The position numbers and the translations under genes were made by a program. A stretch of DNA of 53,145 bases from an uncultured Erysipelotrichaceae bacterium (GTDB lineage Bacteria > Bacillota_I > Bacilli_A > RFN20 > CAG-826): assembly GCA_902769185.1 (NCBI GenBank), contig CACXNV010000008.1:1-53145 (forward strand), read 5' to 3'. A model generated the notes under the pieces. That model searched no databases. It was not told the DNA's origin and saw only the letters and a program-made list of their open reading frames with translations. This document shows positions 1-53,145 of this stretch, in pieces (within the stretch, counting starts at the first letter, position 1; every line of letters starts with the position of its first letter).

Positions 1-741
1 ATCTCCTGCGGCAGTCGTATCAACCGCGTCCACTTTATGTGGCTCGACTTTTATATATTCATCTTTATTAATTAAAACAGATCCTTTTTCTCCTAAAGTG
101 ACAATCACGTTTTTAGCCCCTCTTGAGAGTAATTCCTTTGCCGCTAATAAAATATCTGTTTTATGACTTAACGCTTCTAATTCGTGCTCATTTGGTACTA
201 AATAATCAATATATTGATAGTATTCTTCTTTTAACTCTTTAATAGGAGCAGGATTAACAACCACTAGCATATGTTTTTCATATGCTTTTTTAATGACATA
301 GCTAACTGTTTCCATGTCATTTTCAAATTGAGTTAATAAGATATCTCCTTCAGTAAATAAATCTAAATTCTTATCGATATCTTCTTTAGTTAAATCAGTA
401 TTTGCTCCTTGAACGATTAAGATTCTATTTTCTGCAGTCTCTTCTTCTAAAATGATAAAAGCTATTCCTGTAGACTTTTCACTTCTTTTAAGTCTAGCGT
501 TTAATCCTTGCTTTTTTAGGAAAGACTCTACTAAATCACCATTATGGTCTTTTCCAATGACCCCAATAAAAGAGACATCTCCTCCTAAAAAGAGTGAGGC
601 ACATGCTTGATTAGCGCCTTTTCCACCTATATTTTGAAAATAAGAGTCCGCAACAGTGGTGGTTCCAGCACTTGGGAGCTGTTTGGTAAAAATAGTGTTA
701 TCAATAGATATACTTCCAACAACTAATATTTTCTTTTTCAT
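1..741 (-). CDS. rbsK: Ribokinase (PfkB family), C-terminus cut off by window edge
   Basis: Phosphorylates D-ribose to ribose 5-phosphate in the cytoplasm. Translating the minus strand from the ATG at 741 gives 247 codons that run off the left edge. The N-terminal PfkB signature GGKGANQA and the C-terminal anion-hole/catalytic motif DTTAAGD are both present; the catalytic Asp is the last codon before the edge, so roughly 50-60 residues are missing. The start codon overlaps the stop of the upstream nucleoside hydrolase (TAATG), which suggests translational coupling. Together the pair would release ribose from nucleosides and phosphorylate it. Family assignment is firm; ribose as substrate is inferred from the neighbour. 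Confidence 0.88.
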   Translation of the reverse strand, partial: MKKKILVVGSISIDNTIFTKQLPSAGTTTVADSYFQNIGGKGANQACASLFLGGDVSFIGVIGKDHNGDLVESFLKKQGLNARLKRSEKSTGIAFIILEEETAENRILIVQGANTDLTKEDIDKNLDLFTEGDILLTQFENDMETVSYVIKKAYEKHMLVVVNPAPIKELKEEYYQYIDYLVPNEHELEALSHKTDILLAAKELLSRGAKNVIVTLGEKGSVLINKDEYIKVEPHKVDAVDTTAAGD

Positions 742-1658
742 TACTTACATCTCCTTAAACTTTCAAATATAGTGGACCAATATTCTTCTAAGTTCACTTT
801 TGTAGCCACCAAACAGTTAAATGGTTTAGATTTGCTACATCTAGTTTTTCCTAAATATTTAGTCTCAGTTGTATCTATTTCTACATGCATTGGAGCAAAT
901 TCAAAAGCTCTAGGATTAATCAATGAAACAACAGTAGCAGGGTCATGTAATGGACCAAATTCTAAGCCAAAGAACGTTCTTTGATTTTCGTTAAAGACTT
1001 TCATTAATTTTACAAATAAGTCACTGCCTCTAGTGTTTATTTTACTAGCTTTAGCTAGAACTTCATTATTCACTAAGATTTTTCTTGTGACATTTAAACC
1101 TAACATCCTTAATGAAACGCCTGATTTAAAGCAGATATCCGCAGCTTCTGGATCCACAATGATATTAAATTCTGCTTCAGGAGTGATATTGCCTTCAGTA
1201 GTGGAACCACCCATTAAGACTATCTCTTTAATGTTTTTAGTAATACTTGGACATTTAGATATCGCTAAAGCAAGATTAGTCATTGGTCCTGTTGTGACCA
1301 CTATAATATCTTTATTTGCTAAAACTACATCAATAATAAATTGATAGGCAGGTCTAGAATCATATTCTTCTTTATATATTGGAAAATCATAGCCATCTAA
1401 CCCTGATTCTCCATGTATCTCAGGACAAGTTTTAACTTTTCGTTTTATTGGATCTGTTTCTCCTTTAGCAACTTTGATGTCACTATTAAAGAATCTTAAT
1501 AAGTTGTTTGAGTTTCTACTTGTTTTATCTATAGTTTGATTACCTGCACAAGTTGAGACACCTATTAAATCTAATTCATCTGAATAATAGGCAACTAAAA
1601 GACCGATCGCATCGTCGTGTCCTGGATCGCAGTCGATTATTATTTTTTGTTTGTCCAT
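741..1658 (-). CDS. Inosine/uridine-preferring nucleoside hydrolase
   Basis: Hydrolyses ribonucleosides to a free base and ribose. The 305-residue protein begins with the Ca2+/ribose-binding signature DCDPGHDDA (about residues 9-17) and contains the family features VVTTGPMTNLALA and VLMGG in mid-protein and HDPATV near residue 238, matching the IunH/RihA/RihB family in length and order. It lies 0 nt after folD and overlaps ribokinase by one base, so the three are probably one transcript. Nucleoside preference (pyrimidine versus purine) cannot be read from the sequence. Confidence 0.9.
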   Translation of the reverse strand: MDKQKIIIDCDPGHDDAIGLLVAYYSDELDLIGVSTCAGNQTIDKTSRNSNNLLRFFNSDIKVAKGETDPIKRKVKTCPEIHGESGLDGYDFPIYKEEYDSRPAYQFIIDVVLANKDIIVVTTGPMTNLALAISKCPSITKNIKEIVLMGGSTTEGNITPEAEFNIIVDPEAADICFKSGVSLRMLGLNVTRKILVNNEVLAKASKINTRGSDLFVKLMKVFNENQRTFFGLEFGPLHDPATVVSLINPRAFEFAPMHVEIDTTETKYLGKTRCSKSKPFNCLVATKVNLEEYWSTIFESLRRCK

Positions 1659-2450
1659 TTAAAGTCCTTTATAGATTTTAAGTAAGTTTTCAATCAGGGA
1701 TAATCTAGTTAATAAACCAACTCCACCTGGAACTGGTGTTTGTAATTTTACTGGTAAACCAGGAAGAGCATCCCCGTGTAAACCTGTCTCATCTCTAGAA
1801 ATACCAACATCCACAACAATGGAATCTGGCTTGTAATTATATTTATTATCTAAATAGTGTTGTCTACCAATAGCGATCACAATAATATCAGCGTGATTAA
1901 TAAACCAATTCATATCTTCAAACTTAGTTCTTGAATGGGTTACAGTGACATTACAATGTTCCGCTAGTAAGAGTTTTGCCATGGGCTTACCGACAATGTT
2001 ACTTCTTCCAATAACTAAGGCGTTCTTTCCAACGAAATTTGTCCCTTCTGATTTTAAGTAGTCAATTATGCCTTGAGGGGTACATGGATTAAGCTTAGAA
2101 AGTGGGTGAAATCCATCAACATCTTTTTCTGGAGAAATCGCTAATTTTACTGTTTCTTCATTGATGTGCTTTGGAAGAGGCATTTGGACAATAAACCCTG
2201 TAATTTCAGGATTTTTGTTGCAATTTTCAATTATTTTTAACAAATTTTCTTCACTTGTGTCGATTGGAAGCTTGATGAGTTCGGCTTTAATTCCAAGTTC
2301 ATCACAGTCCTTTAATTTGCCTTTAACATAGGCATTACTTCCAGCATCTTCGTTGACTTGAATAACGACTAAAAATGGTTTCTTTTCGAGTTTGGAAACC
2401 TCATTTTTGATCTCTTCTTTTCTTGCTTTGATATATTCTTTAATTGTCAT
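1659..2450 (-). CDS. folD: Bifunctional methylenetetrahydrofolate dehydrogenase / methenyl-THF cyclohydrolase
   Basis: Interconverts 5,10-methylene-THF and 10-formyl-THF for purine, thymidylate and formyl-Met synthesis. At 263 residues it is slightly short for FolD (about 280). The catalytic YxxxK is at residues 41-45 (YVKGK), followed by VDGFHPLSKL, the NADP-binding GRSNIVGKP and the C-terminal PVPGGVGLLT. The start overlaps the stop of the dCMP deaminase by one base (TAATG-type). Pairing folD with dCMP deaminase places both in dTMP supply. Confidence 0.93.
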   Translation of the reverse strand: MTIKEYIKARKEEIKNEVSKLEKKPFLVVIQVNEDAGSNAYVKGKLKDCDELGIKAELIKLPIDTSEENLLKIIENCNKNPEITGFIVQMPLPKHINEETVKLAISPEKDVDGFHPLSKLNPCTPQGIIDYLKSEGTNFVGKNALVIGRSNIVGKPMAKLLLAEHCNVTVTHSRTKFEDMNWFINHADIIVIAIGRQHYLDNKYNYKPDSIVVDVGISRDETGLHGDALPGLPVKLQTPVPGGVGLLTRLSLIENLLKIYKGL

Positions 2451-2926
2451 TATTTTTTCCTAATTTCGAGAGTGTCTACACTAAATTGACGATAAGGGAT
2501 ACCTGCTAAATCAAGCATCTTCTTACTTGCTTTAATCATTGTGGTATCTGCATATTTATCTGAGAGATAGATAATTTCTTTAATTCCAGTTTGAATAATC
2601 GCTTTAGTACATTCATTACATGGGAATAAAGTGACATAGACTCTAGCATCTTTTAAAGAACCACCGACTTGAGTATTTAAAATAGCGTTAAATTCAGCGT
2701 GACAGACATATAAGTATTTACTATCTAAACCTTCTCCCTTATTCCAAGTTAATTCGTTTTCATCTAATTTAGAAGGCATGCCGTTATAGCCAATAGAAAT
2801 AACTTTGTTTTCTGGAGAAACAATAACTGCGCCTACTTTAGTACTTGGATCTTTACTTCTTAAAGAAGATAAGACCGCCATACCCATAAAATATTCATCC
2901 CAAGATATATTGTCGTATTTTTTCAT
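2450..2926 (-). CDS. Deoxycytidylate (dCMP) deaminase, ComEB-like
   Basis: Zinc hydrolase that deaminates dCMP to dUMP, the precursor of dTMP. The cytidine-deaminase motifs are clear: HAE (Zn ligand and proton shuttle) near residue 77 and PCNEC about 28 residues later. The frame is open to a TTG at 2959, but the ATG at 2926 has a GAGG Shine-Dalgarno 8 nt upstream and begins right at the family N-terminus (MKKYDNISWDEYFM), so I chose it (158 residues). It is the first gene of a comEB-folD-hydrolase-rbsK run with one-base overlaps. In competence-capable Bacilli the family member is called ComEB; no competence role is implied here. Confidence 0.9.
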   Translation of the reverse strand: MKKYDNISWDEYFMGMAVLSSLRSKDPSTKVGAVIVSPENKVISIGYNGMPSKLDENELTWNKGEGLDSKYLYVCHAEFNAILNTQVGGSLKDARVYVTLFPCNECTKAIIQTGIKEIIYLSDKYADTTMIKASKKMLDLAGIPYRQFSVDTLEIRKK

Positions 2927-3008
2927 AATATAGACCTCACTCGCAGTATATTTTACCAAAGTTATTTAGTGATTCAAAGAAACACATAAATAAATGAATA
3001 AAAAGTGA

Positions 3009-3020
3009 TATACTAATCTC
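3009..3020 (+). promoter_or_regulatory. Extended -10 promoter of nrdG, likely leaderless
   Basis: TGATATACT (3006-3014) is an extended -10 element ending only 6 nt before the ATG at 3021. No Shine-Dalgarno is possible in that space, so transcription would start at or next to the start codon. No good -35 is visible. Confidence 0.5.
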
Positions 3021-3710
3021 ATGGAATTTCAAGGTATCAACAAGCTATCTTTATTAGATTATCCAGGCAAGGTCGCTGCTATTTTATATATCGATAAATG
3101 TAATTTTAGATGTGAGTATTGTCATAACTGGAATACTTTAATTGCTGCTAGTGATAATGAAGACCTTATCTTTAATGATATCCTTGCTTTTTTAAAGAAA
3201 AGGGTGGGCATCCTTGATGGAGTGGTCATCTCTGGTGGAGAACCTACTTTAATGCCTAATTTAGTAGAAAAAATTAGGGCGATAAAAGAACTTGGATACT
3301 CTATTAAATTAGATACTAACGGCACTCATCCTGAAGTGATTAAAGATTTAGTGTCTAAAGGTTTAATTGATTATATCGCTATGGACATCAAATCATCCTT
3401 AGATGACTATCATAGATTTTGTCACAATGATTCCTTAATTGAAAAAGTTAAAGAATCAATTGAATTATTAAAGTCAGGAATAGTGGATTATGAATTTAGA
3501 ATGACTTTAATTGATGAATATCATTCTTTAGAAGTGATTACTAAAGTTAAAGACACTTTAAAAGGTAGCAAAAGATTATATTTGCAACAATTTAAAGTCT
3601 CTGATGGAGTAATAAATAAAGACCTCCACGCAGTTGATGAAGGTCTTGCTAATAAATTTGTTGAGATTTTATCTCAAAGCGTTGAAACAGTAGAGCTTAG
3701 AGGCTATTAG
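3021..3710 (+). CDS. nrdG: Anaerobic ribonucleotide reductase activating protein (radical SAM, NrdG2 type)
   Basis: Radical-SAM activase that installs the glycyl radical on class III ribonucleotide reductase NrdD. The 229-residue protein has the CxxxCxxC cluster motif as CNFRCEYC near residue 27, preceded by the family hallmark LSLLDYPGKVA, and a glycine-rich SAM-binding strand (VVISGGEPTL). The length and N-terminus fit the NrdG2 (TIGR02495-like) branch rather than the short enteric NrdG. Its target nrdD lies 1.9 kb away on the opposite strand. Its 3' end overlaps the convergent small gene by 14 nt. Confidence 0.87.
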   Translation: MEFQGINKLSLLDYPGKVAAILYIDKCNFRCEYCHNWNTLIAASDNEDLIFNDILAFLKKRVGILDGVVISGGEPTLMPNLVEKIRAIKELGYSIKLDTNGTHPEVIKDLVSKGLIDYIAMDIKSSLDDYHRFCHNDSLIEKVKESIELLKSGIVDYEFRMTLIDEYHSLEVITKVKDTLKGSKRLYLQQFKVSDGVINKDLHAVDEGLANKFVEILSQSVETVELRGY

Positions 3711-4149
3711 TTTCCTTTAAAACACCTAATAAGGAACCTGAATATTTTAATTTTCCTTCTTTGATTATTTTAAAATCTTCAAATTCGTAATCTGGATACT
3801 TAATAGCTTGTTCGAGTAAACTATCTTTAATTCTCTTTGTAGTTTTTTCCATTTTTTTCGTATAGTTTTTGCTTTCAACACCAAAAATGGATGCAAAAAA
3901 TACACATATAGATGTCCACAACCCAGTGCCACAATTTGAAGAAGCAGTTAATAAAACAATGGGCTTTTTATTTGGTTTAATTTTTTCGTGGTCTTTTTCT
4001 TTTATGCTTTCTAATTCATTTGGAACAGATTTAATGTCGTTAGAAGATTTAGTAGTTTCTCTATTCCTCATTTTGTCTTTCATTTGCTCAAGCATTTCTT
4101 TTTTTAGTTTTTCATATTCTTCTTTGCTTATGTTATCCAATGTACCCAT
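3697..4149 (-). CDS. Hypothetical protein with charged N-terminus and one hydrophobic segment
   Basis: I do not recognise a family. The frame opens at 4155, but the second ATG at 4149 has a GAGG Shine-Dalgarno 8 nt upstream, versus 2 nt for the first, so the start is placed there (150 residues). The N-terminal 60 residues are strongly charged (Lys/Glu/Asp), followed by a hydrophobic stretch around residues 65-90 with Cys and Gly (TASSNCGTGLWTSICVFFAS) that could be a single membrane segment or a buried strand. It sits between convergent nrdG and a terminator behind trxB, so it is probably transcribed from its own promoter. Confidence 0.6.
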   Translation of the reverse strand: MGTLDNISKEEYEKLKKEMLEQMKDKMRNRETTKSSNDIKSVPNELESIKEKDHEKIKPNKKPIVLLTASSNCGTGLWTSICVFFASIFGVESKNYTKKMEKTTKRIKDSLLEQAIKYPDYEFEDFKIIKEGKLKYSGSLLGVLKETNSL

Positions 4150-4170
4150 AACCATAACCTCTTTTTTAAT

Positions 4171-4202
4171 TATAAAAAATGTTCACAAATATGTGAACAT
4201 TT
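4171..4202 (-). terminator. Rho-independent terminator after trxB
   Basis: Perfect 10-bp inverted repeat AAATGTTCAC / GTGAACATTT (4177-4186 and 4193-4202) with a 6-nt loop. Read on the minus strand it is followed by a T-run (ATTTTTTATA), as expected for a terminator behind trxB. Because it lies just upstream of the next minus-strand gene it could double as an operator. Confidence 0.65.
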
Positions 4203-4208
4203 ATGTTT

Positions 4209-5117
4209 TTATAAAGTATTGATATATTTAACTGCACTCATTGCGGCAATCGCACCATCGTTACAAGCAGTAATAACTTGCTTGTTTTCTTTTACTCTGG
4301 TGTCTCCGGCTGCAAATAATCCTGGAATAGAAGTAGCCATAGATTCGTTTGTTTTAATAAAGCCGTGGTCTAATTCCAAGATATCTTTTAAGAATTCGTT
4401 TTGAGGAACTTGTCCAATGGCGATGAAGCAGTTATTAGTTTCGAATTTCACTTTTTCCTTTGAAATAGTGTCTTCGAGTTCAATTGCGACTAATTCACCT
4501 TTTTCTTCCACTAATTTTTTGAGTAATAAGTTATGTCTAATATCGATGTTTTCTGTTTGAAGAACTCTATCAATAAGGATTTGATCACCAAATAACTTAT
4601 CAAATAAAGTGAGCATATGGACTCGTGGACAATATCCAGAAAGTAGAAGAGCATATTGAAGTGCAGTATTTGCGTCACCAATTAAGTAGATTTCTTTACC
4701 TTTATAAAATGGTCCATCACAGACAGCGCAATAGCTAACGCCTTTACCGATTAAATCGTCTTCATTAGGTAAACCCATCTTTCTTGGCTTTACTCCGTTA
4801 GCGACAATAACCGCCAAAGCTTCGTGCTCTCCGTAATTGGTCTTAACATGGAAGATGTTATCGATTTTTTCGACAAATTCCACATCTTCTAGTTCAAATT
4901 CGGCTCCTAAGTTAGTGATTTGTTCGAATAATCTATCAGCCCATTCACTACCAGAAATAGATTCGATGGTTGGATAGTTTTCAAGTCTAGGAGAAGTAGC
5001 AATTTGTCCTCCAAATGCTTCTTTTTCTAGAATAAGAACAGACTTATTATTTCTTAAAGCATATAAGGCAGCAGTCATTCCAGCTGGGCCACCGCCTATA
5101 ACAATAATGTCATGCAT
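4209..5117 (-). CDS. trxB: Thioredoxin reductase
   Basis: FAD- and NADPH-dependent reductase for thioredoxin-like proteins. At 302 residues it has the usual low-molecular-weight TrxB length, with N-terminal FAD motif GGGPAGMTAAL, the redox-active CAVCDGPF (CxxC) in the middle, and the C-terminal FAD motif GLFAAGDTR. It starts 2 nt after the stop of the nrdD-redoxin reading frame, which strongly suggests co-transcription and that its substrate is the redoxin domain fused to NrdD. Confidence 0.93.
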   Translation of the reverse strand: MHDIIVIGGGPAGMTAALYALRNNKSVLILEKEAFGGQIATSPRLENYPTIESISGSEWADRLFEQITNLGAEFELEDVEFVEKIDNIFHVKTNYGEHEALAVIVANGVKPRKMGLPNEDDLIGKGVSYCAVCDGPFYKGKEIYLIGDANTALQYALLLSGYCPRVHMLTLFDKLFGDQILIDRVLQTENIDIRHNLLLKKLVEEKGELVAIELEDTISKEKVKFETNNCFIAIGQVPQNEFLKDILELDHGFIKTNESMATSIPGLFAAGDTRVKENKQVITACNDGAIAAMSAVKYINTL

Positions 5118-5119
5118 AA

Positions 5120-5581
5120 TTATTTTTTGCTTTCGATATAGCCTTTGATGTTAGAAGCATTTTCGAATACTCTAACTTCGCCATCTTCAGGAACTAATAA
5201 GGTAGGTGCTTTTTTAACTCCCATTTGAGTGGTTAATTCGACATTTTCTTCAGCGTCAACCCATTTATATTTAACGCCAGCTTTTTCTAAAAGCATCTTT
5301 GCCATCTTACAATTTGGACAGGTCTTTGTACCAAATAAGAGGGTTTCCTGTAGGGTTTGTGGCTTTTCTTCTTCGCAAGCCTCGTCTTTAATTCCGTGAG
5401 TGAGTTTACTAGTTTTAATGTTATATGTCTTTCTATTTAAGAATTCTTCGCTCTTACCATCATTCCAGTTTTGAATTGGTCTATAGTAACCAGTAATACG
5501 GGAATAGACTTCAGTTCTAGATCCACATTTTGGACAGACATATTGTTCGCCAACTAAATAGCCATGTTCCTTACAAACTGA
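5120..5581 (-). pseudogene. nrdD: Detached C-terminus of NrdD (zinc/glycyl-radical region) fused to a glutaredoxin-like domain
   Basis: Read from about 5581 in the frame shifted by one from the main nrdD frame, the minus strand encodes the missing NrdD C-terminus. It contains SVCKEHGYL and CPKCG (zinc ligands), then the glycyl-radical signature RITGYYRP and NWNDGK. After a roughly 25-residue acidic linker comes a redoxin domain of about 75 residues with active site CPNC and a later cis-Pro-like KKAPTLLV segment. The fusion resembles NrdD proteins that take electrons from a redoxin instead of formate. There is no start codon with Shine-Dalgarno at the break, so it can only be made if the frame is intact in the real genome or restored. 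Confidence 0.8.
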
Positions 5582-7421
5582 GATTCATACAAGATTTCCA
5601 AGTTGGAAGTTTTTCACCTAAGAAAGCGTGGAAAACGGTACCAGATGTATATAAAGTTTGTAATTCATCTTGAATATCTAAAGCAGTGAAAATATCATCA
5701 GTGAAGCTTACTGGTAAGTGAGAAGAGTTAGTGTAATATGGAGTTCTTCCTTCTTCACTTGCAGTAATGATATCTGGATATTTTTCTTTATCGTGTTTTG
5801 CTAAACGATAGGCGGTAGATTCTGCTGGAGTGGCTTCTAAGTTATATAAGTCACCATATAATTCTTGATAATCAGATAATTTTTCTCTCATATGGTTAAG
5901 AACTTCTTTTGTAAATTCTTGAGCCTCTTTATGAGTTAAATCTTGTCTAATCCATCTAGCATTTAAGCAGCATTCATTCATACCAACTAAGCCAATGGTG
6001 GAGAAGTGGTTATTGAATGTACCAAGATATCTCTTGGTATATGGATATAAACCAGCATCTAATAATTTAGTAATAGTGTTTCTTTTGACCTTTAAAGATC
6101 TTGCGGAGATATCCATGATTTTATCTAAGCGATCATAGAAATCAGCTTTATCAACTGCTAAATAGGCAATTCTAGGCATGTTGATAGTAACAACACCGAC
6201 TGAACCAGTAGATTCACCAGAACCGAAGAATCCACCAGATTTCTTTCTTAATTCTCTTAAGTCAAGTCTTAAACGGCAGCACATACTTCTGACGTCACTT
6301 GGTTCCATATCACTATTGATGTAGTTTGAGAAATATGGAGTACCGTATTTAGCGGTCATTTCGAATAATAACTTGTTATTTTCGGTTTCTGACCAGTCAA
6401 AGGTACGGGTAATTGAATAAGTTGGGATTGGATATTGGAATCCTCTTCCGTTGGCGTCACCTTCAATCATTACTTCGATGAAGGCTTTATTGACCATTGC
6501 CATTTCTTCAACACAGTCTTTATATTTGAAGTCCATCTCTTTTCCACCAACGATAGCGTTAAGCTCTGCCATATCATTTGGTACTACCCAGTCAAGTGTA
6601 ATATTGGTGAATGGAGCTTGAGTACCCCATCTAGATGGGGTATTAACACCATAGATGAAGGATTGAATACATTGTTTGACTTCTTTATATGTTAAGTGAT
6701 CTTTTTTCACAAATGGGGCTAAATAAGTATCAAAAGATGAGAAGGCTTGAGCACCGGCCCATTCATTTTGCATGATACCTAAGAAGTTGACCATTTGGTT
6801 ACATAATGTTGATAAGTGATTTGCTGGAGCGGAGGTTATTTTTCCAACGACTCCACCTAATCCTTCTTGAATTAATTGCTTAAGTGACCAACCAGCGCAG
6901 TAACCAGTTAACATGCTTAAATCGTGAATGTGAATATCAGCGTTTTTATGAGCTTGACCAATTTCTTGATCGTAAACTTCACTTAACCAGTAATTAGCAG
7001 TAACTGCACCAGAGTTAGAAAGAATAAGTCCACCTACAGAATAGGTAACTGTGGAATTTTCTTTAACTCTCCAGTCATTAATTTTTAAGTAGTTATCTAC
7101 AGTTTTCTTATAGTCTAAATCTGTTTGTTTTTGCTCTCTTAAATTCGCGCGCGCCTTTCTATATAAAATATAACTACGTGCGACATCGACGTAACCAGCT
7201 TGAATTAAAGTCACTTCGACTGCGTCTTGAACATCTTCAATATCAATGACATCGTTATTGATTTTGGAGTTCATTTGCGCAACGACTCTAAGAGACAACA
7301 TATTGATAATGTCATCATTATAGAATTTGTGATCGGCCATGAAGGCTTTTTCAATCGCTTTGGAAATCTTTTCAAGGTTGAAGTCTTGTAAAGAACCATC
7401 TCTTTTTCGGATACTTAACAT
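5571..7421 (-). CDS. nrdD: Anaerobic ribonucleoside-triphosphate reductase, N-terminal 616 residues (frameshifted)
   Basis: Class III ribonucleotide reductase, which makes dNTPs from NTPs without oxygen. Residues 1 to about 95 form an ATP-cone (allosteric) domain, followed by the ten-stranded barrel with YSVGGLILSNSGAV, MCCRLRLDLRE and GVVTINMPRI. The frame ends abruptly after GTVFHAFLGEKLPTW with MNLSL and a stop. About 19-20 residues normally present here are absent, and the glycyl-radical C-terminus continues in the next frame (5581-5120). On its own this polypeptide would be inactive. The start at 7421 has an AGAGG Shine-Dalgarno. A deletion of roughly 59 nt would explain both the missing residues and the frame change. 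Confidence 0.9.
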   Translation of the reverse strand: MLSIRKRDGSLQDFNLEKISKAIEKAFMADHKFYNDDIINMLSLRVVAQMNSKINNDVIDIEDVQDAVEVTLIQAGYVDVARSYILYRKARANLREQKQTDLDYKKTVDNYLKINDWRVKENSTVTYSVGGLILSNSGAVTANYWLSEVYDQEIGQAHKNADIHIHDLSMLTGYCAGWSLKQLIQEGLGGVVGKITSAPANHLSTLCNQMVNFLGIMQNEWAGAQAFSSFDTYLAPFVKKDHLTYKEVKQCIQSFIYGVNTPSRWGTQAPFTNITLDWVVPNDMAELNAIVGGKEMDFKYKDCVEEMAMVNKAFIEVMIEGDANGRGFQYPIPTYSITRTFDWSETENNKLLFEMTAKYGTPYFSNYINSDMEPSDVRSMCCRLRLDLRELRKKSGGFFGSGESTGSVGVVTINMPRIAYLAVDKADFYDRLDKIMDISARSLKVKRNTITKLLDAGLYPYTKRYLGTFNNHFSTIGLVGMNECCLNARWIRQDLTHKEAQEFTKEVLNHMREKLSDYQELYGDLYNLEATPAESTAYRLAKHDKEKYPDIITASEEGRTPYYTNSSHLPVSFTDDIFTALDIQDELQTLYTSGTVFHAFLGEKLPTWKSCMNLSL

Positions 7422-7499
7422 GTGTTTTCCTCTTTCTCGCTAATTGATTTTAGCGCTTGAAAAAAAGCATATCAAAATATGAAATATTAGCAACTAAAA

Positions 7500-7555
7500 A
7501 AAGCACATTTTTGTTAAAATTGGGACACTGTCTAAAATTAACGTTTTTGTGCTTT
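7500..7555 (-). terminator. Long stem-loop between pepT and nrdD, terminator or nrdD leader element
   Basis: AAAGCACA (7500-7507) and TGTGCTTT (7548-7555) form an 8-bp inverted repeat. Read on the minus strand the right arm is followed by a run of T. It lies downstream of pepT and 80-135 nt upstream of nrdD. It could end the pepT transcript or act as an attenuator in the nrdD leader. Confidence 0.4.
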
Positions 7556-7600
7556 ATTTTTGCCTATTATGGACTTGTAGTTTAAATATATTTAAATAAT

Positions 7601-8794
7601 CTATTTTTTCATTAAACCGATAACTACTGATATCATCTTGTTAAATTCGTATAAATCAAGGAATTCATATCTTCCATGATGATTGTAGCTTCCTGTGCCT
7701 AAATTTGGAGTAATTAAGCCGTTTCTAGAGAAGGTTGCTCCATCAGTTCCGCCTCTTATCGCCCCGCTAATTGGTTCGATGCCATTTTTACGCATTACTG
7801 ATCTAACTCTTTTTAGGGCAATTGGCTTTTTAGCGACATATTTTTTCATGTTGCGATATTGCTCTTTAAAATTAACTTCAATTTTTGCGGTTGGGTATTT
7901 ATCTTGTAATGCTTTAACTGCTTTTTTCACTGTTTCAATTCTATTTTGAATTCCATCATCATCAAAATCTCTTAAGATAAAGTGCATTGTCGCATGTTCT
8001 GAATCTCCAACAATTTCATTGATATGCCAATAGCCTTGTTTTCCTTCGCTATCAAATGGAGTTTCTTTCTCTGGAAGGGAGGCAATTAATTCTTTTGCTA
8101 AAAGCAATGCGTTGATCAATTTTCCTTTTGCTTCGCCTGGGTGTATAGACACACCGATAATATCCACACTCGCTGCGTATGCGTTGAAGTTTTCAGCTTC
8201 TACTACATCGATGTCACTTCCATCGATTGTATAGGCATATTTTGCGTTAAATTCTTTGTAATTGAAATGCTTTGGTCCCTCACCAATCTCTTCATCGACT
8301 GTAAACGCAACACAAATGGTGTTATGAGCGACTTTTGGGTTATCTTTGAAATATTGTAGTGCTGACATAATAATAGCGATTCCAGCCTTGTCATCAGCGC
8401 CTAAAAGGGTGTTTCCATCAGTCACAACTAAATCATGTCCAACATGTTTTCTTAAAACAGGGAATTGTTTCGGTGACATTTCTAATCCGTTTGCTAATTT
8501 AATCGTGCCACCTTTATATTCTTTGATGAGATGAGGCTTAACGTTTTCATCTGTGACTTCTAATGCGGTATCCATATGAGCATTTAAGCCAATTCTTGTT
8601 CCTTTTCCTGGTAGATGTCCGTAAACAATACCAAATTCATCCATATGAGCATCTTCTAAACCAAGTTCTAATAATTCTTTTACTAAGAGCGCTCCAAGAT
8701 TTTTTTGTTTTTCAGTACTAGGAGTAGTTCCTGTTTTGTCACTCGCTTGAGTGTCAATTTTTACATATCTAATAAATCTTTCTAAACTAGTCAT
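7601..8794 (-). CDS. pepT: Peptidase T (tripeptide aminopeptidase, M20 family)
   Basis: Zinc aminopeptidase that trims the N-terminal residue of tripeptides. The frame is open to 8875, but the ATG at 8794 (MTSLERFIRYVKIDTQAS) has an AAAGGTG Shine-Dalgarno and matches the family N-terminus, giving 397 residues; the upstream 27 residues are discounted. Metal-binding motifs are NAHMDTAL, GADDKAG and TVDEEIGEGP, followed by the IDGSD lid-domain strand. It is a single gene with 165 nt before the divergent kinase-like gene. Confidence 0.92.
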   Translation of the reverse strand: MTSLERFIRYVKIDTQASDKTGTTPSTEKQKNLGALLVKELLELGLEDAHMDEFGIVYGHLPGKGTRIGLNAHMDTALEVTDENVKPHLIKEYKGGTIKLANGLEMSPKQFPVLRKHVGHDLVVTDGNTLLGADDKAGIAIIMSALQYFKDNPKVAHNTICVAFTVDEEIGEGPKHFNYKEFNAKYAYTIDGSDIDVVEAENFNAYAASVDIIGVSIHPGEAKGKLINALLLAKELIASLPEKETPFDSEGKQGYWHINEIVGDSEHATMHFILRDFDDDGIQNRIETVKKAVKALQDKYPTAKIEVNFKEQYRNMKKYVAKKPIALKRVRSVMRKNGIEPISGAIRGGTDGATFSRNGLITPNLGTGSYNHHGRYEFLDLYEFNKMISVVIGLMKK

Positions 8795-8905
8795 AATTTC
8801 ACCTTTTTTTGTCGTTTTTCTATTATAGCAAAGATTATAAATAATCCCCAATAATAACAAAAAATAAAAAATCATTGAAATAACCTACTTATATATAAAA
8901 ATAAA

Positions 8906-8959
8906 TGATATAATTTTGGTATCTATATTTATTAATATAAATAATGTATAATAACACAG
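8906..8959 (+). promoter_or_regulatory. Two candidate -10 elements upstream of the kinase-like gene
   Basis: TGATATAAT (8906-8914) is an extended -10 sequence, and a second TATAAT sits at 8947-8952, ending 7 nt before the ATG at 8960. No Shine-Dalgarno precedes that ATG, so the second site would give a leaderless message. Confidence 0.45.
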
Positions 8960-9529
8960 ATGGAAAATTTGAGAATAAAACGTAAAGAATTTGAAGTTGT
9001 AGAGATCTTATCTAAAGATACTTTTAAAGCTGAATTCAAAAGCGAGACATATTTAATTAAGAAATATGAACCAGGATCAATTAGTCTTGATATGGTTAAA
9101 AAACTTCGTAAATCCAATGTCTGTACTCCTAAAATTAAATTATTGGATAAAAAGAGCGGTTATGTGGCTTTTCAGTGGCTTGATGGAGTGCTTATTAGCG
9201 ACTATATTTTGGATAATGACTTTAATGAAAATATCTATAAACAAATTTTTAAAAATTCCTATATGGCAAGAGCCGCAGGACTTAATTTAGACTTCTCTCT
9301 AGACAAATGGATGTTAGTTAATGACACTCTATATTATGTTAGTGAATACTGTGAAAAATATGATCCTAAAAATGACTTCACTAAATTAAAAATGAGAGAA
9401 TGGTTCTTTACTACTGAATTAGCCGATTTTTATAAACAAAAAGGAATTTTATTTGACAAAAAGCGTATAAAAAACGAATTTTCTGTGAATAAGGAGATGG
9501 TCTTAATGACCTGTAAATACTATCTTTAA
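8960..9529 (+). CDS. Small kinase-fold-like protein of unknown function
   Basis: A 189-residue protein with the look of a minimal protein-kinase or aminoglycoside-phosphotransferase fold: an N-terminal beta-rich part with a candidate Lys in YLIKKYEPGS (about residues 32-41), a hinge-like VAFQWLDGVLISDYI, and helical C-terminal half. The usual catalytic HxD and DFG motifs are not evident, so it may be a pseudokinase or a different fold. It ends 1 nt before prs and shares its transcript. I would not assign a substrate. Confidence 0.55.
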   Translation: MENLRIKRKEFEVVEILSKDTFKAEFKSETYLIKKYEPGSISLDMVKKLRKSNVCTPKIKLLDKKSGYVAFQWLDGVLISDYILDNDFNENIYKQIFKNSYMARAAGLNLDFSLDKWMLVNDTLYYVSEYCEKYDPKNDFTKLKMREWFFTTELADFYKQKGILFDKKRIKNEFSVNKEMVLMTCKYYL

Positions 9530-9530
9530 T

Positions 9531-10430
9531 ATGAGCAATTTAGTGATTTTTTCTTTATTATCCAATAGAAAATTAGCAAAGCGTATTGCCAAAAAATATG
9601 ACGCTGAGCTAGGAGAGATTTCTATCGACCATTTTAAAGATGGAGAAGTATTAGTAAAAACCCTTACTAACTGTAAAGATAAGGACGTCATTATCTTTGA
9701 AAGCACTGCGATTAAAGCACATGAAAGATTATTTGAACTTTTGCTATTAGTTGACTCTATTAAAAGAACAGGATCTAAGAGTATTAAACTCTATATTCCT
9801 TATTTCGGATACTCTAGACAAGAAAGAGTGTCTTGGATTAATGAACCAATCTCATGTGAAGTGGTAGCAAAGATTTTAGATACTGCTAAAGTTGATGAAA
9901 TCTTAACCTTCGATTTACATCATCCTGATATTGAAAAATTCTTTAAAACTAAATTCACATCTTTACCAACTACTAGCTTATTTGCAAAGTATTACAAAGA
10001 TTATTTAAAAAAAGAACGAATTAATATTAAAGATGTAGTGGTTGTTTCTCCAGATCACGGAGCAAATACTAGAGCAGATGCTTTAGTTAAAGAGTTACTA
10101 GGAACTAGAAAAGTTATTCTAAATAAAATTAGAACTGCCCCAAATTATGCCGAGCATTTAGCTTTTGAAGATGATGTTAAAGACAAAATCTGTATTATTC
10201 TTGATGATATTATCGATACAGGTGGAACAATTATTTCTGCATCTAATTTGCTTTTAGAACATGGCGCTAAAGGTGTTTTAGTTGGCGCAAGTCATGCTGT
10301 TTTATCAAATAAAAGTATCGATAAACTTTTAGAATCGCATATTAAAGATTTAGTATTTACTAACACAATTGAAAAAAGACTACCAAAAATTATTAAAGTT
10401 TTAGATATATCTAAAATTATTAAATTATAA
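9531..10430 (+). CDS. prs: Ribose-phosphate pyrophosphokinase (PRPP synthetase)
   Basis: Makes PRPP from ribose 5-phosphate and ATP for nucleotide synthesis. The 299-residue protein carries the PRPP loop CIILDDIIDTGGTI near residue 224, an N-terminal FKDGEV segment, YFGYSRQER and FDLHHPDIEKFF. It is somewhat short and diverged (family about 315; the usual DLHA-Q-I-Q motif is DLHHPDI here), so it may be a non-classical form with altered allostery. It starts 1 nt after the kinase-like gene without a clear Shine-Dalgarno and is followed 9 nt later by tgt. Confidence 0.85.
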   Translation: MSNLVIFSLLSNRKLAKRIAKKYDAELGEISIDHFKDGEVLVKTLTNCKDKDVIIFESTAIKAHERLFELLLLVDSIKRTGSKSIKLYIPYFGYSRQERVSWINEPISCEVVAKILDTAKVDEILTFDLHHPDIEKFFKTKFTSLPTTSLFAKYYKDYLKKERINIKDVVVVSPDHGANTRADALVKELLGTRKVILNKIRTAPNYAEHLAFEDDVKDKICIILDDIIDTGGTIISASNLLLEHGAKGVLVGASHAVLSNKSIDKLLESHIKDLVFTNTIEKRLPKIIKVLDISKIIKL

Positions 10431-11563
<1,133 letters not shown>

Positions 11564-11564
<1 letters not shown>

Positions 11565-12595
11565 TGGATATTAATCTATTTGATTTTTATTTGCCCGAAG
11601 AACTAATTGCCCAAAAACCAAGTGATAAAAGGGATCATTCTCGTTTATTAGCAATTAATAAAGACACTAAAACTTATGAAGATAGACATTTTTATGACAT
11701 CCTTGAGTATTTAAGACCGGGAGATGTTTTAGTTAGAAATAACACTAAAGTTATCCCTGCTAGACTTATTGGAATTAAAGAAATTACAGGAGCGCACTGT
11801 GAACTTCTTTTACTTAAACAAGTTGAGGATGATGTCTGGGAATGCCTCACCAAACCCGCTAAATCATTGAAGGTTGGTGCAAAAATTAATTTTGGAGAAG
11901 GCAAATTAATTGGTGAAGTTGTCAAAGAAAAGGAAGAAGGACTACGTTTAGTGAAGTTCCACTATAAAGGAATATTCCTAGAAGTACTTGATTCTTTAGG
12001 CAAGATGCCGCTTCCTCCATATATTAAAGAACAATTATGCACTAATGATAGATATCAAACAGTCTATGCAAAATATGAAGGTAGTGCAGCAGCCCCTACT
12101 GCTGGATTTCACTTTACAGAAGAACTATTTGATAAGATAAAAGCTAAAGGAATAACTATTGTAGACATTACACTACATATTGGACTTGGAACATTTAGAC
12201 CTGTAAAAGTTGAAGATACTGATAATCATGTTATGCATAGCGAACTTTATGAAATTTCTAGTGAAGCATGTGAAATTTTAAATAAGGCTAAAGAAGAAAA
12301 AAGAAGAATTATCGCCATTGGGACAACTTCGGTTAGAACATTAGAAGCAAATATTCAAGAATTTGGCAAATTTACTCCAATTAAAAAGGAAACTAATATC
12401 TTTATTAAACCAGGTTATGAATTTAAAGCTGTTGATTGTATTATTACGAATTTTCATCTTCCAAAATCGACTTTGATTATGCTTGTTTCAGCATTTTTAG
12501 GAAGAGAATTTACCCTTGAAGTTTATAAGCATGCTGTTGATGAAAGATATAGATTTTTCTCCTTTGGTGACTCGATGATCATTTATGGAAAATAG
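11564..12595 (+). CDS. queA: S-adenosylmethionine:tRNA ribosyltransferase-isomerase
   Basis: Transfers and isomerises the ribosyl moiety of SAM onto preQ1-34 in tRNA, making epoxyqueuosine. The 343-residue length is normal. Family motifs include the N-terminal [38 protein letters not shown] and [10 protein letters not shown]. The ATG overlaps the tgt stop by one base and its own end overlaps queH by 11 nt, so the three are tightly coupled. Confidence 0.95.
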
Positions 12596-13226
12596 AATAA
12601 ATTTTCAAAAAAAGTTCGAAATTGAAGTAGAAAATATAAAAAATAGTGGTAAAAAGGCCACTCTTTTGTTACATGCTTGTTGTGGTCCTTGCTTTACTAT
12701 TCCGTATGAATTACTCAAGGACTATTTTGATATCACGATCCTTTATAACAACTCTAACATCTATCCTAAACAAGAACATGATCGTAGATTACAAGAACTC
12801 AGGGACTATATTAAAGAAATTGGAGCAAACATTAAAGTAATTGAGACCAAATATGATAATGAAACCTATAATCTAGATTTAGAACCTCATAAAGATGATA
12901 AAGAAGGTCATGAAAGATGTCGAATCTGCTTTAATAAACGATTAAAAGAAGGTTTTGAATATGCGAGTAAACATCATTTTGATTACTATGGAACAGTGAT
13001 GACAATCTCAAGATACAAAAATGCTCAAGATATTAATAAAATAGGTGAAAAATTACAAAAAGACTATCCTACAACTAAATGGTTATACGCTGATTTTAAG
13101 AAGAATGATGGCTATGAAAAATCGCTGATCATAATTAAAGAACACGAGATGTATTTTCAGGAATATTGTGGCTGCAAATACTCTTATGAAGCATATCAAA
13201 AGAAGTTAAAGTCAAAAAGTAACTAA
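12585..13226 (+). CDS. queH: Epoxyqueuosine reductase QueH
   Basis: Reduces epoxyqueuosine to queuosine in tRNA, a non-homologous replacement for QueG in many anaerobes and Firmicutes. The 213-residue protein shows the family metal-cluster cysteines: HACCGPC near residue 31, CRIC in mid-protein and CGCKYS near the C-terminus, with [10 protein letters not shown] in between. Its position directly after queA with an 11-nt overlap supports the call. It is the last gene before the ribosomal operon leader. Confidence 0.92.
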
Positions 13227-13348
13227 AATTTAGAGTCAAAATATCAAAAATGAGCCATCTAAAATCATAGTTGGCGTAAAAATTTGATATTTTTTTGTAC
13301 TTTTTTCAGACGTGCTTTTATCTATTAAAAATATTTATAAATAAATTA

Positions 13349-13378
13349 TTGACACATACATACGCATAAGAGTAGTAT
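13349..13378 (+). promoter_or_regulatory. Promoter of the S10-spc-alpha ribosomal operon
   Basis: TTGACA (13349-13354) is a consensus -35. TAGTAT (13373-13378) follows after 18 nt as a plausible -10. It would start a leader of about 125 nt before rpsJ. Confidence 0.6.
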
Positions 13379-13384
13379 TTGAAC

Positions 13385-13502
13385 GTTGACTGCTCGCGTT
13401 GACGTGCGAGGTTGCGGACACACCCACAGGCGTTGTCATGAAGGTGTATCTGGGAATTCGTACTGAGAGAGTGAGGTCAAAGCCTGAAAGTGATATAGGA
13501 GG
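13385..13502 (+). promoter_or_regulatory. GC-rich structured leader of rpsJ (candidate r-protein autoregulatory RNA)
   Basis: The roughly 120 nt between the promoter and the rpsJ Shine-Dalgarno (AGGAGG at 13497-13502) are far richer in G and C than the AT-rich flank and have no coding role that I trust. Visible pairings include CTCGC/GCGAG (13393-13397 with 13406-13410) and ACACC/GGTGT (13420-13424 with 13443-13447). Feedback leaders for S10 operons are known in other bacteria; I cannot match this one to a named class. Confidence 0.45.
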
Positions 13503-13509
13503 AAATTTC

Positions 13510-13821
13510 ATGGCAAAAACTACTAAGATTAGAGTTCGTCTCAAAGCTTATGATCACGTTAACCTTGATTTATCTGCTGAGAGAATCGTTCAAGTAGCGA
13601 AGAACTCTGGGGCGACCGTTGTTGGCCCTATCCCACTACCAACGGAAAAACAAGTGTTTACCATTTTAAGAGCGGTTCACAAGTACAAAGATTCTCGTGA
13701 ACAATTCGAAATTAGAACACACAAAAGAATTATCGATATTACAAATCCAAAGAAGGAAACTCTTGAAGCTCTCAAGAACTTAGACTTACCTTCAGGAGTA
13801 GATATCGAAATTAAACTTTAA
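13510..13821 (+). CDS. rpsJ: Small ribosomal subunit protein uS10
   Basis: 30S head protein, also part of transcription antitermination with NusB. At 103 residues it has the standard length, with [14 protein letters not shown] at the N-terminus, GPIPLPTE and [11 protein letters not shown]. The frame is open further upstream to 13399, but AGGAGG 7 nt before the ATG at 13510 and the family N-terminus MAKTTKIRV fix the start. It is the first gene of an unbroken 27-gene ribosomal operon. Confidence 0.97.
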
Positions 13822-13835
13822 GGAGGTAAGGCGAA

Positions 13836-14543
13836 ATGAAAGCAATTTTAGGTCGTAAAATGGGCATGACATCTGTCTTTGAAGTCTTACCAAACGTTGT
13901 TACACAAGTTAAAACCTTAGAGAAAGATGGCTATGTCGCTGTCCAAGTTGGTTACGAAGAAAAGAAAGAATCTCGTGCTAACAAAGCAGAAAAAGGCATT
14001 GCAAAGAAAGCCAATACCGTTCCACATTACGTGTCCGCGGAATTAAGAGGCGATGAAATGGGTTCTTACCAATTAGGTGATCTCATCAAAGCTGATATGT
14101 TCCAAGCTGGTGATGTCGTTGATGTTATCGGAACTAGTAAAGGTCATGGTTATAGCGGAACTATTAAAAGATGGCATATGCACATCGGTCCAAAAGGACA
14201 TGGTTCAGGTTATCACAGAGGACAAGGTTCCTTCGCTAATAACGGTCGTTACAACCACGGTGTTATGCCAGGCAAACACATGTCTGGACATCACGGTAAC
14301 AAATCTGCCACTTTATTAAACTTATTAGTGGTCAAGGTTGATGCCGAAAAAGGCTACATCTTAATTAAAGGCGGTTTACCAGGCTCCAAGAAGAGCATTG
14401 TGACAATCCGTTCTGCAATTAAGACAGTCAAAAACAAAGAAAGTGTTAAACCTTTAATTCAAAGAGTTAAAAAGGTTGAAGCTCCTAAAGCAGAAGAAGC
14501 TCCTGTTGAAGCTCCTGTTGCTGAAGAAGCAAAAGCTGAATAG
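13836..14543 (+). CDS. rplC: Large ribosomal subunit protein uL3
   Basis: 50S assembly protein near the peptidyl-transferase centre. The 235 residues include the N-terminal GRKMGMTSVF and the conserved GHGYSGTIKRW and HGSGYHRGQGS loop. The last 25 or so residues, after LIQRVKKVE, are an Ala/Glu/Pro/Lys-rich tail not found in standard L3 (about 209 residues). It follows rpsJ by 14 nt with AAGGAGG. Confidence 0.97.
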   Translation: MKAILGRKMGMTSVFEVLPNVVTQVKTLEKDGYVAVQVGYEEKKESRANKAEKGIAKKANTVPHYVSAELRGDEMGSYQLGDLIKADMFQAGDVVDVIGTSKGHGYSGTIKRWHMHIGPKGHGSGYHRGQGSFANNGRYNHGVMPGKHMSGHHGNKSATLLNLLVVKVDAEKGYILIKGGLPGSKKSIVTIRSAIKTVKNKESVKPLIQRVKKVEAPKAEEAPVEAPVAEEAKAE

Positions 14544-14560
14544 GACGAAAGGAGAACATT

Positions 14561-15199
14561 ATGTCAGAAAAGAAAACCGTCAGTGTTAAAGTTCTTAACA
14601 TGGCCGGCGAAGAAGTTGGCAAATTAAGCTTAAATGGTGCTGTGTTCGCTGTCGAACCACACAAACAAGCAATGTTCAACGCCGTCCAAGTCGAGCAAGC
14701 TAACCAACGTCAAGCAACTGCTAAGACCAAGGTTAGACACGAAGTCTCTGGTGGTGGTAAGAAACCATGGAGACAAAAGGGAACAGGTAGAGCCCGTGCT
14801 GGTAGCTCTAGATCCCCAATCTGGGTTGGTGGTGGAACAGTCTTTGGACCAGTTGGTAACCAAAACTTCACCTTATCCCAAAACAGAAAAGAACATCAAT
14901 TAGCCTTAAGAAGTGCTTTATCTCTTAAGGCCCCAAAAGATCTCGTTGTTGTTAACGAAATCAAATTCGAAGGTAAAAAGACTAAAGAATTCGTCAAGAT
15001 GCTTGCTGCTCTTAAATCCGAAGTTAAGACTCTCGTGGTTGTGAGTGAAATTGATGAGAATTTATTCGCCAGCGTGCGTAACGTAAGCTACGCCAAAGTG
15101 GTTACCACTGATAACGTCTCTGTGTTTGACTTATTAAATGCTGAGAAATTAGTTATGAGTGAAGCCGCAGTTAAAGAAGTTGAGGAGGCACTTAAATAA
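14561..15199 (+). CDS. rplD: Large ribosomal subunit protein uL4
   Basis: 50S protein lining the exit tunnel; in some bacteria it also represses the S10 operon through its leader RNA. The 212 residues are typical, with the tunnel-loop motif KPWRQKGTGRARAGS and SPIWVGGG. The stop overlaps the rplW start (TAATG), so the two are translationally coupled. Confidence 0.97.
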   Translation: MSEKKTVSVKVLNMAGEEVGKLSLNGAVFAVEPHKQAMFNAVQVEQANQRQATAKTKVRHEVSGGGKKPWRQKGTGRARAGSSRSPIWVGGGTVFGPVGNQNFTLSQNRKEHQLALRSALSLKAPKDLVVVNEIKFEGKKTKEFVKMLAALKSEVKTLVVVSEIDENLFASVRNVSYAKVVTTDNVSVFDLLNAEKLVMSEAAVKEVEEALK

Positions 15200-15540
15200 T
15201 GGCAGCCAAGAAGAAAGTTGAAGCTCCAAAAAGTAGCTTCCAAAAACCAACAGAAAGAGACTTCGCTGTGATCTTAAAACCAGTCATCACTGAAAAGAGT
15301 ATGGCAGGTATGCAAAACAGCAACAAAGTCACTGTTAAAGTCGCAAAAGACGCTAACAAGACCGAAGTCAAACTCGCATTTGAAAGAATCTTCCAAGTGA
15401 AAGTTGTTGATGTCAGAATCGTTAATGTCCACGCCAAAGCCACAACAAGAGGTACCCGTTATCACGGATACATCCAAGGCTATAAGAAAGCGATTGTCAC
15501 TATCGCAAGTGGTGAAGCAATCGACTTATTCAGAGAATAA
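15199..15540 (+). CDS. rplW: Large ribosomal subunit protein uL23
   Basis: 50S protein at the tunnel exit that docks trigger factor and SRP. The core from about residue 22 (VILKPVITEKS) to the end, with RGTRYHGY, matches L23. The first 20 residues are a Lys/Ala/Pro-rich extension (MAAKKKVEAPKSS). The ATG overlaps the rplD stop. Confidence 0.96.
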   Translation: MAAKKKVEAPKSSFQKPTERDFAVILKPVITEKSMAGMQNSNKVTVKVAKDANKTEVKLAFERIFQVKVVDVRIVNVHAKATTRGTRYHGYIQGYKKAIVTIASGEAIDLFRE

Positions 15541-15577
15541 TCAAGTTCATATTCTCAAACTATAGGAGGAAAAAGTA

Positions 15578-16411
15578 ATGTCAATTAGAACTTACAAGCC
15601 TACTTCTGCAAGTAGACGAAACATGACAAACTCGACATTCGAAGAAATTACAACAAGCACTCCTGAAAAAAGTTTATTAGTCAGCTTATCCAAATCTGGC
15701 GGAAGAAATAACCAAGGCGTTATTACCTGCCGTCACATTGGTGGAGGTCACAAACGTAAATATCGTTTAATTGACTTCAAACGTAATAAGGACAATATCC
15801 CTGCTGTTGTAAAGACTGTTGAGTACGATCCAAACCGTAACGCTAACATCTGCTTAGTCGCTTACTTAGATGGTGAAAAGAGATACATCTTAGCACCTAA
15901 AGATCTCAAAGTCGGGGATAAAATCATATCTGGCGAAACCGCTGATATTAAAACTGGTAACGCCTTAGTATTAAAGAACATTCCTGAAGGTACATTCGTC
16001 CATAACGTCGAATTAGTTCCAGGAAAAGGCGGACAATTATGTCGTGCTGCTGGAGCGGCTGCTCAAGTCCTCGGTAGCGAAGGCAAATATGTCATGCTTA
16101 GACTCGCAAGTGGAGAAATGAGAAAAGTTCTCGCAACTTGTAGAGCCACAGTTGGTACCGTTGGTAACGAAGATTGGAACTTAATCAATCTTGGTAAAGC
16201 TGGTAAAACCAGATGGTACGGTACTAGACCAACAGTTAGAGGTTCCGTTATGAACCCTAACGACCACCCACATGGTGGTGGTGAAGGTAAATGTCCAGTT
16301 GGACGTGATGCACCAAGAACTCCTTGGGGTAAACGTGCAATGGGTGTTAAGACCAGAAATACCAAGAAAAAGTCTACTAAATTAATTATCCGTAGACGTA
16401 ACGCGAAATAG
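15578..16411 (+). CDS. rplB: Large ribosomal subunit protein uL2
   Basis: 50S protein essential for subunit joining and peptidyl transfer. The 277-residue protein has [30 protein letters not shown] and the catalytic-region [13 protein letters not shown], all as in the family. It has its own AGGAGG and 37 nt spacing from rplW. Confidence 0.98.
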
Positions 16412-16424
16412 GAGGTAAACGCAA

Positions 16425-16718
16425 ATGGCAAGAAGTTTGAAAAAAGGCGCATTCTGTGATGAACACTTAATGAAAAAAGTCGAAGCTTTAAATGCTGCTG
16501 GCAAAAAAGAAGTCATTAAGACATGGTCCCGCCGTTCTACAATCTACCCATCATTCGTCGGACACACCTTCGCGGTCTATAACGGAAAAGAACACATCTC
16601 CGTTTACGTCACAGATGATATGGTAGGACATAAACTCGGTGAATTCTCTCCAACCAGAAAATACACCGGTCATACAGGCCACACTGCTGAAGATAAAGCA
16701 GCCGCGGCTGGTAAATAA
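16425..16718 (+). CDS. rpsS: Small ribosomal subunit protein uS19
   Basis: 30S head protein that forms a complex with uS13 and contacts tRNA. The 97 residues contain the expected [27 protein letters not shown], and KLGEFSPTR. It follows rplB by 13 nt with a GGAGG site. Confidence 0.97.
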
Positions 16719-16733
16719 TAGGAGGTTCATATA

Positions 16734-17240
16734 ATGGCAGAAACAAAGAAAGCCCCTGCTAAGAAGGCTCCAGCTAAGAAAGCTGCAGTCAAAGAAGCAG
16801 AAGTTAAAGAAGAAGCTACCAAAGTAGAAGAAGCTCCTAAAGCTGAAAAAGCTAAAAAATCTAAAAAAGAAGAAAAGAAGGTTGAAGCTCCTAAAAAGCC
16901 AATGCCAACTGAAACAAGAGCGACCGCGACAAACGTTCGCTTAACTCCAAGAAAAGCTCGCTTAGTCATCGACCAAGTGAGAGGTAAGGATGTCAAAGTT
17001 GCCTTAGGTTTATTAAGAAACATCAACCGTGCAGCATGTGAACCAGTTACTAAAGTAATTAAGTCCGCTGCGGCAAACGCTATCAATAACTTCGGTATGG
17101 ATGAAGACAAATTATATGTCAAAGAAATCTATGCTAACGATGGCTTAAAAATGAGAAGATACTTACCAAGAGCGAAAGGTTCCGCTTCTGGTTTAGTGAA
17201 AAGATGCTGCCACATTACTGTGGTGGTCAAAATGAGATAA
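16734..17240 (+). CDS. rplV: Large ribosomal subunit protein uL22 with a long N-terminal tail
   Basis: 50S protein whose beta-hairpin lines the exit tunnel. The core begins near residue 62 (TRATATNVRLTPRK) and is normal. The first 55-60 residues are a low-complexity Lys/Ala/Glu/Pro repeat (KKAPAKKAPAKKAA and onward) that makes the protein 168 residues, versus about 110 in E. coli. The AGGAGG site lies directly upstream of the extended start, so the tail is real rather than a start-choice error. Confidence 0.96.
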   Translation: MAETKKAPAKKAPAKKAAVKEAEVKEEATKVEEAPKAEKAKKSKKEEKKVEAPKKPMPTETRATATNVRLTPRKARLVIDQVRGKDVKVALGLLRNINRAACEPVTKVIKSAAANAINNFGMDEDKLYVKEIYANDGLKMRRYLPRAKGSASGLVKRCCHITVVVKMR

Positions 17241-17253
17241 GGAGATAGATACA

Positions 17254-17925
17254 ATGGGTCAAAAAGTTAATCCAGTAGGTATGCGTATCGGTGTCAACAA
17301 GGATTGGAATTCTCGTTGGTTCGCCGAAGACAAAGAATACCCTGTCTACTTAAATGAAGACGTTAAAATTCGTAAATATCTCGCAAGTTCTTTAAAAGAA
17401 GCATTATTATCTCATGTTGAAATTGAAAGAACCAAAACAGATAAAGGCACTAGTGTTGTCGTTAAAACATTTGTTGCTCGTCCAGGTGTTGTTATTGGTC
17501 AAGACGGTAAAAACATCTTAGCCTTAAAAGAAGCACTCGCTAAATTAATTAAAAATAAGAGCGTGCGCGTGGACGTAGTAGAAGTCAAGAATCCTGACTT
17601 AGATGCGACAATCGTTGCCCAAACAATTGCAAAGCAATTAGAAGAAAGAGCAAGCTTCAGAACTGTACAAAAGAAAGCTATTCAAAGAGTTAGAAAAGCT
17701 GGCGCTAAAGGATGTAGAACCATGGTCTCTGGTAGACTTGGTGGTGCTGATATCGCTAGAAGCGAAGGCTATAAAGAAGGAGTTATCCCTCTACACACCC
17801 TTAGAAGTGATATCGATTACGCAGTTAGTGAAGCAGCTACTCAATATGGTCGCTTAGGTGTTAAGGTCTGGATCTGTAGAGGAGAAATCCGCCCAGAACT
17901 TAAGAAAAGCGAGAAGGGAGAGTAA
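17254..17925 (+). CDS. rpsC: Small ribosomal subunit protein uS3
   Basis: 30S mRNA-entry protein with helicase-like activity. The 223 residues start MGQKVNPVGMRIG and carry the KH domain motif VIGQDGKNI and GRLGGADIARSE. It follows rplV by 13 nt and precedes rplP by 3 nt. Confidence 0.98.
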   Translation: MGQKVNPVGMRIGVNKDWNSRWFAEDKEYPVYLNEDVKIRKYLASSLKEALLSHVEIERTKTDKGTSVVVKTFVARPGVVIGQDGKNILALKEALAKLIKNKSVRVDVVEVKNPDLDATIVAQTIAKQLEERASFRTVQKKAIQRVRKAGAKGCRTMVSGRLGGADIARSEGYKEGVIPLHTLRSDIDYAVSEAATQYGRLGVKVWICRGEIRPELKKSEKGE

Positions 17926-17928
17926 GAG

Positions 17929-18339
17929 ATGTTACAACCAAACAGAGTGAAATATCGTCGTCCACATATTATTAAATATGAAGGACACGCAAAAGGCGGT
18001 ACAGAAATTAGCTTTGGTGAATATGGTTTACAAGCCCTTGAAGGTGCTTGGATTACCACAAGACAAATCGAAGCTGCCCGTATTGTATTATCTAGATACA
18101 CCAAACGTGGAGGACAAATTTGGATTAGAATTTTCCCTCACTTAGCAAAAACTAAAAAACCTGCCGAAGTTCGTATGGGATCTGGTAAAGGATCTCCAGA
18201 AGACTGGGTCGCAGTAGTTAAACAAGGACAAGTTATGTTTGAAATTGGTGGCGTTGAAGGAGAAGTCGCAAGAGAAGCTCTTAGACTTGCTGCTTATAAA
18301 CTCCCAATCAAATGTAAAGTTGTCGGAAAAGGAGAGTAG
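17929..18339 (+). CDS. rplP: Large ribosomal subunit protein uL16
   Basis: 50S protein that contacts the A-site tRNA. The 136 residues include the start [11 protein letters not shown] and [13 protein letters not shown]. Spacing to rpsC is 3 nt and to rpmC 5 nt, with a GGAGAG site in the end of rpsC. Confidence 0.97.
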
Positions 18340-18344
18340 TAGCA

Positions 18345-18545
18345 ATGAAAATTAGTGAAGTCCGTGAAATGTCTACGAGTGAACTTAAAGAAAAGCTCTA
18401 CTCATTAAAAGAACAACTCTTTGAGCTAAGACGTAAAAAAGCCGTCGGAACTCTTGAAAGAGGAGAAGAAGTCATTGGCGTGAGAAAAGATATCGCCCGC
18501 GTAAACATGGTGCTACGTGAAAGAGAATTAAGTGAATCTAAATAA
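18345..18545 (+). CDS. rpmC: Large ribosomal subunit protein uL29
   Basis: Small 50S protein at the exit tunnel beside uL23. The 66 residues form two helices with the typical [18 protein letters not shown] and [15 protein letters not shown]. Standard length, without the long tail seen in mycoplasmas. Confidence 0.95.
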
Positions 18546-18559
18546 GGAGATCGTTACAA

Positions 18560-18955
18560 ATGGAAGAAAGAAACTTAAGACGTTCCATTCAAGGCGTAGT
18601 TGTTAGTGATAAAAACGACAAGACCATCGGTGTCCTTGTTGAAACTCACAAAAAACACGCTAAGTATGGCAAGCGCGTTAAATATAGAAAGAAGTATTAC
18701 GCGCACGATGAAAAGAACGAGGCTAAAATTGGAGATGTAGTGACCATCATGGAAACTAGAAAACTCTCCGCCACCAAAAGATGGAGATTAGTCTCAATCG
18801 ATAAGACTGCCGAAATGTCTGTTAAAGAGGCAGAAAAAGAATTAAAAGAAGAAATTCTTACTGGTGAAATTCCTGCTGAAGAAGTCGAAGAGAAACCTGC
18901 AGCAGAGAAAGTTGAAGAAGCAGAACCAGCTAAAGAAGAAAAGGAGGCCGAATAA
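18560..18955 (+). CDS. rpsQ: Small ribosomal subunit protein uS17 with acidic C-terminal tail
   Basis: Primary 16S rRNA-binding OB-fold protein. Residues 1 to about 84 match S17 ([39 protein letters not shown]). They are followed by about 45 residues rich in Glu, Ala, Lys and Pro. The tail makes it 131 residues, versus 84 in E. coli. It precedes rplN by 2 nt. Confidence 0.96.
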
Positions 18956-18957
18956 TT

Positions 18958-19335
18958 ATGATCCAGAAGGAAACTAATCTTGTTGTCGCTGATAATAGTG
19001 GCGCTCGTAAAGTTCGCGCTTTCACCCTCTACGGAGGAAGTAAAAGAAAAACATCTTATATCGGTGATATCATCCAATGTTCCGTTAAAGAAGCTATTCC
19101 AAATGGAAAAGTGAAAAAAGGCGACATTGTCAGATGCGTCATCGTCAGATGTAAAAAACCAACTCAAAGAGCTGACGGCAGCACCATCGCCTTTGATGAT
19201 AACGCAGTGGTTATCATTAATGATGATAATGCCCCAGTCGGAACCCGTGTCTTCGGACCTGTGGCCCGTGAGTTAAGAGAGAAGGGCATTGATGGATTTA
19301 TGAAAATCCTCTCCCTCGCTCCAGAAGTGTTATAA
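18958..19335 (+). CDS. rplN: Large ribosomal subunit protein uL14
   Basis: 50S protein at the subunit interface. The 125 residues carry [27 protein letters not shown] and the C-terminal [11 protein letters not shown]-like region ([16 protein letters not shown]). The Shine-Dalgarno lies in the end of rpsQ (AAGGAGG). Confidence 0.97.
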
Positions 19336-19348
19336 GGAGGAGTAAACA

Positions 19349-19654
19349 ATGAAATTATTAAAAGGTGATAAAGTCATTGTCATCTCTGGCAAAGACAAGG
19401 GAAAGACTGGCGTCATCCAAAAGGTTGATCCAAAAACTAACCGTGTGGTTGTCGAAGGTGTCAATCTCCGTAAGAAACACAAAAAACCAACTCAACAAAC
19501 TCCAGAAGGAAGTATCGTCGAGATCTACGCTCCAATTGATGCTTCTAACGTCATGCTTGTTGATCCAAAAACCAAAAAACCAACTAGAGTTGGCCATAAG
19601 GTTGTAAAAGGAAAGAAAGTCAGAGTCGCTAAAGCTAGCGGCACTGAATTATAA
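19349..19654 (+). CDS. rplX: Large ribosomal subunit protein uL24
   Basis: 50S assembly initiator with a KOW domain: [17 protein letters not shown] at the N-terminus, then [15 protein letters not shown]. The 101-residue length is normal. It lies 13 nt after rplN with an AAGGAGG site. Confidence 0.96.
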
Positions 19655-19668
19655 GGAGGTAGCTAAAA

Positions 19669-20367
19669 ATGGCAGAAGCTAAAAAACCTGCAGCGAAAAA
19701 GCCAGCAAGTACAGCAAAAAAACCTGCTGCACCAAAAGCGGAAAAACCTGCAGAAGCAAAAGTAGAAGCACCTAAAGCTGCTCCTAAAGCCCCAAAGGCT
19801 AAAACCGGAAATAAGAAAGCCGCTGTAGTCAATAGATTACAAGCTAGATATGAAGCTGAAGTGAAAAAAGCTCTTATGGAGCAATATAAATACTCCAGTG
19901 TCATGGAAATTCCTGGTTTAGATAAGATCGTTGTCAACATCGGTGTTGGTGATGCCACTCAAGATGCTAAACGACTTGAAGAAGCTGTCGCTGAACTTAC
20001 TCAAATCACTGGTCAAAAACCTGTGGTTACTAAAGCTAAGAAATCCATCGCTAGCTTCAAATTAAGAGAAGGCCAAGCAATTGGTTGTAAAGTCACTCTT
20101 AGAGGAATTAGAATGTGGGACTTCTTTGACAAATTAGTGTCAATCGCTCTCCCTCGTGTTCGTGACTTCCGTGGTGTTAGCAAAAACGCCTTTGACGGAC
20201 GTGGTAACTACACCTTAGGTGTCAAAGAACAATTAATTTTCCCAGAAATTGACTACGATAAAGTCGCAAAAGTTAGAGGTATGGACGTTGTTGTCGTTAC
20301 TACCGCTAAAACTGATAAAGAAGCGTATACCTTATTAGAATTATTAGGTATGCCTTTCTCAAGATAA
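19669..20367 (+). CDS. rplE: Large ribosomal subunit protein uL5 with a long N-terminal tail
   Basis: 50S protein that binds 5S rRNA and contacts the P-site tRNA. The core from about residue 55 ([14 protein letters not shown], then [17 protein letters not shown]) is conserved. The first 50 residues are a Lys/Ala/Pro-rich repeat ([10 protein letters not shown] and similar), giving 232 residues versus about 180. AAGGAGG precedes the extended start, so the tail is translated. Confidence 0.96.
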
Positions 20368-20382
20368 TAGGAGGATGTACTA

Positions 20383-20568
20383 ATGGCGAAAACAAGTGCT
20401 AAAGTCCGCTGTGCGAGACCAAAGAAATTCAAAGTTAGAGAATACACACGTTGTGAACGTTGTGGACGTCCTCATGCTGTCTATTCAAAATTCCATTTAT
20501 GCCGTATTTGTATCCGTGAACTCGCATACAAGGGTGAAATCCCAGGCTTAAAGAAATCATCTTGGTAA
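20383..20568 (+). CDS. rpsZ: Small ribosomal subunit protein uS14, zinc-binding type
   Basis: 30S head protein. The 61-residue form has the C+ zinc ribbon CERC...CRIC (about residues 24-43), the type found in Gram-positive bacteria rather than the long zinc-free form. It starts with its own AGGAGG and is followed by rpsH. Confidence 0.96.
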
Positions 20569-20588
20569 TAAGGAGGTAAAGTTCGATT

Positions 20589-20981
20589 ATGATGACAGAT
20601 CCAATCGCGGATATGCTTACCCGCATTAGAAATGCAAATGCATTAAAATATGAAACTGTAAAAATGCCTTCTAGCAAGATGAAGGTGGAAATCGCTAAGA
20701 TCTTAAAAGAAGAAGGATTCATTGTTGACTATAAGGTCAAAGGAACCACTAAAAAAGAATTATCAATTTCCTTAAAATACGCTAGCGATGGCACTAGAGT
20801 CATCTCTGGCTTAAAGAAAATTTCTAAACCAGGCTTACGTGTGAACGTGGGCTGCGATAAACTCCCAAGAGTTTTAAAAGGCTTAGGAATTGCGATTATC
20901 TCTACTTCCCAAGGTGTGATGACTGACGCAAAAGCTCGTACCTTAGGAATCGGTGGAGAAGTCGTCGCTTATGTCTGGTAA
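20589..20981 (+). CDS. rpsH: Small ribosomal subunit protein uS8
   Basis: Central 16S-binding protein and, in E. coli, the spc-operon repressor. The 130 residues include [13 protein letters not shown] and the C-terminal [18 protein letters not shown]. Two adjacent ATGs exist; the first (20589) is better spaced from AGGAGG. Confidence 0.97.
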
Positions 20982-20992
20982 GGAGGAAAGTT

Positions 20993-21538
20993 ATGTCACG
21001 TATTGGTAACAAACACATTACTCTTCCTGCTGGAGTCACTGTTGCTGTTGAAGGCACTAACGTCAAAGTTAGCGGTCCTAAAGGTAGCTTAGTTGTTCCT
21101 ATGAATCACGGTATCTCCGTGGAAGTCGAAGGAACCACAGTGGTAGTTAAAAGAGCAAACGACTTAAAACAAACAAAACAAAATCACGGAACAACTCGTG
21201 CTAATATCCATAACGCCGTTGTTGGAGTTTCTGAAGGATATAAGAAATCCTTAGAAATGAGAGGTATTGGTTATAAAGCTCAAATGCAAGGTGCTAACGT
21301 TGTCTTATGGGCTGGATATAGCCACACCGTCACCATCAAACCAAATGAAGGTGTCAAAGTGACTCTTGTCTCTCCAACTGAAATCGACATTGAAGGTATT
21401 GATAAGCAAGCCGTTGGACAAACCGCTGCGAGAATCCGTGAAGTGAGACCACCAGAACCATATTTAGGAAAAGGTATTCGTTATAAAGACGAACACGTTG
21501 TCACTAAAGAAGGTAAACGTGCTGGTGGTAAGAAATAA
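20993..21538 (+). CDS. rplF: Large ribosomal subunit protein uL6
   Basis: 50S protein near the GTPase-associated centre. The 181-residue, two-domain protein carries SRIGNKHITLPAGV, VEVKGPKGS-like (VKVSGPKGSL) and the C-terminal RPPEPYLGKGIRY. An AAGGAGG lies before the start. Confidence 0.97.
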   Translation: MSRIGNKHITLPAGVTVAVEGTNVKVSGPKGSLVVPMNHGISVEVEGTTVVVKRANDLKQTKQNHGTTRANIHNAVVGVSEGYKKSLEMRGIGYKAQMQGANVVLWAGYSHTVTIKPNEGVKVTLVSPTEIDIEGIDKQAVGQTAARIREVRPPEPYLGKGIRYKDEHVVTKEGKRAGGKK

Positions 21539-21559
21539 TTAGAAAGGTAGGTATATAAA

Positions 21560-21916
21560 ATGGTTTCTAAAGAAAGCAAAAATGTCTCTAGAAAAAGAAG
21601 ACATGCCCGTGTTAGAGCTAAAGTCTCAGGTACTTCTAGTTGCCCAAGATTATGTGTCTATCGTTCTAACAAAAACATCGAAGCTCAAATTATTGATGAT
21701 GTGAAGAAAGTCACTTTAGTCGCATCTAGTTCAATGAGCTTAAAACTTGAAAATGGCTCCAATATTAAAGCCGCTAGTAAAGTCGGTGCCGATTTAGCTG
21801 AAAAAGCTAAAGCTAAGAAAATTAAGAAAGTGGTCTTTGATAGAAGTGGTTATATTTATCACGGAAGAGTCAAAGCCCTTGCTGAAGCCGCTCGTGAAGC
21901 TGGCTTAGAATTCTAA
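21560..21916 (+). CDS. rplR: Large ribosomal subunit protein uL18
   Basis: 5S rRNA-binding 50S protein. The 118 residues have an N-terminal basic segment ([15 protein letters not shown]), [19 protein letters not shown] and the C-terminal [26 protein letters not shown] region. AAAGGTAGG serves as the ribosome site. Confidence 0.97.
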
Positions 21917-21930
21917 TAAGGAGATTAATC

Positions 21931-22560
21931 ATGGAAGAAGAAAAAGTTGTTGCTCCAGAAGAAGCAAAAGCAGAAGCTCCAGCCACCGAAGCTCCTAAAG
22001 AAGAAAGAGCTCCACGCGGAGATAGACGTCCTCATGGTGACCGTAAAGGCGCCAAACCTGGCAGAAAAGACGATAGAAGAGAACGTAAAGAAGTAAAAGA
22101 TGATTTCGAAGAAAGAGTCGTTTACATCAACCGTGTTTCTAAAACCGTTAAAGGTGGACGTCGTATGAAATTCACTGCCCTTGTTGTTGTTGGTGATCAT
22201 AAAGGACATTATGGCTTTGCCTTAAGTAAAGCTGCTGAAGTCCCAGACGCAATTAAGAAGGCTAGTGAACAAGCTCGTAAAAAGTTATATTCCATCCATT
22301 TAGTTAAAGGAAACACTATTTCCCACGAAGTGGTTGGTAAATATGGCGCTTGCAATGTTTATTTAAAACCTGCTCCTGAAGGTACTGGTATTATCGCTGG
22401 TGGCCCAGTGAGAGCGATTCTTGAACTTGCTGGCGTACAAAACGTGTGCTCTAAAGTCTATGGTAGCCGCGCTCCAATCAATATCATTAGAGCGACTAAC
22501 CAAGGCTTAGACAACCTCAAGAGCTACAAAGAAATGCAAGCTCTTCGTAGCAAAGAATAA
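21931..22560 (+). CDS. rpsE: Small ribosomal subunit protein uS5 with N-terminal tail
   Basis: 30S decoding-fidelity protein. The conserved core starts near residue 58 ([18 protein letters not shown]) and continues with [15 protein letters not shown]. Before it are about 50 residues, first Glu/Ala/Pro-rich and then an Arg/Asp/Gly stretch. The next gene is rplO; the rpmD (uL30) gene usually found here is absent. Confidence 0.97.
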
Positions 22561-22574
22561 GGAGGCTTAGTCAC

Positions 22575-23015
22575 ATGAAATTACATGAATTACAAGCAGT
22601 AGAAGGTAGTAGAAGCGAACACTACCGTAAAGGTAGAGGCATCGGCTCCGGAAACGGCAAAACCGCTGGTAAAGGTCATAAAGGACAAAACGCCCGTAGT
22701 GGTGGTGGAGTCGCTTTAGGCTTTGAAGGTGGACAAATGCCATTATGGAGAAGACTTCCAAAAAGAGGTTTTAAGAATGTCAATCGCGTCGAATACGCTG
22801 TTGTTAACGTCGAAGATTTAAATAAATTCGAAGCTGGCAAAGTCGTTAATGCTGCTACTCTTAAAGATGCCGGTTTAATCGGCAAAGAATATTGCGGTGT
22901 CAAAGTCTTAGGAAAAGGAAAACTTGAAAAAGCATTAACTGTTCAAGCTTCTAAATTCTCTAAGAGTGCTCTAGAAGCAATTAAAGCCGCAGGTGGAACC
23001 GCTGAGGTAATCTAA
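22575..23015 (+). CDS. rplO: Large ribosomal subunit protein uL15
   Basis: Late-assembly 50S protein. The 146 residues contain the Gly/Arg-rich N-terminus ([19 protein letters not shown]), [18 protein letters not shown] and a C-terminal alpha/beta domain. It directly follows rpsE (14 nt) and precedes secY by 2 nt. Confidence 0.97.
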
Positions 23016-23017
23016 TT

Positions 23018-24394
23018 ATGAAAAAGATTGCTTCGATTCTCAAAAATAAAGAAATCATGAACCGTATTTTGTTTACGGTCCTCATTCTCTTTATCTTCCG
23101 TATCGGAGCACAGATTACAGTCCCGGGAGTAAAAGTCTCAGGATTTGACGATTATCTCAATTCCGGGTCTGCTCTATCTCTTATGAACTTATTAGGTGGA
23201 GGTACGTTACAAACGTTCTCCATCTTCGCCCTCGGCGTCTCTCCATACATCACCGCACAAATTATTGTGCAATTACTAAGTACTGATGTATTGCCGGCTC
23301 TATCTGAGCTTAGACGTCAAGGTCAATACGGAAGAAGGAAAATGGAATATGCAACCCGTTACCTTACCTTATTATTAGGTGCGGTCCAAGCATATGGTAT
23401 TATCAAAACTATTGAAAACTCTTCTGATAGTGGCGTCACATTTGAATTAATGAATCAGCTTTCCGCTAATGGAAACGCATGGATGGGATATTTATATATC
23501 ATCATAGTTATGCTTGCAGGCTCAATGCTTGTGATGTGGCTTGGTGATCAAATCTCCGTTAAAGGTATCGGTAACGGTATCTCCATGATCATCTTTGCGG
23601 GTATTGTCTGCTCATTACCAAATCAATTCGCCCACGCCTTCACTACCTATATTAGTAGCACTGGTGGTGCTCCTGATAGCCTAGTGATCGCCGGAGTATT
23701 CAAGTTTATACTCTATGTCGTTGCTTACCTCGTCATTATCGCATTCGTAACATTCATTGAGTTATCTCAACGTAAAATCCCAATTCAACATTCGGGTAAA
23801 GGTGGAGGACAAACTCAATCTATGGCAAGAGCAAGTTTCTTACCAATTAAGATTAACAGTGCAGGAGTTATTCCTGTCATCTTCGCTAGCTCCTTATTAA
23901 TGGCACCTAGTGTTATCGCTGCTTTCGTTAGTAGTGAAGGGGCTAATGCTGGTTGGTTAAAGATCTTCTCTACCAGTGAATTATACGACATGGGAAGTTG
24001 GAAAATGCCTTGGGGATTAATTATCTATATTGTCCTTGTAGTAGCATTTACATTCTTCTATGCGAATTTACAAATCGATCCACAACAAATGGCGGAAAAC
24101 TTCCAAAAGAATGGAAGCTATATCCCTGGAGTTAAACCAGGTATTGAAACTGAAAGATATATCCGTCGTGTCTTAAATAGAGTGACATTTATCGGCGCTA
24201 TGGCCCTTGTCTTAATTGCCGCTTTACCTCCAATACTCACTATGAGTGGAGTGTTCGGTGGTGACTCAAGCTTAGTCATGGGTGGTACCGGAATGATCAT
24301 TGTTGTCGGTGTTTGCTTAGAATTAAATAACCAAATCGATGGCTTACTTGCTGGTAAATCATTCGATGAAGTTGTGGCTTCAGGAGGTCGTTAA
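23018..24394 (+). CDS. secY: Preprotein translocase channel subunit SecY
   Basis: Forms the membrane channel for Sec secretion and membrane insertion. The 458 residues contain about ten hydrophobic helices, with IFRIGAQITVPGV, LGVSPYITAQIIVQLL and ERQIPIQ-like (SQRKIPIQHSGK) motifs. Its place after rplO and before adk is the classic Gram-positive spc order. A GAGG in the end of rplO is the likely ribosome site. Confidence 0.97.
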   Translation: MKKIASILKNKEIMNRILFTVLILFIFRIGAQITVPGVKVSGFDDYLNSGSALSLMNLLGGGTLQTFSIFALGVSPYITAQIIVQLLSTDVLPALSELRRQGQYGRRKMEYATRYLTLLLGAVQAYGIIKTIENSSDSGVTFELMNQLSANGNAWMGYLYIIIVMLAGSMLVMWLGDQISVKGIGNGISMIIFAGIVCSLPNQFAHAFTTYISSTGGAPDSLVIAGVFKFILYVVAYLVIIAFVTFIELSQRKIPIQHSGKGGGQTQSMARASFLPIKINSAGVIPVIFASSLLMAPSVIAAFVSSEGANAGWLKIFSTSELYDMGSWKMPWGLIIYIVLVVAFTFFYANLQIDPQQMAENFQKNGSYIPGVKPGIETERYIRRVLNRVTFIGAMALVLIAALPPILTMSGVFGGDSSLVMGGTGMIIVVGVCLELNNQIDGLLAGKSFDEVVASGGR

Positions 24395-24399
24395 TACTT

Positions 24400-25050
24400 A
24401 TGAAAAAGAACATTATCTTGATGGGTCCCCCAGGAGCTGGCAAGGGTACACTTGCTAAGCAATTAAAAGAAGCTTTAAATCTCGTTCATATTTCTACTGG
24501 AGATATGTTTAGAGAAGCAATTAAAGCACAAACAGAACTCGGTGTACTTGCCGCTAGTTATATCAATAAGGGAGATTTAGTCCCTGATGATGTCACTATT
24601 GGCTTGGTCAAAGAGAGACTCAGTCAAAAAGACTGTGAAGCTGGGTTCTTACTTGACGGTTTCCCTCGCACTTTAGCGCAAGCTGAAGCGTTAGATGAAA
24701 TCGCTAAGAGTATCTCTCGACCAATCGAAGCGGTTATCAATTTAGACTGTGATAACGAAGAACTTGTGAGAAGAATCTCCGGTCGTAGAGTCTGTAAAGA
24801 TTGTGGCGCTCCATATCACATCGTCACCATGAAACCAAAAGTGGAAGGTGTCTGTGATTTATGTGGAGGACCATTATTCCAAAGAAAAGACGATAACGAA
24901 GAAGCTCTCAAAGTGAGATTGGAACATTATGTTTCTGAAACCAAACCACTTCTTGATTTCTATAAGAAGCTTGGGCTATTAGAGTCATTCAACTCTTTAG
25001 TTGGTAAAGAAGAACTATTCGATGAAGTTTCTTCATACTTAAAAAAATAA
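24400..25050 (+). CDS. adk: Adenylate kinase, zinc-binding LID type
   Basis: Interconverts AMP, ADP and ATP. P-loop GPPGAGKGT lies near residue 9, HISTGDMFR and GFPRTLAQAE follow, and the LID carries a four-cysteine zinc site (CKDC...CDLC), as in Gram-positive enzymes. At 216 residues it is the normal long form. Confidence 0.96.
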   Translation: MKKNIILMGPPGAGKGTLAKQLKEALNLVHISTGDMFREAIKAQTELGVLAASYINKGDLVPDDVTIGLVKERLSQKDCEAGFLLDGFPRTLAQAEALDEIAKSISRPIEAVINLDCDNEELVRRISGRRVCKDCGAPYHIVTMKPKVEGVCDLCGGPLFQRKDDNEEALKVRLEHYVSETKPLLDFYKKLGLLESFNSLVGKEELFDEVSSYLKK

Positions 25051-25052
25051 CT

Positions 25053-25814
25053 ATGGTGTACATTAAATCTAAAAGAGAAATTGCATTAATGAAAGTGGCC
25101 GGTCTTGCTGTCGCTGATGCCTTTAAAACTATTAAAGAAGTCATTAAGCCAGGTATGACCACCATGGATATTGATCAAATTGTCATTAACACATTCATAA
25201 AACACGGATGTATCAGCGCGGAAAAAGGATATTATGATTATCCCGCTAACGCCTGTGTATCCGTTAATGAAGAGTTAGTGCATGGTATTCCTTCTAATAA
25301 GAAAATCTTAAAAGAAGGCGATATTGTTTCCGTAGATTTAGTGGCGTCTTATCAGGGCTATATGGCAGATGCTTGCCGTACCTTCGCGGTGGGCAAGCTC
25401 TCCGATAGGGCCGAAAAGCTTGTTAAGATTACTAAAGAAGCATTCTTTGAAGGCTTAAAACAAGTGAAGGTCGGTAATTATATTGGAGATATAAGTCACG
25501 CCATACAGACTTATGTAGAAAATCATGGTTATAACGTCACTCGTGATTATACTGGTCATTCAATCGGAACTCATATGCATGAAGATCCAACTATTCCAAA
25601 TTACGGCAAAGCTGGAACAGGAATGAAGATTGAATCAGGTATGTCACTATGTATAGAGCCAATGGTTCTAGAAGGTAAAAAAGACATCAGGGTTCTGCCT
25701 GATGGCTGGACAGCGGTCTCTAAAGACCACAAATTAACTGCCCACTATGAAAACACAGTGATTGTCACTAGTGAGGGAATTGAAATCATTACAATGTATG
25801 AAGGAGAAGAGTAA
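25053..25814 (+). CDS. map: Methionine aminopeptidase, type I
   Basis: Removes the initiator methionine from nascent proteins. The 253-residue enzyme keeps the metal ligands in context: ADACRTFAVG (two Asp in the region), GHSIGTHMHEDPTIPNY (His), IEPMV (Glu) and HYENTVIVT (Glu). It starts 2 nt after adk with no good Shine-Dalgarno, so it probably relies on coupling. Confidence 0.96.
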   Translation: MVYIKSKREIALMKVAGLAVADAFKTIKEVIKPGMTTMDIDQIVINTFIKHGCISAEKGYYDYPANACVSVNEELVHGIPSNKKILKEGDIVSVDLVASYQGYMADACRTFAVGKLSDRAEKLVKITKEAFFEGLKQVKVGNYIGDISHAIQTYVENHGYNVTRDYTGHSIGTHMHEDPTIPNYGKAGTGMKIESGMSLCIEPMVLEGKKDIRVLPDGWTAVSKDHKLTAHYENTVIVTSEGIEIITMYEGEE

Positions 25815-25818
25815 ATAA

Positions 25819-26037
25819 ATGTCTAAAACAGATGTCATCGAAGTTCAGGCGGTCGTTACTGAGACTCTTCCAAACGCAATGTTTAGAGTCAAACTTGAAA
25901 ACGACATGGTAATCTTGGCTACCGTTTCTGGTAAAATCCGAATGAATTACATTCGCATTCTTCCAGGTGATAAAGTTACCGTAGAAATCTCGCCTTATGA
26001 TTTAACACGGGGCCGAATAACATTCAGGTTTAAATAG
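25819..26037 (+). CDS. infA: Translation initiation factor IF-1
   Basis: OB-fold factor that binds the 30S A site during initiation. The 72-residue protein has [30 protein letters not shown] and the C-terminal [13 protein letters not shown]. It follows map by 4 nt. Confidence 0.97.
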
Positions 26038-26069
26038 TCCTAACAAAACTATTAAGGAGGAAAGAAATT

Positions 26070-26183
26070 ATGAAAGTCAGACCTTCAGTCAAACCTATTT
26101 GCTCAAAGTGCAGAGTTATCAAAAGACATGGCAAAATCATGGTCATTTGTAGCGATCCAAAGCACAAGCAAAGACAAGGTTAA
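26070..26183 (+). CDS. rpmJ: Large ribosomal subunit protein bL36
   Basis: Small zinc-binding 50S protein of 37 residues. It begins [14 protein letters not shown] and keeps the zinc ligands (CSKC, a later Cys in ICSDP and His in KHKQRQG), so it is the C+ form. AAGGAGG lies 9 nt upstream, between infA and rpsM, where bL36 normally sits in Gram-positive alpha operons. Confidence 0.95.
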
Positions 26184-26202
26184 TATAGGAGGAAATTAGA
26201 AT

Positions 26203-26577
26203 ATGGCACGTATTGTTGGTGTTGATATTCCAAACGACAAACAAGTAGCCTTCTCCCTTACCTATATTTACGGTATTGGAAGAACTACTGCAAGAAAGAT
26301 TTGTGAAGCTGCAAAAGTTGATCCACAAATTAGAGTTAAGGATTTATCCGACGCTCAAATGAATGCAATCAGAGCAGAAGTTAGCAAATTAAAAGTCGAA
26401 GGTGATTTAAGAAGAGAAGTTGCCTTAAATATCAAAAGATTAACTGAAATTGGTTGCTATCGTGGAATTAGACATAAAAAAGGTTTACCAGTCCGCGGTC
26501 AAAAAACCAAAACAAATGCGCGTACCCGTAAAGGTCCACGTAAAACCATTGCGAATAAGAAAGTCGCACCTAAATAA
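26203..26577 (+). CDS. rpsM: Small ribosomal subunit protein uS13
   Basis: 30S head protein that contacts P-site tRNA and bridges to 50S. The 124 residues have [27 protein letters not shown] and the basic C-terminal [15 protein letters not shown] tail. AGGAGG lies upstream. Confidence 0.97.
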
Positions 26578-26595
26578 TGAAAGGAGAGATGTATC

Positions 26596-26979
26596 ATGGC
26601 TAAAGTTGTACGTAAAAAGAAAGTCAAACGTTCCTATACTAAAGGCGTGGCGCACATCCACTCCACATTCAATAACACCATCGTTACTATTACTGATATC
26701 GACGGCAATGCCATCGCTTGGAGTAGCGCCGGTGCATTAGGTTTCAAAGGAGCGAAAAAATCCACTCCATTTGCTGCTCAACAAGCTAGTGAAGCCGCAG
26801 CAAAGAGTGCTTATGAACAAGGCATTAGACAAGTTGACGTTGATGTCAAAGGTCCAGGCCCAGGTAGAGAAGGCGCTATCCGTTCTTTAGCGGTTGCGGG
26901 CTTACAAGTTATGTCCATTGTTGACACAACCCCAATCCCACATAATGGCTGCCGTCCACCAAAACGTCCACGTGGTTAA
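26596..26979 (+). CDS. rpsK: Small ribosomal subunit protein uS11
   Basis: 30S platform protein. The 127 residues contain [38 protein letters not shown] and the C-terminal [16 protein letters not shown]. It precedes rpoA by 17 nt. Confidence 0.97.
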
Positions 26980-26996
26980 TTTAGGAGGATATAACA

Positions 26997-27962
26997 ATGA
27001 AAATTGCAAATCCATTTGAAAGATTTGGTATTACCCAAGCTGACTATGACGGTAATGAAAATTATGGTCGTTTCGTCATCGAACCTCTTGAAAGAGGATT
27101 CGGATTAACCCTTGGAAACGCTTTAAGAAGAGTCTTATTATCCGCTCTTCCTGGAGCAAGCATCTATGCTGTTGAAGTTGAAGGTGCACAACACGAATTC
27201 TCCTCTTTAGAAGGCGTTGAAGAAGATGTTACTTCTATCGTTCTTAATCTTAAAGATTTAGTCTTAAAGATTGATGAAACTGATGAAGCTAATAAGAGAC
27301 TAGAAATCAACGTTGAAGAAGGAAAAGTCGTTACTGGTGCTGATATTGTTTGCCCAACTGGCGTTGAAGTTATTAATAAAGATGTCGTTATCGCTCATGT
27401 AGCAGAAGGCGGCAAATTACATATGGTGCTTCACGCTCGTAACGGTAGAGGATATTTCACCGGAGAACAAAATAAAGTTTTACATCCAAATTTCCCAGTT
27501 GGAGTTATCGCTACTGATAGTAATTATTCTCCAGTAAGAAAAGCAAATTACATCGTTGATAACACTCGTGTTGGTCACGATTCCAAATTTGATAAACTTA
27601 CATTAGAAGTTTGGACTAATGGAAGTATTCTTCCTCAAGAAGCTGTTGTTTGGGCTGCTAGATTATTAATCGAACACCTTAACAAATTCTTAGGCTTAGC
27701 GGAAATCACTCAAGATATTAATATCGAAAAAGAAGTGGTTACTGTTGAAGAAAATAAATATGAGAACATCACTATTGAAGATCTCGATTTATCTGTTAGA
27801 AGCTATAACTGCTTAAAAAGAGCGAATATCGGCACTGTCTTAGAATTAACTGAGAAGAGTGAAGAAGAAATGATGAAAGTCAAAAATCTTGGTAAGAAGT
27901 CTCTTAAAGAAATTAAAGAAAAACTTCAATCCATTGGCTTATCATTCAGAGATTTTGAATAA
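26997..27962 (+). CDS. rpoA: RNA polymerase alpha subunit
   Basis: Core RNA polymerase subunit. The 321 residues contain the N-terminal assembly domain (RGFGLTLGNALRRVLLSALPG), then a linker near residue 235, and the C-terminal DNA-binding domain (IEDLDLSVRSYNCLKRANI, with KNLGKKSLKEI). Standard length for Firmicutes. It is co-transcribed with rplQ. Confidence 0.98.
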   Translation: MKIANPFERFGITQADYDGNENYGRFVIEPLERGFGLTLGNALRRVLLSALPGASIYAVEVEGAQHEFSSLEGVEEDVTSIVLNLKDLVLKIDETDEANKRLEINVEEGKVVTGADIVCPTGVEVINKDVVIAHVAEGGKLHMVLHARNGRGYFTGEQNKVLHPNFPVGVIATDSNYSPVRKANYIVDNTRVGHDSKFDKLTLEVWTNGSILPQEAVVWAARLLIEHLNKFLGLAEITQDINIEKEVVTVEENKYENITIEDLDLSVRSYNCLKRANIGTVLELTEKSEEEMMKVKNLGKKSLKEIKEKLQSIGLSFRDFE

Positions 27963-27981
27963 TTAGAAAGGAAGTTAAATT

Positions 27982-28383
27982 ATGCCAGCACAAGGTCGTA
28001 AAAATGTACATGGTAAAACCGGCGTCAGATTTAAAGCCGCGTATACCAAAAGCAAATATGAAAATATGCTTCGTAATGTGGTTACTGATTTAATTATTCA
28101 TGAATCCGTCAAAGTTACTGAAGCTGTCGCTCGTGATGTCGTGAAAGAAGCTGATAGATTAGTTACTTTAACTAAGAAAGCTGACGTTATGAACGCTAAA
28201 AGAGAAGCCACTAGATTCGTGAGAAATATCGAAGCTAGTGAAGGAGTCTCCGCTTTAGATAAATTATTCTCTGTCATCGGTCCTAAATTTAAGAGCCGCA
28301 ATGGTGGTTATACAAGAAGATTAAAACTTGAAAACCGTCGTGGTGATGACGCCCCAGTCGTGTTAGTCACTTGGGTCGAATAA
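27982..28383 (+). CDS. rplQ: Large ribosomal subunit protein bL17
   Basis: 50S protein of 133 residues. It has the family C-terminus GGYTRRLKLENRRGDDAP, and the N-terminus is slightly divergent from the usual R-L-x-R pattern. It is the last gene of the ribosomal operon and is followed by a strong terminator. Confidence 0.97.
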   Translation: MPAQGRKNVHGKTGVRFKAAYTKSKYENMLRNVVTDLIIHESVKVTEAVARDVVKEADRLVTLTKKADVMNAKREATRFVRNIEASEGVSALDKLFSVIGPKFKSRNGGYTRRLKLENRRGDDAPVVLVTWVE

Positions 28384-28401
28384 TTAATTATTAACACAAG
28401 A

Positions 28402-28429
28402 CCTCATCTATTTATTAGATGGGGTTTTT
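28402..28429 (+). terminator. Terminator of the ribosomal operon
   Basis: CCTCATCTA (28402-28410) pairs with TAGATGGGG (28416-28424), 9 bp including one G-T wobble, with a 5-nt loop, and is followed by TTTTTA. It closes the operon after rplQ. Confidence 0.85.
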
Positions 28430-28454
28430 ATATACAAAGAAATAGGTTTTGGTT

Positions 28455-28460
28455 TAAAAT
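28455..28460 (+). promoter_or_regulatory. Candidate -10 of the glycosyltransferase gene, leaderless
   Basis: TAAAAT ends 6 nt before the ATG at 28467, and there is no Shine-Dalgarno. A weak match that fits the leaderless pattern seen at other first genes in this window. Confidence 0.35.
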
Positions 28461-28466
28461 AACTTT

Positions 28467-30419
28467 ATGGCGAAATCTAGACCAGCCTTTAAAGGCAAAA
28501 AGATTGAAATTGTTTTAGATCATAACCCATATCAGGTTAGTTTTTATAATAGTAAGAATAACTTAAAAAATATTATTATCTTTCCTTTATTTCATTTTGA
28601 AGGAGAAAGACAATTTTATGATTTACTTGCTCCTATTATTAATCGCGGGGATCAAGTTATTGTCATTAACTTTATTACAAAACATGACCGTGTTTTATAT
28701 TTAGAATATTACTTTGAGGTTTTTGAAAGAATTATTTTTGAATTATTCTCTAGCAAAGTTATTAGAAAAGATCAAACACTAACTTTATTAGGATTTGGAG
28801 TAGGGGCGTATTTAGCCTCTAAGCTTCATAAGAATCCTGATTTAAATATCAGCAAGATGATTCTTATTTCTCCAGTTAACTCTTATAAAGCTGAATATGA
28901 ATTGAGCGATGAAATCGTTAATTTTACAGTTCCTACTTATATCCACTTTGGACAAAACGATAATGTTGTTTCTTTAGAAAATAGATTTAAGATCTTTGAA
29001 AAAGGACATCTTAATCCTTTAGTGAAATTCTCAGCTTATCCAGTATGCGGACATTATTTATATTATAAGGATATATTGTCTTTACGACTTGAAGAATATT
29101 ATAAGAAACATCACTATAACCCCTTAGTGGGTAAAAAATCTAAATACAAAGCTTCCGCGCTTCCTGAAGAAGCCATTTTAAATGATGCATTTTTTACTCA
29201 TTTATTTAATGAACTTGATGATATTCCTAATAAATTTAGAATTGCCTTATTAACAGATGTTTGTCCTTTATTTGTTAACGGAGTGGCAGTGGTCATTGAT
29301 TTATTGCAGTTAGAGCTACAAAAACTCGGTTATGAGGTCTATATTGGAGCGCTTTGGAATAATAACTCATCTTATAAGGAATTACCTAAAGACACTTATA
29401 TTCCAATTCCTGCAAGTTATGCCTCTTTTCTTAAAGGGAATAAAGAGCTACATATGTTAAAAACCTTCCAATTTACTAAATCGGCGAAGATGCTTTCTTT
29501 ATTTGGCTTTGACTATATTCATTTACATACCGAATATTCTGTAGGAGTAATCGCTCTTAAATTAGCGAAGTTAACCGGTATCAATGTTTTATATACTTAT
29601 CACACCTTATGGAATTTATATTACGAAAAGAAGTTTGGTTTAGATTTAGGAAATATTATCTATAAAACTGCGAAAAGCTTAATTTTCCAGCGTATATATA
29701 ATGACTGTAAGATAATTACCGTTCCTTCTCAAAAAAGCTATGAGATTTTAAAAAAGGATGTGGGAGAAAAAGATATCCGTATTATTCCTTCTCCAGTTAA
29801 TGTTTTACGCTTTGAAATCTCTAAGATGGATAAAGAATTAATTAATAACTTAAGAGATTCGTATGGACTTAAACATAAAAAGGTTCTTGGTTATGTAGGA
29901 AGAGTTTCTCTAGAAAAGAACATTGTAGAGACTTTGCAGTATATTGCAAAAATCAAACATGAGATTCCTAATCTAGCCTTTATTATTGTGGGAATCGGGG
30001 ATGCGGTTCCTATGCTTAAAAAGGCTGTGAAAAAGCTAGATTTAGAAGAAAACGTGATATTTGTGGGAGAAATTGAAAATTCCAAACTCAAATACTATTA
30101 TTCTTTATTTGATGTTTTTGTCACCGCGAGTAACTTTGAAACTCAAGGCTTAACTTATTTTGAGGCCGCAGTGTGCGGCACTCCTATATTAGCGAAAGCT
30201 GACACCGCTTTAGATGGGGTATTTGTTGATGAGGAAAACGCTTTAATTTATCATAACTATGATGAATGGGTTTCTAGATTAGAAAAAGCGTTATTTGATG
30301 ATATTAAACCAATCATTAAAAACGCTAAAAAGACAATGCTTAATTATTCAAGTGATAAATGGGCTAAACAGTTAGTAGGTATTTATAAAGAATTAAATCC
30401 TAAAAAGGAGAGTGATTAA
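28467..30419 (+). CDS. Fusion of an inactive alpha/beta-hydrolase-like domain with a GT4 glycosyltransferase
   Basis: Residues 1 to about 225 look like an alpha/beta-hydrolase domain, with the nucleophile elbow as GFGVG, lacking the Ser of GxSxG, although an Asp loop (HFGQNDNVV) and His (VCGHYLYY) remain. From about residue 255 a GT-B glycosyltransferase of family 4 begins (FRIALLTDVCPLFVNGVAVV), with GYVGRVSLEKN and the donor-site E-x7-E in ETQGLTYFEAAVCGTP. Similar GT4 enzymes make glucosyl-diacylglycerols in Bacilli and mollicutes, so membrane glycolipid synthesis is the likeliest role, but the acceptor is unproven. No signal peptide or membrane segment is evident. It overlaps nothing and is 2 nt from the next gene. 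Confidence 0.8.
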   Translation: MAKSRPAFKGKKIEIVLDHNPYQVSFYNSKNNLKNIIIFPLFHFEGERQFYDLLAPIINRGDQVIVINFITKHDRVLYLEYYFEVFERIIFELFSSKVIRKDQTLTLLGFGVGAYLASKLHKNPDLNISKMILISPVNSYKAEYELSDEIVNFTVPTYIHFGQNDNVVSLENRFKIFEKGHLNPLVKFSAYPVCGHYLYYKDILSLRLEEYYKKHHYNPLVGKKSKYKASALPEEAILNDAFFTHLFNELDDIPNKFRIALLTDVCPLFVNGVAVVIDLLQLELQKLGYEVYIGALWNNNSSYKELPKDTYIPIPASYASFLKGNKELHMLKTFQFTKSAKMLSLFGFDYIHLHTEYSVGVIALKLAKLTGINVLYTYHTLWNLYYEKKFGLDLGNIIYKTAKSLIFQRIYNDCKIITVPSQKSYEILKKDVGEKDIRIIPSPVNVLRFEISKMDKELINNLRDSYGLKHKKVLGYVGRVSLEKNIVETLQYIAKIKHEIPNLAFIIVGIGDAVPMLKKAVKKLDLEENVIFVGEIENSKLKYYYSLFDVFVTASNFETQGLTYFEAAVCGTPILAKADTALDGVFVDEENALIYHNYDEWVSRLEKALFDDIKPIIKNAKKTMLNYSSDKWAKQLVGIYKELNPKKESD

Positions 30420-30421
30420 TT

Positions 30422-30958
30422 ATGAAAAAATGTCCAACATGTAATGCTGAATTTGGAGATGGAGCCACGTATTGTGATAAGTGCGGCACCAAATTAGTGA
30501 AGTATGCGACTTGTCCACACTGTGGAGCGAGCGTTGAAGAAGATGCAGTATATTGTTCTAATTGTGGAAAAGCTGTTCAATCTACTCGTGTAGTGGCTAG
30601 CTTTATTGATCAAAACTCATCTAATAATAAAGTTGATGATGTAACCATTGAAAGATATAAAAGAGAACTCACTTCTCTAAGAAGTAAAAGAACAACATTT
30701 TTAACTTTAGGCCTAATCTTTTTACCAGTTGGATTAGCGCTTTGTATTTTATTTATTGTTTTAGGAGTTAGAGCTATAGATGTCGCTGATCCGGGTTATG
30801 GTGTTGTTAGTCAATATCTGATGTATGTGTTCTTAGGAGTGCTATTTGAATTAGTTGCTGATGCGGGAATAGTATTTCTAATTATCTCAGGCGCGGTATT
30901 CTCTAAAAAGATTTCTAATCGCGAAAGAATAATTGAAGAATACGAAAGTAGAAGATAA
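30422..30958 (+). CDS. Double zinc-ribbon membrane protein
   Basis: A 178-residue protein with two treble-clef zinc ribbons at the N-terminus (CPTC...CDKC and CPHC...CSNC, residues 4-47), then a charged linker and two hydrophobic segments (about residues 93-122 and 137-168). Zinc-ribbon membrane proteins of this type are common in gut Firmicutes and have no defined function. It starts 2 nt after the glycosyltransferase and is probably co-transcribed. Confidence 0.8.
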   Translation: MKKCPTCNAEFGDGATYCDKCGTKLVKYATCPHCGASVEEDAVYCSNCGKAVQSTRVVASFIDQNSSNNKVDDVTIERYKRELTSLRSKRTTFLTLGLIFLPVGLALCILFIVLGVRAIDVADPGYGVVSQYLMYVFLGVLFELVADAGIVFLIISGAVFSKKISNRERIIEEYESRR

Positions 30959-30968
30959 GTAAAATTAA

Positions 30969-31001
30969 GAGTATGCAATTGATAATGCATATTCTTTTTT
31001 T
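30969..31001 (+). terminator. Terminator after the zinc-ribbon gene
   Basis: GAGTATGCA (30969-30977) pairs with TGCATATTC (30986-30994) with one wobble and an 8-nt loop, followed by a run of seven T. Confidence 0.8.
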
Positions 31002-31058
31002 ATTTGCTAAAATAAAGACAAGGATTTTTCTTTTGTAGACTTAATTAGGAGGATTTTT

Positions 31059-32267
31059 ATGTCCGAAAAGTACTTAAAAGAATATGAAGCCGGGTATACA
31101 CCTAAACTTGTGATGGAAGAAGCATCACGTTGTTTACTATGTCACGACGCTCCATGTTCTAAAGCCTGTCCTGCTGGAACGGATCCAGCAAAATTTATTC
31201 GTTCTGTACGCTTCAGAAACTTTAAAGGCGCAGCAGAAACAGTTCGTATCAATAATATTTTAGGTGCTATTTGTGCTAGAGTCTGTCCAACCGAAAGATA
31301 TTGTCAATTAGGTTGTTCTAGAAGCGGCATTGATAAGCCAATTGATATCGGAAGAATTCAAAGATATGTCACTGATTTTGAAGACTCATTAAAGATGGAT
31401 ATCTTAGAGAAGAAAGCACCTAACGGTAAGAAAGTCGCAGTCGTTGGTAGTGGTCCTGCAGGTTTATCAGTAGCGGGATTATTAGCTTTAGATGGCTGCT
31501 CTGTAGTGGTTTTTGAAAAAGAGGCTAAAGCTGGTGGATATATGAGATACGGCATGCCGGAATATCGTTTACCGTCTAGCGTTGTTGATAAAGAAATTAA
31601 ACGTATTCAAAAATTAGGAGTAGAAATTAGAACCTCTACTAAAGTAGAAGATTTAAAGAAACTTCAAAAAGAATATGACGCCGTTGTTTTAGCCATTGGT
31701 CATTCTAAAGGCAAGATGCTTCCAATGTTTGAAGGCCATAGATTTGTGAAAACTGCAGTGGACTTCTTACATGACTGCAAGAAAAAGAAAGGCAATGTCA
31801 AAGTCCCTGATAACGTGTTAGTTATTGGTGGAGGAGACGTCGCTATGGACGTTGTTACTACCCTTAAATTATTAGGTGTTAAACAAGTCACTGATGTAGT
31901 TTACGAAACATTTGAAGAATTTAGAGCTTCTAAGAAAGAATTAATGGGCGCTCAAGAACAAGGTGTTTCTATTATGGATGGCTTTGTTCCTGTTTCCTTA
32001 AAAGGAAAGACAGTGAGATTTACCCATAGATTTGTACCAAGCGAAGTCAAAGTTAAAGCCGATTTAATTATTCTCGCTGTTGGTCAAGCTACTGAAGCTA
32101 AAGAATTTGGCTTAGAAGTTAATAAACTTCAAGAAGTGGAAAAAGTTGAAGGCAACTTATTCACTTGTGGTGATATTTATAAAGGCGGAGAAAAGACCGT
32201 TGTCTATGCGGTGAGATCTGCTAAAGAAGTCGCCTACAAAGTTAAAAAATATTTAGGAGGTAAATAA
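31059..32267 (+). CDS. preT: NAD(P)-dependent dihydropyrimidine dehydrogenase subunit PreT
   Basis: FAD subunit that passes electrons between NAD(P)H and PreA. The N-terminal 100 residues are the GltD-like iron-sulfur domain with two cysteine groups ([16 protein letters not shown] and [15 protein letters not shown]). They are followed by the FAD motif [18 protein letters not shown] and a second nucleotide fold ([12 protein letters not shown]). It is 402 residues, has AGGAGG, and ends 2 nt before preA. The pair reduces uracil or thymine to the dihydro form, or runs in reverse. The direction in this organism is not shown. Confidence 0.88.
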
Positions 32268-32269
32268 TT

Positions 32270-33517
32270 ATGGTAAAGAAAGATTTAAGTATTACCTTCT
32301 TAGGTGTTAAATTCCCTAACCCATTTTGTCTATCATCTTCCCCAGTAGGAAATGATTATGACATGTGTAAAAAAGCCTATGACTGTGGATGGGGTGGAAT
32401 TGTCTTTAAGACAATTGGACCAAAATCCTATGTCATTAATGAAGTCTCTCCTAGATTTGATACATTAACTAAAGAAGCCGAACCATTTGTCGGTTTCAAA
32501 AACATGGAACAAATCGCTGAACACTCATTAGAAGAAAACCTTGCTGACTTAGCAAGATTAAAGAAAGAATATCCTGATAAAGTATTAATTGCCTCAATTA
32601 TGGGTAATAGTGAAGAGACTTGGGAAGACCTCGCTCGTAAAGTTACCGAAGCAGGCGCGGATATGATTGAAATGAATTTATCATGTCCTCAAATGACATC
32701 CCATGCGATGGGAAGTGACGTAGGCGCGAACGCTGAACTTTGTAAGAAATACTGTCAAGCTGTTAAACGTGGATCTAAACTTCCAATGATGGCGAAAATG
32801 ACACCAAATATTACTGATATGGTGCCAGTTGCTAAAGCCTGTTTAGAAGGTGGAGCGGACGGTATTGCCGCAATTAACACCATCAAGTCAATATGTAATA
32901 TTGATTTAGATAAGAAAATTGGTATGCCAATCGTTAACGGTAAATCCGCTATCTCTGGATATTCTGGTAAAGCCGTTAAACCAGTAGCTTTAAGATTTAT
33001 CCAACAAATGAGAACTGCAATTCCTAATCTAGAAGTCTCTGGTATCGGAGGATGTGAAACTTGGGAAGATGCTGCTGAATTTATTTTAGTGGGTTCTAAA
33101 ACTATTCAAGTTACTACTGCGATTATGCAGTATGGTTATCGAATTGTTGAAGATTTATGTAACGGTTTAATGCATTACATGGAAGAACAACATGTCGATC
33201 ACTTAGAACAATTAGTGGGTAAAGCTAATAAGAACATTATTCCTGCTGAAGAACTTGATAGAGATTATATTGTCTATCCAAAGATTGATAAGGAAAAATG
33301 TGTTGGATGTGGCCGCTGCTACATCTCTTGTTATGACGGAGCTCACCAAGCTATGGAGTGGGATGAAGAGTCTCGAAGACCAAGCTGTAACCACGATAAA
33401 TGTGTTGGATGTCTCTTATGTGGACATGTCTGTCCAGTTGGAGCGATTTCTAAAGGTGAAGTTGTCTTTAAAAAGACCGCAAAATCAGGAAGAAAAGTTC
33501 AAGACGTTAGACTCTAA
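32270..33517 (+). CDS. preA: Dihydropyrimidine dehydrogenase subunit PreA with two [4Fe-4S] clusters
   Basis: FMN barrel subunit of the PreTA enzyme. The active-site Cys is in NLSCPQ (equivalent to Cys671 of mammalian DPD), within a barrel that also contains [11 protein letters not shown] and [14 protein letters not shown]. The C-terminal 80 residues carry a ferredoxin-type domain with KCVGCGRC and [16 protein letters not shown]. The 415-residue length is standard. It is coupled to preT (2 nt). Confidence 0.88.
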
Positions 33518-33537
33518 TATCATTAGCAAAACAAACT

Positions 33538-33562
33538 ACCAGGATTTATTCCTGGTTTTTTG
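33538..33562 (+). terminator. Terminator after preA
   Basis: ACCAGGA (33538-33544) pairs with TCCTGGT (33550-33556) around a 5-nt loop and is followed by a T-run. Confidence 0.85.
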
Positions 33563-33589
33563 TTAGTCATTTTTGTCTTGATAATTAAC

Positions 33590-33595
33590 TATAAT
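33590..33595 (+). promoter_or_regulatory. -10 element of the candidate structured RNA
   Basis: TATAAT lies about 7-8 nt upstream of the first base of the structured RNA candidate. No convincing -35 is seen at the usual 17-nt distance. Confidence 0.45.
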
Positions 33596-33601
33596 CCTAA
33601 T

Positions 33602-33726
33602 AAGATAATTGTAGATGATCTGGTGGACCCTGGTCGTCCCGCGCCGAAGCCCCAGATATTCTGGCTGGCGCAGAGCAATCTGCATTGGCGGGGTCATCTA
33701 CAATTGCCCTATCTAGGGCTTTTCTT
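33602..33726 (+). ncRNA. Candidate stand-alone structured RNA with own promoter and terminator
   Basis: A GC-rich block in an AT-rich gap. A perfect 12-bp helix joins the ends: AATTGTAGATGA (33607-33618) with TCATCTACAATT (33694-33705). Inside, TCCCGC (33637-33642) can pair with 33688-33693. A hairpin CCAGA-tat-TCTGG (33652-33664) is embedded in a GCC/GGC stem. A second hairpin GCAGA-GCAA-TCTGC (33670-33683) is capped by a GNRA tetraloop. The end is GCCCT-atct-AGGGC (33706-33719), then a long T-rich run, i.e. a rho-independent terminator. It lacks the SRP RNA GGAAGGAAGCAG motif, any tRNA pattern or coding frame, and I cannot name its class. Confidence 0.75.
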
Positions 33727-34077
33727 TTTTTCATATAGTTTTCTTATATCTGATTCATCTTGCTCATCAACAATCCATTTGTCGTGTTTTTTTCCAAAAT
33801 TAACTAAGTTATCTTCAAGTATTTCTTCAATGTAATATGAATCTTTTATATCCTTTGGATTTGGATTTTTTCTCATTTTAATCAAGATTTTACCTCTTAT
33901 ATTTTTTGAATGTGTTATTTGAACATAAATAAAGATGTCACCATTTTGAAGAAAGATAAATGTTGGATGATCTGAAATTTTCCTTTTGCCATTTCGAGTT
34001 TTTGTTTCGGTAGGATGAAATCGAATTTCTCTCTTTCTAATTAAGCTCTTATTGTTTGTTTTTGTTTCTTTGCACAT
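33709..34077 (-). CDS. Small basic protein of unknown function
   Basis: A 122-residue, Lys/Arg-rich protein with a HPTFIFLQNGDIFIYVQITHS core, KMRKNPNPKD and a C-terminal FGKKHDKWIVDEQDE segment. I have the impression that this pattern belongs to a small, uncharacterised family in gut Firmicutes, but I cannot name it. The start is strongly supported: AGGAGG 8 nt upstream and TATAAT before that. Its last codons overlap the plus-strand terminator of the structured RNA, so the two are convergent. Confidence 0.7.
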   Translation of the reverse strand: MCKETKTNNKSLIRKREIRFHPTETKTRNGKRKISDHPTFIFLQNGDIFIYVQITHSKNIRGKILIKMRKNPNPKDIKDSYYIEEILEDNLVNFGKKHDKWIVDEQDESDIRKLYEKKKSPR

Positions 34078-34235
34078 GTTAAATGCCTCCTATTATATAA
34101 AGAGTGGATTTTTTCGATTTTTTTGCAAAAAAAGTTAAAAAAACATTAAAATCTTGAGTAAATAAAAATATATAAATTATTTATTGCCTAATATTTATCT
34201 TTAAAAATGTTTATCAACATAGTAATGTAAATGCA

Positions 34236-34288
34236 GTGTCACCCGTGGTAGCTAATGACTACCGCCTAGAGGGACACCTTTTCTTTTT
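34236..34288 (+). ncRNA. Structured hairpin with terminator upstream of the hydrogenase operon
   Basis: GTGT/ACAC (34236-34239 with 34274-34277) and CCC/GGG (34242-34244 with 34271-34273) enclose a 7-bp stem GTGGTAG/CTACCGC (34245-34251 with 34259-34265) with a 7-nt loop. A 5-nt bulge CTAGA sits on one side, and TTTTCTTTTT follows. It may be the end of a short RNA or an attenuator. It sits 210 nt before nuoE. Confidence 0.5.
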
Positions 34289-34407
34289 CAAATTGATAAA
34301 CTTTATAAAAATAACTCACCAATGGAAGATAGAAGAAAATTGAAATGTATTGAAACAATCTTTTATTAACTATGTTAATACTTTTGATAAAACCAAATTT
34401 GTAATTC

Positions 34408-34482
34408 CTATATGCAATTTTATATTGCCTATAGATTTTATATTTCTTAAAATAATATCGCTGAAATATTACTTAGTAATAT
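34408..34482 (+). promoter_or_regulatory. Hairpin and palindrome in front of the hydrogenase operon
   Basis: A 10-bp hairpin with one mismatch lies at 34408-34434 (CTATA-T-GCAAT pairing ATTGC-C-TATAG). A perfect 7-bp palindrome, ATATTAC-tta-GTAATAT, lies at 34466-34482, just before the Shine-Dalgarno. They could be operator sites for redox-dependent control, but they match no consensus I know (not the Rex consensus). Confidence 0.35.
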
Positions 34483-34497
34483 AAAAGGAGGGCCTCT

Positions 34498-35004
34498 ATG
34501 GCACATTTACAAGGCGCTGCTGTGAAGCAAATCACAGAGATCGTAAATCGATATAAAGGAGAAGGAACTCCATTAATGATGATTCTTTCTGATATTCAAA
34601 AGGAATATGGTTACATTCCTCTAGAAGTTCAAGAATTAGTCTCGTTATTAACTGGCATCCCAGTGAGTGAAATTTACGGTGTTGTTACATTCTACTCATT
34701 CTTCTCACTTACACCAAAAGGCAAATACGTTGTTGGCGTTTGCTTAGGTACTGCATGTTACGTCAAAGGCTCTCAATTAGTCTTAGATAAATTTGAAGAA
34801 TTACTTGGTATTAAACCTGGTGAAACTACTCCAGACGGCTTATTCACATTAGATGCATTACGTTGTGTTGGAGCGTGTGCAATTGCTCCAGCGGTTTCTA
34901 TTAACGGTAAAGTTCATCCAATGGTCCAAGTAAGTCACGTTGAAAAAATCATTTCTGATATCAGAAGAAAAGAAGAGGAGGTAAGTGGATATGGTCAAAA
35001 TTAA
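34498..35004 (+). CDS. [2Fe-2S] hydrogenase subunit, NuoE-like
   Basis: Small electron-transfer subunit of the NADH/ferredoxin-linked [FeFe] hydrogenase (HydC/HndA type). The thioredoxin-like [2Fe-2S] site is visible as GVCLGTACYVKG and LRCVGACAIAP. The N-terminal helix bundle has ILSDIQKEYGYIP. 168 residues, the usual length. It is preceded by GGAGGG and overlaps the next ORF by 14 nt. Confidence 0.9.
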   Translation: MAHLQGAAVKQITEIVNRYKGEGTPLMMILSDIQKEYGYIPLEVQELVSLLTGIPVSEIYGVVTFYSFFSLTPKGKYVVGVCLGTACYVKGSQLVLDKFEELLGIKPGETTPDGLFTLDALRCVGACAIAPAVSINGKVHPMVQVSHVEKIISDIRRKEEEVSGYGQN

Positions 35005-36895
35005 GTCTAGTGAAGAATTAATTCAAAAACACGAAGCTGAACATAAATGTTTAGATCAAAAGTTCCACTGCGAACCAGGTAAAAAAGCCATTGTTGTTTG
35101 TGGTGGTACAGGATGTTTATCCTCTGATAGTAGAGAAATCTTAGAAAGATTCCATCACTTAATTAAAGAACATCACTTAGAAGATAAAGTGACCGCGAAT
35201 ATTGTTGGTTGCTTTGGCTTCTGTTCTCAAGGTCCATTTGTTAAAGTCTTCCCAGAAGATACTTTATACACTAAAGTCAAAGTTGAAGACTGTGAAGAAA
35301 TTATTGAAAAAGACATAATGGACGGCAAAGTCGTTGAAAGATTATTATTTGTTGATCCTCTTACTCATCATAAAGTTGCTCAACAACATGAAATTCCATT
35401 CTATAAATTACAAAAAAGAGATATTGCCTTAAAAGGTAATGCCGAAATTAATCCAGAAGATATTAATGAAGCTTTAGGTCAAGGCGCATTCTTAGCCTTA
35501 AATAAAGCCCTTCATATGGATCCACAAGAAGTCATTGATGAAGTATTAAAATCTGGCTTACGTGGTAGAGGTGGCGCTGGCTTCCCAACTGGAAGAAAAT
35601 GGCAATTCGCTCACGACGTCAAATGCGATGAAAAATACGTCGTTTGTAATGGCGATGAAGGTGATCCAGGTGCATTTATGGATCGTAGTATTATCGAAGG
35701 TAACCCAATTAACGTTATCGAAGGTATGATGATTGAAGGCTACGCGATTGGTGCACAAAACGGTTATTTCTATATCCGTGCGGAATATCCTGTCGCTGTT
35801 GCGAGATTAAAAAACGCTATTAAACAATGTGAAGAAATGGGTTTATTAGGAGACCATATCTTAGGAACAGACTTCTCATTCCACTGTCATATTAGACTTG
35901 GTGCAGGAGCCTTCGTTTGTGGAGAAGAAACCGCTTTACTTAACTCTATTGAAGGTAAAAGAGGTATGCCTCGTCCACGTCCACCTTTCCCAGCGGTCAA
36001 AGGTTTATGGGATAAACCATCCGTTATTAATAACGTGGAAACACTCGCTAACGTTCCTTATATTTTACTTCATGGAAGTGAAGCTTATGCCTCTATTGGT
36101 ACAGAAAAATCTAAAGGTACTAAAGTGTTTGCTTTAGGTGGTAAAGTCAATAACGTTGGCTTAGTTGAAGTTCCTATGGGAATTACCTTAAGACAATTAA
36201 TTTTTGATATTGGTGGTGGTATCCCTAACGGTAAGAAATTTAAAGCTATTCAAACTGGTGGACCTTCTGGCGGCTGTTTAACTGAAAAAGATTTAGATAC
36301 TCCAATTGATTATGATAACTTAATCGCTGCTGGTTCAATGATGGGCTCAGGCGGAGCGATTGTTATGGACGAAGACAACTGTATGGTCGACGTCGCTAAA
36401 TTCTATATGACATTTATTTGTGATGAAAGTTGCGGTAAGTGTTCTCCATGTAGAATTGGTACAAAACGCTGCTTAGAATTATTAACTAAGATTACTGACG
36501 GTAAAGGCACGATGGAAGATCTTGATGAACTAAAGAGTCTTGCTAATGTCATTAAGAGTAACTCCTTATGTGGTTTAGGACAAACTGCTCCTAACCCAAT
36601 CTTATCCACAATGAATGCGTTCTATGACGAATATGTCGCTCATATTAAAGAAAAGAGATGTCCTGCTCACGTTTGTAAGAACTTAATGCAATATAAGATT
36701 ATTGAAGATCGCTGTGTTGGATGTGGCATGTGTGCGAGAAACTGTCCAGCCAGTGCAATTGCTAAAACTGATATTGTTCCAGTTGGTAAGAGCGAAGCTA
36801 TGCCTCTTAGAGTCCATAGAATTAATCCAGATAACTGTGTGAAATGTGGATTATGTATCGCTAACTGCCGATTCGGCGCCATTATTAAGGACTAA
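34991..36895 (+). CDS. NuoF-like FMN/NADH subunit of the electron-bifurcating hydrogenase
   Basis: Binds NAD(P)H, FMN and iron-sulfur clusters (HydB/HndC type). Domains in order: N-terminal [2Fe-2S] thioredoxin-like domain (about residues 30-120, GGTGCLSS and CFGFCSQG), NuoF core with GLRGRGGAGFPTGRKW and the FMN loop, [4Fe-4S] site ESCGKCSPCRIG, and two C-terminal ferredoxin clusters (CVGCGMCARNCPASA and CVKCGLCIANCRFGA). The frame opens with GTG at 34985, but ATG at 34991 is 9 nt after AGGAGG and is preferred (634 residues). It is co-transcribed with both neighbours. Confidence 0.92.
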   Translation: MVKIKSSEELIQKHEAEHKCLDQKFHCEPGKKAIVVCGGTGCLSSDSREILERFHHLIKEHHLEDKVTANIVGCFGFCSQGPFVKVFPEDTLYTKVKVEDCEEIIEKDIMDGKVVERLLFVDPLTHHKVAQQHEIPFYKLQKRDIALKGNAEINPEDINEALGQGAFLALNKALHMDPQEVIDEVLKSGLRGRGGAGFPTGRKWQFAHDVKCDEKYVVCNGDEGDPGAFMDRSIIEGNPINVIEGMMIEGYAIGAQNGYFYIRAEYPVAVARLKNAIKQCEEMGLLGDHILGTDFSFHCHIRLGAGAFVCGEETALLNSIEGKRGMPRPRPPFPAVKGLWDKPSVINNVETLANVPYILLHGSEAYASIGTEKSKGTKVFALGGKVNNVGLVEVPMGITLRQLIFDIGGGIPNGKKFKAIQTGGPSGGCLTEKDLDTPIDYDNLIAAGSMMGSGGAIVMDEDNCMVDVAKFYMTFICDESCGKCSPCRIGTKRCLELLTKITDGKGTMEDLDELKSLANVIKSNSLCGLGQTAPNPILSTMNAFYDEYVAHIKEKRCPAHVCKNLMQYKIIEDRCVGCGMCARNCPASAIAKTDIVPVGKSEAMPLRVHRINPDNCVKCGLCIANCRFGAIIKD

Positions 36896-36908
36896 GGAGG
36901 GAAATACC

Positions 36909-38672
36909 ATGAGTTTAGTGAATATTAAAATTGATGGAAAAGATTTCCAAGTTGAAAGTGGATTAACAATTTTAGAAGCAGCAAGAAAATGCGGCTTTGT
37001 TATTCCAAGTTTATGTGCCTTTAATAACGGCAAATGTTCTAGAGCAAGCTGTAGAGTTTGTTTAGTAGAAGTTAAAGGTGCTAGAGGCTTAGTAGCATCT
37101 TGTGTTTATCCAGTAGCAGAAGGTATGGAAATTTCTATTTCCTCTTCTAAGGCTGTTGAAGCTAGAAGAGCTAGCGTTGAATTAATCTTATCAAATCACC
37201 ATAAAAACTGTTTACAATGTGAGAAAAACGGACATTGCGAATTATTAGAAGTCTCCAAAATGGTTGGTGCTAGAGACCATATGTATGAAGGAGAACAAAC
37301 TCCTGCTACTATTGATGAACTAGCACCAGGTTTAATAAGAGATACATCTAAATGTATTTTATGTGGTAGATGTATTGAAAGATGTAAAGAAGCCCAAGGT
37401 ATTTCCATCTTAGGTTTTGAAAATAGAGGTTTCCAAACTATTGTTTCTCCAGTTGGAAATAGAAGCTTTGCGACTTCTCCATGTATCCAGTGCGGACAAT
37501 GTGTTAATGTCTGTCCTACTGGCGCATTAATGGAACATAGTGAAATCACTAAAGTTGATGAAGCTTTTAAAGCTGGTAAGAAAGTGATTGTTCAAACCGC
37601 TCCTGCGGTTAGAGCCGCAATTGCTGAAGAATTCGGTGAAAAGATTGGTACCCCTGGTACTGGTAAAATGGTCGCCGCTCTTCATAGATTAGGATTCTAT
37701 AGAGTATTTGACACTAACTTCGCAGCGGACTTAACCATTATGGAAGAGGCCCACGAATTATTAGAAAGAATTAAAAAAGGCGGAGTATTACCTCAAATTA
37801 CCTCCTGTTCTCCAGGATGGATTAATTATATGGAATACTATTGCCCAGAATTAATTTCAAATATCTCTACATGTAAATCCCCACATATGATGATGGGTGC
37901 AATTATTAAGTCCTATTTTGCTAAACATCATGATATTGACCCTAAAGATATCTTTGTGGTTTCTATTATGCCTTGTACAGCGAAAAAATATGAAAGACAA
38001 AGAAAGCAAATGCCTAACGATGTTGATGCTGTCTTAACTACACGTGAACTCGCAAAGATGATTAAACGTAGCGGTATTAACTGGGCTAAACTTCCTGAAG
38101 AAGAATTTGATCCTGATTTATTAGGTGATTATAGTGGCGCTGGTGTCATCTTTGGTGTTACGGGCGGCGTTATGGAAGCAGCTTTGAGAACTGCCTATTT
38201 CTGGTTAACAGGTAAAGAATACGGCAAGATCAATTTTGAGGCTGTTAGAGGCCAAGCTGCTATTAAAGAAGCTAGTGTAGATATCGAAGGCACTGTCGTT
38301 AAAGTTGCAGTCGCTTCTGGTATGAAAAACGCTAAAGTGTTATTAGATCAAATTAAAGAAGGTAAATCACCATATGCCTTTATTGAAATCATGGGCTGCC
38401 CAGGTGGATGTATCAATGGTGGTGGTCAACCTTACGTGAAACCACTCTTCTTAGTTAATGAAGATGATAACATCTTAGAAACATATAGAGAAAAAAGAGC
38501 AAGTGTTCTTTATAAAGAAGATGAAAGACAAGTTATTAGACAATCTCATAATAACAAAGACATTCAAAAACTCTATAAAGACTTCTTAGGTGAACCAGGA
38601 AGTGAACTTGCTGAAGAATTATTACATACTTCATATTCCTCTGATAGAGAGAAATATCCAGAAAGTAAGTAA
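36909..38672 (+). CDS. [FeFe] hydrogenase catalytic subunit
   Basis: Makes or oxidises H2 at the H-cluster (HydA). The N-terminus holds a [2Fe-2S] domain (CAFNNGKCSRASCRVC), the His-ligated cluster (HHKNCLQCEKNGHC) and two [4Fe-4S] sites (CILCGRCIERC, CIQCGQCVNVCPTGA). H-cluster motifs L1-L3 are TSCSPGWINYMEYYCPEL, MPCTAKKYERQRKQ and EIMGCPGGCINGGGQP, all complete. The frame opens at 36846, but ATG 36909 with AAGGAGG matches the family start (587 residues). Maturases HydEFG are not in this window. Confidence 0.95.
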   Translation: MSLVNIKIDGKDFQVESGLTILEAARKCGFVIPSLCAFNNGKCSRASCRVCLVEVKGARGLVASCVYPVAEGMEISISSSKAVEARRASVELILSNHHKNCLQCEKNGHCELLEVSKMVGARDHMYEGEQTPATIDELAPGLIRDTSKCILCGRCIERCKEAQGISILGFENRGFQTIVSPVGNRSFATSPCIQCGQCVNVCPTGALMEHSEITKVDEAFKAGKKVIVQTAPAVRAAIAEEFGEKIGTPGTGKMVAALHRLGFYRVFDTNFAADLTIMEEAHELLERIKKGGVLPQITSCSPGWINYMEYYCPELISNISTCKSPHMMMGAIIKSYFAKHHDIDPKDIFVVSIMPCTAKKYERQRKQMPNDVDAVLTTRELAKMIKRSGINWAKLPEEEFDPDLLGDYSGAGVIFGVTGGVMEAALRTAYFWLTGKEYGKINFEAVRGQAAIKEASVDIEGTVVKVAVASGMKNAKVLLDQIKEGKSPYAFIEIMGCPGGCINGGGQPYVKPLFLVNEDDNILETYREKRASVLYKEDERQVIRQSHNNKDIQKLYKDFLGEPGSELAEELLHTSYSSDREKYPESK

Positions 38673-38690
38673 TTAGTCAATTAATAAATG

Positions 38691-38719
38691 AACCACTTGA
38701 TTAAATCAGGTGGTTTTAT
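38691..38719 (+). terminator. Terminator of the hydrogenase operon
   Basis: AACCACTTGA (38691-38700) pairs with TCAGGTGGTT (38706-38715) over 10 bp with one wobble, with a 5-nt loop and then TTTAT. Confidence 0.8.
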
Positions 38720-38807
38720 TTATGCAGCACAATTGGCTAATAATAAATGATTTTTTTGAATTTCTCAATTTTACGAATAATATTATTATTCCTAATAAAA
38801 TCAATAA

Positions 38808-38816
38808 TGATATAAT
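38808..38816 (+). promoter_or_regulatory. Extended -10 of the cysS operon
   Basis: TGATATAAT (38808-38816) ends 11 nt before the ATG at 38828. There is no Shine-Dalgarno, so the message would have only a few nucleotides of leader. Confidence 0.55.
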
Positions 38817-38827
38817 CATTACAGAAA

Positions 38828-40165
38828 ATGGAAATTAAATTATATAACTCGTTAACTAATAAGGTAGAAGAATTTCATCCTTTAAAAGAGGGTGAAGTAT
38901 CAATGTATGTCTGTGGACCTACAGTTTATAACTATCCTCATATTGGAAATATGCGTCCAGTAGTGGTTTTTGATACCTTAAGAAGATTTCTAACTTATAT
39001 TGGATATAATGTGACTTATGTTTCTAATTTCACTGATGTTGATGACAAAATCATTAATGAAGCGATTAAACAAAATAAGTCTGAAAAAGAATTAACAGAA
39101 TTCTATATTAATGAATTTAAAAAAACGACTTTAGCAATCGGAAGTCAAATTCCTTCGATTACTCCAAAAGTCACTGAATATATTCCTGATATTATTAACT
39201 ATATTGATAATCTAGTTAAAATAGGTGCAGCCTACGTAGTAGATGGAGATGTCTACTTTAGAGTTCCTAAAATTAAAGATTATGGCGCGTTAAGCGGCAT
39301 TAATGTCGAGGATTTACTTGTCGGAGCGCGTATAGAAGAGAATTCTCATAAAGAGTCTCCTTTAGATTTCGCTTTATGGAAAAAGACTGATAAAGGTATT
39401 AATTGGCCTTCTCCTTGGGGAAACGGTAGACCTGGCTGGCACACTGAATGTACAGTGATGATTGATAAGATCTTTCCTAGCCACTATATCGATATTCATG
39501 GTGGAGGATATGATTTAAAATTCCCACATCATGAAAATGAAATCGCTCAAAGTGAAGCCACTCACGGCAATAAAATCGCTAATTTATGGATGCACAACGC
39601 ATTTATTAATTTTGGTAACGAGAAAATGTCTAAGAGTTTAGGTAATGTTGTTTACGCGAAAGACTTAATCGCTCAAGTCGGTGGCGCAGTCACTAGATTA
39701 GTTATTCTTTCTACTCATTACCGTCAACCTGTTAACTTTACTGAAGATACAGTGAGTGCTGCAGTAAGTGAAATTCAAAAAATGAAAATGGTTAATAAAC
39801 AAATGGCCTTAAAGCTTCAAGCAGCGGATATTGATTTAGAAAAAGGTCAACCAACCTACATAAATGAATTCTTAAATGCATTATCAGATGACTTAAATAC
39901 TGCGAACGCTTTAACTCATTTATATGACACTATTAAGTTAGCTAATCAAGAAATTAGAAATAGAGAAATTGACTATAACAAACTACTTGATCTATTCAAA
40001 TCTATTAATGACATGTTCTATGTTTTAGGACTTGATATTCCATATGTAAAAATGGACGATAATGACAAAAAACTCTATCAAAACTACCTAAAAAGTAAAG
40101 AAAATAAAGAATTTGACCTCTCCGATAAACTCCGTCAAGAGCTTATTGAAAAAGGCATAATGTAA
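38828..40165 (+). CDS. cysS: Cysteinyl-tRNA synthetase
   Basis: Charges tRNA-Cys. Class I synthetase motifs are complete: CGPTVYNYPHIGNMRP (HIGH-type, with a zinc Cys), the zinc region WHTECT and HGGGYDLKFPHHENE, and KMSKSLGN. At 445 residues it is about 20 shorter than typical but has an intact anticodon domain. It heads the cysS-rlmB-sigma block found in Firmicutes. Confidence 0.95.
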   Translation: MEIKLYNSLTNKVEEFHPLKEGEVSMYVCGPTVYNYPHIGNMRPVVVFDTLRRFLTYIGYNVTYVSNFTDVDDKIINEAIKQNKSEKELTEFYINEFKKTTLAIGSQIPSITPKVTEYIPDIINYIDNLVKIGAAYVVDGDVYFRVPKIKDYGALSGINVEDLLVGARIEENSHKESPLDFALWKKTDKGINWPSPWGNGRPGWHTECTVMIDKIFPSHYIDIHGGGYDLKFPHHENEIAQSEATHGNKIANLWMHNAFINFGNEKMSKSLGNVVYAKDLIAQVGGAVTRLVILSTHYRQPVNFTEDTVSAAVSEIQKMKMVNKQMALKLQAADIDLEKGQPTYINEFLNALSDDLNTANALTHLYDTIKLANQEIRNREIDYNKLLDLFKSINDMFYVLGLDIPYVKMDDNDKKLYQNYLKSKENKEFDLSDKLRQELIEKGIM

Positions 40166-40177
40166 TTAAAATAACTT

Positions 40178-40894
40178 ATGAATAAAGAAAATAATAATCT
40201 CATTTTTGGGAGGAATCCAGTTAAGGAAGCTTTAAGATCAAATCGAGTGCTTAAGGTCTTTATTGTAAGTAATTTTAACGATAAAGAAATTAACTTACTT
40301 CTACAAGAAAAGAAACCTTATATTAAGGTTGTAAGTAATGCGGAATTGGATTCTAAAACCAACGGCGTCCATCAAGGCATTATGGCAGAAATCAAACCGT
40401 ATGAATATCTTGATTTAGACGAGATTATTAGAAGAAGCAGGAAAGTAGAAGTTCCAATTATTGTCATTCTTGACGGGATTAACGATACACATAATCTTGG
40501 AGCAATCTTAAGATCTTGCGACGTGTTTAATGTGACTGGTGTCATCATTCCTAAACATAATCAAGTTCCTCTTAATGCCACTGTGGCCAAAAGTAGCGCG
40601 GGAGCGATTAATTTTGTGCCAGTTAGTCAAGTATCTAGCTTAAATCAAACTATTCAAAAGTTAAAAGATAATGGTTTCTGGGTGGTTTCCACTGATGGAA
40701 GCGCCAAAATTGATTACACTCAAATTAAATATGATTTTCCTGTAGCCCTAGTAATTGGCTCAGAAGGAAAAGGAGTGTCTTCTTTAATAATTAAGAACTC
40801 TGATTATGTTGTTAAAATCCCACAATATGGGCATGTTAATTCACTTAACGCCTCTGTTGCCGCTGGCATATTATTATCAAGAATAAGAAGCTAG
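40178..40894 (+). CDS. rlmB: 23S rRNA (guanosine-2'-O-)-methyltransferase RlmB / TrmH family
   Basis: SpoU-family methyltransferase acting on 23S rRNA. The 238-residue protein carries the N-terminal L30e-like substrate domain (FGRNPVKEALRS) and knot motifs DTHNLGAILRSCDVF, VIGSEGKGVS and SLNASVAAGILLS. It lies 12 nt after cysS. The usual mrnC gene between cysS and rlmB is absent here. Confidence 0.88.
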   Translation: MNKENNNLIFGRNPVKEALRSNRVLKVFIVSNFNDKEINLLLQEKKPYIKVVSNAELDSKTNGVHQGIMAEIKPYEYLDLDEIIRRSRKVEVPIIVILDGINDTHNLGAILRSCDVFNVTGVIIPKHNQVPLNATVAKSSAGAINFVPVSQVSSLNQTIQKLKDNGFWVVSTDGSAKIDYTQIKYDFPVALVIGSEGKGVSSLIIKNSDYVVKIPQYGHVNSLNASVAAGILLSRIRS

Positions 40895-40939
40895 TGATAT
40901 AGTTTTCAAACTGAATTTCTCCAGAATAGGAGTTTTTTT
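40895..40939 (+). promoter_or_regulatory. Extended -10 and Shine-Dalgarno hairpin of the sigma-like gene
   Basis: TGATATAGT (40895-40903) is a plausible extended -10 element. CTCC (40919-40922) can pair with GGAG (40929-40932), which is the apparent Shine-Dalgarno of the ATG at 40940, around a 6-nt loop. This could limit translation. Confidence 0.35.
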
Positions 40940-41545
40940 ATGTTTGAAAAATTCAAAGACATAAACGATAACGAATTAGTTTTATTGTACAAAAACAATC
41001 ATAATGATGATGTCGAATACGAACTAATTGCCCGTTATCAAAGGCATTGTAAAAAGCTTGCAAAAGAATTATACGACAAGTTCTCTTTTCTTTATCAAGT
41101 CGAATTTGATGACTTATATTGCATTCTTTTAGGTGCTTTATTTTCTGCAATCCGTAGTTATAAAGATGCGTCCTCAAACTTTTATACGTATTGGAAGAGG
41201 ATTTCTACTAACGAAGTAACTACATATGTTTCTAAATTCCCAAATATTCAAAAAGGGAATGTTGTGAACTATGTAAACTATGAGCAAGGGATTAATCAAA
41301 GTGGTTGTTTTAAAGAAAGACCAGAAGATTTTGATGACGATTATCTCACTAATTTTGAGATAGAAGAAATATTAACCAATCCTAAAAATAAGTTTGCGAG
41401 TGATGAAGTTGATATATTTCGACTATATTTAGCAGGTTACTCTATTAGCGATATAGCCTCACTAACTCATAAAACTTACTATCAAATTAGATACAAAATC
41501 GAAAACGTTAGACGCGAGATTGTAAATATTTTGTTCAATCAATAG
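40940..41545 (+). CDS. Sigma-70-like factor, SigH position
   Basis: A 201-residue protein that looks like a sigma-70 family factor: a region-2-like helical segment at the N-terminus (residues about 20-95, LIARYQRHCKKLAKELYDKF) and a C-terminal helix-turn-helix (FRLYLAGYSISDIASLTHKTYYQIRYKI). The motif is weak and diverged. Position after cysS-rlmB matches sigH in Firmicutes, which supports the call. Target genes are unknown. Confidence 0.6.
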   Translation: MFEKFKDINDNELVLLYKNNHNDDVEYELIARYQRHCKKLAKELYDKFSFLYQVEFDDLYCILLGALFSAIRSYKDASSNFYTYWKRISTNEVTTYVSKFPNIQKGNVVNYVNYEQGINQSGCFKERPEDFDDDYLTNFEIEEILTNPKNKFASDEVDIFRLYLAGYSISDIASLTHKTYYQIRYKIENVRREIVNILFNQ

Positions 41546-41562
41546 AATGAAACAAAATAACT

Positions 41563-41571
41563 TGTTATAAT
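41563..41571 (+). promoter_or_regulatory. Extended -10 of the ecf operon, leaderless
   Basis: TGTTATAAT (41563-41571) ends 7 nt before the ATG at 41579, with no room for a ribosome site. Confidence 0.55.
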
Positions 41572-41578
41572 AGTCGAC

Positions 41579-42400
41579 ATGAAATGTGTATCGATTAAGA
41601 ATTTAAGTTATGCATATATAAAAGATAGACCAGTAATTAAAGATTTATCTTTAGATATCAATAAAGGCGAATATGTTTCTTTAGTGGGACATAATGGATG
41701 TGGGAAATCTACCTTAGCTAAGCTATTAGTGGGTTTACTTATTCCTAGTGAAGGCACAATCGAAATATGTGATCTAGAACTTAATAACAAAAATCTTAAT
41801 GAGATACGTAAAAAAGTAGCTATTGTCTTTCAAAACCCAGACAACCAATTCATCGGGGCGACAGTGGAAGATGATATCGCCTTTTCTTTAGAGAATATGT
41901 GTGTTCCTAGAGAAAAGATGCTCTCTTTAGTGCCAGAATATGCAAAAAAAGTTGGAATGGAGCAATTCTTAACTAAAGAGCCAGGCTACCTTTCAGGCGG
42001 ACAAAAACAACGAGTTGCAATCGCAGATGCTTTAATTAGAAATCCAGAAATTTTAATTCTTGATGAAGCTACCAGTATGCTTGATCCTGCTGGTAAACAA
42101 GATATTTTAAACTTGGTCAAAAAGATGAGAAGTGAGAATCCTAATCTCACCATTATTTCTATTACTCATGATATTAATGAAGCCTATGATTCTGACCGCA
42201 TTATTTTAATGCATGAAGGTCAAAGTGTTTTAAATTGCACTCCTAATGAATTATTCGAAAAATCCGACATTATTTCAAAATATAACCTAGATTTGCCGTT
42301 TATTATTGAATTGAAGACCAAAATTAAAGAGTTAGGAATCGATGTCAAAGATAGCGATTCTTTAGATAGCATTGGAGAGAAATTATGCAAATTAAAATAA
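41579..42400 (+). CDS. ecfA1: ECF transporter ATPase subunit EcfA1
   Basis: One of two ATPases of the energy-coupling factor module that drives vitamin and metal uptake. The 273-residue protein has Walker A GHNGCGKST, Q-loop FQNPDNQFIG, signature LSGGQKQRVAIA and Walker B LILDEATSMLD. Its 3' end overlaps ecfA2 by 16 nt. The four genes ecfA1-ecfA2-ecfT-truA are transcribed together. Confidence 0.93.
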   Translation: MKCVSIKNLSYAYIKDRPVIKDLSLDINKGEYVSLVGHNGCGKSTLAKLLVGLLIPSEGTIEICDLELNNKNLNEIRKKVAIVFQNPDNQFIGATVEDDIAFSLENMCVPREKMLSLVPEYAKKVGMEQFLTKEPGYLSGGQKQRVAIADALIRNPEILILDEATSMLDPAGKQDILNLVKKMRSENPNLTIISITHDINEAYDSDRIILMHEGQSVLNCTPNELFEKSDIISKYNLDLPFIIELKTKIKELGIDVKDSDSLDSIGEKLCKLK

Positions 42401-43230
42401 GCAATCTCTCCTATACATATTTAGCTAAAACCCCTAATGAAGTCGAAGCGCTTCATAATGTTTTTTTAGATATTCCAGAAGGTAAAATTACATCGATTAT
42501 TGGCCATACTGGAAGTGGTAAATCAACACTTATTCAAACTCTTAACGGACTACTTTTACCAACTAGTGGAGAAGTTAGAGTTGGCGAATATTTAGTCACT
42601 AACAAAAAGAAGAAAAATAAAAAGATTAAAGAGCTAAGAAAATCTTTAGCGATTGTTTTCCAATTCCCTGAATATCAGCTTTTTGAAGAGACAGTGGAAA
42701 AAGATGTGGCCTTTGGTTTAAAGAATTATGGCTATAAAGAAGTAGAAGCGATTAAACTCGCTCATAAAGCCTTAGAAGAAGTAGGTATAGATAAATCATT
42801 TTATAAAAGAAGTCCTTTTGAACTTTCTGGAGGCGAAAAGCGTAGAGTAGCAATTGCGGGAATCATCGCTTTAAATCCAGATATTTTAGTCCTTGATGAA
42901 CCGACCGCAGGATTAGATCCTAAAGGAAGTAAAATTATCCTTAACTTAATTAATAAGTTTAATAAAGAAGGTAAGACCATTATCTTAGTCACTCATGATA
43001 TGAATATTGTTCTTAATTATAGTGACCATGTCGTAGTGATGAATGATGGGAAAGTCGCTTTTGAAGGTACACCTAGTGATTTATTCTCTGGAGATATATC
43101 TACTTACTCGATTGATGTTCCAGAATTATTTAAATTTGTAAAACTATTAGAGTCTAAAGGAATGAAATTAGATATTACTAAGATTCGTACGATTGATGAC
43201 TTAATTAGTCAACTCAAGGAGAAAAGATGA
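42385..43230 (+). CDS. ecfA2: ECF transporter ATPase subunit EcfA2
   Basis: Second ATPase of the ECF module. The 281 residues contain Walker A GHTGSGKST, Q-loop FQFPEYQLFE, signature LSGGEKRRVAIAG and Walker B LVLDEPTAGLDPKG. The FQFPEYQLF Q-loop is typical of EcfA2. The TGA stop overlaps the start of ecfT (ATGA). Confidence 0.93.
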   Translation: MQIKISNLSYTYLAKTPNEVEALHNVFLDIPEGKITSIIGHTGSGKSTLIQTLNGLLLPTSGEVRVGEYLVTNKKKKNKKIKELRKSLAIVFQFPEYQLFEETVEKDVAFGLKNYGYKEVEAIKLAHKALEEVGIDKSFYKRSPFELSGGEKRRVAIAGIIALNPDILVLDEPTAGLDPKGSKIILNLINKFNKEGKTIILVTHDMNIVLNYSDHVVVMNDGKVAFEGTPSDLFSGDISTYSIDVPELFKFVKLLESKGMKLDITKIRTIDDLISQLKEKR

Positions 43231-44111
43231 ATAACTTAACGTTCGGTAGATTTTCTCCATATAACACCTTTATTCATAAGTTAGACCCAAGAAACAAAAT
43301 CTTCTTGATGATTGTTTTATTTGTCTGTGTCTTTTTAAAAGTCACAGTCTGGTCATCAACTTTAATAATGTCTGGTGTCTTGTTCTTATTTTTAATAAGC
43401 GTGATGCTACTTTCTAAAGTAAGCCTCTTATCTTTACTGAAGTCACTAGGAGCGATGTGGATCTTATTCTTATTCCTATTAGTAATATATATGTTTGTTC
43501 CTAATCCAGCTTATGATAAGACACATATAGCTTTTACTATTAATAACTATCCAGTTTATTATGACGCATTTATTCAATGGGGATATATTGTTATCCGTTT
43601 AGTGATGATGCTTATGATCACAATGATATTAACTAGCACCACTAAACCAATGGATTTAACGTATGGTTTAGAGTGGTATCTTACTCCACTTAAAATAGTG
43701 AAATTCCCTTCTCACATTGTCGCGATGACTTTAAGTATTGCTTTAAGATTTATCCCAACTTTAATTGATGAGACTAATCGTATTATTAAAGCCCAATCTT
43801 CTAGGGGTGTTGATTTTAATCATGGAGGAATATTTAAACGCTTTAGAGCAATATTTGCTTTAATTATTCCTTTATTTGTTTCTGCAATTACTAGAAGTGA
43901 AGAACTATCTGATGCGATGGAGGCTAGAGGATATGATCCATACGCGAAAAGAAGTAGATACCGTAAACTTACTTTCCACTTTTGTGATTTAGTTGCGTTA
44001 TCAGTTATTTTATTAGTGTTTGGGGCTATATTAACTTTGGTTATATATAATAACCATTTTGTCACTGTTGATATTATTTACTGGATTAGTGGAGTAAAAC
44101 CAATATTATGA
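43227..44111 (+). CDS. ecfT: ECF transporter transmembrane subunit EcfT
   Basis: Membrane subunit that couples the ATPases to substrate-binding S components. The 294 residues have about five hydrophobic segments, then the coupling-helix motifs SSRGVDF and AMEARGYDP, which are the Ala-Arg-Gly signatures of EcfT. Its stop overlaps truA. No S component is encoded nearby, so this is a shared (group II) module. Confidence 0.92.
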   Translation: MNNLTFGRFSPYNTFIHKLDPRNKIFLMIVLFVCVFLKVTVWSSTLIMSGVLFLFLISVMLLSKVSLLSLLKSLGAMWILFLFLLVIYMFVPNPAYDKTHIAFTINNYPVYYDAFIQWGYIVIRLVMMLMITMILTSTTKPMDLTYGLEWYLTPLKIVKFPSHIVAMTLSIALRFIPTLIDETNRIIKAQSSRGVDFNHGGIFKRFRAIFALIIPLFVSAITRSEELSDAMEARGYDPYAKRSRYRKLTFHFCDLVALSVILLVFGAILTLVIYNNHFVTVDIIYWISGVKPIL

Positions 44112-44842
44112 GAATACTAGCGCTAACTAAATATAAAGGCACTCAATATGCGGGTTGGCAAAGACAACCTAATGCTTTATCTATACAGCAAGTAATTGAA
44201 GAACAATTATCTAAATACTTTAATCGTGAAATCACAATCTATGGAGCAGGTAGAACAGACGCTGGAGTGCACGCTTTAGGACAAAGATTCCATTTTGATG
44301 TTGATGTTGATGAGCTTGATATTGATAGGCTTATCTATTCCTTAAATAAAATGTTACCAGATGATATATCTATTGAAGATATGGAAGAAGTGGAACCAGA
44401 CTTCCACGCAAGATTATCCGCGAAAAGTAAAATCTATAATTACTTAATATCTTTTGAGTCTAAATCCCCTTTCTTTTATGATACCTGTTATTTATGTCCT
44501 AAGAAATTTGATGTTCCAACTTTTAAAGAGGCTCTACAACATTTTGTGGGTAAACATAACTTTAAAAACTTCACTTCTAAAGAAGAAGATAAAGATAACT
44601 TTGTTAGAGTAATCTACTCAATTGATGTCGTAGGAGAAGAAGAATTCCTATCGATCACCTTTAGAGGGACAGGCTTCATGCGTTATATGATTAGATTTAT
44701 CATCGGGTACGCGATGGATGTCGCATATGGAAAATACGATATTGAATCAATTGATGAATTACTTAGTGATGATAGTCCAAGACATATAATCGCTAGTAAG
44801 GCTCCTAGTAGAGGACTACTATTAGTCGCTGTAGAATATTAA
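44108..44842 (+). CDS. truA: tRNA pseudouridine synthase A
   Basis: Forms pseudouridine at positions 38-40 of tRNA anticodon arms. The 244 residues include the catalytic Asp motif GRTDAGVHALGQ and FRGTGFMRYMIRFIIG near the C-terminus. It overlaps ecfT by 4 nt (ATGA), an arrangement that is conserved in Firmicutes. Confidence 0.95.
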   Translation: MRILALTKYKGTQYAGWQRQPNALSIQQVIEEQLSKYFNREITIYGAGRTDAGVHALGQRFHFDVDVDELDIDRLIYSLNKMLPDDISIEDMEEVEPDFHARLSAKSKIYNYLISFESKSPFFYDTCYLCPKKFDVPTFKEALQHFVGKHNFKNFTSKEEDKDNFVRVIYSIDVVGEEEFLSITFRGTGFMRYMIRFIIGYAMDVAYGKYDIESIDELLSDDSPRHIIASKAPSRGLLLVAVEY

Positions 44843-44866
44843 GTCGCTTGGTTAAGCGGCTTTTTT
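44843..44866 (+). terminator. Terminator after truA
   Basis: GTCGCTT (44843-44849) pairs with AAGCGGC (44854-44860), with one wobble and a 4-nt loop, followed by six T. Confidence 0.85.
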
Positions 44867-44915
44867 ATTACAAACTTAAGTATGTGCCCTTGCAGTTTGA
44901 AATTTTTCAATATGC

Positions 44916-44950
44916 GAATTGCATAACTTATGGGTCAAAATATGCAATTC
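44916..44950 (+). repeat. Inverted-repeat operator-like site 1 of the Fic cassette
   Basis: GAATTGCATA (44916-44925) and TATGCAATTC (44941-44950) are perfect 10-bp arms around a 15-nt spacer that ends in GGTCAAAA. It overlaps the -35 zone of the Fic gene. Confidence 0.8.
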
Positions 44951-44974
44951 GGCATTGAATATAGATACTGGCTT

Positions 44975-44983
44975 TGTTATTAT
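44975..44983 (+). promoter_or_regulatory. Extended -10 of the Fic gene, leaderless
   Basis: TGTTATTAT (44975-44983) is an extended -10 element ending 6 nt before the ATG at 44990. No ribosome site is present. Confidence 0.5.
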
Positions 44984-44989
44984 ATTTCC

Positions 44990-46033
44990 ATGAAAATATT
45001 CTCACTCAAGGAACAAGCTATTAAATTATTAACACCTGAGATAGTGTCTCTTTTATCATCTATAGAAAAGCTTAATGGTCATATCTATAATCTTCCTAAT
45101 AGAAAAAAACTAAATAGATTACATGATTTGTCTAAACGTAGATCGGTAACTTCAAGTAATAAAATTGAAGGTATTGCGGTTTCTAAAAAAAGAGAAGAAG
45201 AATTATTTTTAAATCACGCGGATCCTAAATCAAAAGAAGATTATGAACTTTTAGGATATAACAACGCCTTAACATATATGATGGATAATTATGAACATTT
45301 GTCATTAAGTGAAAAAACTATCAAAGATTTCCATTATTATATGTATTCGGATTATATGCCTATTTTTGGTGGTAAATATAAAACGGTCGCGAACTATATT
45401 AATTCATATGATGCGAAAGGTAATTTTCTTGGAGTAGCTTTTACACCAACTGATCCAGAAGATGTTGAGCAACAACTAGGGAATTTAATATGGCAGTTTA
45501 ATGATGCATGTAGTGCGCCTGACGCTAATATCCTTGTTTTAATATTTATATTTATTTTCGAGTTTTTGTGCATTCATCCATTTCCAGATGGTAATGGAAG
45601 AACATCACGTTTATTAACTAGTTTTTTACTTTTAAAATATGGTTATGTTCTTGATAACTATTACTCCTTATCATATTTAATTCTTGAGCATTTAGATGAT
45701 TACTATAAATCCCTACATTTATCAGGAATTGGCTGGCATGAAAACAATAACGATCCATATACTTTTGTTCGTTACCATCTTGTTAGACTTGTAGAAGGGT
45801 ATTTAAAACTTGATTATATAATGAAGACTAATGATTTAAATGTTACTTGCGAAGAACTAGTTTACAAAGTTATCAGTGATAATCGAGAGCCATCTTCAAA
45901 AGAATATATAGAGGAGATTCTATATAAATATAGCCGTACCTCAATTGAAAAAGCGCTTTCTATATTATTAAGCAAAAATCGCATTCAATTTGTATCTAAG
46001 GGACACGTTTCAAAATATATCGTTAAAGATTGA
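44990..46033 (+). CDS. Fic-domain AMP-transferase with N-terminal inhibitory motif and C-terminal winged helix
   Basis: Fic proteins transfer AMP (or similar) to target proteins. The catalytic motif HPFPDGNGRTSR is complete near residue 196. An N-terminal SxxxEG inhibitory motif (SNKIEG, residues 56-61) suggests an autoinhibited class II enzyme. The last 75 residues look like a winged-helix region. The frame is open from 44930, but that ATG lies inside the inverted repeat; ATG 44990 is preferred because it lies just after a -10 element, giving 347 residues. The stop is TGA. The gene is bracketed by near-identical inverted repeats. Confidence 0.85.
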   Translation: MKIFSLKEQAIKLLTPEIVSLLSSIEKLNGHIYNLPNRKKLNRLHDLSKRRSVTSSNKIEGIAVSKKREEELFLNHADPKSKEDYELLGYNNALTYMMDNYEHLSLSEKTIKDFHYYMYSDYMPIFGGKYKTVANYINSYDAKGNFLGVAFTPTDPEDVEQQLGNLIWQFNDACSAPDANILVLIFIFIFEFLCIHPFPDGNGRTSRLLTSFLLLKYGYVLDNYYSLSYLILEHLDDYYKSLHLSGIGWHENNNDPYTFVRYHLVRLVEGYLKLDYIMKTNDLNVTCEELVYKVISDNREPSSKEYIEEILYKYSRTSIEKALSILLSKNRIQFVSKGHVSKYIVKD

Positions 46034-46066
46034 ATTGCATAAAATAATGGTCAAAATATGCAATTC
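46032..46066 (+). repeat. Inverted-repeat site 2 of the Fic cassette
   Basis: Same arms as site 1, GAATTGCATA (46032-46041) and TATGCAATTC (46057-46066), with a 15-nt spacer sharing GGTCAAAA. It begins inside the Fic stop codon. Confidence 0.8.
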
Positions 46067-46074
46067 AGAAATTA

Positions 46075-46108
46075 AAATTGCATAAAAATGACCAAAAATA
46101 TGCAATTT
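46075..46108 (+). repeat. Inverted-repeat site 3 of the Fic cassette
   Basis: AAATTGCATA (46075-46084) and TATGCAATTT (46099-46108) with a 14-nt spacer. The inner pentamer reads TGACC, the complement of GGTCA in sites 1 and 2. Confidence 0.75.
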
Positions 46109-46184
46109 AGCAAATAGAAAGAAACTATTTATAAATCATCACATAGTGATATAATACATATCGGAAAAAATAGGAGAGATTATT

Positions 46185-46889
46185 ATGGGAAGAGCACATG
46201 AAGTTAGAGCGAAAGCCATGGCTGCAACTGCTGCCGCACGTAGTGCGTTATTTATGAGAGCCAGTAAAGAAATCTATATGGCTGCTAGTAGAGGTGTTCC
46301 TGACCCAGATAGTAACTTAGCCTTAAGATCTGCTATTGAAAAATGGAAAGCACAACACGTTACTAAAGATGTTATTGAAAGAGCGATTCAAAAAGCTAAA
46401 GGTGGCACTGCTGAATCTTATGATGAAGGTAGATACGAAGCCTTTGGTCCAGGTGGAAGCTTATTTATTATTGATACTTTAACTGATAACACTAACCGTG
46501 CTTTAGTGGAAGTTCGTACTGCAGTGACTAAAAAAGGTGGTCACTTAGGTTCTGTTATCTTTAATTTCTATCAAGCAGGATTATTTGCTTTTAAAGGAAA
46601 TAATAGAGATGAAGTAGAAGAAGCTCTTATTTTAGGAGATGTTGATGTTACTGAAGTCTCTGAAGAAGACGGAGAAATCGAAGTGGTGACCGCTCCTGAA
46701 GCATTTGCGAAAGCTAGAGAAGTTTTAGGGGAATTAGGCATTACTGAATTTGATACCGCTGAAGTGACTTTCTTACCAAATGAATATGTAGAAATCACTG
46801 ATCCAGAAGATAGAAGAAAATTTGAAGAATTATGTGATATGTTAGATGAACTTCAAGATGTTCAAAACGTATACCATAATGTTAAATAA
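46185..46889 (+). CDS. YebC/PmpR-family protein (TACO1-like)
   Basis: Conserved cytoplasmic protein linked to transcription control and to relief of ribosome stalling. The 234-residue protein keeps the family start GRAHEVRAKAMAATAAARSALF-like block, then NLALRSAIEKWKAQHVTKDVIERAI, and the C-terminal VTFLPNEYVEI. The usual GHSKWANI N-terminus is replaced by GRAHEVRA, a variant seen in the family. AGGAGA Shine-Dalgarno and a TGATATAAT -10 lie upstream. Confidence 0.9.
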   Translation: MGRAHEVRAKAMAATAAARSALFMRASKEIYMAASRGVPDPDSNLALRSAIEKWKAQHVTKDVIERAIQKAKGGTAESYDEGRYEAFGPGGSLFIIDTLTDNTNRALVEVRTAVTKKGGHLGSVIFNFYQAGLFAFKGNNRDEVEEALILGDVDVTEVSEEDGEIEVVTAPEAFAKAREVLGELGITEFDTAEVTFLPNEYVEITDPEDRRKFEELCDMLDELQDVQNVYHNVK

Positions 46890-46914
46890 TAATTTATTTA
46901 TAAATTATAAGAAG

Positions 46915-46934
46915 AGCGCTTATAAGCGCTTTTC
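46915..46934 (+). terminator. Terminator after yebC
   Basis: AGCGCT-TATA-AGCGCT (46915-46930) is a perfect palindrome followed by TTTT. Confidence 0.8.
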
Positions 46935-46946
46935 TTTATCTATTTG

Positions 46947-46975
46947 TTGACACTATACGTCTATAGAAGTATAGT
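46947..46975 (+). promoter_or_regulatory. Promoter and operator of the DUF3990/HTH pair
   Basis: TTGACA (46947-46952) and TATAGT (46970-46975) have ideal 17-nt spacing. The inverted repeat ACTATAC (46952-46958) and GTATAGT (46969-46975) covers the -10 and abuts the -35, as expected for an autorepressor site. Confidence 0.7.
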
Positions 46976-46992
46976 AATTACGAGGAATCATT

Positions 46993-47670
46993 ATGAAAAC
47001 TTTAAAGTTATATCATGGATCTCAGATTATAGTGGAAAAACCCTTATTTGGTTACGGGAAGACATATAACGATTATGGGCAAGGTTTTTATTGTACAGAA
47101 CATATTGAACTTGCTAAAGAGTGGGCTTGCTCCATCAACCAAGATGGTTTTGTAAACGAATATGAGTTAGATATGAGCAATTTGTCCGTTCTTAATTTAT
47201 CAAGCGACGAATTTCATATTTTGAATTGGCTAGCAATTTTACTTGATAACCGATTAGTTAATTTGTCTAGCCCCGTCTCTATACGAGCAAGAAAATACTT
47301 ATTAGATAATTTTTTGCCTGATTATAAAAAATATGATGTTATTGTTGGTTATCGCGCTGATGATTCATATTTCTTGTTTGCAAGGTCGTTTATTAATAAT
47401 GAAATATCTCTTAAGCAATTAAGCTATGCAATGAAACTAGGCAAACTAGGTGAACAGTTTTGCTTAAAATCCGAGAAGGCTTTTAATCAAATTAGATTTG
47501 TTAAGGCTGAAGTTGTTCGAAGTTCTAAATACCATTTTTTAAAAAAACAAAGAGATGAGAAAGCACGTAGTGATTATATTAAAGAATTAGAAAATGATGA
47601 TATTGATGAAATTTATATAAGAGATATTATCCGTGAGGGCTATAAAAATGGTGATCAAAGATTACGATAG
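46993..47670 (+). CDS. DUF3990 protein, likely toxin of a toxin-antitoxin pair
   Basis: The N-terminal 60 residues match DUF3990 (LYHGSQIIVEKPLFGYGK, DYGQGFYCTEHIELAKEWA), an ADP-ribosyltransferase-like fold in which the first segment binds NAD. DUF3990 genes in gut Firmicutes usually pair with a small regulator. Length is 225 residues, with a GAGG ribosome site. The downstream HTH gene overlaps its end. Toxicity is inferred from context. Confidence 0.7.
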   Translation: MKTLKLYHGSQIIVEKPLFGYGKTYNDYGQGFYCTEHIELAKEWACSINQDGFVNEYELDMSNLSVLNLSSDEFHILNWLAILLDNRLVNLSSPVSIRARKYLLDNFLPDYKKYDVIVGYRADDSYFLFARSFINNEISLKQLSYAMKLGKLGEQFCLKSEKAFNQIRFVKAEVVRSSKYHFLKKQRDEKARSDYIKELENDDIDEIYIRDIIREGYKNGDQRLR

Positions 47671-48289
47671 TCGCTTTATAGAATATGTGATGAGAAATAT
47701 GGGCGAGGCATTTTGCTTTGTTCAAGAAGTGGTGTGTCAAGATTTAGATGCATTTATGGTTATATTCACGCATTTTGGAGTTGCAAAAGAAATTGAATCG
47801 GGCAATCCAACTTATATATATGGGATGTCTGGAACAGAATGGGTATATAAAACATATGAACTCGCAGGTTTGAAAATTAATTTAGGTAGATCATTAGACA
47901 AATCACATCATTTAGATACATATTGGACCGGGTATATTCTTGCCTATTACCAGTTTAAAACCGGATTATCATTCCAATATATTCATGACCAATTATCAGT
48001 TTATGACATCAGAAAACTATATTATCCCCTTCATGAGGCTAGCGAAGATAAAGCGGTTGATGTAATTAATAAACTAATTAAACGAAAATACGTTACTAGA
48101 CTTCAACAAAGAAGAAAACTAGTAGGATTATCTCAAAGCGAATTAGCTAAAGCTTCTAATGTTAATATTAGAACATTACAAGAATACGAAATAGGCACTA
48201 AGGATATTAATAAGGCATCAGCCTTAACTGTTTATAACCTATCAAAAGCACTAAACTGTAAAGTGGAAGACATATTAGAACTTATTTAG
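47648..48289 (+). CDS. XRE-type helix-turn-helix protein, probable antitoxin
   Basis: The C-terminal 60 residues are an XRE helix-turn-helix (LQQRRKLVGLSQSELAKASNVNIRTLQEYE). The N-terminal 140 residues, with DTYWTGYILAYYQFKTGLSF, resemble the partner protein commonly found beside DUF3990 genes. The frame opens with GTG at 47633, but ATG 47648 has a GAGG spaced about 10 nt upstream (213 residues). The 23-nt overlap with the toxin gene suggests coupled translation, and the upstream inverted repeat is its likely operator. Confidence 0.75.
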   Translation: MVIKDYDSRFIEYVMRNMGEAFCFVQEVVCQDLDAFMVIFTHFGVAKEIESGNPTYIYGMSGTEWVYKTYELAGLKINLGRSLDKSHHLDTYWTGYILAYYQFKTGLSFQYIHDQLSVYDIRKLYYPLHEASEDKAVDVINKLIKRKYVTRLQQRRKLVGLSQSELAKASNVNIRTLQEYEIGTKDINKASALTVYNLSKALNCKVEDILELI

Positions 48290-48361
48290 TTGCCTAAGTG
48301 TCAACAAAATATAGTTTTTATCTTTAGGAATCATTTCCCTTGTTTTGTAATTTCGTTGTGT

Positions 48362-48382
48362 TATTATAGTATCAAGTGATAC
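48362..48382 (+). promoter_or_regulatory. Promoter/operator palindrome of the MqsA-like gene
   Basis: GTATCA-ag-TGATAC (48369-48382) is a perfect palindrome that overlaps the likely -10 (TATTAT at 48362-48367 or TATAGT at 48365-48370). It is a probable autoregulatory site. Confidence 0.55.
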
Positions 48383-48391
48383 CAATCTAAT

Positions 48392-48844
48392 ATGGAATTT
48401 AAAAAAGATTTAATTAAATCAGAACCTTGGTGTTTAAGATGTGACACCATTAATGAATACGAGCTTACTATAGAAATAAGAAAAGTTACTGTCAAAGGTA
48501 CCCCTGTGGAATTTGAAGCAATCAAAGCATATTGTCCACATTGTGGAGACCCTTTGTTTGTTTACGAAGCGGAACGTATTAATCAAATTCGTTGCTTTGA
48601 TGAATATAAAAAGAAAAAGGGTTTATTAACCAGTGAAGAAATAATTGAAATTAGAAATAAATACGGTCTATCTCAAACCGATCTAGCTAAAGCAATAATG
48701 GTGGGTAAAAAGAATATTGCTAGATATGAAATTGGAAAGATTCAAGATAAATCAATTGATTTACTGATTAGATTATTAGATAAACATCCACATTGGTTTG
48801 GAATTAAAGCAGAATCAAAAAACAAGGAATTAAAAGCGGTATAA
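48392..48844 (+). CDS. MqsA-like antitoxin: zinc ribbon plus helix-turn-helix
   Basis: The 150-residue protein has two Cys pairs (CLRC, residues 14-17, and CPHC near 49-52) forming a zinc ribbon, then an XRE-type helix-turn-helix in the C-terminal half (IRNKYGLSQTDLAKAIMVGKKNIARYE). This resembles MqsA/YgiT-type antitoxins. It is immediately followed by a DUF2442 gene, 2 nt apart, rather than by an MqsR-type toxin. Confidence 0.7.
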   Translation: MEFKKDLIKSEPWCLRCDTINEYELTIEIRKVTVKGTPVEFEAIKAYCPHCGDPLFVYEAERINQIRCFDEYKKKKGLLTSEEIIEIRNKYGLSQTDLAKAIMVGKKNIARYEIGKIQDKSIDLLIRLLDKHPHWFGIKAESKNKELKAV

Positions 48845-48846
48845 AT

Positions 48847-49143
48847 ATGTTTCACAAAATAAAAAATGTTATGGCAGCATGTAACTACTCATTAATAGTG
48901 GAATTTGATGATGGAACAATCAAAGATTATGATTTAAATCCACTAATTGAGCAAAATGAACAATTTAAGAAATTAAAAGAAAATGAATTATTCTATAATG
49001 CTCACATTGATGTAGATAGATGTGGAGTGATTTGGGATGACACCATAGATATTTCAAGTGAAGAAATATGGGATAATGGTGAGTTGCTTGATTCGCAAAC
49101 CAAAGAAGTGCCTAATAAGAAAACCTTAAAAGCTTTTAAATAA
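48847..49143 (+). CDS. DUF2442-type small protein
   Basis: 98 residues with the DUF2442 pattern: YSLIVEFDDGTIKDYDLNPLI, then ELFYNAHIDVDRCGVIWDDTIDIS. The family is usually found in pairs with DUF4160 or HTH genes and is suspected to be part of toxin-antitoxin systems. The function is unknown; here the partner is the MqsA-like gene. Confidence 0.7.
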   Translation: MFHKIKNVMAACNYSLIVEFDDGTIKDYDLNPLIEQNEQFKKLKENELFYNAHIDVDRCGVIWDDTIDISSEEIWDNGELLDSQTKEVPNKKTLKAFK

Positions 49144-49152
49144 GTGGAAAAA

Positions 49153-49221
49153 ATGAAACAAGGTAAAAAGAAAAGCAAAAGATACACTATAGATGAGTTA
49201 AGAAAAGAATTAGATGTCTAA
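49153..49221 (+). CDS. Tiny basic ORF, 22 residues
   Basis: ATG 9 nt after the DUF2442 stop encodes MKQGKKKSKRYTIDELRKELDV. It is basic at the start and amphipathic at the end. No good ribosome site is visible. It could be a real small peptide or a remnant of a longer gene. Confidence 0.3.
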   Translation: MKQGKKKSKRYTIDELRKELDV

Positions 49222-49242
49222 ACGTGTGAAGTAGTATTTGGA

Positions 49243-49265
49243 AGAATCCTTAAAGGATTCTTTTT
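49243..49265 (+). terminator. Terminator before rplM
   Basis: AGAATCC (49243-49249) pairs with GGATTCT (49255-49261) around a 5-nt loop, followed by TTTT. Confidence 0.8.
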
Positions 49266-49306
49266 ATATCTGTTTGATATCAATATACAAATAATCAATA
49301 TTTTTA

Positions 49307-49336
49307 TTGATTCGAAAATATATTTAAGAATATAAT
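49307..49336 (+). promoter_or_regulatory. Promoter of rplM-rpsI
   Basis: TTGATT (49307-49312) and TATAAT (49331-49336) with an 18-nt spacer. The transcript would start near 49343. Confidence 0.7.
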
Positions 49337-49342
49337 TTAACT

Positions 49343-49406
49343 CGGCACTAGCCAAAAATAATGAAGTCCCCGGTAAGGAATAAGTTAGTTTGGTAAAGGA
49401 GGATTA
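49343..49406 (+). promoter_or_regulatory. Candidate L13 leader RNA
   Basis: About 65 nt of GC-richer leader lies between the promoter and the AGGAGG of rplM, beginning CTCGGCACTAGCC and including GTCCCCGGTAAGG. Firmicutes rplM genes are known to carry an L13 leader (Rfam L13_leader). I call it by position and general composition, not by a scored match. Confidence 0.45.
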
Positions 49407-49411
49407 ACTAT

Positions 49412-49852
49412 ATGCAACGTCAAACTACTATTGCAAAAGCAAGTGAAATCCAAAGAAAATGGTATGTCGTTGATGCCACTGACAAACCATTAGGTAGATT
49501 AGTCTCCCAAGTCGCTCAAATTTTAACAGGTAAGGTGAAACCAACTTGGACACCTAATGTTGACTGTGGTGATTATGTAATCATCATCAACGCTGAAAAA
49601 GTGAGCTTATCTGGAGATAAAATCCACAATAAAAAATATTATAACGTGTCTGGATATGACGGTGGTCTTAGAACAAGAACCGCTGGAGTCATGCTCAAAG
49701 AATTTCCATGTGAAATGATTGAAAGAAGTGTCCACGGGATGGTGCCTAAAGGACGCTTAGGTAGACAAATTGAAAAGAAATTATTTGTCTATGCTGGACC
49801 AGACCACAAGCACGAAGCTCAAAAACCAGAAGTTCTTGAGCTCAAATTCTAG
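49412..49852 (+). CDS. rplM: Large ribosomal subunit protein uL13
   Basis: 50S assembly protein of 146 residues with [35 protein letters not shown] and the C-terminal [18 protein letters not shown]. It is followed 13 nt later by rpsI. The GAGG ribosome site (AAAGGAGG) lies 11 nt upstream. Confidence 0.97.
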
Positions 49853-49865
49853 GAGGATATAGAAA

Positions 49866-50267
49866 ATGGCAACTAAGAAAGAAAGTGTCCAATTCTACGG
49901 AACTGGACGTAGAAAATCTTCAATCGCTAGAGTATATGTCGTCTCTGGAAAAGGCAAGATCACTGTTAACGGAAGGGATGTTAATGAATATATGCCTTAC
50001 GCTACCTTAGTGATGGACCTCAAACAACCATTAGTGTTAACTGAAACCGAAGGCAAATATGATGTCGTCGCAGAAGTTAAAGGTGGTGGATTTACAGGTC
50101 AAGCCGGTGCAATTAGATTAGGCATTACTCGCGCGCTACTCGAAGCTGGGTGCGACCGCAAAACTTTAAAGGCTGCTGGTTTAGTTACCAGAGACTCTCG
50201 TAAGAAAGAGAGAAAGAAATACGGTCTTAAAGCTGCTAGAAGAGCACCACAATTCTCTAAGCGTTAA
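49866..50267 (+). CDS. rpsI: Small ribosomal subunit protein uS9
   Basis: 30S protein whose C-terminal tail contacts the P-site tRNA anticodon. The 133 residues have [30 protein letters not shown] and end in [12 protein letters not shown]. It is co-transcribed with rplM. Confidence 0.97.
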
Positions 50268-50312
50268 TCTTTGTTTGATATCTTTGATATCAGAACTAAA
50301 AGAAAAGATTAT

Positions 50313-50340
50313 AGGAAGTCCTCAAAAAACTTCCTTTTTC
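50313..50340 (+). terminator. Terminator after rpsI
   Basis: AGGAAGT (50313-50319) pairs with ACTTCCT (50329-50335), with a 9-nt loop and a T-rich tail. Confidence 0.75.
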
Positions 50341-50391
50341 TTTTTGTTGAATAAATAAAATTACTATTGTATATTATTTAAGCGCGTATTT

Positions 50392-50468
<77 letters not shown>

Positions 50469-50481
50469 AATATGCAAAAAG

Positions 50482-50499
50482 CCCCACAAAGTAATGGGG
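50482..50499 (+). terminator. Weak hairpin between the Ile and Val tRNAs
   Basis: CCCCA/TGGGG (50482-50486 with 50495-50499) with an 8-nt loop and a short T-rich tail. It may be a processing signal or a weak terminator. Confidence 0.4.
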
Positions 50500-50521
50500 T
50501 TTAATTATTTAAAGACTATAG

Positions 50522-50596
50522 GGACACTTAGTTCAGCGGGAGAACGCTTCCTTCACACGGAAGAGGTCACAAGTTCGATCCTTGTAGTGTCCACCA
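50522..50596 (+). tRNA. tRNA-Val (CAC)
   Basis: 75 nt with CCA encoded. The acceptor stem GGACACT/AGTGTCC is perfect, the anticodon stem CTTCC/GGAAG encloses TTCACAC, giving anticodon CAC, and the T-loop is GTTCGATCC. Confidence 0.9.
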
Positions 50597-50604
50597 GAAG
50601 ATAT

Positions 50605-50680
50605 GCCGTCTTAGCTCAATTGGCAGAGCAACTGATTTGTAATCAGTAGGTTGTTGGTTCGATTCCGATAGACGGCACCA
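50605..50680 (+). tRNA. tRNA-Thr (TGT)
   Basis: 76 nt with CCA encoded. The acceptor stem GCCGTCT/AGACGGC is perfect. The anticodon loop TTTGTAA gives TGT. Confidence 0.96.
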
Positions 50681-50692
50681 CCTATTAAAACC

Positions 50693-50717
50693 CGCAAGTA
50701 CATACGCTTGCGTTTTT
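50693..50717 (+). terminator. Terminator between the Thr and Leu tRNAs
   Basis: CGCAAG (50693-50698) pairs with CTTGCG (50707-50712) around an 8-nt loop, followed by TTTTT. Confidence 0.7.
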
Positions 50718-50730
50718 ATTAGGATAATAT

Positions 50731-50815
50731 GCGGATATGGTGGAACTGGTAGACACGCAAGACTTAGAATCTTGTGAGGCGACTCGTGCAGGTTCGATTC
50801 CTGTTATCCGCACCA
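50731..50815 (+). tRNA. tRNA-Leu (TAG)
   Basis: 85 nt with CCA encoded and a long variable arm (GAGGCGACTCGTGC region), typical of class II tRNA. The anticodon stem CAAGA/TCTTG encloses CTTAGAA, so the anticodon is TAG. It borders the accessory island that follows. Confidence 0.95.
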
Positions 50816-50945
50816 AAACTGTCGCATTAAAATCATTAAATATACATAAAAACGTTAATCTAACACCTAAAACGCATATTTTACATAAAAAACATGTCGC
50901 AATTTTGAGACAAAAAAGTAGTGGCAAAATCACCATTTCGAATGA

Positions 50946-50974
50946 TTGGTGCATTTTGGTGCAAATTTTGGTGC
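50946..50974 (+). repeat. Direct-repeat iterons upstream of the AlbA_2 gene
   Basis: Three GGTGC iterons at 50948, 50958 and 50970, spaced 10 and 12 nt (about one helix turn). The 29-bp block recurs identically at 52448-52476 after the gene. It lies just upstream of the promoter of the AlbA_2 gene. Confidence 0.8.
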
Positions 50975-50990
50975 GAGCCGTCTTTATATG

Positions 50991-51008
50991 TGCTATGATA
51001 AAAGCACA
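50991..51008 (+). promoter_or_regulatory. Extended -10 and small inverted repeat of the AlbA_2 gene
   Basis: TGCTATGAT (50991-50999) is an extended -10 element. TGTGCT (50989-50994) and AGCACA (51003-51008) form a 6-bp inverted repeat across it. The Shine-Dalgarno AAAGGAG lies between it and the ATG. Confidence 0.5.
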
Positions 51009-51022
51009 AAAAAGGAGATATT

Positions 51023-52447
51023 ATGGCAATACCAGCAAATATTCAAACTATTTTAAATGATAGTGTAGTTGAAAGCGTAAGAGTGGAACTAAAAGAAGGA
51101 TGGAATCCCGAAACAATATTGCACACTATTTGTGCTTTCGCTAATGATATAGATAATTTTTATGGTGGCTATATTATTATTGGTATTGATGATAAAGGTA
51201 ATGTTTTGGGTCTTGATGTTAATAAATATGACTTTCTTCAAAAAGAAGTGGTTAGATATTGTAAAAAGTGTCTAGAACCATCTTACATTCCTGTTATTGA
51301 TTTATTAGATTATCAAAATCAAAAAATCGTAGTGCTATGGTGTCCGGCAGGTAGCAATAAACCTTATAGATGCTACGAAAACGTTTATAAAGAAAAGAAA
51401 GATACCAGATACTTAACATATGTTAGAAAGGGGTCTTTAACCATTACTGCTTCTCGAGATGAGGAAATTGAACTTCAAAATATAGGAAGCTACGAGCCTT
51501 TTGATGACCGCGTTAATTATCATTATGGATTAGACGTTATTGATAGAGGAGTTGTTGAAGAATATTTGAAACTTTCAAATTCCTCCCTGCTCCTTGGTTT
51601 TAATGAAAGACCAACAACTGATATTCTTTTAGATTTAAAAGCGATTGGTGGCCCAAAAGAAGATTATCACCCTAAAAATATAGCGTTATTAATGTTTACT
51701 AAAAAACCAAGCAATTATATACCGTATTCATATATAGAATTAACAATCATTAAAAATGATTCTGGTGATGAAATAATTGAAAAAACATTCGATTCAGCTT
51801 TATTTAAACAATACTCAGATTGCATGGATTTTATTAGTAATAAAATTATAGAGAAGAAGACTATCAAAGTTGAAGGAGAATATAAATCAAAAACTGTTTT
51901 TAATTATTCTTTTGAGGTTTTAGAGGAAGTTATTGCTAATGCTATACTTCATAAGTCTTATCAAATGAATGAGCCAGTAAGTGTAAGAATTGAAACAAAT
52001 AGAATTGAAGTAACAAGTATTCCTGGCTTTGATAGAACAATAAGCGACACATCTATTAAAGAATTAAAGCCTAGATCAAAAAGATACCAATACCGCCGTA
52101 TTGCGGAGTTTTTAAAAGAATTAAATATTGTTGAAGCTAAAAACACTGGATATCCGACAATCATTAAAAAGAGTCTAGATAATAAATCAGTTTTGCCAAT
52201 TATTGACATGAATAAAGAAAGAGATTATGTCACTGTAATCATTCCTATTAATGAGTATTTCGATGAAGAAAAATTATCTTTAAGGGATAAAATCATTAAT
52301 GCTTTAAATGCATCACCAATGACAAAAACTGAACTATGCCGCTATTTGGGCTATGCAAGAGTGGTTAATTCTGTATCACATCAATTAACAAAACTTATTA
52401 TTGATAATAAAGTTATTGAAATTAACAAAAAATACCATCTAAAATAG
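51023..52447 (+). CDS. AlbA_2 (Schlafen-like) / HATPase_c_4 / winged-helix protein
   Basis: 474 residues. Residues about 17-150 form an AlbA_2 domain (VRVELKEG, then FANDIDNFYGGYIIIGIDDKGNVLG). Residues about 285-420 form a GHKL-type HATPase_c_4 domain with EVLEEVIANAILHKSY and VTSIPGF. The last 50 residues are a winged helix (SPMTKTELCRYLGY). Such proteins are annotated as putative DNA-binding or RecG-like regulators and are common in gut Firmicutes accessory regions. The gene has its own promoter and ribosome site and is flanked on both sides by identical iteron blocks. Confidence 0.8.
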   Translation: MAIPANIQTILNDSVVESVRVELKEGWNPETILHTICAFANDIDNFYGGYIIIGIDDKGNVLGLDVNKYDFLQKEVVRYCKKCLEPSYIPVIDLLDYQNQKIVVLWCPAGSNKPYRCYENVYKEKKDTRYLTYVRKGSLTITASRDEEIELQNIGSYEPFDDRVNYHYGLDVIDRGVVEEYLKLSNSSLLLGFNERPTTDILLDLKAIGGPKEDYHPKNIALLMFTKKPSNYIPYSYIELTIIKNDSGDEIIEKTFDSALFKQYSDCMDFISNKIIEKKTIKVEGEYKSKTVFNYSFEVLEEVIANAILHKSYQMNEPVSVRIETNRIEVTSIPGFDRTISDTSIKELKPRSKRYQYRRIAEFLKELNIVEAKNTGYPTIIKKSLDNKSVLPIIDMNKERDYVTVIIPINEYFDEEKLSLRDKIINALNASPMTKTELCRYLGYARVVNSVSHQLTKLIIDNKVIEINKKYHLK

Positions 52448-52476
52448 TTGGTGCATTTTGGTGCAAATTTTGGTGC
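52448..52476 (+). repeat. Direct-repeat iterons downstream of the AlbA_2 gene
   Basis: Three GGTGC iterons at 52450, 52460 and 52472, with the same 10/12 spacing and identical 29 bp as the upstream block. It begins immediately after the AlbA_2 stop codon and 10 nt before the next ORF. Confidence 0.8.
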
Positions 52477-52485
52477 ATTTTAAAT

Positions 52486-52812
52486 ATGAATAACGAAGAT
52501 AAAATAATTGCAAAACTCAAAGAAGAGAATGAATATCTTAAAAGTATTTTGCGAATGCACAATATCTCATTTGAAAAACCAAAGGAAATAAAACAATTCG
52601 GTTTTTCAGACAATGAAAAAATAAAAACATACATATCTTATTTCGCTGGTAGAGACGATATCTTTGCGTATGAATATTATTCAAAAGAAGGCAAAAGAGG
52701 TTTTTCTCCAGCTTGTCTGGGTATAAACAATTTAACAGGTTATTGTCCAAATACATGTAGTGAATGCGTTAACAAACAATATATCGGTATAACAGAAAAG
52801 CGAGGCCATTAG
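52486..52812 (+). pseudogene. Truncated TOTE-type primase N-terminus
   Basis: 108 residues: a coiled-coil start (DKIIAKLKEENEYLKSIL) and then a segment resembling the zinc-containing AEP-primase start of TOTE conflict proteins (YFAGRDDIFAYEYY, GFSPACLG, CPNTCSECVN). Full TOTE primase proteins are many hundreds of residues longer. It stops abruptly at KRGH. No Shine-Dalgarno is visible. Family assignment is from memory of the motif pattern and is tentative. Confidence 0.5.
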
Positions 52813-52867
52813 AAATGCGCTTCATAAGAAAATAGATTTATTGCGTTTCTCTAATTTAGGTATCTAA
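52802..52867 (+). pseudogene. Remnant of an AlbA_2/HATPase-type coding sequence
   Basis: In the frame starting at 52802 the sequence reads EAIRNALHKKIDLL, close to the HATPase motif EVIANAILHKSY of the neighbouring AlbA_2 gene and to the family consensus, before a stop shortly after. It overlaps the end of the truncated primase ORF in another frame. Likely a scar of past rearrangement. Confidence 0.35.
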
Positions 52868-53144
52868 ACATATGACCATTACATTTCTTATAAGTGTCAT
52901 TTAATACATCTCTAATAGAGTGATAATCAATATGTAATTCTTTACTAGCTTTTCTTATCGAGGGATAGACTTTGATGATATCCCCTTTTTCATCTACTTC
53001 AGTGATTGGGATCGCTACTTTGGAAGTAGATGATTTTTCATATGGCTCTATATGAGTAGGGATATCATCAAAAGGATATCTTCTCCACATATAGTTAAAA
53101 GCAGTCTTTCGTTCTCCTTTAAGACATTTATCAATACTTCTTAT
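52851..53144 (-). CDS. NUMOD-containing (HNH homing-endonuclease-like) protein, cut by window edge
   Basis: The reading frame extends past the right edge (first full codon at 53144) and ends at 52851. The last 50 residues (YPSIRKASKELHIDYHSIRDVLND, then GHMFRYLN) match NUMOD1-type DNA-binding repeats of HNH homing endonucleases. An earlier repeat, IDKCLKGERKTAFNYMWRRY, lies just upstream. The N-terminal part, probably with the HNH nuclease, is outside the window. Confidence 0.65.
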   Translation of the reverse strand: MRSIDKCLKGERKTAFNYMWRRYPFDDIPTHIEPYEKSSTSKVAIPITEVDEKGDIIKVYPSIRKASKELHIDYHSIRDVLNDTYKKCNGHMFRYLN

Positions 53145-53145
53145 A

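Follow-up and report, generated by a model that had tools for sequence, protein, structure and literature searches.

The DNA analyzed here (the window, 53,145 nucleotides) is contig C8 of a 67-contig, 1.34-Mb genome assembly from an uncultured Erysipelotrichaceae bacterium. Close to its end, the forward strand carries a gene (51023-52447) for a protein of 474 amino acids in which Pfam models identify an SLFN_AlbA_2 domain (residues 17-139, 51071-51439; 8e-17, 62.2 bits versus a cut-off of 25.3) and a HATPase_c_4 domain (residues 318-406, 51974-52240; 5e-6, 26.8 bits versus a cut-off of 26), in agreement with the first-pass annotation, which had described an AlbA_2/HATPase gene between two repeat blocks. 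A third domain, a C-terminal winged helix (wHTH; residues 415-474, 52265-52444), comes from an AlphaFold2 model built on a 46-sequence alignment (pLDDT 85.7), where helices 420-430, 435-441, and 449-460 are followed by a short beta wing; Pfam HTH matches to this region all fall below their cut-offs. Foldseek searches matched the model over most of its length to DIP2311 of Corynebacterium diphtheriae (PDB 3lmm; E 3.6e-21, 15-17% identity), the AlbA_2 domain to 2kyy (26% identity) and Schlafen N-domains, and the second, GHKL-type domain to ATPase domains of histidine kinases. DIP2311 and 2kyy are the best fold matches, but both are distant, uncharacterized proteins. The catalytic carboxylates of SLFN13 follow the pattern E-x4-E ... 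D and include E205 and E210 (PMC5862951). Residues E17 and E22 of the window protein are invariant in 46 homologs and, in an alignment by eye, appear to correspond to that pair; D56, the third acid, is not conserved. The gene product is a bacterial Schlafen-type protein with an RNase-like domain of predicted activity, and proteins of this kind are reportedly linked to anti-phage defense. Its relatives in phage, plasmid, and virus collections are few and distant.

This gene is bracketed by two identical copies (29/29 positions) of TTGGTGCATTTTGGTGCAAATTTTGGTGC, both on the forward strand, at 50946-50974 (block 1) and 52448-52476 (block 2). Each block contains three GGTGC iterons, which start at 50948, 50958, and 50970 in block 1 and at 52450, 52460, and 52472 in block 2, so that the spacings of 10 and 12 nt reported initially are confirmed, as is the position of the second block immediately after the stop codon: the TAG ends at 52447 and block 2 begins at the next base. 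Because the other exact repeats reported in the region do not exceed 14 nt, an exact 29-nt pair separated by 1.5 kb goes well beyond anything chance would produce. We found no third copy in the 1.34-Mb genome at up to 3 mismatches, and a reversed-pattern control gave 0 matches there. An assembly artefact was ruled out, since the bracket recurs in independent metagenome-assembled genomes (MAGs) with different block sequences. Consensus matching predicts a promoter with a -35 box GTGCGA (50971-50976), a 17-nt spacer, and a -10 box TATGAT (50994-50999). Block 1 had been placed immediately upstream of the promoter, but it is not wholly upstream, as the likely -35 box is overlapped by the third iteron. 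A Shine-Dalgarno sequence, AGGAG (51013-51017), precedes the ATG at 51023. This promoter layout is shared with orthologs L037, L038, and L039, and block 1, the proposed autoregulatory operator, is conserved in orthologs G126, L037, and L039. An Rfam scan over the block returned no match.

Ten nucleotides after block 2 lies the broken N-terminus of a TOTE conflict-system primase-helicase (AEP-TOTE, by domain search; 52486-52812, forward strand), interrupted after about 105 codons. On the minus strand at the contig end, within 52486-53145, an I-HmuI/NUMOD1-type HNH homing endonuclease gene runs off the contig, and Rfam detected no intron in this stretch. Farther upstream (46993-49143), a DUF3990 gene and its HTH partner match the PADLOC candidate system PDC-M42A/B and are followed by MqsA-like antitoxin and DUF2442 genes beside ribosomal L13, which together make up a small defense/toxin-antitoxin cluster. 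AbiE-type genes occur within a few kilobases of block-bearing loci or their remnants in four genomes (L011, L014, L037, and L015).

A scan of GTDB contigs returned 451 relatives, of which 80 were kept, and 84 non-duplicate homologs were compared. A recognizable promoter-proximal repeat array was present in 75 of the 84, usually containing or abutting the -35 box. The array is TGTCGAGTnACTCGACAAAA in most Clostridia homologs, and words found elsewhere include GGGGTAAGTTAA, GTCGTAAGTTA, AAGTGGAC, GGCCAATTTTA, and GCGCATATGCGC. In clostridial homologs the last half-site is itself the -35 box, TTGACA, usually 17 nt before TATAAT, a layout counted on about 40 loci. Upstream tandem scores of at least 16 were seen for 43% of the target genes versus 5.7% of 283 neighbor genes (p 5e-19), and three or more TCGA half-sites occurred in 54 of 87 proximal windows versus 1 of 80 distal ones. 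Direct repeats in the family are spaced by about 11-13 nt and palindromic pairs by about 22-24 nt; thus, the helical-turn spacing noted for the window block is common. The operators also track the protein. The helix motif GY[KRQ][GSA][IVL] goes with TCGA operators (52:8 versus 1:21, Fisher p 4.5e-12), and operator similarity correlates with wHTH similarity when identity over the rest of the protein is controlled for (partial Mantel r 0.26, 0 of 999 permutations as high), in a test that removes shared ancestry only in part and measures correlation rather than binding. The block was confined to this gene in G000, G126, G224, G172, and G247, and a regulon was ruled out on that ground. A type III toxin-antitoxin RNA-repeat model was set aside in view of the repeat length (10-12 nt) and the overlap with the promoter. 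The repeat array is most likely the protein's own operator, as predicted from this comparison, and the simplest reading is that the protein represses its own gene through its wHTH (negative autoregulation). The original suggestion that the block would be a site for the gene's own winged helix is thus supported by the 75 arrays, the covariation with the wHTH, and the restriction of the block to the gene.

The downstream copy has a different distribution. The expectation that homologs would have iterons beside them held for the upstream side, but the downstream copy is missing in most; conserved proteins with no flanking array are therefore the usual case downstream, not upstream. Because most homologs lack the downstream copy, operator function does not need it. 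A locus's own block was detected behind the stop codon (score of at least 20) at 11 of 84 loci versus 2 of 283 neighbor-gene controls. Every one of the six Bacilli clade members has it, though the operator word has shifted from GGTGC to GGCCAA within the clade. Other loci with a downstream copy (L021, L067, L103, and L077) are scattered, some of them on long, uncertain branches, and the bracket label needs at least 5 changes on a tree from which the wHTH columns were left out. The bracket is a constant feature of the Bacilli clade to which this gene belongs and occurs sporadically outside it. At individual loci, the two copies share even their spacer bases over 29, 33, 41, 47, and 69 nt, and lineage-specific changes are present in both copies; homogenization or recent duplication is therefore indicated. 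DNA similarity between loci also respects the blocks: between the window and L039 (69%) it extends from block to block only, and between the window and G126 (78%) it begins precisely with block 1 and stops a little past block 2, with different neighbors in both comparisons. The L039 unit is on its own, flanked by trpS and a glutathione-peroxidase-like gene (names assigned by eye from translations). L021 (G194:C41) has a third array resembling the operator about 100 nt ahead of block 1, which looks like the remnant of a tandem unit since lost.

A search for empty sites, proposed in the first-pass annotation, succeeded in Collinsella. Locus L067 (genome G247) has the order flank, block, gene, block, flank. 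At the orthologous interval between convergent genes, four other Collinsella genomes have one block and no gene: G253 (flanks 95% identical to those of G247), G256 (94% and 88%), G251 (84% and 77%), and G252 (87% and 78%). No AlbA_2 relative was detected in G251, G253, or G256 at E≤1e-5, and G252 has only distant ones. Since exactly one block is present at the corresponding position in each of these four genomes, the bracket behaves like a unit that is gained or lost with precision. The gene is present in one of five block-bearing Collinsella genomes, and parsimony counts one gain versus about three losses, which, with one genome per species, slightly favors gain at a standing block over repeated loss. 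The blocks in Collinsella fold into a perfect 17-bp stem in which the changes seen in G251 and G252 are matched, and the solo blocks likely serve as hairpin terminators between the convergent genes, to judge from their sequence. Solo blocks persist where no cognate protein was found; therefore, either the block has another use or the gene was lost recently. In G251, a dispersed intergenic repeat of about 100 bp (L179, L183, L185, and others; more than 30 copies) adjoins the solo-block site, and the block was absent from the copies inspected.

At the window locus itself, genome G160, a near relative, has a 96% identical flank at the same tRNA-Leu, and the whole region, including any block, is missing. 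Because other genes occupy the spot, this is not a clean empty site; since G160 has no block, the window blocks either arrived together with the gene or disappeared along with it. The stretch after the tRNA-Leu (50731-50945) is hypervariable in the genus, where relatives with 93-97% identical upstream DNA hold different genes, as at an integration hot spot. Flank matches for empty sites were absent in the genera of G126 and G007, and in the family of L039, trpS is kept and the glutathione-peroxidase gene was not found within 1.5-kb flanks. A search of the GGTGC clade yielded no clean solo block and instead revealed internal deletions: G168, G061, and G172 keep both blocks, but three separate deletions have taken out the Schlafen and ATPase regions, so that just the 3' part of the gene is left. 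In G061 one of the blocks is degenerate, and in G168 the second lies beside a contig end. Two further observations concern single loci. Positions 9887-9950 of L015 (G018) are a decayed unit next to an Abi_2 gene, in which the last codons of the gene and a degenerate block are all that is left. Locus L037, a MAG contig labeled Spirochaetota, has a gene 97% identical to the Bacilli gene of the window, which may reflect misbinning or recent transfer.

On balance, we consider it probable that block 1 is an autoregulatory operator, that block 2 is a second copy of this operator, and that block, gene, and block form a discrete unit of gain and loss. We infer DNA binding, repression, release by a signal, and the role of the second copy from what is observed: the repeats, their confinement to the gene, their promoter position throughout the family, the covariation with the wHTH, and the one-block gene-less relatives. 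Several copies of the winged helix would bind the phased half-sites of block 1 and cover the -35 box, and the bound protein would keep expression of its own gene low until repression is lifted by a signal that acts via the ATPase domain. Recombination or gene conversion may maintain the near identity of block 2 to block 1, and lineages could gain or lose the unit cleanly, with a single block being left behind or used. In addition, repression may be tightened by looping if the protein binds at both ends.

Looping could, however, be the main function of the bracket, with the protein bridging blocks 1 and 2 over 1.5 kb for tight repression and the gain and loss of the unit being incidental. The presence of the full half-site set in both copies, and the matched changes (GGTGCG in both copies of L039; GGCC words in L032 and L040), are consistent with this. 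On the other hand, the near identity extends to the spacer bases (in L040 and L067, over 47-69 nt), more than binding by itself would call for, and most homologs manage with no block 2; we regard this explanation as somewhat unlikely. A bolder version of the preferred reading, which is possible but unlikely, is that the block is both a silencer of a toxic Schlafen gene and a recombination handle for entry and exit at resident solo blocks, possibly gated by protein occupancy; if true, this would be a gene cassette with an operator as its attachment site.

It had also been suggested that the downstream copy controls the next gene, and the protein could repress both its own gene and TOTE. Block 2 does lie about 10 nt ahead of the TOTE start in G000, G172, G061, and L037, and an intact TOTE protein of 887 residues is encoded behind the second block in G172. 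However, TOTE follows block 2 in the window clade only; G126, L039, L021, and L067 are bracketed and have unrelated or convergent genes after block 2, and where TOTE is present, the block sits in its ribosome-binding region, not at an evident promoter. Because the neighbors differ among loci and the window TOTE gene is broken, control of the next gene does not hold as a general rule, and we find it quite doubtful as an explanation of the bracket, although control of TOTE by block 2 within the window clade is possible. That the blocks are transcription terminators or insulators rather than operators is very unlikely: the stem between convergent genes in Collinsella fits such a role, but block 1 of the window overlies the promoter, a comparable hairpin is not formed by the GGTGC block, and the block sequence tracks the wHTH. 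Finally, the unit boundaries at the blocks, the single-gene unit in different contexts, and the single-block sites in relatives might suggest the ends of a transposon-like element mobilized by the protein itself, a highly improbable reading given that the repeats are direct, the unit occurs once per genome checked, no domain of a known recombinase or transposase was identified in the protein by searches that included Pfam and Foldseek, and no target duplication was seen outside the blocks.

Bacterial Schlafens are now reported as widespread defense effectors. Operators that track the wHTH throughout a family would provide a testable answer to the question of how Schlafen expression is restrained, namely by autoregulation with lineage-specific specificity, and the homolog set amounts to a collection of natural wHTH/operator pairs. 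The operator bracket and its one-block gene-less relatives offer a simple system for studying how single defense genes come and go at fixed sites.

Proteins of this kind are known. A Schlafen RNase with a minimal histidine-kinase ATPase domain and a wHTH was described as a BREX-linked auxiliary effector (PMC12839542); the window gene has the same three-domain architecture and defense-type neighbors (TOTE, AbiE), and no BREX genes were seen in the neighborhood examined around it. The passages of that report consulted here describe no operator or bracket. Our searches of the open literature on iterons, AlbA_2, COG2865, and PF04326 turned up no account of these operators or of the bracket, so both the family-wide, apparently autoregulatory operator and the operator bracket of this clade appear to be without prior report in the literature searched. 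Further parallels lie in other systems. Winged-helix proteins that bind iterons, such as TubR, and the iterons of plasmid partition and replication are one, and the window locus resembles them in having phased direct repeats of about 10-12 nt beside a wHTH gene. Unlike those iterons, the window repeats are chromosomal and lie on the gene's own promoter; no replication or ParA/TubZ gene was found beside them, the neighbors being tRNAs, ribosomal proteins, and TOTE. In integron gene cassettes, a recombination site is located directly behind the stop codon. The bracket is similar in that a recombination-prone site immediately follows the stop codon and the gene and site form a unit; it differs in that no integrase was noticed among the neighbors read and no attC structure was seen, the block would double as a promoter operator, and its sequence is lineage-specific.
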